A stretch of DNA of 40,666 nt, taken from NCBI GenBank assembly GCA_030653035.1, contig JAUSAB010000065.1, positions 1 through 40,666 on the forward strand, given 5' to 3'. Origin of the DNA: Desulfocapsaceae bacterium. Lineage in GTDB: Bacteria; Desulfobacterota; Desulfobulbia; Desulfobulbales; Desulfocapsaceae. The notes under the pieces are model-generated. The model had not been told where the DNA came from. It searched no databases and was given only the letters and a program-made list of their open reading frames with translations. This document shows positions 1 to 40,666 of this stretch, piece after piece. A program made the position numbers and the translations under genes. Position 1 is the first letter of the stretch. Each line of letters starts with the position of its first letter.

Positions 1-1131
1 AAACTCGCCCTGCACTACCAAAGGACAGGCAGCGGCACAGGATGCGGCACAAGCGTCAAGATAGGAGACTGCAGCGTCAAGCTCTTCTTGCTTCAAAGAT
101 TTGCTGAAATGCTGAAAATATGAATAATTGAAATCATAGTCAGAAGAGTAGGAATCCCCAAGTTTCCATTGATATACATCCTTCTGCGCTTGCTCGATGA
201 TTTCTAATGATTCTGCGGTGAATGGTTGCAACTCGAAGATATTTTGATTATCAAATATCGCCGTTCGGCCATAAATTAATCTGAAAAAGCATTTAAAGAT
301 CCAACGGATCTCGTTACCGTCCAGGTTCGTATTTGAAAAGCCACTACCAATCAATGCCTCGATATCAGTAGAGCTGTCATTGTGTTGGAACTTCAATTCC
401 ACAGATTCACCGAAGAGTCCTCCGCCATCCTCCATCGGAAGAATGTGTGAGAAGCATGTGTTATGGGTCAATAACAAGTCTGGTGCTTGGAGACCATTTT
501 CATACAGGGTGAGGAAAAGTTTATGAAGATTATCCTCGGATATTTCAAAATCGGTTGGGAGATTGTGATCTGCAGACAATCCTTGAAGTACCTTGTTGAG
601 TTCGCGAAAATTACCCGGCCAGTGGTAGGCGTATAGGCATATCAGGTTGATGTTGGTTAAACTCAGGAAAGGATATTTTTTCGCAATGAAATAAAAAATA
701 TCGTCACGGCGCTTATGTAGGGGCGGGACATCTATTTCTATTGTGAACTTGTCCTTGAATTCTTCTGGAAGGACGTCTCTTGTTGTTGCAACGACCCTGA
801 CTCTCTTCAGCAGGGAACTAAGGGCACTGGTTTCTTCGAGAGGAAAATTTTCGAGGTTTTCAAGTATTATTAATTTCTTGTCCTTTACCTCAAAAGTCTT
901 CCAGTTTTCCAGATCTTCTTTTGAAATCGATTCGCAATCAAACTCTTTCGCTTCGTTGTGCCAAAGATATTCTTTTGCGATCTGCACAAAGTAGCTTTTA
1001 CCGACACCCCTCGGGCCGCTGATAACTATATGGTCGAGAAATTCGGAGGATGCACCGAGTTGGTTTTCGAGACTTCTTTCGATTTCGGCGGTCCCCGGCA
1101 TTGGAAAGAACTGAGTTGCGGTATCAATCAT
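1..1131 (-). CDS. Sigma-54-activator-like AAA+ ATPase lacking GAFTGA, partial
   Basis: The reading frame is open from an ATG at 1131 to the left edge, giving 377 residues without a stop; the C-terminus is outside the window. Walker A GPRGVGKS lies at about residues 39-46. The Walker B position reads LIILENLE (87-94), so the usual Asp-Glu pair is replaced by Glu-Asn. VVATTRD (113-119) matches the sensor-I strand. PPLHKRRDDI (136-145) and WPGNFRELN (171-179) are hallmarks of the sigma-54-activator (bEBP) AAA+ family. The GAFTGA loop that contacts sigma-54 is absent, and there is no N-terminal receiver or HTH in the visible part. The region near the left edge is Cys/Ala-rich. ATG 1131 is the only usable start before an in-frame stop upstream. 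It is island cargo with the neighbouring HicAB and integrase. Function is unknown: it could be a regulatory or defence NTPase rather than a transcription activator. Confidence 0.75.
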   Translation of the reverse strand, partial: MIDTATQFFPMPGTAEIERSLENQLGASSEFLDHIVISGPRGVGKSYFVQIAKEYLWHNEAKEFDCESISKEDLENWKTFEVKDKKLIILENLENFPLEETSALSSLLKRVRVVATTRDVLPEEFKDKFTIEIDVPPLHKRRDDIFYFIAKKYPFLSLTNINLICLYAYHWPGNFRELNKVLQGLSADHNLPTDFEISEDNLHKLFLTLYENGLQAPDLLLTHNTCFSHILPMEDGGGLFGESVELKFQHNDSSTDIEALIGSGFSNTNLDGNEIRWIFKCFFRLIYGRTAIFDNQNIFELQPFTAESLEIIEQAQKDVYQWKLGDSYSSDYDFNYSYFQHFSKSLKQEELDAAVSYLDACAASCAAACPLVVQGEF

Positions 1132-1226
1132 TATCTTTACCCATAAAGATCCCCTGAAGAATCACCGGGCAGGCCGTCAGGGTTCACGGCTTTTCAATCC
1201 GTCGATCTATCCCGGTGAAAGGTCTC

Positions 1227-1559
1227 TCAGCAGGAAGACGCCAGGCTTTCGCTCACCAGTCTGTTTAAACTGACGTGTCTCTCAGCTGCTTTGATAGCCA
1301 GTGCCCGATGAGTGTCTGCGGTTACTCTGACCTGAAATTTCCCGCTGAATTTTTTGCTTGCGAGCGGTTCGGGGACATTTTCCCCATTGTCGGCAAGATC
1401 TTTCACTACATCGGAAACAACCTGCCGGATTCCTTTCAGGGCATCTTCCGGGCTTTGATCCAGCCAGCTCAGGCTAGGGAATTCAGCACACAAGCCGATA
1501 TATTCGCCATCTTCTTCCGACCAAGTAACCCTATATGTGTAATGATCATGGTCTAGCAT
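1227..1559 (-). CDS. hicB: HicB-family antitoxin
   Basis: This 110-residue protein has the HicB layout. The N-terminal half (about 1-60) has the partly degraded RNase-H-like fold, with YRVTWSEEDGEYIGLCAEFP and then a Leu-Ser-Trp-Leu segment and a GIRQVV helix. The C-terminal half (about 70-108) reads as a ribbon-helix-helix DNA-binding domain (FQVRVTADTHRALAIKAAE, then SLNRLVSESL). HicB neutralises HicA and usually represses its own promoter. It starts 9 bp after the hicA stop on the same strand, so the two are co-transcribed in the usual toxin-first order. The likely operator is the palindrome at 1820-1837. Family assignment is from sequence pattern; autorepression is inferred from the family. 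Confidence 0.9.
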   Translation of the reverse strand: MLDHDHYTYRVTWSEEDGEYIGLCAEFPSLSWLDQSPEDALKGIRQVVSDVVKDLADNGENVPEPLASKKFSGKFQVRVTADTHRALAIKAAERHVSLNRLVSESLASSC

Positions 1560-1568
1560 GGTCCCCTC

Positions 1569-1811
1569 CTATTTTTTTAACTTTTCGATTGCTTTTAACA
1601 CTTGCCGGACTTGATAAAACTTTGCTTTCCCCTTTCCGTCTTGAATGTTAACCCTTGGATCGCCCGCCCATGGAGTCTTGTAAACTCGATGGCTGGTCCC
1701 CTTCTGTCGAGCCTCACCAAAATAATGATCGCAGACTTTACAAAGGTCTGAAAACTTGACGTTATTGGGATTTTCTTGCATCCCTTTCAGGAGTTCGTTT
1801 ATCTTATCCAT
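1569..1811 (-). CDS. hicA: HicA-family mRNA interferase toxin
   Basis: This 80-residue protein carries the HicA signature: FSDLCKVCDHYFGEARQKG followed by TSHRVYK, where the His is the catalytic residue of this dsRBD-like ribonuclease family. The basic C-terminal helix is YQVRQVLKAIEKLKK. HicA cleaves mRNA when not bound by HicB. The ATG at 1811 is favoured over an internal Met at residue 11 because, as recalled, relatives carry the same N-terminal extension. The start lies only 6 nt after a predicted -10 box, so the message may be leaderless. It is first in a two-gene operon with hicB, inside the integrated island next to its integrase, which suggests an addiction role. Confidence 0.88.
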   Translation of the reverse strand: MDKINELLKGMQENPNNVKFSDLCKVCDHYFGEARQKGTSHRVYKTPWAGDPRVNIQDGKGKAKFYQVRQVLKAIEKLKK

Positions 1812-1846
1812 GACAATATAGTATCAATAGTGATACTGAATGTAAA
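1812..1846 (-). promoter_or_regulatory. hicAB promoter with overlapping operator palindrome
   Basis: On the minus strand a -35 TTTACA (1846-1841) and a -10 TACTAT (1823-1818) are separated by 17 bp. A perfect 7-bp inverted repeat, AGTATCA / TGATACT with a 4-bp spacer (1820-1837), covers the -10 and the spacer. A repressor bound there would block RNA polymerase, as expected for HicB-type autoregulation. The hicA ATG at 1811 falls at about the predicted transcription start. Confidence 0.65.
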
Positions 1847-1884
1847 GTTAAAAAGGAAAAAGTCACGTGACAATGGCAGCCCGT

Positions 1885-3069
1885 TCATCTATTCTGCAGT
1901 TTCATTACCGCCTGCTTAAGCTGGTTCTCGCCAATATGAGCATATCTTTCGGTAAGCTTAAGATCCGAGTGCCCGAGAAGATCCTTGATCAAATAGAGGT
2001 TGGTGTTAGCCTCGACAAGCCAGCTTGCGAACGTATGCCGAAGGCTGTGAAAATTGACCCATCTTTTCTTGTCCACTACGCCCTGGTTGAACAATTTACC
2101 AACCACATCATAGTAAATATGGGATATCATGGAGTGGGGTTTGTTTTCTTTCCCTCGGGCCGGAAATACAAGTTGATCAGGTCCGCCAGGGCCACGCCGG
2201 GCAAACATCTTTTTGATATCCGGGGTCATGTATGCCGGTCTGTTTTTGCCGCTTTTGGTGTTTCTCAGCATGATGATTCCCTGGAAGGTATCAATGTCTG
2301 CCCATTTGAGGCTTGCAACCTCTCCGAATCGCATGCCGGTATAGAGAGAGAGCATCGCCATATCGTGAACCTCACCGGACCTCTTGCCAAGTTTCAAGAG
2401 GAGCAACTCGGCTTCAACGCGTGAGAGATAACGGTCTTTTTTGTTGTCCTCTTGAGGGCGAACCACCTTTCCACCTGCTGCGGGGTTCTGACCCGTGAAC
2501 ACGCCTTCCCGGATTGCATAATTGAACACCTGCCGAACCACCGCTAAAGCATATCGAACTGTCCGGGGTGACAATCCTGCATCTGCCATGTTCTTTTTCA
2601 ATCGCTCAAGGTGGATCTGGGCAATTTTCCCCAACGGCAGACTCTTGAACACCGGAATGATATGAAGCCTGGTCAACTGTTCTTCCCGCTTCCAGCTCTT
2701 GGCGGATCGTTTGTTGTTTTGGGAGTAAATCAGATATTTGCTGAAGATATCAGCATAGGAGAGGTTCTTGATTTTCTCTTCTTTTTCTTGCACTGCTTTT
2801 TCTTGCTCTACTTGCGCCCGGATCTCTCTTCCTTCAGCCAAGGTTCGGTGGCCTCTGCCTGTCGTGTGGTTCTTTTTCAGCTCCGCCAGTTCGGCCACTG
2901 CTTTCTTTTCCGTCCAGCCCTCAGTCGCCCATCCTAACCCCTCTTCCCTAACCTTGCCGTCTATGCGATAACGGATAGAGAAGTACTGGTCATATTTGAT
3001 ACCGTGCTTGCGAGTACTGTGAACCCGAAACCTTACACCAGGGGAATTGGCTTTTATCCATTGCAACAT
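1885..3069 (-). CDS. int: Tyrosine recombinase (phage/island integrase)
   Basis: This 394-residue integrase has all the catalytic residues of the tyrosine recombinase family: Arg247 in YTGMRFGE, Lys272 in the beta hairpin, His341 and Arg344 in HSLRHTF, His367 in LLGHSDLK, and the nucleophile Tyr376 in ERYAHI. The N-terminal 100 residues form an arm-binding-type domain with a charged coiled stretch, and residues of about 105-195 are the SAM-like core-binding domain. The start is set by AGGAGAG four bases before the ATG. The gene begins about 190 bp from a tRNA-Gln 3' fragment (3259-3307), the standard arrangement for tRNA-targeting islands. It catalyses site-specific integration and excision; the C-terminus is complete, so it is probably functional. 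Confidence 0.95.
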   Translation of the reverse strand: MLQWIKANSPGVRFRVHSTRKHGIKYDQYFSIRYRIDGKVREEGLGWATEGWTEKKAVAELAELKKNHTTGRGHRTLAEGREIRAQVEQEKAVQEKEEKIKNLSYADIFSKYLIYSQNNKRSAKSWKREEQLTRLHIIPVFKSLPLGKIAQIHLERLKKNMADAGLSPRTVRYALAVVRQVFNYAIREGVFTGQNPAAGGKVVRPQEDNKKDRYLSRVEAELLLLKLGKRSGEVHDMAMLSLYTGMRFGEVASLKWADIDTFQGIIMLRNTKSGKNRPAYMTPDIKKMFARRGPGGPDQLVFPARGKENKPHSMISHIYYDVVGKLFNQGVVDKKRWVNFHSLRHTFASWLVEANTNLYLIKDLLGHSDLKLTERYAHIGENQLKQAVMKLQNR

Positions 3070-3258
3070 ATTGCTCTCCTGTATGGTTGCCTGTAATCCG
3101 CTTATCTATTCTGTCCCACACCTGTCCCACGTTTTTTGTGTTTGGCAGTGTGAATCTAAATGAAGCTACAGGAAACAGCATACAGCATAAATGCCTATAC
3201 TTGCAATGAATAATCATGTTTTTGTTATACTTTGTGAAGGCATATGAAAGTGCCTGAA

Positions 3259-3307
3259 GCGGACTCTGACTCCGCTTATCGAGGTTCGAGCCCTCGTCCC
3301 CCAGCCA
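3259..3307 (+). tRNA. tRNA-Gln(CUG) 3' fragment, island attachment site
   Basis: The stretch reads as the 3' two-thirds of a tRNA. A 5-bp anticodon stem (3259-3263 with 3271-3275) closes a 7-nt loop with anticodon CTG at 3266-3268. A 5-bp T-stem (3280-3284 with 3292-3296) carries the loop TTCGAGC. The acceptor 3' strand TCCCCCA is at 3297-3303, followed by discriminator G and an encoded CCA at 3305-3307. The A72 and G73 identity fits tRNA-Gln. No 5' acceptor strand (TGGGGGA) lies upstream, so it is a fragment and not a working gene. In this orientation the island lies to the left, and the reconstituted tRNA should be at the far left end outside the window. A weak D-arm-like hairpin (3239-3254) is spaced wrongly. 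Confidence 0.8.
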
Positions 3308-3319
3308 CAGTAAATTCAA

Positions 3320-3353
3320 GCGGTTAGAGCCAAATGGCCCTAACCGCTTTTTT
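3320..3353 (+). terminator. Rho-independent terminator after tRNA-Gln fragment
   Basis: The stem GCGGTTAG / CTAACCGC (3320-3327 with 3340-3347), with an inner GCC/GGC and an AAAT loop, is followed by six T residues (3348-3353). It was the native terminator of the tRNA gene and marks chromosomal sequence to the right of the island. Confidence 0.9.
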
Positions 3354-3579
3354 GGTTTTATGAATTTGTACAACCCCTGTACAACCTTTTCATTTTTCAT
3401 AAGAAAAAAAAGTCCCAGTAGATCATCTTTGATGCGAGCAGAAAGATACACCTTGAGCGGGAAATATTTTGACGCATTGTTACAATGGACACGCAGGTGC
3501 GTGATTATCATTAAATCGTCGAAAAGAACATACAGGTAAGAGAAACAAGCTTGTGGCCGTACCCCCTTCTGGAGTCAGG

Positions 3580-3774
3580 TCAGGCATTAACACAACCACT
3601 TGACAGCACCCCTTGGCCCCTGCCCGCCGATTTCTTTTCCTTTTTTCTGGCCTTCTCAAGCATTGGCCGGAACACCTCCCAGTCAATGGCGGCATTGATC
3701 TTTTCCAGTGGATCACCGGCCTTGTCGATACGTTGAAGGCGAGTGGCGAAGTCGAGAAATCCAAGTTGTATCAT
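3580..3774 (-). pseudogene. IS5-family transposase N-terminal remnant
   Basis: From the ATG at 3774 the translation begins MIQLGFLDFATRLQRIDKAG, then DPLEKINAAIDWEVFRPMLE. This is the conserved N-terminus of IS5/IS1182-type DDE transposases. The family pattern is lost after about 50 residues (about 3600) and a stop follows at 3580. The catalytic DDE core is absent. A longer overlapping minus-strand reading (3480-3764) may hold a few frameshifted residues. This is a decayed insertion-sequence fragment next to the tRNA attachment site. No terminal inverted repeats were recognised. Confidence 0.7.
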
Positions 3775-4157
3775 GTTGGGCTCTATTAAAAAATGACAGT
3801 ATGTTAATTTCTCGTAAAAATAACATAACACACTGTTTTTATAAAAAAATATTTCAAATCTCGCTTCAATTTTAATGAGAATTTTTCAAGGAATCCTTAA
3901 ACCACTTTCTATATTTTTCGCCCCCAGATCGTCCCCATACTTCGATTTTTAGCATAAAACGTTGAAGAGACAAGCTGCATCCCCCAACAACATTACACCC
4001 CACAACACCAAGAAGGCCCGGGAATGGTTGCATATGACCACCGGCCAAATATAACCCTTTTTATATAGCTATGCATAACCGCCCGACAGATGCTTTCTTG
4101 TCTAATTATTCATAAAAACAAGGATGATAGGCGATGAAACACTGCACGTTAATAATC
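3775..4157. other. AT-rich intergenic region with one palindrome copy
   Basis: No gene is visible in this stretch between the transposase remnant and the sigma-54 promoter. It is AT-rich. It contains an imperfect palindrome at 4026-4056 that resembles the terminator hairpin at 34450-34490 (see the repeat entry). I see nothing else that I can name. Confidence 0.5.
4026..4056 (+). repeat. Palindrome shared with 34450-34490, copy 1
   Basis: Arms GGTTGCATATGACC and GGCCAAATATAACC flank a 3-bp centre. The left arm differs by an indel or substitution from GGTTGCATGTAACC at 34455-34468, and the right arms share the ATATAACCC ending. A run of five T follows on the plus strand, so it could fold as a weak terminator. 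No plus-strand gene ends just upstream, however, and it lies about 290 bp before the BON lipoprotein start. Confidence 0.5.
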
Positions 4158-4173
4158 TGGCACAAACATTGCT
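4158..4173 (+). promoter_or_regulatory. Sigma-54 (-24/-12) promoter of the BON lipoprotein
   Basis: The sequence TGGCACAAACATTGCT has a perfect -24 TGGCAC and -12 TTGCT with the required spacing (GG to GC 10 bp apart). It lies 170 bp before the ATG at 4345, giving a leader of about 160 nt. Sigma-54 promoters need an AAA+ activator; two such activators are encoded in this window (13992-15512 and 20383-21903). No activator-binding site was identified. Confidence 0.8.
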
Positions 4174-4344
4174 TTAAATAAGCTCAGTAAAGAATAGCAT
4201 CACGCTTCTCGCTTAACACCTCGTTGCCGCCCTCTTTTTTAAAACCATGAGAAAGCTGATACGGTAACAAAGGGTGACACAGGAATTTCTGGTATTTTTA
4301 CTGGCCAGGAATATTAAATTTTTTCTTATTTGGAGGATTTAACC

Positions 4345-4656
4345 ATGAAACATTCAAAGTTTTTTTCCGCTTTTTCCTTAATCATCCTGTTGACCTTTTT
4401 CGTGGGATGCGCCTCAACATCTAAGCACGAAGGAACCGGCGAATATGTCGATGATACTGTTATCACCACAAAGGTAAAAGCGGCAATCCTCGATACCCCC
4501 TCCCTGAAAACAAACGAGATCAATGTTGAAACCTTCAAGGGGGTTGTGCAACTGAGTGGTTTCGTCAATTCCAAGGCGGATATCAACCAAGCAATCGAAG
4601 TCGCACGGAAGGTCAATGGGGTAACATCAGTCAAAAATGACATGCGACTGAAGTGA
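4345..4656 (+). CDS. BON-domain lipoprotein, OsmY-like
   Basis: This 103-residue protein starts with a lipoprotein signal peptide (about 1-22) ending FVGC, so Cys at about 22 is the predicted lipid anchor. A single BON domain follows (about 36-102): DDTVITTKVKAAILDTPSLK, then INVETFKGVVQLSGFV, and an ITxAIEVARxVxGVxSVxND-like end. BON domains are small envelope-associated domains seen in OsmY and related osmotic-shock proteins. GGAGG at 4332-4336, eight bases before the ATG, fixes the start; an upstream in-frame TTG is rejected. It is the first gene after the sigma-54 promoter at 4158 and heads the envelope-stress cluster. Predicted location is the periplasmic face of a membrane. Confidence 0.9.
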   Translation: MKHSKFFSAFSLIILLTFFVGCASTSKHEGTGEYVDDTVITTKVKAAILDTPSLKTNEINVETFKGVVQLSGFVNSKADINQAIEVARKVNGVTSVKNDMRLK

Positions 4657-4840
4657 CAGTGCATCGCCCCAGACGTCCAGTCCAGGGGTGATTACAATTA
4701 CCGCTCGTTGAAAGAATTGTTATGAAGGAGCGTTGGGCCTGACCGCCTCCTGAATGCAGCTTGAAGGCTAAAGGCTGACGCTCCAAACAATGAACCGTCA
4801 GATTCTCGATTTGCCAAGTTATGCTATAAAAGGAGAAAAA

Positions 4841-4987
4841 ATGCTCGAAACAATTGCAGTTGTCTTGGTTATCCTTTGGCTTTTGGGCTTTGTCTCCTCT
4901 TACACCATGGGCGGATTTATCCATATCCTCTTGGTCGTCGCAGTCGTAGTGATTCTGATTCGCGTCATTCAAGGTCGACGCCTATAA
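4841..4987 (+). CDS. lmo0937-family small membrane protein
   Basis: This 48-residue protein matches the lmo0937 pattern: MLETIAVVLVILWLLGFVSS, a short TMGG turn, a second hydrophobic segment (about 24-42), and a basic IQGRRL end. It therefore has two transmembrane helices in an inner-membrane hairpin. AAAAGGAG at 4829-4835 precedes ATG 4841; an earlier in-frame ATG at 4790 has no ribosome site and adds a non-conserved stretch. Such proteins are often found beside stress genes such as BON, CsbD and coiled-coil proteins, as here. The molecular role is unknown. Confidence 0.85.
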   Translation: MLETIAVVLVILWLLGFVSSYTMGGFIHILLVVAVVVILIRVIQGRRL

Positions 4988-4999
4988 GTGACCGCCTGA

Positions 5000-5097
5000 A
5001 CGGTTCCATACAACAATCTCTCTGGCATGCTGGTCTGCATAGATGACCTGAATTTGGGCATGCAACTCTATGCAGACTGACAGACTGCTGGAACCGT
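5000..5097. repeat. Nested inverted repeats, candidate structured RNA
   Basis: Two perfect inverted repeats are nested. The outer pair is ACGGTTCCA (5000-5008) with TGGAACCGT (5089-5097). The inner pair is GTCTGCATAGA (5033-5043) with TCTATGCAGAC (5067-5077). Together they could form a long cruciform or a stem-loop RNA of about 98 nt. No U-run follows, so it is not a simple terminator. It sits between the lmo0937-type gene and the frameshifted coiled-coil gene. Confidence 0.55.
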
Positions 5098-5178
5098 AGT
5101 GGTGTTTGCTTTTGGACCGACTTGTCAAAAAAACCAAAAAAATCCTCCGGCCCTTAACATGTATAAAGGAAAGACGTT

Positions 5179-5437
5179 ATGAACAGCAAAGAGGCCTACA
5201 AACAAAAAATAGAGGCCGAATTGAAACGGGTACAGCCCAAATTAGCCGAATTCGAGGCCCCCAGAAAAGTGTTGCAGCCGATGCTCTGATCAAATGTGCC
5301 AAGCAGATCAACAATCTCAAACAAAAAGTTAACACCTCGAGTGCCCAACTGAAAGAGCGAGGCGAGGCCAACAAGGAAGGATTAACGACATCTGGAAGAA
5401 AAGACAATCTTTCCAAAAGAAGAAGAAAAGGTCATGA
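5179..5437 (+). pseudogene. Frameshifted coiled-coil stress-type protein
   Basis: AAAGGA (5165-5170) precedes an ATG at 5179 that opens MNSKEAYKQKIEAELKRVQP and a further coiled-coil-like stretch, but the frame stops at 5289. The coiled-coil character continues in a second frame from about 5262 (SVAADALIKCAKQINNLKQK, then SAQLKERGEANKE), and again in a third frame from about 5387 (DIWKKRQSFQKKKKRS, stop at 5437). Read with two shifts it gives a protein of about 85 residues like the small MxSKExYxxKxExxLKxW coiled-coil proteins found near BON and lmo0937 genes. Two indels imply either a decayed gene or assembly errors. Its neighbours on both sides are intact. Confidence 0.65.
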
Positions 5438-5649
5438 CAAAAACATCATAACGTTTTGAACTGCTGGAAACTGCAGCTTTGTTATTTAGACTCAACAGTC
5501 CTCCACTCGCAACCAGGACTGACGACCTCATCGAAACGTCCGTCAAACAGTCGTATAGGTTCAAGACCTATTCTCAGGGGCGATAATAGTGAAAAGCGCG
5601 CCGATTTAAATTAACTCAGTGACATCGAATCTCGCATTAAAGGTATTTT

Positions 5650-6732
5650 ATGAACGATAACCCTCTGGAACTCTTATCACCTGAAGAGTGCACAAATACA
5701 ATCCTTGAACTCAGCGGGGTGGAATTTGAACCGGATATCGCCGTTGACCTCTGGTCCAATATATTGAAGCACAAATGGCTTCTTTCAGAAAAACTTGGCC
5801 GCGACGTAGGATTACGGACCGCCTGCATTGATTTCCTGGAAAACATGGAGCAAGCCCCTGATGAATACCTCACCTATCAACAGAAAAATATTCTCAGTGA
5901 GATGGGGGCCCAAACTATCAGCAGAAAAATGTGGGATACCATATCCGACTCTCAACCCCCAAAACAGTTGGTCCAACGCCGAATCATCATGCCCCTCATG
6001 GAGGAAAGCCTTTCGCTGAAACACGGCGTTGTTCCTCCTAAGGCTATCGTTTTTTTCGGGCCTCCCGGGACGGGAAAGACCCATTTTGTAAAGGCGATAG
6101 CCGGTGTCCTGGCCTGGCGGTACATAGAGATCGTACCCAGTATGCTTATGGCGGACGGGGTAGAGAAGATAGGTGCCAACTTGCGGGAAGTAATGGAGAA
6201 AGCCAGAAATCTTGATGAAGTAGTCCTTTTTATCGATGAATTTGAAGAGATCGCCGGCAGTCGTGATATGGCTGACCGGATTGATAAATCCATTACCAAC
6301 GAGTTTCTCAAACAAATTCCTTTGCTCAAGGAGCAGCAGAACAAGATACTACTGGTGTGTGCCACCAATTACATCAGAGACCTAGATGCGGCAATGCTGC
6401 GTCCGGGAAGGTTTGACTGCATCATTCCGGTTGGGGGATTGGACAGGGAGGGAAGGACAACTATTCTCGAGCATTATCTTTCCACGCTCAACACCGGACA
6501 GATCGATCTGGATCGCCTGGTCGAAATGACATCGGGGTTCACTCCTGCAGATATACAGTATCTTTTCCAGCAGGTCGCCCATTTTGCTTTTGAACAGGAA
6601 CTTGCCACTCAAAAAGACTACCTGGTAACCGCCGAAACGTTCATCGACATCACACCGAAAGTCCTTCCGTCTTTGAGCGATGAAGTAATTGAAGAGTTTG
6701 AAAAAGACAGCGTCAACTTTTCACGAGTCTAA
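5650..6732 (+). CDS. AAA+ ATPase of the FtsH/p97-like classic AAA type
   Basis: This is a 360-residue protein with one AAA module. Walker A GPPGTGKT is at about 137-144, Walker B LFIDE at 193-197, sensor-1 Asn at about 240 (VCATN), and the arginine-finger/second-region motif LRPGRFD at 250-256. The C-terminal helical lid includes SGFTPADIQYLFQ. The N-terminal 65 residues form a separate domain (DLWSNILKHKWLLSEKLGRD), which resembles from memory the C-terminal part of DUF4032 proteins; this is uncertain. There is no protease domain or membrane segment, so it is probably a cytoplasmic remodelling ATPase. It sits between a BON lipoprotein group and a BON-DUF1207 outer-membrane protein, suggesting a role in envelope stress. 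Substrate unknown. Confidence 0.85.
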   Translation: MNDNPLELLSPEECTNTILELSGVEFEPDIAVDLWSNILKHKWLLSEKLGRDVGLRTACIDFLENMEQAPDEYLTYQQKNILSEMGAQTISRKMWDTISDSQPPKQLVQRRIIMPLMEESLSLKHGVVPPKAIVFFGPPGTGKTHFVKAIAGVLAWRYIEIVPSMLMADGVEKIGANLREVMEKARNLDEVVLFIDEFEEIAGSRDMADRIDKSITNEFLKQIPLLKEQQNKILLVCATNYIRDLDAAMLRPGRFDCIIPVGGLDREGRTTILEHYLSTLNTGQIDLDRLVEMTSGFTPADIQYLFQQVAHFAFEQELATQKDYLVTAETFIDITPKVLPSLSDEVIEEFEKDSVNFSRV

Positions 6733-6767
6733 GAGCTTGCCCGTAAACTCCATCAACTTCTCTGACC

Positions 6768-7889
6768 ATGGATCTCAAAATGAAAGATACAATGACCATA
6801 CGCCTGCGTGCCGTCTCTCTCTGCCTCCTGCTCATTTTCACATCTCTACCGGCGATAGCCGCCGACAGAGTCAGTGATGAGTTTCTGACCGGTTATATTG
6901 CCTCCATCCTTGAGCGGGACATGCACTGGAAGAGAGACAGCTTTATTTTGAAGATAATCAACGGGGTTGCCACAATTACCTTGTTTCAAGAGGACCAGAT
7001 GCGACGCGAGGCAGCCGACAAGCAACTGCGCGCGATCGACGGGGTGCAGGAGCTCACGATCATTGTGAAACCGGCAGATGCAGGCAAGCCGGAAGCGGTA
7101 AGCAGTTTTATGGGAGTAACCAATCAAGCAAAGGTGTTTCCCACCGGCGATCTGTTCCGATCACTCATTGCCGACCCAAAGCAGTCAAGGTTCTTTGTCA
7201 GCCTCGACAACTTCCGATCATTGGGAGAAGACTACACCCTGGCAGCAGTCGGTTTCGGTGAGACATTCGGCCTGTATCGGTTCTTCGGCAGTCGTGAAGG
7301 GGACGGCCTGCAACTGAACGTAGAAGGCGCCCTCTTCGCCCAGTTCAACATGGACAACGAGTCCTCCGATCTCATCAATGCCGATTACACCATCGGCATT
7401 CCCGTCACCTACCGATATGGCGACAATTCGCTCCGCTTCCGCCTTTATCACCAGAGCTCACATCTGGGGGATGAATTACTCCTCGGCGCCAATCCTCCGG
7501 ATCGAATCAACCTCAGTTACGAAGCCACCGAACTCATCTACTCCTACGAATGGCATGAATTCCGGGTGTACGGCGGCGGTGAGTACCTTCTCCACAAGGA
7601 ACCGAGTGATCTCAAGCCGCTCAGCGCCCACTGGGGAATTGAGTATCGCGGCAGCACCCCACTTATTTTGAATGGCAGGCCGATTGCCGGGGTGGATATG
7701 AAGAACCTGGAGGAGCATGAATGGGCCAACGATTGCAGTGTCAAGGCCGGCCTCGAGTTCGGTCACCCCAACCCTGGACAGCGCCGTTTGCGTCTCATGG
7801 CCGAATGGTACAAGGGATTTGATCCGCACGGTCAGTTTTACAACAACAAGGTTGAATATTATGGCCTGGGTTTGTCTCTGGGATTCTGA
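6768..7889 (+). CDS. BON-DUF1207 outer-membrane protein
   Basis: This 373-residue protein has a signal peptide (hydrophobic about 15-31, cleavage after AIAA). A BON-like domain follows (about 35-102: LTGYIASILERD, INGVATITLF, AIDGVQELTIIV). From about 115 to the end is a DUF1207-type beta-rich domain that begins FPTGDLFRSLIADPKQSRFF and closes with alternating aromatic strands ending in Phe (LGLSLGF), typical of outer-membrane barrels. Start choice among Met 1, 5 and 9 is uncertain because no clear ribosome site is visible. It follows the AAA+ gene by 35 bp and is probably in the same operon. The BON-DUF1207 pairing fits an outer-membrane stress protein; no biochemical activity is known to me. 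Confidence 0.8.
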   Translation: MDLKMKDTMTIRLRAVSLCLLLIFTSLPAIAADRVSDEFLTGYIASILERDMHWKRDSFILKIINGVATITLFQEDQMRREAADKQLRAIDGVQELTIIVKPADAGKPEAVSSFMGVTNQAKVFPTGDLFRSLIADPKQSRFFVSLDNFRSLGEDYTLAAVGFGETFGLYRFFGSREGDGLQLNVEGALFAQFNMDNESSDLINADYTIGIPVTYRYGDNSLRFRLYHQSSHLGDELLLGANPPDRINLSYEATELIYSYEWHEFRVYGGGEYLLHKEPSDLKPLSAHWGIEYRGSTPLILNGRPIAGVDMKNLEEHEWANDCSVKAGLEFGHPNPGQRRLRLMAEWYKGFDPHGQFYNNKVEYYGLGLSLGF

Positions 7890-8022
7890 TGGCATTAGTC
7901 GAAGAAAATCGAGATTGAACAACGGCTCAAGCCAGAAAATGTGTGTGAGAAAATGATGACGATGGCCCCATCAGGGGAGAATGGAAAAGATGCACGAAAA
8001 GAAACAAAAGGAGTAAGAGAAA

Positions 8023-8973
8023 ATGAAGAAGAAATTGTTATTGCTGGTAGGTGTATGCCTGGTTATGACGTGCTCGTCCCCAGCCTTTGCCGCCGTAACG
8101 CTTAAACATCTGGGAAATCATCCCTTCTATCGTCCAGCCATGACCTCTGAGGCAGATCTTCGGACCATGGTTAAAAAACAGAGCACCGACCTCCAGACAG
8201 GGTTTACCAACTCAGGCTATGCAGAGCTGTTTCCAGATTTCATGGCCCAGTTTCCAACTGCAAAAGTTGAGTTCATCAAAGTTGCACCAGGGGAACAATT
8301 TGGCTGGATGCTCTTTCGGAAAAAGACATCCGGTCCGGTTTCCGTACTCAAGGACGTAACTTGGGGTGGCAAAGCGTCCTTTGATGCCTACCGTTTTTCC
8401 ATAGACAAGAATGGACAGCGCTACGAATTTATTGTTCCCGCTATCTGCGGCAATTTGAGTTTAAGGAATATCAGCAGGATTCCCCAACCTGTTGTTCCTG
8501 TCGCCCCTGTGGTGATTGAAGATAAAGGCGCCCAAGCAAAAATTGCCCAAACAGTAACAGTGGACCAGCATAAGGGTGGACCAGTGGCCGATATCGGTTT
8601 TGCTTATCAATTTGATCCAGCCAGCTACGTCTTTGCCCGCGGTGGTTATGAATTTTTCTTGACTGAAAATCTCTCCGCAATGGGCCTTGTCGGTGGTTTT
8701 GCCCGAGTTGATGGGTATGACGGCGGCAGCGCCTTCACGGCTGATGCCCTGTTGAATTATTATTTAACCGAGAAGATGTTCGTTGGTGCCGGCGTTGGTT
8801 TCTGGACCGGAGAGGATGATAATATTGATCTGATTGTCAATATAGGATATCTCATCTATGAGAAACCGGGAAAGATGAAAACCTCACTCTTTGTCGAAGG
8901 ACGTTGCGAAGCTGATGATCTGATTGCCAGCCAGGCGACTCGTCTGGGCGTAGGCTTGCGCTTCCAGTTTTAG
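8023..8973 (+). CDS. Predicted outer-membrane beta-barrel protein, unknown family
   Basis: This 316-residue protein starts after AAAAGGAG with a clear signal peptide (1-23, cleavage near PAFA-A). Residues of about 24-150 form a soluble domain; VKKQSTDLQTGF and KVAPGEQFGWMLFRKK are notable, the latter with a basic patch. A Pro/Val-rich linker (about 156-166) leads to eight or so amphipathic strands (FARGGYEFFLTENLSAMG, GAGVGFWTGEDD) ending in Phe (RLGVGLRFQF), the barrel-assembly signature. I do not recognise the N-terminal domain. It is the last plus-strand gene before the terminator at 9006, so it completes the envelope cluster, though a 133-bp gap separates it from the DUF1207 gene. Confidence 0.75.
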   Translation: MKKKLLLLVGVCLVMTCSSPAFAAVTLKHLGNHPFYRPAMTSEADLRTMVKKQSTDLQTGFTNSGYAELFPDFMAQFPTAKVEFIKVAPGEQFGWMLFRKKTSGPVSVLKDVTWGGKASFDAYRFSIDKNGQRYEFIVPAICGNLSLRNISRIPQPVVPVAPVVIEDKGAQAKIAQTVTVDQHKGGPVADIGFAYQFDPASYVFARGGYEFFLTENLSAMGLVGGFARVDGYDGGSAFTADALLNYYLTEKMFVGAGVGFWTGEDDNIDLIVNIGYLIYEKPGKMKTSLFVEGRCEADDLIASQATRLGVGLRFQF

Positions 8974-9005
8974 GCAAGAGCAAAGAGCAACAAGAAAACA
9001 GATCC

Positions 9006-9050
9006 AAAGAATGGCCCATCCCGTGCAAACGGGATGGGCCATTCTTTATT
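9006..9050 (+). terminator. Strong rho-independent terminator
   Basis: A perfect 16-bp stem GAATGGCCCATCCCGT with its complement (9009-9024 and 9029-9044) closes on a GCAA tetraloop and is followed by a short T-rich tail. The stem is flanked by A-rich and T-rich arms, so it may work in both directions. It ends the plus-strand envelope cluster. Confidence 0.9.
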
Positions 9051-9504
9051 ATCCTGAGCATTGACGGATTCTTGCGGCGATACCCGCCACCTATTCCATA
9101 AATAATTGTTCGGGAGGAACCCGGTACAGGATAGAAAATTCTCCAAAAGGTATTGCTGAGAACTTCCGAGAATAATCCCGGCAGTGAGGGGAAACTGGAT
9201 TGCCAATATTACAAATCAATCTGTGGGCCCGGATCTCCCTGAAGGAATGCTCCAGAGAATGGGGTGTATAAGATTCAGAGAGGGGTAAGCTGAAAAAACT
9301 GACAGAACCGAAATGCTTAGGAGTCAGCAGGGCTTCAATCATTGCCGCATTTTTTGCATAGGTAGTTGTTATTCCAAGAGGCATACCGATAAGAGCATAG
9401 GAAGAAATACCGTCTCTTTCGGATGTTCAATGCCAGATATCCAAACTTTTGGTGCTCATTTTAAGATGTTAATATTCGTTATATGTCGGAGTAATAGTAA
9501 CCTC
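9051..9504. other. Gap between terminator and korB, only a doubtful ORF
   Basis: About 450 bp separate the terminator from the end of korB. The only reading frame of note is on the minus strand (9091-9384, 97 residues). It has no recognisable family, no ribosome site that I can see, and unremarkable composition. It may be chance or the remnant of a lost gene. Nothing else is visible. Confidence 0.4.
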
Positions 9505-10356
9505 TCAATAAAATTCCTTAAGCGTCTCCTCGATCCTTGATGAGTTGAAACCTTGATGCACAAGCGGCCCGGCTGCTATCATCGGGACACGCTCCTCAAA
9601 GGCAGGCCGGGAATTCCGGTAGATGACACCGATCGGGATGCGGTCACCCCATTCGAGCGACTTCGAAAATGCCGCCAGGCGGTCTTCAGGATTATACTCC
9701 GGCTCAACGTGATACACGCGCTCACGATACCACTCGTAGGTATTAACCTTGTTGAAGGTGACACAAGGCTGGAGGATGTCGATGAGCGCAAATCCTTGGT
9801 GATTCATGGCCTCTTTCATAAGGCCCTTAAGGTGCTCCGTGTCGGCGGCAAAGGCCCGGGCCGCAAAACCGCAGTCGATGGCCACAGCCAGGGCCATGGG
9901 ATTAAACTGCTCAGAAATCACGCCGGAGGGGACATTTTTAGCCTTGGTTCCTTCGCTGGTTGTGGGAGAGGGCTGCCCCTTGGTTAACCCGTAGATCTGA
10001 TTGTTGTGGACAAAGAGCTTCACATTGATATTTCTGCGAATCGCGGCCAGGAGATGATTGCCGCCCTCACCATAACAGTCGCCGTCACCGGTCGTGACAA
10101 TCACCGGCATGGCATGGTTCGCGAGCCTGATCCCCGTTGCCACCGGCAAGGCCCTGCCGTGCAGACCATTGAAGGTGTTGCACCTGGTATAATGCGGCAG
10201 CTTTGCCGCCTGGCCAATCCCCGAGACTACGGTGATCTGGTGGGGTTCCAGTTGCAGCTCAACCAGCATATCCTTGAACGCCTTCAAGATCGCAAAATTG
10301 CCGCACCCCGGACACCATGCCGGAATCTGGCCTCTATATGTTTCCAAGGTGACCAT
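9505..10356 (-). CDS. korB: 2-oxoacid:ferredoxin oxidoreductase, beta (TPP) subunit
   Basis: This 283-residue subunit contains the cluster motif WCPGCGN (Cys15, Cys18), a further Cys at 59 in YTRCN, and a Cys in LQPCVTF, likely ligands of the 4Fe-4S centre. The thiamine-diphosphate motif starts at GDGDCYGEGGN (90-100) and ends with VHNNQIYGLTKG (116-127). Together with KorA it oxidises a 2-oxoacid (probably 2-oxoglutarate) to its CoA ester, reducing ferredoxin, in the cytoplasm. It overlaps the 3' end of korA by 23 bp, so the two are translationally coupled. Substrate is inferred from the two-subunit KorAB layout; isovalerate- or pyruvate-type relatives cannot be fully excluded. Confidence 0.92.
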   Translation of the reverse strand: MVTLETYRGQIPAWCPGCGNFAILKAFKDMLVELQLEPHQITVVSGIGQAAKLPHYTRCNTFNGLHGRALPVATGIRLANHAMPVIVTTGDGDCYGEGGNHLLAAIRRNINVKLFVHNNQIYGLTKGQPSPTTSEGTKAKNVPSGVISEQFNPMALAVAIDCGFAARAFAADTEHLKGLMKEAMNHQGFALIDILQPCVTFNKVNTYEWYRERVYHVEPEYNPEDRLAAFSKSLEWGDRIPIGVIYRNSRPAFEERVPMIAAGPLVHQGFNSSRIEETLKEFY

Positions 10357-12067
10357 GGATCTCTCCTATCAGTTCTTCAACCGTAAACGGCCTGCCATCA
10401 TATTTGTGGATTCGGGCCTTGAACATAAAACCGGTTTCAGCACGCAGGATCCGTCCAAACTGGCCGGTGGCGTTATGTTCAATGCACAAGGAGAGTTTTG
10501 CCTTCTGCAGGAATGCCACATAGTCAAAACGTGCAAGGTCAGGCAGAGGATACACCTCACTGAAATGAAGCATGGCAATACTCATTGTTTTTCCCAGCTC
10601 ATCGACAACTTCTTTCATCACGCCATAAGTTGAGCCCCACCCGGTAAGGATGACATGCGCCTCGTGGTCTCCGTAAAGCTCTGGTGGTGCAATCTCGCCC
10701 TTGATGAGCGGAAGTTTCTTGAAGAGACGCTTTTCGACCATCCTGATCCTGGCGGCGGCATCCTCGACAGGATGCCCTTCCTCATCATGCTCATCGCTGT
10801 CAACGACCACAACATGACCGGCGTCTCCGGGAACTGCAAGGGGGGAGATACCTGAGTCGGAAAAGGCATAGCGTTTATAATGGTGCTGCTTCTTGAAGGT
10901 GTCTCCCCGCAGGCGATAATCATGGTAACGCAACGGGCCCAGATCGAAGCTGTCAAAAGTCCACTGGGAATCGGCAAGATAGGTGTCAAAGAGGATAAAA
11001 ACGGGAATCTGGTATTTTTCGGCGATATCAAAGGCCTTGTTCGTGAGATAAAATGCCTGCTGAGGAGTTCCGGGCGCAAAAATGACACGAGGGAATTCGC
11101 CGTGCCCGGCAGAGACGAGAAACTCAAGATCTCCCTGCTCTGTCCGCGTCGGAAAACCGGTCGCCGGGCCTGGCCGTTGGCCCATAGCGATTACAATCGG
11201 AGTCTCGGTCATACCGGCAAGCGAAAGTCCTTCCACCATCAAGGCAAAACCGCCGCCCGAGGTGCCGGTCATGGCGCGCACCCCTGCATAGGAGGCGCCG
11301 AGAGCCATATTGATCGCGGCAATCTCATCCTCGGCCTGCTCGACGATAACACCGAACTCCTCCTCTTTGGACGCAAGATAGTTCATGATACCCGTAGACG
11401 GTGTCATGGGGTAGGCCGAATAAAATTTGCATCCCGAGGCAAGTGCTCCGAGTGCAATGGACTCGATTCCCCCGACCAGCATCCGCTGTTTTATTTCATC
11501 AATGGCAACGGCAAAGACGCATTTGTCGCAATGCTGTCTGGCGTACTCATACCCTGCCTGCGCGGCCTTCTTGTTGGCAAGAACAATCTGATCACCCTTG
11601 TTTTTGAACGTATCGGCAATGAGTTCCAGAAAAATATCCAGTCCCATCCCGAGCATACCGAACACTGCGCCGGTAGCGACCGTATTGGCCATGATCTTGT
11701 CGCCGCCCTGCTCCATGGCCAATTTCTCGAAGGCAATTTCAAGAAAGGCAGGGCCTTCGTTCTTTAACTTGAGCGTTGAAGCGTCGTAGATGATTCTGCC
11801 ATTGCTTGTCAGTTCGTGCTCATGGCTGGTGATACTTTCTTGATCAAGGGCCACGAGGATATCAATCTTGTTCCTGGAAGCGGTAAGGGGCTGATCTGAA
11901 ATTCGTATCTGGTAAAAATTGTGCCCACCACGGATGCGTGATTCATAATCCTGGTGGGAAAAAACGTGATACCCTGAGCGGGTGAATACACGTCCCAGGG
12001 CATCGCCAATGGTCTGGATACCCTGCCCGGCTTCACCTCCGATCTTGATGGAATAATCCATACCCAT
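10334..12067 (-). CDS. korA: 2-oxoacid:ferredoxin oxidoreductase, fused gamma-alpha subunit
   Basis: In this 577-residue protein the gamma domain comes first (about 1-180, GGEAGQGIQTIG at 10-21). The alpha domain follows from about 198 (GGIESIALGALASGC, then YPMTPSTGIMNYLA), including the pyrimidine-binding and transketolase-like C-terminal parts. The fusion order gamma-alpha is standard for KorA. The ribosome site GAGGGG lies 4 bases before the first ATG and 10 before the third codon, also Met (12061), so the true start may be either. No separate delta (ferredoxin) subunit is seen next to it. Together with korB it supplies reduced ferredoxin and acyl-CoA in anaerobic carbon metabolism. Confidence 0.93.
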   Translation of the reverse strand: MGMDYSIKIGGEAGQGIQTIGDALGRVFTRSGYHVFSHQDYESRIRGGHNFYQIRISDQPLTASRNKIDILVALDQESITSHEHELTSNGRIIYDASTLKLKNEGPAFLEIAFEKLAMEQGGDKIMANTVATGAVFGMLGMGLDIFLELIADTFKNKGDQIVLANKKAAQAGYEYARQHCDKCVFAVAIDEIKQRMLVGGIESIALGALASGCKFYSAYPMTPSTGIMNYLASKEEEFGVIVEQAEDEIAAINMALGASYAGVRAMTGTSGGGFALMVEGLSLAGMTETPIVIAMGQRPGPATGFPTRTEQGDLEFLVSAGHGEFPRVIFAPGTPQQAFYLTNKAFDIAEKYQIPVFILFDTYLADSQWTFDSFDLGPLRYHDYRLRGDTFKKQHHYKRYAFSDSGISPLAVPGDAGHVVVVDSDEHDEEGHPVEDAAARIRMVEKRLFKKLPLIKGEIAPPELYGDHEAHVILTGWGSTYGVMKEVVDELGKTMSIAMLHFSEVYPLPDLARFDYVAFLQKAKLSLCIEHNATGQFGRILRAETGFMFKARIHKYDGRPFTVEELIGEIHGHLGNI

Positions 12068-12093
12068 AATCCCCTCTTTCTGATGACGAAAAG

Positions 12094-12171
12094 CTAATAC
12101 TGCTGCCCCTCAATATTCTTCTTGAGCTGATCAATCTCAAGGCCCAGGGAAACACATTGCTTGTTTTCCAT
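12094..12171 (-). CDS. Possible 25-residue ORF upstream of korA
   Basis: An ATG at 12171 opens MENKQCVSLGLEIDQLKKNI plus five residues, ending at TAG 12094, 27 bp before korA. The frame extends upstream without a stop to about 12225 but offers no other start. The composition is protein-like and includes two Cys when extended. No convincing ribosome site precedes it. It could be a tiny leader gene or the tail of a degraded gene. Low confidence. Confidence 0.3.
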   Translation of the reverse strand: MENKQCVSLGLEIDQLKKNIEGQQY

Positions 12172-12235
12172 ACAGGCATTGGCACCCGGTATTTCTAAAT
12201 GATGTTTGAGTTCGTGTGTGCCCTTTTAGCACTCT

Positions 12236-12610
12236 TCATTTTTTTTCGGCATTTTCTTTGTTACCGGCTTGGTTGCCAACCAAAGTTTTCATGTAGGCGA
12301 TCAGATCCTTCATATCCTGGCCCTGGCTGTCAATGGCGGCACCGCCCAAGGGTTTTTCGATGCAGATATTGATAACTTCAGCCAGACTTTTCTTGTCCAT
12401 CTTCATGATAGTGAATTGCTTGCGTTCGAACAAGTCACTGCCCAGGTTCTTCCCGCCCTCATGACAGGTACTGCAGCTTTTGCCGGTGGTACCACCGCCA
12501 AGGCTCGGGCTTTCAAAAAGGGTTTTCCCTTTATCTACATTCACTGCATAGGCCAGGGTCAAACCTCCTGTCATCATCAATGCCGCTACCAGAATAAATT
12601 CCTTTTTCAT
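12236..12610 (-). CDS. Periplasmic monohaem cytochrome c
   Basis: This 124-residue protein has a signal peptide (1-22, cleavage near AYA-V) and one haem-attachment motif CSTCH (46-50). The following FTIMKMDKK and QDMKDLIAYMKTL segments supply candidate Met axial ligands, and the latter has the C-terminal helix pattern of class I cytochromes. The Lys-rich end is extended. It probably transfers electrons in the periplasm. It lies between korA and the ferritin-like gene on the same strand, 64 bp from the latter, within a redox-themed group. Redox partner unknown. Confidence 0.9.
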   Translation of the reverse strand: MKKEFILVAALMMTGGLTLAYAVNVDKGKTLFESPSLGGGTTGKSCSTCHEGGKNLGSDLFERKQFTIMKMDKKSLAEVINICIEKPLGGAAIDSQGQDMKDLIAYMKTLVGNQAGNKENAEKK

Positions 12611-12674
12611 ACCGGCCTCCCTCTGTTAATAGTTTCTATATTTGCCAATGTTCACCATAGCCCCCTTCTTACAC

Positions 12675-13169
12675 TTAATACTCATCGAGATGATGCCATT
12701 CAGCATTTTCAAGCCAATTTCCCGGCTCCGGTCTGGCAACGAATTCGACGATATTTTCCATTATCCGCAAATGTTTTTCTTCTTCGCCGGCAAGACGCAA
12801 AAATATCTGTTTTACATTTTCCTCATCAGCATTGGCAGCCTTGTCGAGATAAAACTTCCAACTCATCTCCTCAATGACCATTGCTTTTCGGTATGATTCG
12901 AGCTCAGACGAATCAATGCGCACATCGGCTTTTTCTTCTTTCATTCTAATAAAAATATTTTTCACATTCTCCAAGACTGTTGTTTTCACCAGCGGAGAAT
13001 TTCCAGCATATTTTTGTAGGTGGGCAATGGTATTGTAGTGCTTCACCTCTTCGTTGGCCAGCATAGTAAAAATAGTGGCAATACCTTCTACTTGACAATT
13101 GCCGGCCAGGAGGAGGTAAAACCTTTCCCCATCTTGCTCCATCTGCATGGCATATTCATAAATATTCAT
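12675..13169 (-). CDS. Ferritin-like diiron protein (rubrerythrin family, no rubredoxin)
   Basis: This 164-residue four-helix protein has two E-x-x-H half-sites: Glu11 region (AMQMEQDGERFY) with ANEEVKHY (Glu41/His44), and VIEEMSWKFYL with AGEEEKHL. This is the rubrerythrin-type diiron pattern. The C-terminal rubredoxin Cys4 domain of classical rubrerythrin is missing; the protein ends with a Trp/His-rich tail. Likely role: peroxide reduction or iron handling in the cytoplasm. It lies downstream of desulfoferrodoxin on the same strand, separated by the palindromic element at 13191-13314, which fits an oxygen-defence set. Confidence 0.87.
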   Translation of the reverse strand: MNIYEYAMQMEQDGERFYLLLAGNCQVEGIATIFTMLANEEVKHYNTIAHLQKYAGNSPLVKTTVLENVKNIFIRMKEEKADVRIDSSELESYRKAMVIEEMSWKFYLDKAANADEENVKQIFLRLAGEEEKHLRIMENIVEFVARPEPGNWLENAEWHHLDEY

Positions 13170-13190
13170 AGCGTTCCCTCTGGAAATGTA

Positions 13191-13314
13191 ATTCCATTTC
13201 TAAATCAAGATGAGCACGCGAAGGCAAGCGAGCAGCGACGAGGCAGTACAATGAGTACGGTGAGGAGCGGTGTAGCGCAGCCGACAAAGTGAACGCTTGA
13301 TTTAGAACTGGAAT
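13191..13314. repeat. 124-bp palindromic intergenic element
   Basis: The ends ATTCCATTTCTAAATCAAG (13191-13209) and its complement at 13296-13314 form a 19-bp inverted repeat with one mismatch. The 86-bp interior is purine/GC-rich with short self-complementary parts (for example GTAC around 13246-13256). It fills the gap between desulfoferrodoxin and the ferritin-like gene and carries no gene. The layout is that of a small non-autonomous repeat (MITE- or REP-like) or a structured mRNA processing element. No target duplication was recognised. Confidence 0.7.
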
Positions 13315-13334
13315 AATGAATAATTCGAACATGC

Positions 13335-13712
13335 TCATCCTTTCCACAGACCATGCAAATTACAATATTCTCGAGCCGTTATCTTGTTGGCGTCGATTTT
13401 GAAGACGGCCTCCGGTGCTTTTCCGGGGTTGAGGAACTGCCGGTATGCCCTGCCGTCGTCGGTAATTACTTCAATCCACTCTATATAATGTTTATCTTCC
13501 ATGGGATGGGGCACGCTCCCGACCTTTACCCTGAAACCACCCTCGATCTTTTCGATCACGGGGATATGCTTTTCTTTTGCCGCGTCTACGGTGTTCTCCT
13601 TGAACAGTTTCATCGGCGCCCCGCAACAGACAAGCTCTCCATCACCTGAGTGAAGCATTTCCACAATATTCCCACAAATTTCACACTTATAAATTTGTAA
13701 TTTTTCTGTCAT
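13335..13712 (-). CDS. dfx: Desulfoferrodoxin (two-iron superoxide reductase)
   Basis: This is a 125-residue protein. The N-terminal desulforedoxin domain has Cys10, Cys13, Cys29 and Cys30 binding the structural rubredoxin-like iron. The catalytic domain holds His49, His69, His75, His120 and Cys117 of the Fe(His)4Cys centre, plus Glu47 and Lys48, the residues that assist superoxide reduction in the family. It reduces superoxide to hydrogen peroxide in the cytoplasm of anaerobes. ATG 13712 is chosen (upstream in-frame ATG at 13742 adds ten unlike residues) because GGGAGAA lies just before it and it follows the stop of the small upstream gene by two bases, suggesting translational coupling. Confidence 0.95.
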
Positions 13713-13714
13713 GA

Positions 13715-13869
13715 CTATATTTCTCCCTGATTTTGATACCATTGCGCGGCCAAGTCGGCCAATTCATCTGTGTACAGGTTGACAACGTACTCCCTGATGC
13801 ACATAAACTTCTCGTGGCAATCCCTGTCAATAACATGGGTCAGAAATGACTCCCTTTGATTGTGAGCAT
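13715..13869 (-). pseudogene. Small conserved-looking ORF with one-base frameshift before dfx
   Basis: AGGAGG precedes an ATG at 13869 by seven bases, an ideal start, yet that frame ends after nine codons (MLTIKGSHF). Shifting by one base in the AAAGGG run gives a continuous product: MLTIK, then RESFLTHVIDRDCHEKF, then [20 protein letters not shown] to the stop at 13715. The downstream part (51 residues in all) has strongly protein-like composition and ends two bases before dfx. This is either a real one-base deletion, an assembly error, or programmed frameshifting at A-AAG-GG. Family not recognised. Confidence 0.5.
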
Positions 13870-13991
13870 AATGTTTCCTCCTGCTGAGGTTGAAAGTTAA
13901 TCGTCTCAAAGGTGCCACCCCTGATGAGAAGATCCGAGAATAAAGCAAGCAAACCTCCTTTATTTCCCCGTGGAAAAGTGGAGATGAAAAT

Positions 13992-15512
13992 TTATGGTTT
14001 CTGGATATTGAGCTTACCCATGCGGGCACGCAAGGTGCTGCGGTCAAGACCAAGGATTTCAGCCGCACTATTTTTTCCGCTTACTTTCCACCTGGTTTGC
14101 TCCAGCACCTGCAGAATATAATTGCGCTCAACCGCTTCCAAAGTTTTTGGGCTTGCAGATACATCCTTAAACGGCTTTTTGAGTTCATCAACCAGACGCA
14201 GCTTAGGGCCCGAGGAGTTGATCACTGCCCGTTCAAGGACATTTTCCAGTTCCCGAACATTTCCGGGCCAGGGATACTCCTGTAACGCCTCCATCACACC
14301 CACCGGAATGACTTCAATGGTCTTGCCCAACCGCCTGGCAATCTTTTTGACAAAAGAATCGACAAGAAGCGGGATATCATCCAACCGCTCCCGAAGCGGC
14401 GGCATGGTAATCGGGAAGATATTCAACCGGTACCAGAGATCTTCACGGAAGCGGCCTTTGCGGACTTCCTCTTCCAGATCACGATTGGTGGCAGCGACAA
14501 TTCGGACATCAACTTTGATGGTAAGAGAGCTGCCCAACCGTTCAAACTCCCCTTCCTGGAGGACTCTCAGCAGTTTCGCCTGGAGATCCAGCGGTAATTC
14601 ACCGATTTCATCCAGAAAAAGAGTGGCGCCATTGGCGACCTCAAATCGCCCCAGATGCCTGGACAGCGAACCGGTAAACGCCCCTTTTTCATGACCGAAC
14701 AATTCGCTTTCAATAAGGCTGGCGGACAGGGAGGCGCAATTTACCTTTACCAGAGTCCGACCCTTACGCAGGCTCAAGTCGTGTATAGCCCGGGCGGCAA
14801 GTTCCTTACCGGTTCCCGTCTCACCAAGAATCAATACGGTGGTATCGCTGGCAGCAATTTGTTCAATTTTATAGAGGACATATTTGAGACTATCACTTTG
14901 ACCGATGATATTCTGATGATTGAATTCCAGTTGAATTTCTTCCTGCAGATAGGCCCGTTCCGCTTCCAACTGCTCTTTTAACTGGATTGTTTCGGCAAGG
15001 GCCTCTTCCGCTCTTTCTTTTCTGCTTTCCGCCTCATCCCTGGCGACAACCAGTTCGGCTGTGCGCTTGGCCACCTCACGTTCAAGAAAGGTGTTCTGGT
15101 TCCGCAGGGATTCGGCCAGGGTCTTCAGCGCCAGATGATTCTTTATGCGCGCCATGACGATGGGCGGGCTGATCGGCTTGATGATATAGTCGACCGCCCC
15201 GAGTTCCAGCCCTTTCTGTTCGTCCTCCATATCAGACCTGGCAGTGAGAAAGATCACCGGGATGTTCATCGTCTGGGGGGCACTCTTGAGCTGCCGGCAC
15301 ACCTCATAACCGTCCATGCCTGGCATCATGATATCAAGCAGGATCAGGTTCGGTGGCGAGTCTGACGCCGCAATCTTCAGCGCCTTTTCGCCATTATTGG
15401 CAACCTTCACCTTATAGTCGTCCTTGAGCAGACTGTTCATCAGGGTCAGGTTTTCCGGCGTGTCATCGACGACCAGTATCGTCGCCCTTTCAGTGAAATC
15501 GATTCCATCCAT
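13992..15512 (-). CDS. NtrC-type response regulator: REC, sigma-54 AAA+, Fis HTH
   Basis: This is a 506-residue regulator. The receiver domain (about 10-130) has phospho-acceptor Asp60 in [11 protein letters not shown] and Lys112. A coiled coil follows (about 135-195). The sigma-54 AAA+ domain has Walker A GETGTGKE (230-237), the loop GAFTGS (277-282, Ser in place of the last Ala), Walker B LFLDE (298-302), and a later [10 protein letters not shown]. The C-terminal Fis-type helix-turn-helix includes [17 protein letters not shown]. It activates sigma-54 promoters when phosphorylated. It starts two bases after the stop of the 1457-residue hybrid kinase, which is almost certainly its partner. 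The sigma-54 promoters at 4158 and 34339 are possible targets (inference). Confidence 0.93.
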
Positions 15513-15514
15513 AA

Positions 15515-18500
15515 TCAGGCCAATGTCCCAATAGCAACCCGCAAAACTGCGAGTGCCGCTTCGAAGTCAAACGAGCGGATACCGTCGTCAATCCGGCGAT
15601 AGTGGATGGGGAAGGCGGCGTGCAGCAACTCCGTGTTTGCATCCAGCACATCAACGGCCTCTGCATCGTCGTCGGCCAGCATTGCCGCCAGCTTGTCACA
15701 GACCACCTTGAGCTTTCCCGGATCGACCGTGCCGGCCGTCTTGACCCGTTCCACCGGCAGTTGCTGTTCCAGTTGGGAGATAAGAGTTTCAAGCACCATT
15801 TTCAACTCGTCGAGCCGGGCATCGATCTCCTGAAGCGAACTCCGTTCATTGATCGCCATCTCAAGCCTTTCCGCCAGCTGCTGCAAACGGGTGGCGCCGA
15901 TGGTGCCGGAAACACCCTTGAGCGTATGAGCGAGCCTCTCCGCTGTATTCCAGGAATTGCCCACCAACGCTTTGAGGATTTCCTCCACGACGGATTTCTG
16001 TCCGGCCACGAACTTGTGCAGCATCGAAAGGTAGAGCGGCTTCTTGCCCAGCACCCGGCGCAGGCCATCGGCCATATCCAACCCCTCAATGCCGGACGGC
16101 AGTTCGACATCAACCACCACCTGCGGTTTTGCCTCGACGGCGACGGCTGTTGATTGGTGCGGCTTAATCCATTTCAGCAACGCCTTCCATAAGTTTTCAG
16201 GTTCGATCGGCTTGGCCACATGATCGTTCATGCCCGCCGCCATGCAACGGTCGCGATCGCCCTGCATGACGTTGGCGGTCATCGCCACCACCGGAAGATC
16301 CTTGAAGCGCGCCTCCTTGCGGATCTCCACGGTCGCTGTCACCCCGTCCATCACCGGCATCTGCATGTCCATCAGCACGATGTCGTAATCAGTGGCCCTG
16401 ACCTTGTCCAGCGCAATTTGGCCGTTCTCGGCCAGATCGACAATAAAGCCGGCATCGCGCAGCAGTTCGGTTGCCACTTCCTGATTAAGATCGTTGTCCT
16501 CCACCAGTAAGACACGGGAGCCCTTGATGGCAGAAAGTTGCATAAAGGTATCAGTCGGCGTATCCCCGGCAGTGCGCACGCCATCGTCGACGCCTCCCAG
16601 AATACGGATCACGCTGTCAAAGAGCACCGAGGGACTGACCGGTTTAATCAGTACATCGGTGATATCAGCCCCCTCCGCAGCCTTTATCACTTCCTCGCGG
16701 CCGAAAGCGGTCACCATGATCATGTGCGGCATGCGACTGAGTGGCAGCTCCCTCAGCCGTTTAGCCGTCTCGTTGCCATCCATGCCCTCCATTTTCCAGT
16801 CGAGAAACACGATCTCGTAAGGCATGCCCTGCGCCTCGGCACGATCCACGGCGCCAATGGCCGCCTGGCCCGACTCGACCAGATCAACCTTGAAACTCAT
16901 GCTGCCAAGCAGGTCGCCCAGCATCTGGCAGGCGTTCTCGTTGTCATCTACCACCAAGACACGCTTGCCCTGCATACCGGTCGACAACGCGAGCTTACGC
17001 GGCTGGCCGACGCCCTTGCCGAGGCATGCCGTAAACCAGAAGGTGCTGCCCTTGCCGGGTTCGCTGCTGACGCCCACCTCTCCGCCCATCAGTTCGGCCA
17101 GCTTCTTGGAAATGGCCAGTCCGAGACCAGTGCCGCCAAATTCGCGGGTGGTTGAGGCGTCGGCCTGCACAAATCGCTGAAACAACCGCCCTATCTGCTC
17201 CTCCGTCAGGCCGGTGCCCGTATCGCGCACCGCGCAATAGATCAGCACATCCTCATCGGTCTGCTCCTGGAGACGAACGACGATGTCGATCTCGCCATGC
17301 TCGGTGAACTTGACGGCATTATTGCAGTAATTGATCAGAATCTGCCCCATCCGCAGCGGATCGCCGATCAGAACGGGCGGTACGTTCTTGTCTATGTCGA
17401 AGATCAGTTCCAGCCCCTTGGCAGAGGTCTTCTCGGACATCAGGCTGGCCACATTATCGAGCATCTTTTCCAGCTCAAACTCGGTGTATTCGATCGTCAG
17501 CTTGCCCACCTCGATCTTCGAAAAGTCAAGAATATCGTTGATAATACTGAGTAGATGCCGACTGGAGCTTTTGATCTTCTTGATGTAATCGCGCTGGCGC
17601 GGTGTCAGCTCGGTCTTCATCGCCAAGTGGGACATGCCGATAATGGCGTTCATCGGGGTGCGAATTTCATGGCTCATATTGGAGAGGAAATCCGATTTAG
17701 CGATATTGGCTTTTTCCGCTGCCGCCTTGGCATTCACCAACTCGGCGGTCTTTTCCTCCAGCACCTGATCGAGAATTTTACGCTCCGTAACGTCACGCGC
17801 CGCGGCAAACACGCCCTGCAACCTCCTGTCCCGATCGTAGAAGGTGGTGGCATTTAAAGATACCACCGTTTCCTTGCCGTCCCTGGTGCGCACGGTGAGT
17901 TCATAGTTGGTGACCTTCTTTTCGCTCAGCACAAGTTTGATGCCGGCCTCAGCCCCCTCCGGATCAGTGAAGTAATTTTTAAACGGCGCCCCGATCAATT
18001 CGTCACGCGTGCAATCAGTGAGCGCTTCCATCTGTTTGTTGACATCGGTAATGATACCGGCTGGATCAGTGGTCATCAACGCATCAATATTGGATTCAAA
18101 CAGGGAACGGGTGTAGAACTGATGGTCGCGCAGGCGCTGACCGAGTTGCTTCTGCTCGGCCTCGATCTGCTTGCGGGCCGTGTTGTCCGTGCCGATCAGC
18201 AGATACCCAATAATGGTTCCATGCTCGTCCCGCAGGGCCGTGACCGACACGACTGCGGGAAAACGGCTGCCATCCTTGCGGATATAGGTCAACTCGTAGA
18301 TGTCCTCAATCCCACGTGAAGCCTTGAACACCAAGGCCTCAAATCCCGGCGTAATTGGGGTTTCAAGTTCGACACTGAGCGCCTGGGCGCGGGCAATCAG
18401 CTCCTGCGGATCTGAGATGTCGGCCGGGGTAATCGTGTTCATCACTTCGGCAGCCGTGTAGCCCAGCATGCGCTCGGCGCCAACGTTGAAGATCTGGATG

Positions 18501-19888
18501 ACGCCCTTGGCGTCAGTGGCGATACTCGAGAAATTGGCGCTGTTGAAGATCGCGTTCTGCAGGGCTCCCGCCTTGACTAATGCCTCTTCCGCCTGCTTGC
18601 GGGCGGTGATATCACGCAGGATGCCGGTGAAATAACGCTGACCGCCCAGCCACATCTCACTGACCGCTATCTCCAACGGGAAAATAGTGCCATCCTTGCG
18701 CCGACCGACAACCTCACGGCCAAGGCCGATAGCGCGGGCCTCTTCGCTCGCGCTGTAATATTCAAGCGAGCCATTGCGTCGGTCTTGATCAAGTTCGGGG
18801 ATCAGCAGACTGAAGGTTTGTCCGACGAGTTCGGCGGCAGCATAGCCAAACATGCGCTCAGCGGCCGGGTTCACCGTCTCGACGATGCCACCGTGGGCAT
18901 GGAGGGTGACAATACCATCGACTACGGTATTCAAAATCGTCTGGATCAGGGTTGTATTGTCGCGCAAGATCTGTTGCGCCGCATATTCTCCGGTGACATC
19001 GCGGAACACCAGTACGGCTCCAACCACCTGGGAGTCGCGGTCGCGAATGGGGGCGCAACTATCGGCGATATCGCACTCCGTCCCATCACGGGCAATCAGC
19101 ACAGTGTGGTTGGCCAGGCCATGGATTGTGCCCTGCGCCAAGGTCTCCATGACCGGGATCGTGGCCGGTCGACGGGTTTCCTTGTTGACGATATGAAAAA
19201 TTTCGTCTATCAGGTGACCGTCGGCCTGCGCCTGCGTCCAACCGGTAAGCTTTTCGGCCAGGGGATTGAGGAGTGTCACCCGTGCTTTTGCATCAGTGGC
19301 GATGACGGCATCACCAATAGAGTTGAGCGTCACCGCCAGCTTTTCCTCGCTCTCCCGCAAGGTGACATTGGCCTGCTGTAGTTGTTTGTTTGTCTCTTCC
19401 TGAATCTCAAGCAAATGCTGGCGTTCTGCCTCGACCTGCTTGCGCGCGGTATTATCGGTGCCGATCAGCAGATATCCGATGATGGCGTCCTTCTTGTCGC
19501 GCAGGGCCGTAACCGACACAACTGCCGGAAAGCGGCTGCCATCCTTGCGGATGTAGGTCAGCTCATAGATGTCCTCGATCCCACGTGAGGCCTTGAACAC
19601 CAAGGCCTCAAAACCCGGCGCAATCGTGGTTCCGAGTTCGACGCTGAGCGCCTCGGCACGGGCGATCACTTCCTGCGGATCGGAGATATCGGCCGGCGTA
19701 ATCTTGTTTTTCACTTCGCTGGCCGTATAGCCCAGCATGCACTCGGCACCAACATTAAAGATCTGAATAACGCCCTGCGCGTCAGTGGCAATACTCGAGA
19801 AATTGGCGCTGTTGAAAATCGCACTCTGCAGGGCTCCGGCCTTGAGCAGCACCTCTTCCGCCTGCATGCGGGCAGTGTTGATAGTCAT
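15515..19888 (-). CDS. Multi-PAS hybrid histidine kinase with two REC and HPt
   Basis: This 1457-residue sensor carries five PAS-type domains: about 15-150, 180-300, 312-430, 438-573 and 590-705. The first and fourth are copies of one module (TARK-ending). No transmembrane segment is apparent, so sensing is cytoplasmic. HisKA follows with His740 ([12 protein letters not shown]), then HATPase_c (N-box about 853, GTGLGL about 919-924). REC1 has Asp1030, REC2 Asp1174, and the HPt domain has His1321 (AHTLKG). A full phosphorelay His-Asp-His is thus present in one chain and can pass phosphate to the REC of the adjacent activator (13992-15512). No ribosome site is clear before ATG 19888, and a MITE-like element ends 40 bp upstream, so it probably supplies or interrupts the promoter region. 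Confidence 0.92.
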
Positions 19889-19927
19889 TTTTTTTATGTT
19901 ACTTATGGGGGAAAGTCTGCACTAAAA

Positions 19928-20129
19928 TTGATCGTTTAACCTAAAAACGGCAGTTGGAAAGAGTGCTTTTGCAATAACTTCTTGCATGGCCAGCTTTTTT
20001 CCCTCACCCCGACCCTCTCCCAAAAGGAGAGGGAGCTTTCTCCCTTCTCCCTGAGGGAGAAGGGCTGGGGATGAGGGGGAGCGGTATTTACATTATGAAG
20101 TAACTGTCGTTTTTAGGTTAAAAGATCAA
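19928..20129. mobile_element. 202-bp MITE-like element with 28-bp terminal inverted repeats
   Basis: The left end (19928-19955, TTGATCGTTTAACCTAAAAA then CGGCAGTT) and right end (20102-20129) are inverted repeats matching at 26 of 28 positions. Inside, a CCCTCACCCCGACCCTCTCC stretch (19999-20018) and its near complement (about 20060-20080) form a second large hairpin of a type common as dispersed repeats in proteobacterial genomes. No transposase is encoded. It lies directly upstream of the 1457-residue kinase gene. A clean target-site duplication was not recognised because the palindrome may include it. Confidence 0.8.
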
Positions 20130-20316
20130 CAAGAAGGTACGCAACTGTGCAGTTACCTTGAGTAGGTTCAGGCATCATACAAGGTGTACCCCCAACGATC
20201 AACAAAGAACGTCGGATAATCAATTGTTTATTTATAGGCGAATCGAACTTAATCCTTAGCCGGTCAATCTCGTTGATCATCCTGAGCTCGTTCTCGCAGA
20301 CCGTGGCCAGGTCCAC
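20113..20316 (-). pseudogene. Unrecognised ORF remnant beside the MITE
   Basis: The minus-strand frame from 20316 reads MDLATVCENELRMINEIDRL and continues for 67 residues, the last ones running into the MITE inverted repeat. Upstream in the same frame, protein-like sequence (CIYQMQAALPET) continues across a stop codon just before the Met. It looks like a broken gene piece cut by the element. Family unknown. Confidence 0.35.
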
Positions 20317-20382
20317 CGGTCAAGTTTCAGGTAAAGCGGCTTGCATTTGATAGATGCAGTCCCGCTCTATGGGGATGGGAAT

Positions 20383-21903
20383 CTATGGTTTCCGGATATT
20401 GAGTTTACCCATACGGGCGCGTAAAGTGCTGCGATCAAGGCCAAGGATTTCAGCCGCACTGTTTTTCCCGCTTACTTTCCATCTGGTCTGCGCAAGCACC
20501 TGCATAATGTAGTCTCGCTCGACCGCCTCCAACGTTTTTGTGCTTGGCGATAAATCCCGGCACGGCTTTTTGAGGTCATCCACCAAGCGCAGCTTGGGAC
20601 CCGACGAGTTGATCACCGCCCGCTCCAGGACATTTTCCAGCTCCCGGATATTCCCTGGCCAGTGATACTCCTGCAACGCCTCCATTACGGTTGCCGGAAT
20701 GATTTCAATAGTCTTACCCATCCGCCTGGCAATCTTGCTGACATAAAAATTCACAAGAAAGGGAATATCATCGGCGCGATCGCGAAGCGGCGGCATGGTA
20801 ATCGGGAAGATATTTAACCGGTACCAGAGATCCTCACGGAAACGACCTTTATGGACTTCCTCTTCTAAATTTCGATTGGTGGCGACGATAATTCGGGTAT
20901 CAACTTTGATGGTGTGAGAGCTGCCCAACCGTTCAAACTCGCCATTCTGGAGCACTCTCAGCAGCTTTGCCTGGAGATCCAACGGCAATTCGCCGATTTC
21001 ATCCAGAAAAAGAGTGGCGCCGTCAGCAACCTCAAATCGCCCAAGATGCTTGGCCAGCGAACCAGTAAAGGCACCTTTTTCATGACCGAACAATTCGCTT
21101 TCGATGAGGCCTACAGAAAGGGCGGCACAATTAACTTTTACCAGAGTCCGGTTTTTACGCAAACTCAAGTCATGAATAGCCCGAGCGACCAACTCTTTAC
21201 CGGTTCCGGTCTCACCAAGAATCAATACAGTGGTATTGCTGGCGGCAATTTGCTCAACTTTATAAAGGACGTATTTGAGACTATCACTTTGACCGATAAT
21301 ATTCTGATGATCCTGTTCCAGTTTAATTTCTTCTTGCAGATACGCTCGTTCCGCTTCCAGTTGCTCTTTTAGCCCTCTTATTTCTTCAAAAGCGGCTTCC
21401 GCTCTTTCTTTTCTTTTTTCCGCCTCATCCCTGGCAACGACAAGTTCAACCGTGCGCTTTTGCACAAGCTGCTCAAGATCTCTTTTCCGCTTTACCCACT
21501 CCGTCACATCCTCAATGGCCAAAAGGATCATTTGAGTGTGGCTCGTCTTGGTATAAATCTTCCTGGCATTTAAATGCATTATCTTGCGGCCAATGGCCTC
21601 AAAGGTATGTTCCACCTCAAAGTCATTGAATACGGCATGTTCGGGAACGATCTCTTCCAGCAGTTCTCTCAGCTTCGGAAAGTTCCATTGCCGGTTGCCA
21701 AGATCATAAATCAACATCCCCTCTGTCGCGTCTGGCTTGATGTTGAACATCTGGTAAAAAGAATAATTGGCCTTTACCACTTTCAAATCAGCATCAAGCA
21801 CCACTAAAGGTTCACGAACCGAACCCATGATGTTATCAAAAACTTCAGCACAAGATTGCACCGTTGACGGATCTCCCCCAGACTCATTAGACTTATTATC
21901 CAT
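20383..21903 (-). CDS. PAS-sensor sigma-54 activator with Fis HTH
   Basis: This is a 506-residue activator. The N-terminal PAS domain (about 20-140, [20 protein letters not shown]) replaces the receiver of its paralogue at 13992-15512. From residue 150 on, the two proteins align without gaps: coiled coil (150-195), Walker A GETGTGKE (230-237), GAFTGS (277-282), Walker B LFLDE (298-302), [10 protein letters not shown], and [20 protein letters not shown]. It should bind the same kind of DNA site as its paralogue but respond to a PAS-detected signal and not to phosphorylation. It is preceded by its own sigma-70-type promoter (21949-21978). The C-terminal HTH is nearly identical, so cross-regulation is plausible (inference). 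Confidence 0.92.
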
Positions 21904-21948
21904 TTTTTCAAATAGTTAATCGCTGCTTAAGTTAAAGGCATTGACTCT

Positions 21949-21978
21949 ATTATACCATATCCATTGACTGGTTTACAA
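21949..21978 (-). promoter_or_regulatory. Sigma-70-type promoter of the PAS-sigma-54 activator
   Basis: On the minus strand a perfect -10 TATAAT (21954-21949) is preceded by TGG, an extended -10, and by TTGTAA as a -35 (21978-21973) with an 18-bp spacer. The gene starts at 21903, a leader of about 40 nt. Confidence 0.65.
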
Positions 21979-22349
21979 ATAAACGGATATTTTTAACGAA
22001 AAAAAGTTCTTTCAATTACTGGCATGAGACTTTTGCGGAGAAACGAGCCAAAAGACGCAAAATGATCTTTTTATATTTATTGTCATGGACTGAAGTTTGG
22101 AGTTTCAGCCAACAGCATGACTGAAGCCACACGTTAAAATTAAAAAACAAACAAGAAGCAGAAACTGCCGAATAAAACATCCTCTTCTCAGTTTATTTCA
22201 CCAGAGATACGCAAAACAACCAAGAGCCGGGGTTCATTCCCCAATAACCCATCAATGCTCACATTACTCTGACACTTATGTTTAGAATCAAAACATCGGT
22301 GTCCATGTTTCCAACCTCTATCAGTGCTCTCTGAGCGGCGGAAGGCCCC
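21979..22349. other. Intergenic region without a gene
   Basis: About 370 bp lie between the promoter of the PAS-sigma-54 activator and the stop of the DUF1566-hydrolase gene. A short TTTTGCG/CGCAAAA repeat is near 22032-22058. No U-tailed hairpin, ORF or known RNA was recognised. Confidence 0.45.
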
Positions 22350-24143
22350 TTACATTTCCGGGGGAAATATTGCCTCTCTTTTCACATATACCAGTTTGAG
22401 GTTCGACAGCTGCACTGAACTCTGAACGGTTGTATAGGGATCAACACGAACAGCCAATGCATGAATACCAGGCTCAAGCTCGCCAATATACATACGCTTG
22501 CCGGCATGGGCCCCTGCAGACTTCAGATGACGCTCATCAAGAGAGCCGACAACATTATTGTCCACAAAGACGGTCAAATATCCTTCAGCGCCAGTCGCTG
22601 AGAGAAATTTATAATCAAAGGTCAGGGCGTTAACAGGCTCCTTGATATCCAGTTCCATCTTTGCCCAAACGGGAGAGCCGGTCTGAAAGGTCCAATATTG
22701 AATAAGTCCGGTTTTAGGGTCATTAATAAAATTCACGACCCCGGTCACCGACTTTATTATCTCCTTCAACACTACGCTGGTATCGCCGATGGTATATATT
22801 TTATCCGGAGTTATTCCAAGGTCAGCAACTGGTTTTACGCTCTCACAGGCCAGGGTCGTGGTCCCGGCAATCCGTTTCGGAAGGGTGCAAACTGTTTTTT
22901 TCTGTCTGTTAGTGCCAGGGACCGTCTTTCCCGCTTCCCGTGACAATGCAAAACCAAGATCAAAGGCCATGGCCATGAACGTCTCCTGAGCATAAAAGAG
23001 ATGCGGCCATGCGTGGCGGGACAGCGCTGCATTATAAGGGTCATCAGGTGCCGGCCTGATATCCCATTGAGTAACATCCACGTTATAGGCATAAGGCATC
23101 AGGAGTTGAGTTCCACCCATGTCTGTGGTGCCGAACAATGCAGCCACTGGCCTTTTATCAACATAATTATCCACCCAATCGGCACCTTGGCCATAGGCAG
23201 ATAACTGGACGCCATTTTTTATTTGCGCGAAAGGATCATAGGCATCAAAGAACGTCAAATGGATGAATGGCTTACCAGGCAACCTTCGTAACCAGTTTTT
23301 GGCTGAATCGATCAACATGGAACCAGCGCTGTGCGCCAAGAGATGCACATGAGTATAATCTTTTTTTGCCAGTGTTATACCAAGAGCCGTCCCGTACTCG
23401 ACCGCATTCGCCCATGCGCTCCATGGCGCCTTGGTATCAGCCGCCGTCCTCCAATCATAGACAAATACGTCCCACTCCGGAGTACTGCAATATTTGCTGA
23501 GTTTATTAGCGTACCGGAATAGCGGATCAGTTTCCGGAACCGTCCCGCCCACCTCCATACATATCTTGGCGGCCATGCCCACCGCCCAATCCTGAACATT
23601 GGAGTTCCAACCATGAGTGAGGACAACAGCCTTTCGGCCACGCCTTGTATTGGCATCAGGAATCACCGGATCCGGACGTACCTGAGTGGTCAAATACCCT
23701 AATGTCCCAGGTTGCCTGCCGCGAACGGCACGCACATAATAGGCAGCTGACTTATTGTCGTAGTTGACGTTGCCATTATAGAAATGGATGAGCCACGCGC
23801 CATAAGGACTATTCGTAAAGGTAGTAGACGACCAGTAATAGGAAGGTTTAGTGGTCGCGGAAAAGACCGGGTCTATAGCTGGTGAATAGCGGCTGTAGTC
23901 TACGAGAGAGCGTAACTCGTTTTTATCGGGCAGACGCCAGTCAGATTTTCCGACCAGGATCAAATTCTCGGCGGCGGCCAGACCCTGTTGCCAGGTCATA
24001 GGGCCCATGGTCGCCTTCTGCCATTCCAAACCGGTGACGGTATCGGTCAACGTAGCGCCATTGTCAACATAAGCCGCCTGAGCAGCCAAGGGTACCAGCC
24101 AACATACGAGCATGACAATAACGAGAGACTTTTGCATACTCAT
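22350..24143 (-). CDS. Secreted DUF1566-alpha/beta hydrolase fusion protein
   Basis: This 597-residue protein has a signal peptide (1-24, cleavage near AQAA). A DUF1566 (Lcl C-terminal) domain spans about 28-142 with its signatures VTGLEWQK, SDWRLPDKNEL, YYWSSTT and YYVRAVRG. An alpha/beta hydrolase domain follows (about 168-400): the oxyanion-type VVLTHGWNSN (173-182), the nucleophile Ser272 in LLAHSAGSM, candidate Asp300/303 in FFDAYDP, and His377 or His381 in SRHAWPH. The last 160 residues are beta-rich and resemble a carbohydrate-binding-like sandwich. It is probably an extracytoplasmic lipase or esterase. The fusion of a C-lectin-like DUF1566 fold to a hydrolase is unusual. A second DUF1566 gene follows upstream at 24445. 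Confidence 0.82.
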   Translation of the reverse strand: MSMQKSLVIVMLVCWLVPLAAQAAYVDNGATLTDTVTGLEWQKATMGPMTWQQGLAAAENLILVGKSDWRLPDKNELRSLVDYSRYSPAIDPVFSATTKPSYYWSSTTFTNSPYGAWLIHFYNGNVNYDNKSAAYYVRAVRGRQPGTLGYLTTQVRPDPVIPDANTRRGRKAVVLTHGWNSNVQDWAVGMAAKICMEVGGTVPETDPLFRYANKLSKYCSTPEWDVFVYDWRTAADTKAPWSAWANAVEYGTALGITLAKKDYTHVHLLAHSAGSMLIDSAKNWLRRLPGKPFIHLTFFDAYDPFAQIKNGVQLSAYGQGADWVDNYVDKRPVAALFGTTDMGGTQLLMPYAYNVDVTQWDIRPAPDDPYNAALSRHAWPHLFYAQETFMAMAFDLGFALSREAGKTVPGTNRQKKTVCTLPKRIAGTTTLACESVKPVADLGITPDKIYTIGDTSVVLKEIIKSVTGVVNFINDPKTGLIQYWTFQTGSPVWAKMELDIKEPVNALTFDYKFLSATGAEGYLTVFVDNNVVGSLDERHLKSAGAHAGKRMYIGELEPGIHALAVRVDPYTTVQSSVQLSNLKLVYVKREAIFPPEM

Positions 24144-24370
24144 ACTCCTTTTTCTGTAAAAATTTCGTCGCTATGCAACAAAAATATTCATACTGTGCTT
24201 AAGCTTCTCTACATTTTCACTTACACAGAGGCACTGAAACATCGGCCAGAGATGATCCGGTATCGTCGTTCCAGGGAAGGAGAAAAAGCCCGCAGTTCCC
24301 TTTGCCGTGTCGAAAGGACTAAGCCGTTGGAAATAAATAACTATAACATTCTCAAATCACAAACGGCATA

Positions 24371-24423
24371 AGGGGCCGTAAAGAAATAGATATGAATGTA
24401 ATAGTTATTTCTTAACGGCCCCT
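24371..24423. repeat. 18-bp inverted repeat hairpin between DUF1566 genes
   Basis: AGGGGCCGTAAAGAAATA (24371-24388) pairs with 24406-24423 with one mismatch across a 17-nt AT-rich loop. It lies 21 bp past the stop of the minus-strand gene at 24445, so it may stop its transcription, though no T-run follows. The 227 bp to its left, up to 24143, contain no gene. Confidence 0.65.
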
Positions 24424-24444
24424 AAAGTTGAGAACCTGCCAAGT

Positions 24445-25131
24445 TCACTGACCGCTGCGCACCGCACACACATAATGGTCAGACGATTTTTTACCGTTAA
24501 GGCTATCACTGGAACCATAAGGAAATTGGACGAGCCACGCGTATTGAGAGTTCTGCGCGTTGGTAGTTGAAGACCAGTAATGGGACGATTGGATGGTGGC
24601 GGCAAAGACGGGGTCAATGGCTGGAACAGACTGACTCAGATCAACCAGAGTGGCCAGTTCCTTGATGGTCGGCAGCCGCCAGTCGTTATGACCGCCGAAA
24701 TTTGCCATGTTCAGGGCGGAGAGAAAGCCCGTAGTATCGTTAGCGCCGCAGGTTCCCGCATATCCACCATTGGTGTTTGAATCGGTATCGCACCAGGTAT
24801 AGGTATTATCGGCATCATGGGGATTTGTGTAATCGGCGACGCTATCCATGTGTTCCTTCATCTCCCAAATCAGACCGGTGACATTGTCTTGGACCATACC
24901 GCCAGCAAGTGACGTATAGGACCTGACCGGACCGTTGTATTGCGCATCCTGACCATAAAAGTCGACCCCTTCCGCCGGACAGGGAATCCTGACCGAATCA
25001 TTGTAACATTTCGTTTGCCCGGTATCCGGCCAGAGAGAAAAGGCCTGCCCTGCATTATTACCGGCCAAGGCCGAATGTGCGGCCAGCACCAGAAGAACAC
25101 CCACGAACAATTTCCGCATCAACTTGTCCAT
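24445..25131 (-). CDS. Secreted DUF1566-domain protein
   Basis: This 228-residue protein has a signal peptide (1-23, ALA-G). A Cys-containing spacer (TKCYNDSVRIPCP) is followed by a DUF1566 domain from about 78: DNVTGLIWEMKEH, NDWRLPTIKELATLVD, HYWSSTT and a closing VCAVRSGQ. DUF1566 adopts a C-type-lectin-like fold and is common in surface or secreted proteins of this group of bacteria. In some genomes this fold is the target of diversity-generating retroelements, with the variable region at the C-terminal WSST-VRAVR segment. No reverse transcriptase or template repeat is in this window. Paralogous to the N-terminal domain of the 22350-24143 protein. Confidence 0.85.
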   Translation of the reverse strand: MDKLMRKLFVGVLLVLAAHSALAGNNAGQAFSLWPDTGQTKCYNDSVRIPCPAEGVDFYGQDAQYNGPVRSYTSLAGGMVQDNVTGLIWEMKEHMDSVADYTNPHDADNTYTWCDTDSNTNGGYAGTCGANDTTGFLSALNMANFGGHNDWRLPTIKELATLVDLSQSVPAIDPVFAATIQSSHYWSSTTNAQNSQYAWLVQFPYGSSDSLNGKKSSDHYVCAVRSGQ

Positions 25132-25199
25132 ACTGCAAGCCCATTTTTCATGTATTTTTTAACCTCTTGAGCCTGTTGCAAAACTCCGGTAATACCCTC

Positions 25200-25272
25200 C
25201 GACAAGCTCAGGGTGAACGGTATCTTAATTGGATTTATTAGCTTTTTCCCGCTCGTGGTGAGCCTGTCGAAC
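25200..25272. repeat. Inverted pair of a dispersed CGACA-GCTCA type repeat
   Basis: CGACAAGCTCAGGGTGAACG (25200-25219) and CCGCTCGTGGTGAGCCTGTC (25249-25268) are inverted, imperfect relatives of one widespread intergenic repeat family, separated by an AT-rich centre. It lies between the DUF1566 gene and the REC-kinase gene and holds no ORF. It could fold as a hairpin and may end transcription of 25317-26489. Confidence 0.6.
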
Positions 25273-25316
25273 CAGTAAGTACCCACCAGCAGAGCCGGTG
25301 GTTTACCTATTTATTA

Positions 25317-26489
25317 TTACGCCGCCGTTAGTTTGTCCCGGCCCTCTTCGCCCGCCGGCAGGGTCACCCTGATGCACGTTCGGCCCGCGACCGACGTGTC
25401 AAGGGATATAGTCCCTCTTTGTGTCTGTGCGATCAGTTTGGCCGAATATGTGCCGAGCCCGGTGCCATCCTGTTTTCCTGCGGTCACAAACTTGTCGAAA
25501 AAGCGTTTGCGAATTTCCTCGGGAACCTCCCCGCCATTGTCGATTGATATGGTTACATCAGTCCTGCGATCAAATCCTATGTTGATCATATCATCGTGTG
25601 GCGACGCCTCGACACCATTTCTGACCAGATTTGAGAACATTGAATGACAAAAGAGGCTTTCCGCCATTGCCATGACCTCCTGTCCTTCCATTGGAAGCTG
25701 GTTGTCCACTCGGAGAGCGACCTGAAGGTTCTTGGCGGTTACCATCGGCGCCACCTCGTCCAGCACCCGGAGCATGACCGAGAGGATGTCTACCGGCTCG
25801 GGCCGGAAATCGTAACTGCCGTCCTCCATCTTGAAGCGATCGAGTGATCTATTGATCATCTCCAGCATCTTGTATCCCGCTTTCTCAATCGTCTTGACCA
25901 GATTTCGCTGAGAATCGGTGAATTCACACTTTTTCAACAGCAGATGGGGCACACCGATAATAACGTTGAGCGGACCTTTCAGATCGTGATGGGTGATCTG
26001 TTCGACGAACTCGCGCAGGCGCGCAGCCTCGATGAGTTGACGGTTCTGTTCCTCCAGACATCGACGAGCTTGAAGCAACCCCAAGTGCAGTTTAACCCTG
26101 AAGTGCAGGGTGGTGGGGTTGATCGGTTTGCGGATGAAATCTGCCGCCCCCAGACTCAGGCCATGATTCTCGCTTTCCACGTCTTCAAGGGCGGTCAGGA
26201 AGATCACGGGAATGGAGCGTGTCTCTTCCCTCTCCTTCAGGCGGGCGCACACCTGATAGCCGTCCATCTCGGGCATGACGATGTCGAGAAGAATCAGGTC
26301 CGGCATCGGTGTCGTCGTAGCCAGTTGCAGGGCTCTAACGCCGTTACGCGCCGCAATAACCGTGTAGTCGTCTTTAAGGGCTTCAAAAAGAATCCCAAGG
26401 TTCTCCGGCGCGTCGTCCACTACCAGTATCAGAGACTTCTCCCCTGAAGTCAGAGTCTTCGGGGGTAAAGGGTTCTTGTTGTCAGGCAT
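25317..26489 (-). CDS. REC-histidine kinase
   Basis: This is a 390-residue protein. The N-terminal receiver (about 18-140) has Asp69 in LLDIVMPEMDG and Lys121. A short coiled linker leads to HisKA, with His168 in HHDLKGPLNV. The HATPase_c domain is about 260-385 (N-box LVRNGVEAS, GTGLGTYSAK). It has no input PAS or membrane segment; the receiver itself is the input, so it is likely to be switched by phosphate from another kinase. It starts three bases after the stop of the 1348-residue hybrid kinase, an exact parallel to the kinase-REC-sigma-54 pair at 13992-19888. Output partner is unknown. Confidence 0.9.
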   Translation of the reverse strand: MPDNKNPLPPKTLTSGEKSLILVVDDAPENLGILFEALKDDYTVIAARNGVRALQLATTTPMPDLILLDIVMPEMDGYQVCARLKEREETRSIPVIFLTALEDVESENHGLSLGAADFIRKPINPTTLHFRVKLHLGLLQARRCLEEQNRQLIEAARLREFVEQITHHDLKGPLNVIIGVPHLLLKKCEFTDSQRNLVKTIEKAGYKMLEMINRSLDRFKMEDGSYDFRPEPVDILSVMLRVLDEVAPMVTAKNLQVALRVDNQLPMEGQEVMAMAESLFCHSMFSNLVRNGVEASPHDDMINIGFDRRTDVTISIDNGGEVPEEIRKRFFDKFVTAGKQDGTGLGTYSAKLIAQTQRGTISLDTSVAGRTCIRVTLPAGEEGRDKLTAA

Positions 26490-26492
26490 CGT

Positions 26493-29400
26493 TCAGGTCT
26501 CCGTTGTCGTGGTTGGTAGGTCGTTCAGGATCTCCGCGATGGTCTGCCGGGCAAGTTCAGTGTCGAAGTCCGCTACCTCCTGACGCAGACGCCGATACTT
26601 TGTTGCCAGTGATGATTGCTCCAGATCCGCGCCGATAAAGTTGAGACAGCTGATTGCCGCCGCCAGATCCTGACCCAGCAACTCTGCTGCCTGATCGAGG
26701 GCCTGCCGTGTCTGGGCCGGATCGGCGGGTGGCCGGGATACCGTCAGCTTGATTTCCTTGTGGTGGTGGGCGAAGTAGGCGCCAAGTTCGGCCAGTACCA
26801 GGGCAAGACAGGGCTTAAAAGAGTCGAATGCCGCTCGGACCGCCGCCGGTTCCACACCAAGGCCATTGCTGACAGCCTCTCGGGCGGCCCGCTCCAGGTC
26901 CGCTGCCGTCGAAGCGAGGGCGTCGGCGCCAAGATTGGCAGCCACTCCCCTGACGCCATGAACCAACTGGCGAACCTGATCAAACTGTCCCCCCACGATC
27001 GCCTGATCCAGCGTGGCCGCGACTTCTCCATTCTTGGTGAGGAAGGATTCGAGCAGCGAAACATAAAGCTCGACATTGCCGCGAACTCGGGATAGACCGG
27101 TCACGGTGTCAATACCCTCAATGCGTAAGGAAGGTGTACCGGCAACCGGCTCGTCGTGCGGATGATTCGGCGCCTGCCGGCCAAGACAGTGGGCCAGCGT
27201 CGCGTAGAGGTGGGCCGGATCGAACGGCTTGGGGATATGGTCATTCATGCCGGCTGCGAGGCACTTTTCGCGGTCGCCGGTCATGGCGTTGGCGGTCATG
27301 GCAATGATCGGCAGAGAGGCGAAGCGCGGCTGTGCCCGTATCGCCCGCGATGCCTCATAGCCGTCCATTCCCGGCATCTGTACGTCCATCAGCACGGCAT
27401 TGAAGGCAGTATCATCCAGGGCAAGGAGCTCCAGGGCCTCGTGGCCGTTGCCGGCGGTGACGACGGTGGCTCCCTCCCGTTCGAGAAGGGTGCGGGCGAC
27501 TTCCTGATTGATGTAATTGTCCTCGACGAGAAGAATCCGGATGTCGATCAGGCTTGCCGATGACGGATCGTAGACCGGATTAGTGGCGCTGCGTGGTTGG
27601 TAACCAAGGGCAGTCGCCACTGCATCGAACAGCATCGACGGAGTTAACGGTTTGCTCAAGGTGGTGACTAATCCGGTGCCCACCAGGTCCCGTAAATCAT
27701 CGCCCAAGTGGAAGCCATTGGTCAGGACCACGATCTGGGCGGCCGGATCGGTGGTCGCCCCCAGACGGAAGATGGCATCCGGTCCGTCCAGTCCCGGCAG
27801 CCGCCAGTCGAGCAGCACGATACCGAAAGGCGTCCCCTCAGTTGCCATGTAAACCATCAGCTCCAAGCCGTCAGCGAAATTGGCCGTGGCCGTGCACCGC
27901 CAGCCGAAGCTCTTGGCATAGGCGCACAGACTGTCTGTGGCCATTACGCAATCGTCGATTATAAGAAGCCGAAGGTCGCGCAACGCCGCGGCGCAGTGCA
28001 GAAAAACATCATCATGGTCATATTCCGCCGACGTGCGGGCAAAGCTGGCGGTGAAGGAAAAGATGCTGCCCTTGCCGAGTTCGCTTTCGACTTCGATCGT
28101 GCCGCCCATCAGGGTTGCGAGGCGGCTGCAGATGGCGAGTCCAAGGCCGGTGCCGCCATAACGCCGGGTGGTGGAGTTGTCCGCCTGACTGAATTCGAGG
28201 AACAGTCGGGATATCTGTTCCTCGCTCATACCGATGCCGGTATCGCGTACCAGAAAACGCAGGATTGCCCGCTGGTCGTCCACCTCGACCGGCTCGACAT
28301 GCACGCTCACCTCACCCTGGTCTGTGAACTTGACGGCATTACCGACCAGGTTGATCAACATCTGACGAAGGCGCTGGTCGTCGCCGATCAGGGTGGTCGG
28401 CAGAGTGGGCGCTATCGAGAACAAAATCTCGATATCCTTGGCCTGGCCTGTCCCACCAATGATGGTGGCGAGGTCGTGCAGGACTGTATCCATCCTGAAC
28501 GGCACGGGGCTCAACTCCAGCTTTCCGGCCTCCATTTTCGAAAAGTCGAGAATATCGTTAATAATAGTCAGTAACAACTTTGACGATGCCAGTATTTTCA
28601 TGAGGTAATCGCGTTGCCGAAGTGAAAGTTCGGTGCCCACCAGTAAGTGGGCCAGGCCGATAATGGCGTTCATCGGCGTGCGGATCTCGTGGCTCATCGT
28701 GGCGAAAAATCCCGATTTGGCGAAATTGGCTTTTTCGGCCACGATCCTGGCGTTCTCCAGCTCGACATTTGTTTCCTGCAGCGCCTGGTCAAGACGTTTG
28801 CGCTCAGTGACGTCGCGCGCGGCGGCGAACACCCCCTGCAGATTCCTGTCTCGGTCGTAGAAGGTGGTCGCATTGTAGGACACCACTGTTTCCTTGCCGT
28901 CCCAGGCCCGTGCGGTAAGCTCATAGTCGGTGATTTTCTTTGCGTTCAGCACCAGTTTGATGGCCGCCTCGGCCAGCTCCGGATCGGTGAAGTATTTCTT
29001 GAACGGCGCGCCGATCAGCTCGTCCCGAGTGTAATTGGTGAGCGCTTCCATCTGCTTGTTGACGTCGGTAATGATGCCGGACGGATCAGTAGTTATCAGC
29101 GCGTCGATGTTCGATTCGAAAAGAGAGCGCGTGTAGAACTGGAAGTCGCGCAGACGCTGATCGAGTTTCTTCTGTTCTTCTTCGACCTGCTTGCGTGCGG
29201 TATTGTCAGTTCCGATCAACAGGTAGCCGATGATAGCGTCTTGATCGTCGCGCAGGGCCGTGACCGATACCACCGCCGGGAAGCGACTGCCGTCCTTGCG
29301 GATGTAGGTCAGCTCGTAGATGTCCTCGATACCGCGTGAGGCCTTGAACACCAGGGCCTCGAATCCCGGCGTAATCGGAGTTCCGAGTTCTACGCTCAAG

Positions 29401-30539
29401 GCCTCAGCCCGTGCGATTACTTCCTGCGAGTCTGAAATGTCGGCCGGGGTGATCTTGTTCATCACGTCTGCGGCCGCGTAGCCCAGCATGCGTTCGGCGC
29501 CGACGTTGAAGATCTGAATGACACCCCTGGCGTCAGTGGCGATACTCGAGAAATTGGCGCTGTTGAAAATCGCTTTCTGCAAGGCTCCCGCTTTAAGGAG
29601 CGCCTCTTCCGCTTGCTTGCGCGCGGTGTTATCGGTGCCGATCAACAGGTAACCAATGATGGCATCTTGATCGTCACGCAGGGCCGTTACCGACACCACC
29701 GCCGGGAAGCGACTGCCGTCCTTGCGGCTGTAGGTCAATTCATAGATGTCCTCGATGCCGCGTGAGGCCTTGAAAACCAAGGCCTCAAATCCCGGCGTAA
29801 TCGGGGTTCCGAGTTCGGCGCTCAAGGCCTTGGCCCGTGCGATTACTTCCTGCGGGTCGGATATTTCCGCCGGGGTGATTTTGTTCATCACTTCATCGGC
29901 CGCGTAGCCCAGCATGCGTTCGGCGCCGACGTTGAAGATCTGAATGACGCCCTTGGCGTCAGTGGCAATACTTGAGAAATTAGCACTGTTGAAAATTGCG
30001 TTCTGCAAGGCACCCGCTTTAAGAAGCGCCTCTTCGGCCTGCTTGCGTGCGGTGTTGTCAGTGCCGATCAGCAGGTAGCCGATAATTCTATTCTGCTTGT
30101 CACGCAGGGCCGTGACCGATACCACCGCCGGGAAGCGACTGCCGTCCTTGCGGATGTAGGTCAGCTCGTAGATGTCCTCGATACCGCGTGAGGCCTTGAA
30201 TACTAAGGCCTCGAATCCCGGCGTAATCGGGGTTCCGAGTTCGACGCTCAAGGCCTCGGCCCGTGCGATTACTTCCTGCGAGTCTGAAATATCCGCCGGG
30301 GTGATTTTGTTCATCACTTCATCGGCCGCGTAGCCCAGCATGCGTTCGGCGCCGACGTTGAAGATCTGAATGACGCCCTTGGCGTCAGTGGCAATACTGG
30401 AAAAGTTGGCGCTATTGAAAATCGCATTTTGCAAGGCCCCGGTTTTAAGGAGAGCCTCCTGGCGTTGGATCTCGGTGATGTCTTCCACTTTGTCTGCGGA
30501 AGTGTTGAGAATGACAGGATTAGCTGTTTTTTTTGACAA
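26493..30539 (-). CDS. Hybrid histidine kinase with tandem PAS copies, two REC and HPt
   Basis: In this 1348-residue sensor, three tandem PAS-PAC modules with an exact 142-residue period (about 29-170, 171-312, 313-454) are followed by a different PAS (about 465-582). HisKA has His617 ([12 protein letters not shown]), then HATPase_c (GTGLGL about 796-801). An atypical REC1 (Asp911 in [11 protein letters not shown], Lys963) is followed by REC2 (Asp1052, Lys1104) and an HPt domain with His1194 ([14 protein letters not shown]). It is cytoplasmic, with no transmembrane helix. The start is TTG 30539 preceded by AGAGGAG. It resembles the 1457-residue kinase closely in its module copy, fourth PAS and kinase core. 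The coupled REC-kinase at 25317 is the likely next relay step. Confidence 0.92.
29178..30455 (-). repeat. Three tandem 426-bp PAS-coding repeats
   Basis: The segments 30030-30455, 29604-30029 and 29178-29603 each encode one 142-residue PAS-PAC module ([20 protein letters not shown] to GTDNTARKQ). Within this set the products differ at only a few positions. The same module, slightly more diverged, is encoded twice in the neighbouring kinase gene (19430-19852 and 18161-18583). This is recent intragenic tandem duplication or gene conversion. Confidence 0.85.
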
Positions 30540-30629
30540 GGATTCTTTCTCCTCTGTCAGATTTTGGAGGGAGGGAAATGGCCTGTTTTCGGTATACGCT
30601 TTTCATAGTCATGAGGTGGTTCCAATGAA

Positions 30630-31196
30630 CTACGTGTATTCAGCCGCGATCTTCTTCTCTGTCAAATCCGCCAGCAACTTGAGTTGTTTCGTCTGGATGG
30701 CCAGGAGTTCGTCCCACTGACTCTCTCGCAATAAATCCATTTTCTCATGCAGCAGGATGATTTCAAGCTCTGCCTTCAGATTGACTTCGTAATCATGCTC
30801 CGCATTGAGCCGGTCTTTTTCTGCCTGCCTGTTCTGCGACATCAAAATGATAGGTGCCTGAATGGCGGCCAGCATTGAGAGAAAGAGGTTGAGTAGAATA
30901 TAAGGATAGGGATCAAAAGCCTTATCGTGCTTAATCAGGATGAACGAATTCAAGCCAATCCAGACAACCATGATTGCCGCAAAGATAGTTATGAATGTCC
31001 ATGAGCCTCCGAAAGTCGCAACCGCATCTGCTGCGCGCTGACCCAGAGTTGGCTTTGCCTCAGACTCCCTGGCAATGTTTCTGGCAATGTGCTTGCGTCC
31101 CGCAATATGCTGAACAACCTTCTTGGTAAGCTCGTCCAAAGATGACAAGGGTACGCCAAGAAGTTTTTCAGCAATGTCTTCAGGTTTATTTTTCAT
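30630..31196 (-). CDS. DUF1003 membrane protein
   Basis: This 188-residue protein has two transmembrane helices (about 68-87 and 99-119), the DUF1003 hallmark. Between and after them are conserved DPYPYILLNLFLSMLAAIQAP and the post-membrane QNRQAEKDRLNAEHDYEVNL. A cytoplasmic coiled-coil tail runs to the end. The N-terminal 45 residues are soluble. The biochemical role is not known to me. It follows the 683-residue kinase gene by 80 bp on the same strand and precedes the 1348-residue kinase by 90 bp, so it may be part of a signalling operon. No clear Shine-Dalgarno sequence precedes the ATG. Confidence 0.88.
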   Translation of the reverse strand: MKNKPEDIAEKLLGVPLSSLDELTKKVVQHIAGRKHIARNIARESEAKPTLGQRAADAVATFGGSWTFITIFAAIMVVWIGLNSFILIKHDKAFDPYPYILLNLFLSMLAAIQAPIILMSQNRQAEKDRLNAEHDYEVNLKAELEIILLHEKMDLLRESQWDELLAIQTKQLKLLADLTEKKIAAEYT

Positions 31197-31276
31197 GTCT
31201 TAAGGTGGTTATCCGTTTTCAGGATGACATAATTGCCACGATCTGGCACGTCTTTACAAAGCACCAGGCGCCGCAC

Positions 31277-33295
31277 TCAGCTCTTCTTGCTGCCAATCTC
31301 CATTTCAACTTCTTTCAGTGCCTGCCGTACTTTGACGGCCAGGTCCCGCAACGAAAATGGCTTCTGGAGGAAGTTCACACTCTTATCCAGTACCCCACGG
31401 TGGGCGATTACATCGGCTGTATAGCCGGACATGAACAGACTTTTCATGCTGGGGTAAAGAGAGTGTAATCGTACTGCCAGATCTCGTCCGTTCATGTTCG
31501 GCATGACGACGTCGGTGAGGAGAAGCTGTATCTCACCCGCGTGTTCCTCGGCCATCCTGATGGCCTCGCCCGGCCTGTCCGTAGCCAGCACCAGATATCC
31601 TAATTGTTCCAGCATTATTTTACCCATACTCAGAATCGCCGGTTCGTCCTCCACCAACAGCACTGTCTCACCACGGCTCAGAGGGATTTCCGCTGCCTTT
31701 TCCCGCGACATATCAGAAGCTGGCCCAACATGCCGGGACAGGTAAATTCTGAAGGTTGTTCCTATTCCCGGCTCACTGTAGACGTTGATAAATCCGTTGT
31801 TCTGCTTAACAATACCATAAACCATGGCGAGCCCCAGACCGGTCCCCTTGCCTATCTCTTTGCTCGTAAAAAACGGTTCGAAAATCTGGTCGATGGTCTC
31901 CTTGTCCATGCCGCAGCCATCGTCGCTTACAGCCAGCAACGCATACTCTCCTGCGATAAACCCTGGATGATCAACGCAGTAGGTCTCATCGAAGACAGCA
32001 TTTCCCGTTTCAATCGTGACCTTGCCGACGTCGGCAATGGCATCCCTGGCGTTGACACAAAGATTGGCCAGCAGCTGATCAACCTGGACAGGGTCCATCT
32101 TGACCTGATACAGGTCTGCTGTGGGCATCCAGGCCAGATCGATATCCTCGCCGATGAGTCTTTTAATCATCTTGAGCATACTCCCCACTGCCCGGTTCAA
32201 GTCAAGCACCACAGGAATAATTGTCTGCTTGCGGGCAAAGGCCAGTAATTGCCGGGTCATATCCGCAGAACGGTCTGCAGCCTTGATGATTTCCTCAAGA
32301 TTGGTACGCAGCGACTGGCCCGAATCGACTTTGAGTAAAGCTAATTCCGCATACCCGAGGATCACGCTGAGCATATTGTTGAAATCATGGGCCACACCTC
32401 CCGCCAGCAGACCCACTGCTTCCATCTTCTGGGCCTGTTGATACTGGGCCGCCAGCCGGAGATGGTCGGTAATGTCCCGTTGGACGGACACGTAGTTCGT
32501 GATCTGACCCAGGGCATCGCGCACCGGTGAAATCGTCGCCTCCTCGGTATAGAGAGACCCGTCTTTACGCTTGTTGACCATCCGGCCCGTCCAGGTTTTA
32601 CCATTGGAGATGGTATCCCAAAGGTTACGGTAAAAGAGTTCATCCTGCTTCCCACTCTTGAGGATGCGCGGATTCTGGCCGACAACCTCCCTGCCGCGGT
32701 AGCCGGTCACTTGTTTGAAGGCCGGGTTGACGTACTGGATGATCCCCTGGGCATCGGTCATGACAATGGCCTCTCCGACCTGCTCAATGGCCGCCATCAA
32801 CCGTATGCGCTCGGCCTTGGCCCGCTTGTGGGCGGTGATATCTCGGATGTTGCACTGGATCACCTTACTGTGGTCCACCAGATAGACATTACTGACAAAC
32901 TCGACAGCGACGGGTTGCCCATTTTTGGTTTCCAGCGGCAAATCCTCGTAGCGGATATATTCGTTCTCCTGCAGAAGATTAAAGGCGTCCTTGGAGGCGG
33001 CAATATCTTTGAACGCTCCGATTTCCCAGATATATTTCCCACAGAATTCATCATAAGAATAGCCGAGCAACTGCATCAGAAAAGGATTGACATCAACCAC
33101 CTTGCCCGTATCGGCATCAAGGATCAGGATACCATCCTTGGCTGATTCAAAGAGTCGTCGATAGCGCTTCTCGGAATCTTGCAACGCCTCCCCTATCCTC
33201 TCTTGTTTCCGCAATTCCTCTTCCCGCAGCGTGATTCGCTGATGCAGTTCATCGTTGGCAAAGAGAAATTGGGTTTCCACATTTATGTCTGACAT
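31277..33295 (-). CDS. PAS-PAS hybrid histidine kinase with C-terminal REC
   Basis: From ATG 33295 this is 672 residues; an upstream ATG at 33328 gives 683, and numbering here uses the longer form. PAS1 is about 55-170, PAS2 about 175-290 with a NifL/PAC-like [16 protein letters not shown] segment. HisKA has His314 in [11 protein letters not shown], the type seen in NtrB-like hybrid kinases, and HATPase_c includes [18 protein letters not shown]. The C-terminal receiver has Asp606 in [12 protein letters not shown] and ends with [12 protein letters not shown]. The shorter start has GAGG about 8 bases upstream. It is cytoplasmic with no membrane segment. Probable partner regulators are not adjacent. 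Confidence 0.9.
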
Positions 33296-33432
33296 AGCCA
33301 TAACCTCAACACATTTATCTGACGGCAAACGGCAATAAATACGGGAACAATATATCTGTTCCTCCCCACTATTCTTTCTTTTACCGGGTAGTTGCCGCGA
33401 TCAGTCGAACACTGTTTCATCCACCAACGATG

Positions 33433-33463
33433 AAAAGCCCGCAGGGCAATTCCCTGCAGGCTT
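33433..33463 (-). terminator. Rho-independent terminator of the Thr-rich secreted gene
   Basis: On the minus strand AAGCCTGCAGGG pairs with CCCTGCGGGCTT (one G-U pair) around a GAATTG-type loop and runs into TTTT. It lies 27 bp past the stop at 33490. Confidence 0.85.
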
Positions 33464-33489
33464 AGGAACTTTGTCCTGGCTCGACCACC

Positions 33490-33894
33490 TTATTTAGTCT
33501 CGATCGTCCTCGTTGTGGTGCTGGTCCGCTCTTCGACCGCTGGTTTTTCAATCGTTCTCGTCGTGGTTTTCCGTACTACCACTTTGTTGGCAATCATGCG
33601 ATCACCTTCACGGGTGTAGTAAACCGTCACCGGCAGACCCGATTTAACGGTCTCGATGGAGACAGGATTCCCCATATCGTCAACGTAGGTTGTACTTTTC
33701 GTAGAGTTGTACTGTATCGGGGATGAGCTGGTTTCCGACCTCACCACTATGTTATCAGGGCTAAACTCGCTGATCGTCCCCGCAGTTTCTGTTGTCGTAC
33801 TTGTGTTGACTGTTGTTATTGCCTGTTGGGCAAAGACCGCGCAGGGCATAACCAGAACGGCCAGTGTGAATACAAATGGTATTACTTTTTTCAT
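33490..33894 (-). CDS. Small secreted protein with Thr-rich tail
   Basis: This 134-residue protein has a signal peptide (1-22, cleavage AVFA-Q). The core (about 40-105) is beta-rich: TISEFSPDNIVVRSETSSSP, YVDDMGNPVSIETV, LPVTVYYTREGDRMIANKVV. The C-terminal tail carries a repeated TTTRTIE motif (KTTTRTIEKP and TTTRTIETK), with the sequence PAVEERT between. It begins after a GGAG-type site. A related tail is found in the lipoprotein at 34046. The family is not known to me by function. It is probably periplasmic, in the envelope-stress context of the cluster. Confidence 0.75.
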   Translation of the reverse strand: MKKVIPFVFTLAVLVMPCAVFAQQAITTVNTSTTTETAGTISEFSPDNIVVRSETSSSPIQYNSTKSTTYVDDMGNPVSIETVKSGLPVTVYYTREGDRMIANKVVVRKTTTRTIEKPAVEERTSTTTRTIETK

Positions 33895-34045
33895 GACTTT
33901 CTCCTTTGTTTGTGAAATTCCTCACTATCGCCTCGTACACTTCAACACCAAAAAACTGCTCTCTGATGATGTTTTCCATATAATTGAATCCCGCAGAGCC
34001 ATTGCCTGTAAGCTGCTGAACTTTGACCAGGCTTAACTCGATCAA

Positions 34046-34225
34046 TTATTTCCTTTCAGTCGTGGTGGTGGTGGTCTGTATCTCTTCAGTTACAGGCCTT
34101 TCAATCGTCGTTGTTGTTTTCTTAATCACCTCTCCCTTACTTTCGTGTTTGTTTGAACAGGCCGCAAGAGGAGCAACCAACAGAAGAAGGACCAAATAGG
34201 GGATAAAGACATTTCTCTTTTTCAT
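34046..34225 (-). CDS. 59-residue lipoprotein with Thr-rich tail
   Basis: The start ATG 34225 gives MKKRNVFIPYLVLLLLVAPL, then AAC, a lipobox with Cys at about 23 (LAAC), then SNKHESKGEVIKKTTTTIER and a tail rich in Thr (QTTTTTTERK). It is a predicted lipid-anchored protein. The tail TTTTIERPVTEE resembles that of the neighbouring protein at 33490. A sigma-54 promoter (34339-34354) lies 114 bp upstream, giving a leader of about 100 nt. Function unknown. The next gene leftward starts at 33894 in the same direction, so they may be co-expressed. Confidence 0.8.
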   Translation of the reverse strand: MKKRNVFIPYLVLLLLVAPLAACSNKHESKGEVIKKTTTTIERPVTEEIQTTTTTTERK

Positions 34226-34338
34226 AGCGGTTAATCCTCTCTATAAATTTGTAGTAAAAAAATTAACTGAAGAACCAAAGAAAACAATAGGCTCATCAGT
34301 CGCCTTAACAGATACTTCTTGTTCAGCACTGTTATAAG

Positions 34339-34354
34339 TGCAGTTTTTGTGCCA
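34339..34354 (-). promoter_or_regulatory. Sigma-54 (-24/-12) promoter of the small lipoprotein
   Basis: Minus-strand sequence TGGCACAAAAACTGCA has -24 TGGCAC and -12 CTGCA with the correct spacing (GG to GC 10 bp apart); the only departure from consensus is C for the first T of TTGCA. It is the second such promoter in the window, and both precede small lipoprotein genes. Confidence 0.7.
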
Positions 34355-34446
34355 TGCTGCCAACACGCATTACCACATCATCATCATCCTGATTTTCATG
34401 AGGAAATTGGTCGAAATGTTTGTGAAAGGAAGTTGCTGACGGCCAT

Positions 34447-34490
34447 AAAAAAGGGGTTGCATGTAACCGATGGTCACATATAACCCCTTT
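34447..34490 (-). terminator. Cardiolipin synthase terminator, palindrome copy 2
   Basis: The 41-bp palindrome 34450-34490 has arms AAAGGGGTTGCATGTAACC and its complement with 16 of 19 matches around a GAT centre. On the minus strand it runs into TTTTTT (34452-34447). It ends transcription from the gene at 34534. Its core sequence GGTTGCATGTAACC with a matching ATATAACCC arm reappears at 4026-4056. Confidence 0.85.
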
Positions 34491-34533
34491 CCCGCTCTCT
34501 CTGGTTCCGAGGAAATCATATGAGGCGAATACT

Positions 34534-35925
34534 TCACAACCACTGGATGAATAAATTTACAAACCATTCTCTGACCCTGGGCGGCAGAGGTCTTTTTTCC
34601 CAATCATCCCTGTGAATCTGCCTTGAATCCGCAAGATCTCGGGCAAACATCTTTTCCATTTCCACGGCAAATTCTTTGCTCAAGATAACCGCATTCACCT
34701 CGTCATTGTTTAACAAGCTTAAGAAATCCATGTTGGTTGAACCGACTGTTGCCCAGACCTTGTCAACCACTGCGGTTTTCGCATGGAGCATGGACGTACT
34801 GTGCTCATAGATCTTCACTCCCGCCTGCAAAAGCTCGGAATAATGATCCCGTTGGGCGTATAATGCCAACTTTGAATCGCTGATCCCGGGGAGGATGATC
34901 TTTACATCAACACCGCGCCCAGCAGCATCAACAAGGGCCTTTACGATCTGGTCGTCAGGGATAAAATAGGAGTTTGTTATGTGAATTGAATGCTCGGCAA
35001 AAGTGATGGCCGACACATAGATAATAAAAGGAATCCTGTTGTCCTCTCCCGGGGTGCTGCCAACCACCCGCACCAAGGTATTTCCCTCTGCCTTCATTTC
35101 AGGGAAATGGTTCTGGCTGGAAAGATCCGGCCCCTTCTGCTTCAGCCAGGTGTCAAGAAAGAGCTTCTGGAACTCAGCTACGGCCGGTCCTTCAACTTGA
35201 ATATCTGTGTCACGCCAGTGAATCGGCGTATTTCCGGTTTTCTTTCTCCCGAAAGGACGGCTCGAATAGACCTCGCTGATATTGATGCCCCCGATAATGG
35301 CAATCGTGCCGTCGATTATCAAGATCTTGCGGTGATCGCGGTGGGTCAGCGCCCATTGCCCCTTAGCCTCCAGGGGATTTATCGGATTAAATCCAACCAC
35401 CTGAATTCCACCATCGCTCAGACGCTGAAAAAAAGAAGCGGGGGTCTTGATGCTGCCCACGCTGTCATAGATAAGATTTACCTGGACACCTTCCGCCTTT
35501 TTTTTGAGCAACAAATCGGCAAATCTGCGGCCGATATCATCATCTTCAATGATAAAGGTTTCAAGGTTGATAAGATCTTTGGCCTTCTCCATTGCGGAAA
35601 ACATGGCGGCATAGGCAGCTTGGCCATCGGCAAGCAGTGTGACCTTGTTCCCCTTGGTCAGCGGACTGTCGGTGACCGATTCTACCACGGCAGTATGGCG
35701 TTCCAGAATGTCCGTCGGGTTGACTGATCGCTTCAGCCGTTCAATGATGGCCTTACTTTGGGAGGGGGAGAGCAATCCCTTGGATGAAAGGATTTGCGGA
35801 TGGTTTTGGGACGTCGGCGCCTCATCAATTATTTGAGAGACGTTCGGCAAGTTCGCACAGCCTTTGTCGAGACTCAAGAAGGAGAGAAACAAAAAAATCA
35901 ACAAGAGAGGCTTGGCATTTTTCAT
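34534..35925 (-). CDS. Cardiolipin synthase-like phospholipase D protein
   Basis: This 463-residue protein has two HKD catalytic motifs: His198-Lys200-Asp205 in DHRKILIIDG, and His381-Lys383-Asp388 in HAKTAVVD, each followed by the family GS/N motif (GGINIS, GSTNMD). A hydrophobic N-terminus (6-19) ends in GC at 22-23, an imperfect lipobox, so it is membrane-associated. This is the Cls/PLD family that joins two phosphatidylglycerols to make cardiolipin, or transfers phosphatidyl groups. Gene order suggests an operon with the tpiA and GH13 genes, with a terminator following at 34447. A GGAGG site lies about 10 bases before the start. Confidence 0.9.
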   Translation of the reverse strand: MKNAKPLLLIFLFLSFLSLDKGCANLPNVSQIIDEAPTSQNHPQILSSKGLLSPSQSKAIIERLKRSVNPTDILERHTAVVESVTDSPLTKGNKVTLLADGQAAYAAMFSAMEKAKDLINLETFIIEDDDIGRRFADLLLKKKAEGVQVNLIYDSVGSIKTPASFFQRLSDGGIQVVGFNPINPLEAKGQWALTHRDHRKILIIDGTIAIIGGINISEVYSSRPFGRKKTGNTPIHWRDTDIQVEGPAVAEFQKLFLDTWLKQKGPDLSSQNHFPEMKAEGNTLVRVVGSTPGEDNRIPFIIYVSAITFAEHSIHITNSYFIPDDQIVKALVDAAGRGVDVKIILPGISDSKLALYAQRDHYSELLQAGVKIYEHSTSMLHAKTAVVDKVWATVGSTNMDFLSLLNNDEVNAVILSKEFAVEMEKMFARDLADSRQIHRDDWEKRPLPPRVREWFVNLFIQWL

Positions 35926-35949
35926 CTATTTCTTGCCTCCGGCAGGTTC

Positions 35950-35979
35950 AAGGCTGAATTGCCGATAAAATTCAGCCTT
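35950..35979. repeat. 11-bp perfect hairpin between tpiA-like gene and cls
   Basis: AAGGCTGAATT (35950-35960) and its exact complement (35969-35979) enclose an 8-nt loop. No T-run follows, so it is a weak candidate terminator or mRNA-processing hairpin between two same-strand genes. Confidence 0.55.
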
Positions 35980-35990
35980 GTACAAACAGC

Positions 35991-36707
35991 CTATTTTTTC
36001 TCCATGCCCTTCGCCATGCCCTTCGCCATGTGCTCACAGATAGCAAGAAAAGAATCCACATCCAGGCTGGCCTGACCGACAAAAAGCCCTGACAGTTCTG
36101 GTAGCTGTGTATAATCACTGACATTATGTGGCTCAAGGGAACCGCCATAAACAACCGGTCTGCCATGTGAAATCCGGGAAAGAGAACGAGCTGTTGCGGC
36201 AGCTTGTATGGGTGGCTCGGGAATCCTCGCTGTCATTGCATCGACCGGGCCATAGGCGATAATCATTTCCTTGCTGTCACTGTCGTTTACGGCCAGGAGC
36301 TGAGAAGCGCCATAGGGTTGATCGACGCACATAATAGGAATCAGGCCGACGTCCACCGCCTCGCTCATCTTTCCGGCAACATCATCCACGGTTTCATGAA
36401 AATAGAGTCTTCGTTCGGAGTGGCCAAGAATGACATACTCAACGAGATCCTTGACCATATCGGCGGCCACAGCCCCGGTATAGGAACCTTTGGGAAAAGG
36501 TGAAATATCCTGGGCGGCAAGGGACACATTTTTCAGGCCCAAGGTCTTGAGTGTGTGCGCGAGAGATTGCAAGCAGATAAAGGAGGGGGCAACGATGATG
36601 GTAAGTCCCTCCACCGGACGATAACGTCTGGCAAACGCCTCAAACCAGCGTTGGGCCTCTTCATTTCCCTTGTTACACTTCCAGTTGGCAATCACATATT
36701 TTTTCAA
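35991..36707 (-). CDS. Triosephosphate isomerase homologue lacking catalytic Glu
   Basis: In this 238-residue TIM-barrel protein the substrate-binding NWK motif (Asn8, Lys10) and His96 of GHSERR are present. In the loop-6 motif, family AYEPVWAIGTG, the catalytic Glu is replaced: IIAYGPVDAMTAR, with Gly153 (GGC codon at 36251-36249). Other conserved Glu are also missing: TGAVAADM in place of TGEVSA-type, and CVDQ in place of CVGE. The GTG of the loop is absent. The phosphate-binding YGGS is kept. It may be an inactive or repurposed TpiA. The C-terminus contains a 12-bp repeat coding MAKGMAKG. It lies between a GH13 gene and cls. A real tpiA probably exists elsewhere. Confidence 0.85.
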   Translation of the reverse strand: MKKYVIANWKCNKGNEEAQRWFEAFARRYRPVEGLTIIVAPSFICLQSLAHTLKTLGLKNVSLAAQDISPFPKGSYTGAVAADMVKDLVEYVILGHSERRLYFHETVDDVAGKMSEAVDVGLIPIMCVDQPYGASQLLAVNDSDSKEMIIAYGPVDAMTARIPEPPIQAAATARSLSRISHGRPVVYGGSLEPHNVSDYTQLPELSGLFVGQASLDVDSFLAICEHMAKGMAKGMEKK

Positions 36708-36916
36708 TATTCCACTCCTTTTTTGACAGAGATGTTGAGGCTCTTCGCTGCGACAAAGCCGCTGTAAAAAAATAACATGGCCATCTTAATGCCCGGAGCG
36801 GCTCCTTGTATGTTGTTATCGGCCAGACGCCACTCAAAGAAACAGCCGGTAATGATTGGCAGTTTCTTTGAAGCGGCATAAGAATCCGTCAATGAAATGC
36901 GCAAAAACAGCCTTGC
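36704..36916 (-). other. Unrecognised open frame upstream of the tpiA-like gene
   Basis: The minus-strand frame open from 36916 ends at 36704, overlapping the isomerase start by four bases. It reads protein-like (LPIITGCFFEWRLADNN and MAMLFFYSGFVAAKSL) but has only TTG-type starts and no ribosome site. It may be a gene remnant or a decayed N-terminal part of another protein; it is kept here for its composition only. The rest of 36708-36950 shows no other gene. Confidence 0.3.
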
Positions 36917-36950
36917 TCATTTCATAACGGCTTCTAAATACCTGACGAAC

Positions 36951-38738
36951 TTATTGCGAAAAAATCAGGACGCTGTAGGGGCCAATGGAGACCGTTGCCT
37001 GCCAGGGTAGTCCGTCGCAGTCGGCCGCCTCGGCGATAACGTCCGTGCTCGGATGGTTTTTGAAATCGTCATTGTAACCGTGCCAATCGCTATTGAAGCG
37101 GAGCTTCCAGATCCCTGCAGCCGGGAAGCCGATGACGTAGCCCTCTTGAGGCTCATGCAAGAAATTGGCAACGACGACAACATCATCCGCCGGTCCGCCC
37201 TTGTCCCAACGGTGAAAGGCGATGACCTTCCGTTCATCGTGCAGATGATAGACCTGGGTGGACTGCCCGCAGAGGCCGCGCGTGAATCCGTCACGGTTGA
37301 GCCGGAGCCGGATGAGATCACGGTACAGCCGAACGATGCCATGAAACTCATCACGTTGATCCCAATCAAGAGGGACCGTATCACGGAACCATTCTCCTTC
37401 CAGGAATTCCTGCCCCTGAAAAAGCATGGGGATGCCGGGAGCGGTAAAGACCATAGCGGCGGCCAGCGTCGAACGTTTCTGCGCATACCAGCCTTTAGGG
37501 TCCTTCGGGCTGATCTCTTGGGGAACACGGGCCTTACCGTTCGCCACCTCGTCGTGCGATTCGCTGTAGATGACCCGGTCGAAGGCGTCATCGTTATAGC
37601 GGTAGCTGATGGCATGGCGGATGGCGGCGAGCGAGCGTTGCTCGTCATCGGGGGTAATCACCGCCTGGCGGATGGGATGGACGAACATGGCATCCCACTG
37701 TGAGCCAAACCCGGCGCCGCCGGCACCAACATCCTTGGTGAGCCACTTATTACTTTGCAGATCCTCAGCAATCGTGATCCTGCCGGGGTATTTCTGCGCA
37801 ACTTGGTCGTTGATCCATTGGAGCAGGCTCCAGCCCTCAGGCAGATCCTGGGCGTCGGAACCGTCGACGGTGCGGATGAATTGGGTGCAATCGAAGCGGA
37901 GGCCGTCAACGTGGTATTCCTCAAACCACATCAGAATATTATCGAGGAGGTATTGACGAACCTGGCCGCGTCCGTAATCGGGCCGAGTTTCTCCCCACGG
38001 TGTTTTGGCCCGGTCGTCATTGTAAAAATAGATCCCGCCGCGATTGTTCTCGCTCCAGCCGTCAAACTGCCAAAGATCGAGGTCGCCGGGACCCAGATGA
38101 TTATAAACAACATCCAGAACCACCGCGATACCCTCCTGATGGGCGCGCTTGACGAACTTTTTAAAGGCCAACGGGCCACCGTAGGCAACCTCCACCGAGA
38201 AAATATGGGCGGGATTATACCCCCACGAACGCTCTCCTGCAAACTCACACACCGGCATGACCTGAATCGTATTAACACCGAGCTTTTTCAAATGCCCCAG
38301 ACGCGACGACACCGAGGAAAACTTGCCCGGATGGTTGACGTCCTCCTGATCGTTGAAGGTGCCGACATGCAGTTCGTAAATGACAAGCTCGTTCCACGGC
38401 GCAAGCTGGAAATCGTCCCCTTGCCAGTCAAAGCCCGGATCATGAACAATGGCGTTGCCCACTGAGTTCGTCACCTCACGGGCATAGGGATCGATACGCT
38501 TGAATTCGCCGTTCGGTGTGGACAGGAGAAACCGATACTGATCGCCGACATGAGCCTCGGCCACATTGGCGTACCAGTAGCCATTCTCCTCCGCTTGCAG
38601 GGGATGCCTGGCGCCATCCCAATCATTGAATGAGCCGATGACGGATACTCGTTGCGCATGAGGCGCCCACACACGGAAGGCAACTCCCTGCCCATGCAGA
38701 ATCGATCCCATGCCTTTGATCTTGCTTTCATCGCTCAT
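36951..38738 (-). CDS. GH13 glycosidase, glycogen branching enzyme-like
   Basis: This is a 595-residue protein. The N-terminal CBM48/isoamylase-N domain (about 12-95) is marked by FRVWAPHAQRVSVIGSFNDW. The GH13 barrel has region I DVVYNH (Asp209, His214), region II GLRFD with nucleophile Asp283, region III IAEDL with acid Glu325, and region IV SESHDE with His395/Asp396, the pattern of branching enzymes and related trehalohydrolases. A C-terminal beta domain ends SVLIFSQ. It likely acts on alpha-glucans in the cytoplasm. AGAGGAGG lies just before the ATG. It is first of a minus-strand run with the tpiA-like and cls genes. Branching versus hydrolase activity is not settled from sequence. Confidence 0.85.
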   Translation of the reverse strand: MSDESKIKGMGSILHGQGVAFRVWAPHAQRVSVIGSFNDWDGARHPLQAEENGYWYANVAEAHVGDQYRFLLSTPNGEFKRIDPYAREVTNSVGNAIVHDPGFDWQGDDFQLAPWNELVIYELHVGTFNDQEDVNHPGKFSSVSSRLGHLKKLGVNTIQVMPVCEFAGERSWGYNPAHIFSVEVAYGGPLAFKKFVKRAHQEGIAVVLDVVYNHLGPGDLDLWQFDGWSENNRGGIYFYNDDRAKTPWGETRPDYGRGQVRQYLLDNILMWFEEYHVDGLRFDCTQFIRTVDGSDAQDLPEGWSLLQWINDQVAQKYPGRITIAEDLQSNKWLTKDVGAGGAGFGSQWDAMFVHPIRQAVITPDDEQRSLAAIRHAISYRYNDDAFDRVIYSESHDEVANGKARVPQEISPKDPKGWYAQKRSTLAAAMVFTAPGIPMLFQGQEFLEGEWFRDTVPLDWDQRDEFHGIVRLYRDLIRLRLNRDGFTRGLCGQSTQVYHLHDERKVIAFHRWDKGGPADDVVVVANFLHEPQEGYVIGFPAAGIWKLRFNSDWHGYNDDFKNHPSTDVIAEAADCDGLPWQATVSIGPYSVLIFSQ

Positions 38739-38914
38739 ATTGAATACCTCCTCTTGCTACGACCGTCACGAATGACCTGACGCACCAATCAGTCGTGTGC
38801 TTAACAAATCGGTTTATTTTCTTTTGGTTCAATTATTCGGAAGACAGCGCCGGTATTGCTTTGCCAGAAAACTTCATATCACCAGCCTCCTCTCTGCATT
38901 AATTTTTTTATGAA

Positions 38915-39244
38915 TCAACTTCTTTTTCTTACGGTATTAACAGCCTCGATCCCTTCAGAACCCGAGATCGTAACGATTTGAATTTTCAATGGTTCACTCA
39001 AAAGGCTCTTTATTCCAAGCAACACGCTGAATCTATCGGATCGTATATGACGGTCCAGATGATGACGAGTCTGCCATTCCGAAATCAGGTTGAAGACATT
39101 TTCGTCTTCGATATCAGCAAAGATACCATAGCTCAGACAACCCTTTTCCTTTTCCGGCAGCTCAATCAATGAAAGCAAGGTTAGCAAAACTTCTTTTTGT
39201 TTTTCCGGAAGCACGTTTATGATTGTTCTGACCATGATCATCAT
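38915..39244 (-). CDS. Antibiotic biosynthesis monooxygenase (YgiN-like) domain protein
   Basis: This 109-residue protein has one ABM/dimeric alpha-beta barrel: IINVLPEKQKEVLLTLLSLI, KGCLSYGIFADIEDENVF, LISEWQTRHHLDRHIRSDRF. The residue pattern matches putative quinol monooxygenases of the YgiN group, small cytoplasmic homodimers. The start could be Met 1, 2 or 4 (ATGATGATCATG). It is alone on the minus strand between the GH13 gene and the 110-residue secreted gene. No ligand is evident. Confidence 0.8.
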   Translation of the reverse strand: MMIMVRTIINVLPEKQKEVLLTLLSLIELPEKEKGCLSYGIFADIEDENVFNLISEWQTRHHLDRHIRSDRFSVLLGIKSLLSEPLKIQIVTISGSEGIEAVNTVRKRS

Positions 39245-39343
39245 CGGCTCTATTCCTCGTTAGTTGATGTTCGGCCTTTTACTTTTAATTGATCTAAGGT
39301 TCCAGGTGCGAAGACGCCGCAGTGTTAAATAGCATTGTCCCGA

Positions 39344-39676
39344 TCAGCGTACCCGCCCGCCACCAGCTCCCATATTGCCACCCCTAATAGGAGGTTCAGC
39401 AGGAAGAATCACACCACGTGCTTTAGCTCGTATTACCATGACATTGTGATGTTTCTTGCGAATTCGTTCTCGCTCTTCAGCAGTTTTTGCATCCTGCATT
39501 TTATCGCGATATTCGATGCGCTCTTGTGGCGTCATAAGTTGATAGCCATAGATGCGCTCTTGTTGTTCTCTTTGAGCATTTTCTCCGACCGACGTTAGGT
39601 CAGCCGCCACCACGAACCCAGCATACAAAGACAGCGCAATGGTTAAAACGGACAACATTAATGGTCGCTTCATCAT
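39344..39676 (-). CDS. Small secreted protein with charged helical core
   Basis: This 110-residue protein has a signal peptide (1-24, VVA-A). The mature part is a charged helical segment (LMTPQERIEYRDKMQDAKTA, then EERERIRKKHHNVM). It recalls small periplasmic proteins with a MTPQER-type motif, loosely like the Spy/CpxP helical group (uncertain). It ends in a Gly-rich Arg tail (IRGGNMGAGGGRVR). AAGGAGG is upstream of the ATG. It is probably periplasmic. Function unknown. Confidence 0.75.
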   Translation of the reverse strand: MMKRPLMLSVLTIALSLYAGFVVAADLTSVGENAQREQQERIYGYQLMTPQERIEYRDKMQDAKTAEERERIRKKHHNVMVIRAKARGVILPAEPPIRGGNMGAGGGRVR

Positions 39677-39828
39677 TGTGACCTCCTTATCAATACGGGT
39701 TCTTCAATTTGCACCCATAGCCACTGCAACCTGTCAATGGCGGCACATCACTGCTTTGTTCAGTCTTTTTTCCCGCCCATTCCCCGAATAGTATCCGATT
39801 AAATATCAGAAGGACTCCGCCCCATCAT

Positions 39829-40629
39829 TTACATATTTCTCTTATGCAGCAATAATAAACGCCAGGGTTGATCAGTGAATATGTGGGTAGTTGGTGGCGG
39901 CTGCTTTGTAAGGGTATTGGCGTCTAAGGTAACCGCGGCATTCCGTGCCAACGCTCTGCCATCCAGCCTTGCACCGGTCTTGACTGAGATCGCAGTCAAT
40001 GCCAAGATGTTTCCTTTGACGACAGAGGTCGTTCCCAGAGTCGCTGAACTGCCGACCTGCCAAAAAATATTGCAGGCCTGGGCGCCGCCGGCCAGAATTA
40101 TCTGCCGGCCATTGCCCACAACGAGTGTGGACGCCATCTGGAAGATCCAGACAGCATTCGGGTCGCCTTGGGCGTCGAGCGTAAGATCTACTGACGTTAT
40201 GTCAAACGAACCCGGTGCAGATTTATAGAGGCCAGGGGCCAGGGTCTTGCCACCGAGTTCTCCCGCGGAGACAATCACATTGAGTGTCCGTCCAGCGGCA
40301 TCATTATAGGCAACAGTTAAGGCCCCTTGGGCCTGTTTGGCAATAGGATTGCCCAGATATACCGTCCCGTTCACTTTTACGGGCTGAGCTCCAACCACAA
40401 AAGTAGTGCCTGGCCACACTCCGACATTTCCATTAATCGTGCCGCCAGAGGTGCTGGTAATTGTAGTACCAGCCAGAGCCGCGAAAGAATCTGCCCACCC
40501 AAGGTTTACCGGAGCTTGACCTGCCATCGCATCTTGGTGCGGGAAAAACAAAACAACCGCAAGGACAAGGCCCACTTGCATCCATTTTGCCTTCTTCACT
40601 ACCAGGAGTGACGTAGACATTGTTTTCAT
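39829..40629 (-). CDS. DUF3494 ice-binding-family protein
   Basis: This 266-residue protein has an extended signal peptide (about 1-36, AMA-G). The DUF3494 fold, a discontinuous beta-solenoid, follows: LGWADSFAALAGTTITSTSG, GTINGNVGVWPG, LAPGLYKS, NAVWIFQMASTLVVGNG, ACNIFWQVGSSATLGT, and KTGARLDGRALARNAAVTLD. It is recognised as an ice-binding-protein-like adhesin family found in many bacteria, not only cold-adapted ones. The extreme C-terminus (QPPPTTHIFTDQPWRLLLLH) is unusual: no PEP-CTERM or LPXTG-type anchor is visible. AAGGA precedes the ATG at 40629. The 150 bp on its 3' side are gene-free. Confidence 0.9.
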   Translation of the reverse strand: MKTMSTSLLVVKKAKWMQVGLVLAVVLFFPHQDAMAGQAPVNLGWADSFAALAGTTITSTSGGTINGNVGVWPGTTFVVGAQPVKVNGTVYLGNPIAKQAQGALTVAYNDAAGRTLNVIVSAGELGGKTLAPGLYKSAPGSFDITSVDLTLDAQGDPNAVWIFQMASTLVVGNGRQIILAGGAQACNIFWQVGSSATLGTTSVVKGNILALTAISVKTGARLDGRALARNAAVTLDANTLTKQPPPTTHIFTDQPWRLLLLHKRNM

Positions 40630-40666
40630 TGTGCGTCCTTTTTGGAGTTATTATGAGAGGTTACCG

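Follow-up and report, generated by a model that had tools for sequence, protein, structure and literature searches.

Triosephosphate isomerase (TIM or TPI; TpiA, EC 5.3.1.1, PF00121) serves in textbooks as the example of a perfect enzyme, with Glu165 as the residue that defines it. This residue is retained in archaeal TIMs, and the catalytic Glu is likewise retained in L-erythrulose-1-phosphate isomerase (11ef/11eg), a member of the TIM family that acts on another substrate. TIM residue numbers were mapped by alignment to the ordinary TpiA of the genome under study. In the account of the TIM site given in PMC12874384, the fixed residues are N10, K12, Q64, T75', G76', H95, S96, E97 and R98, loops 6 and 7 form the mobile part, His95 stabilises the enediolate, and the Ser96 hydroxyl is hydrogen bonded to the Glu165 carboxylate in the unliganded enzyme. 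The same source reports that the replacement of Glu by Asp alone lowers kcat 1500-fold, and that archaeal TIMs have a Glu at position 168 as hinge residue, in the motif PPE (PMC12874384). A further report places Cys126 near Glu165 (PMC3431843).

Pseudoenzymes such as the prozymes have lost the defining catalytic residue in a conserved paralogue, and some of them are described as having migrated catalytic residues (PMC10211241). Among the matches listed from the open-licence PubMed Central literature, none concerned a pseudo-TIM or a TIM paralogue devoid of Glu165. The genome description of Desulfocapsa sulfexigens names two triosephosphate isomerase genes, UWK_00786, which is numbered next to the pgk gene UWK_00787, and UWK_01623, on which the passages that name it make no remark (PMC3739170). 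We have analyzed a TIM-family gene from a window of 40,666 nucleotides, this being the whole stretch of DNA under study, which derives from a Desulfocapsaceae bacterium (assembly GCA_030653035.1, contig JAUSAB010000065.1).

A TIM-family protein with glycine at the catalytic position

The gene is on the minus strand, which the original prediction did not state, and starts with a TTG codon. The Pfam TIM profile PF00121 matches residues 4–226 of the 238-residue product with an E value of 8e-49. The gene and its key residues, with frequencies in a set of 82 paralogues described below, are the following:

36715 to 36720, minus strand: Shine-Dalgarno-like AAGGAG 5' of the TTG start, read from the sequence
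35991 to 36707, minus strand: 238-aa paralogue of the TIM family that lacks the catalytic Glu; accessory, glgB-linked copy
36678 to 36680, minus strand: Lys10, equivalent to TIM Lys12; 82 of 82 paralogues
36420 to 36422, minus strand: His96, equivalent to TIM His95; 81 of 82 paralogues
36414 to 36416, minus strand: Glu98, equivalent to TIM Glu97; 78 of 82 paralogues have Glu and the other 4 Asp
36321 to 36323, minus strand: Asp129 (codon GAT), at the TIM Gly128 position; final residue of β5 in the model
36318 to 36320, minus strand: Gln130 (codon CAA), at the TIM Glu129 position
36249 to 36251, minus strand: Gly153 (codon GGC), at the TIM Glu165 position
36240 to 36242, minus strand: Asp156 (codon GAT), at the TIM Trp168 position, in the loop 6 hinge

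The original prediction had claimed that the catalytic Glu is replaced by Gly within a loop 6 reading AYGPVDAM, that Lys10 and His96 are kept and that two more conserved Glu are absent. All of this was borne out: Gly153 occupies the Glu165 position, both retained residues align with Lys12 and His95, and the two further glutamates are replaced by Ala79 (Glu in 24 of 25 ordinary TPIs) and Gln130 (Glu in 25 of 25). Structure prediction, which had been proposed as a check, yielded with AlphaFold2 a (β/α)8 barrel with a mean pLDDT of 90.0 and a pTM of 0.90, the values being 70 for the block of residues 71–80 and 69 for residues 151–160. In this model residues 129 and 153 are the final residues of the neighbouring strands β5 and β6.

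The likeness to TPI comprises the fold, the NWK of loop 1, the GHSERR of loop 4, Cys126 and, in the window copy, the YGGS of loop 7. In agreement, the top structural matches of the model are TPIs, the first with Z 30.4 over 229 residues, and L-erythrulose-1-phosphate isomerase is matched with Z 29.3 at 28% identity. The paralogue differs from TPI in the lack of Glu165, in the changes of Trp168 to Asp or Glu, of Glu129 to Gln and other residues, of Gly128 to Asp and of the loop 3 Glu to Ala, in the absence of the loop 6 AIGTG and the replacement of the second glycine of loop 8, and in being about 15 residues shorter between β5 and β6. The top PDB sequence match, 7r9b (E 1.3e-33, residues 3–224), was deposited as a triosephosphate isomerase of 223 aa and is also short; it differs from the paralogue in reading AYDPKEAIGTG, with Asp in place of the catalytic Glu and with the AIGTG lid present. 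The paralogue family is a variant inside the TIM family and not a new fold or system.

Other TIM genes in the genome and distribution of the paralogue

A search of the source genome (3.41 Mb in 118 contigs, 99.99% complete) resulted in three TIMs, namely the window copy and one copy on each of contigs C7 and C35. The C7 copy is 81% identical to the window copy and likewise reads AYGPVDAM. The C35 copy, with 33% identity to the window copy, is an ordinary tpiA which reads AYEPVWAIGTG and lies between pgk-like and secG-like ORFs, names that come from our reading of the ORFs. The normal tpiA that the original prediction had suggested looking for is therefore present, and together with the distinct and conserved Glu-less clade it supports the proposal of a paralogue with another role; judged from sequence, the paralogue would not be the triosephosphate isomerase of the cell. 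The ordinary TpiA also scores 202 against the NCBIfam model TIGR00419, over the cut-off of 130.6, and the window copy reaches 92.3 bits, a test which is weak since a patescibacterial TPI with intact Glu also falls below the cut-off (109.6).

Scanning named genomes with a 23-row alignment returned 77 loci, of which 75 carry titles of Desulfobulbaceae, Desulfocapsaceae, Desulfocapsa and related genera, one Desulfoarculaceae, or simply Deltaproteobacteria, Proteobacteria or Pseudomonadota. The named carriers include Desulfoprunum benzoelyticum, Desulfopila aestuarii, Desulfofustis glycolicus, Desulforhopalus singaporensis, D. vacuolatus and Desulfosediminicola flagellatus. The remaining two loci encode short TPIs in which Glu is present: L106 belongs to a Levyibacteriota MAG of the Patescibacteria group, and L105, 65% identical to it, to a MAG titled only 'bacterium'. 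We refer to the order, whose members metabolise sulfur, as Desulfobulbales because the named relatives of the family include Desulfocapsaceae, which belong there.

Within the order the paralogue occurs in 97 of 159 genomes of at least 90% completeness, as counted by hand from the survey listing on matches stronger than the ordinary-TPI band, with fragments included and genome G050 excluded, its sequence (L123) reading AYEPVWA. In the family of the window it occurs in 55 of 61 genomes. No paralogue was seen in 62 of the 159, among them all six genomes of genus g42 and 12 of the 13 of family f5, which indicates that it is dispensable to many members. Among 247 genomes drawn from the phylum and inspected where they had a match at E 1e-22, none from outside the order exceeded 107 bits, the paralogues from order genomes in the same draw scoring at least 122, and all ten outside matches that were read carry AYEPVWAIGTG. 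The family has so far been seen in this one order alone.

Phylogeny, residue 153 and selection

The tree was built from 128 proteins (125 different rows), comprising 82 paralogues together with 25 ordinary TPIs from the phylum and 21 patescibacterial TPIs; the identical pairs among the 82 are L104/L122, L046/L126 and L085/L124. Left out of the tree and of all counts on these sets were L049, L051, L054, L057, L095 and L098 (run-on or internal stops), L075, L103 and L109 (short), and L068, L117, L118, L127, L128, L140 and L143. L111 and L115 were retained with one stop written as X, and loci L004–L027 were not added, being mostly the same genes as L033–L109. A separate 79-row count covers the window copy, the C7 copy and the 77 scan loci, including the two of patescibacterial type. 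As side observations, G004:C259, a near relative, has a stop within the aligned stretch, and genome G070 carries, besides the full paralogue L111, a second, partial and very similar copy some 4.3 kb apart on the same strand.

The paralogues form one side of a branch with support 100/100, in an analysis whose bootstrap had not fully settled, and the clade persists with an SH-aLRT of 99 in a quick tree from which the columns of loops 4, 5–6 and 8 were omitted. At position 153 the 82 paralogues have 51 Gly, 19 Thr, 7 Cys, 2 Ser and single Asn, Ile and Glu residues, so that Glu occurs in one of 82, against 25 of 25 ordinary and 21 of 21 short patescibacterial TPIs. The conservation of Gly153 in orthologues, raised in the original prediction as a point to check, thus holds as regards the missing Glu (81 of 82) and fails as regards the glycine itself, which is found in 51, the others having mainly Thr or Cys. 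The same prediction had named orthologues with Glu at 153, or a sequence error at 36249–36251, as evidence that would count against it; Glu is absent from 81 of the 82, and a single-base error is at odds with this.

Scored as Glu or non-Glu, position 153 changes twice on the tree, at the base of the family and in L093, and the basal change is counted as a loss because TPI is assumed to be ancestral. Glu165 thus appears to have been lost once and early, and the letter at 153 has since changed 13 times within the paralogues. The sole Glu bearer, L093, comes from a Deltaproteobacteria MAG (paralogue at 6013–6678), and in the same protein His95 is replaced by Gln and Ser96 by Arg, and the hinge has a gap of one residue. 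Purifying selection acts on the gene: dN/dS ranges from 0.087 to 0.207 in nine pairs, some with dS values (0.8–0.95) near saturation, and amounts to 0.149 between the window copy and an orthologue of 94% identity and to 0.131, at a dS of 0.95, between the window and C7 copies.

The only distant scan matches outside the paralogues are the short, Glu-bearing TPIs. L106 and its relatives (213–238 aa) resemble the paralogue in length and in the relaxation of Trp168, Glu129 and loop 8, and differ from it in having Glu165 in 21 of 21 and an acid at 128 in 0 of 21, and in forming a separate clade. The variation at Trp168, Glu129 and loop 8 in the patescibacterial-type sequences L152–L170, L105 and L106 is exemplified by AYEPPSSISPGE and VYEPPEAISGGG. 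A match of this type was found in 24 of 26 genomes searched and was the single match in 23, so that the short protein is likely the working TPI of these organisms. A recent transfer of the paralogue from that group was rejected, as the paralogues form their own clade with both TPI groups on the opposite side of the branch; a deep common origin would still be compatible with the sequences.

The active-site pocket and the acids at 129 and 156

The residues that make up the fixed part of the TIM site are almost invariant in the paralogues: Asn10, Lys12, Gln64 and Gly76 are found in 82 of 82, Thr75, His95 and Arg98 in 81 of 82, and the Glu97 position is acidic throughout. Ser96 is the exception within this set, being present in 65 of 82. 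Lost or relaxed are Glu165, Ile170, Gly171, Trp168 with its partner Glu129, and the second glycine of loop 8. The lid of loop 6, with the Gly171 gripper and the PVW hinge, is not preserved, the window copy reading PVDAMTAR, and loop 8 reads Gly-Gln in the window copy, its second Gly occurring in one of 82 paralogues against 7 of 21 patescibacterial TPIs. In loop 7 each of the two glycines is found in 81 of 82 and the serine in 57 of 82. With Gly171, Ile170 and the second loop 8 glycine lost, the phosphate site would be weakened. The loop 3 region is also distinct, as the paralogues have D67, P70, P72, A79 and A82 where ordinary TPIs have N, W, a variable residue, E and P.

Two positions are acidic in most of the paralogues. 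An Asp or Glu is found at 129 in 77 of 82 paralogues and in none of the 25 ordinary or 21 patescibacterial TPIs, and at 156 in 76 of 82 paralogues, none of the 25 ordinary and 5 of the 21 patescibacterial TPIs. Acid presence changes 5 times at 129 and 8 times at 156 on the whole tree, yes/no counts that are only roughly comparable with the letter count at 153. Neither L115 nor L120 carries an acid at any of the positions 129, 153 and 156. Since the acid at 129 appeared together with the clade, its association with the loss of Glu amounts in effect to one event. The side chain of Asp129 would be directed inward, into the pocket, since Cys126, which is near Glu165, has the same strand parity. 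Position 156 is a weaker candidate for the sole new base, because archaeal TIMs have an acid at 168 as the paralogue does, in their PPE hinge (PMC12874384), and because five patescibacterial TPIs combine it with an intact Glu165. In the helix after β4, positions 109 and 116 are acidic in 98% and 100% of the 82 paralogues and in 0% of the 25 ordinary TPIs, and would possibly form a new partner surface.

Genomic context

The genes flanking the window copy are on the same strand, with gaps of 243 nt to the GlgB-like gene and 65 nt to the PLD-like gene:

36951 to 38738, minus strand: GlgB/TreZ-like alpha-amylase-family protein, 595 aa, upstream neighbour
34534 to 35925, minus strand: PLD-family cardiolipin-synthase-like protein, 463 aa, downstream neighbour

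Judged by eye, the N-terminus of the PLD-family protein resembles a lipoprotein signal peptide. Elsewhere in the window there are an ice-binding-like protein (PF11999) at 39829–40629 on the minus strand, in the same island as the window copy, and a 1457-aa open reading frame at 15515–19888, also on the minus strand. At L038, an accessory TIM paralogue is surrounded by three ORFs that fall in a single cluster, PF11999 having been checked for two of these, and the ice-binding-like observation is shared by L039. A scan for promoters and terminators around the window gene gave no excess over shuffled sequences. A viral or plasmid origin was rejected, no relative being found in viral contigs searched with a three-row alignment, in plasmids at E 1e-30 or in PHROGs.

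The context of the 77 scan loci was scored by tblastn, with Pfam used for gene names. The usual place of the paralogue is the end of a holB-PSP1-metG-yggT-divIVA-yggU operon: at least one of these genes is upstream on the same strand in 57 of the 77 loci, and all six in 46. In the 54 loci with a yggU match, the median distance from the end of its alignment to the paralogue is 50 bases, with 51 loci at 110 bases or less. Five loci (L033, L036, L038, L039 and L043) have a glgB-like gene near the paralogue, three are truncated too soon upstream, and 12, including L105 and L106, are located elsewhere. In family f12, L112, L114, L115 and L120 show holB, PSP1, metG, yggT and yggU, and L110 shows metG, yggT and yggU. 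L113 and L119 of that family have none of the holB to yggU genes, and L111 has none within about 1 kb upstream. As the f12 loci share it, the location after yggU is probably an old one, without being universal. DivIVA as a functional partner is a weakened candidate, given that divIVA is missing at E 1e-4 in five f12 loci (L110, L112, L114, L115 and L120).

In the quick tree the window copy falls together with L033, L036 and L043 (SH-aLRT 99), and on this basis it would be a younger, within-genus duplicate of the operon copy. The original prediction had placed the gene in a glucan/lipid operon: the GlgB-like and PLD-like neighbours on the same strand are indeed there, but this setting belongs at most to an accessory copy, the common one being behind holB to yggU. 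At L036 the paralogue is followed by a short ORF and a histidine kinase, and no PLD gene was seen there.

Functional interpretation

We hold with high confidence that the window protein is a conserved paralogue other than TPI. It probably also has a functional ligand-binding site, as suggested by the retained residues, and a relocated catalysis is a tentative reading, with somewhat less than an even chance. The overall explanation that we place first, at about even chances, is that of a paralogue other than TPI with a working ligand site and a carboxylate that has perhaps been relocated. Its most specific form, in which the general-base carboxylate would have moved from the end of β6 (Glu165) to the end of β5 (Asp129), would be a natural case of such a move in the archetypal TIM barrel, creating an enzyme peculiar to the order, with a novel reaction or substrate on a TIM site that is otherwise intact; this form is less likely than not.

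The near-invariance across the order of the half that holds the ligand, while position 153 drifts mostly among small residues, argues against a decaying isomerase. The protein most likely serves either to bind a related small molecule or to act on it as a catalyst. As regards the inactive isomerase that the original prediction gave as its other option, most of the catalytic network other than the base is kept and an acid is gained on the neighbouring strand; we lean to catalysis because His95 is held and because this carboxylate, once gained, was held as well. In the mechanism that we propose, the fixed half (Lys12, Asn10, His95, Glu97 and Arg98) would hold a small, probably phosphorylated, carbonyl compound, with Thr75 contributed by the other subunit of a dimer, and the half of the pocket comprising lid and base would have been rebuilt. 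With less certainty, the carboxylate of Asp129 at the C-terminal end of β5 may take over near the space on β6 vacated by Glu165, perhaps assisted by the acidic hinge residue 156, in a proton transfer or related reaction whose substrate is not glyceraldehyde 3-phosphate. The gene in the window would be an accessory duplicate of the operon copy, retained near a glgB-like gene.

Close behind, and nearly as likely as this best reading, comes a true pseudoenzyme, a dimeric sensor or regulator of TIM fold which would bind a triose phosphate or similar compound and signal to a partner with no chemistry, an explanation to which we assign roughly one chance in three. The paralogue has lost the catalytic residue of its family and is under selection, as pseudoenzymes are, and the loss of the base in 81 of 82, the rebuilding of the lid and of the loop 8 phosphate contacts, the 13 changes that take 153 through G, T, C, S and N, and the retained residues that hold the ligand are all in line with this. 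The paralogue-specific acids at 109 and 116 could then form the surface for the partner. However, 81 of 82 keep His95, a residue that might not be required if the ligand were only bound, and the new acid at 129 is held in 77 of 82.

An improbable alternative is a prozyme, i.e. a heterodimer partner which joins and tunes the ordinary TpiA. Pairs of this type are described in other families (PMC10211241; PMC6221367), the same genome has an ordinary tpiA, and the loop 3 residues that reach the other subunit, Thr75 and Gly76, are kept. Nevertheless, loop 3 and the residues that follow have diverged in type, so that a homodimer of the paralogue itself fits better, and the paralogue showed no genomic linkage to tpiA, being usually located behind holB to yggU.

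Still less probable is a slow but real triosephosphate isomerase serving as second isozyme. The strong PF00121 match and the retention of most fixed catalytic residues would allow it, as would the two TPI genes listed for Desulfocapsa sulfexigens (PMC3739170). Against it, the change of Glu to Asp alone already costs 1500-fold in kcat (PMC12874384) and here the base, the gripper and the clamp are all changed, an ordinary copy is already present, and the TIGR00419 score lies below the cut-off, in the test described above as weak. A sequencing error or a pseudogene can be dismissed given the C7 copy, the orthologues (besides the window and C7 copies, 79 of 80 aligned relatives lack Glu) and the dN/dS values.

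Returning to the paralogue with a working ligand site, a second TIM that lacks Glu165 and is under selection constitutes a natural experiment on the rest of the TIM site, and the possible relocation of a catalytic residue can be tested by single mutants. Genes named triosephosphate isomerase in Desulfobulbales genomes may not encode that enzyme, and UWK_01623 of Desulfocapsa sulfexigens may be such a Glu-less paralogue annotated as the enzyme. Should the protein act instead as a sensor of a metabolite, the location after yggU in a metG operon would tie central carbon metabolism to a housekeeping operon.
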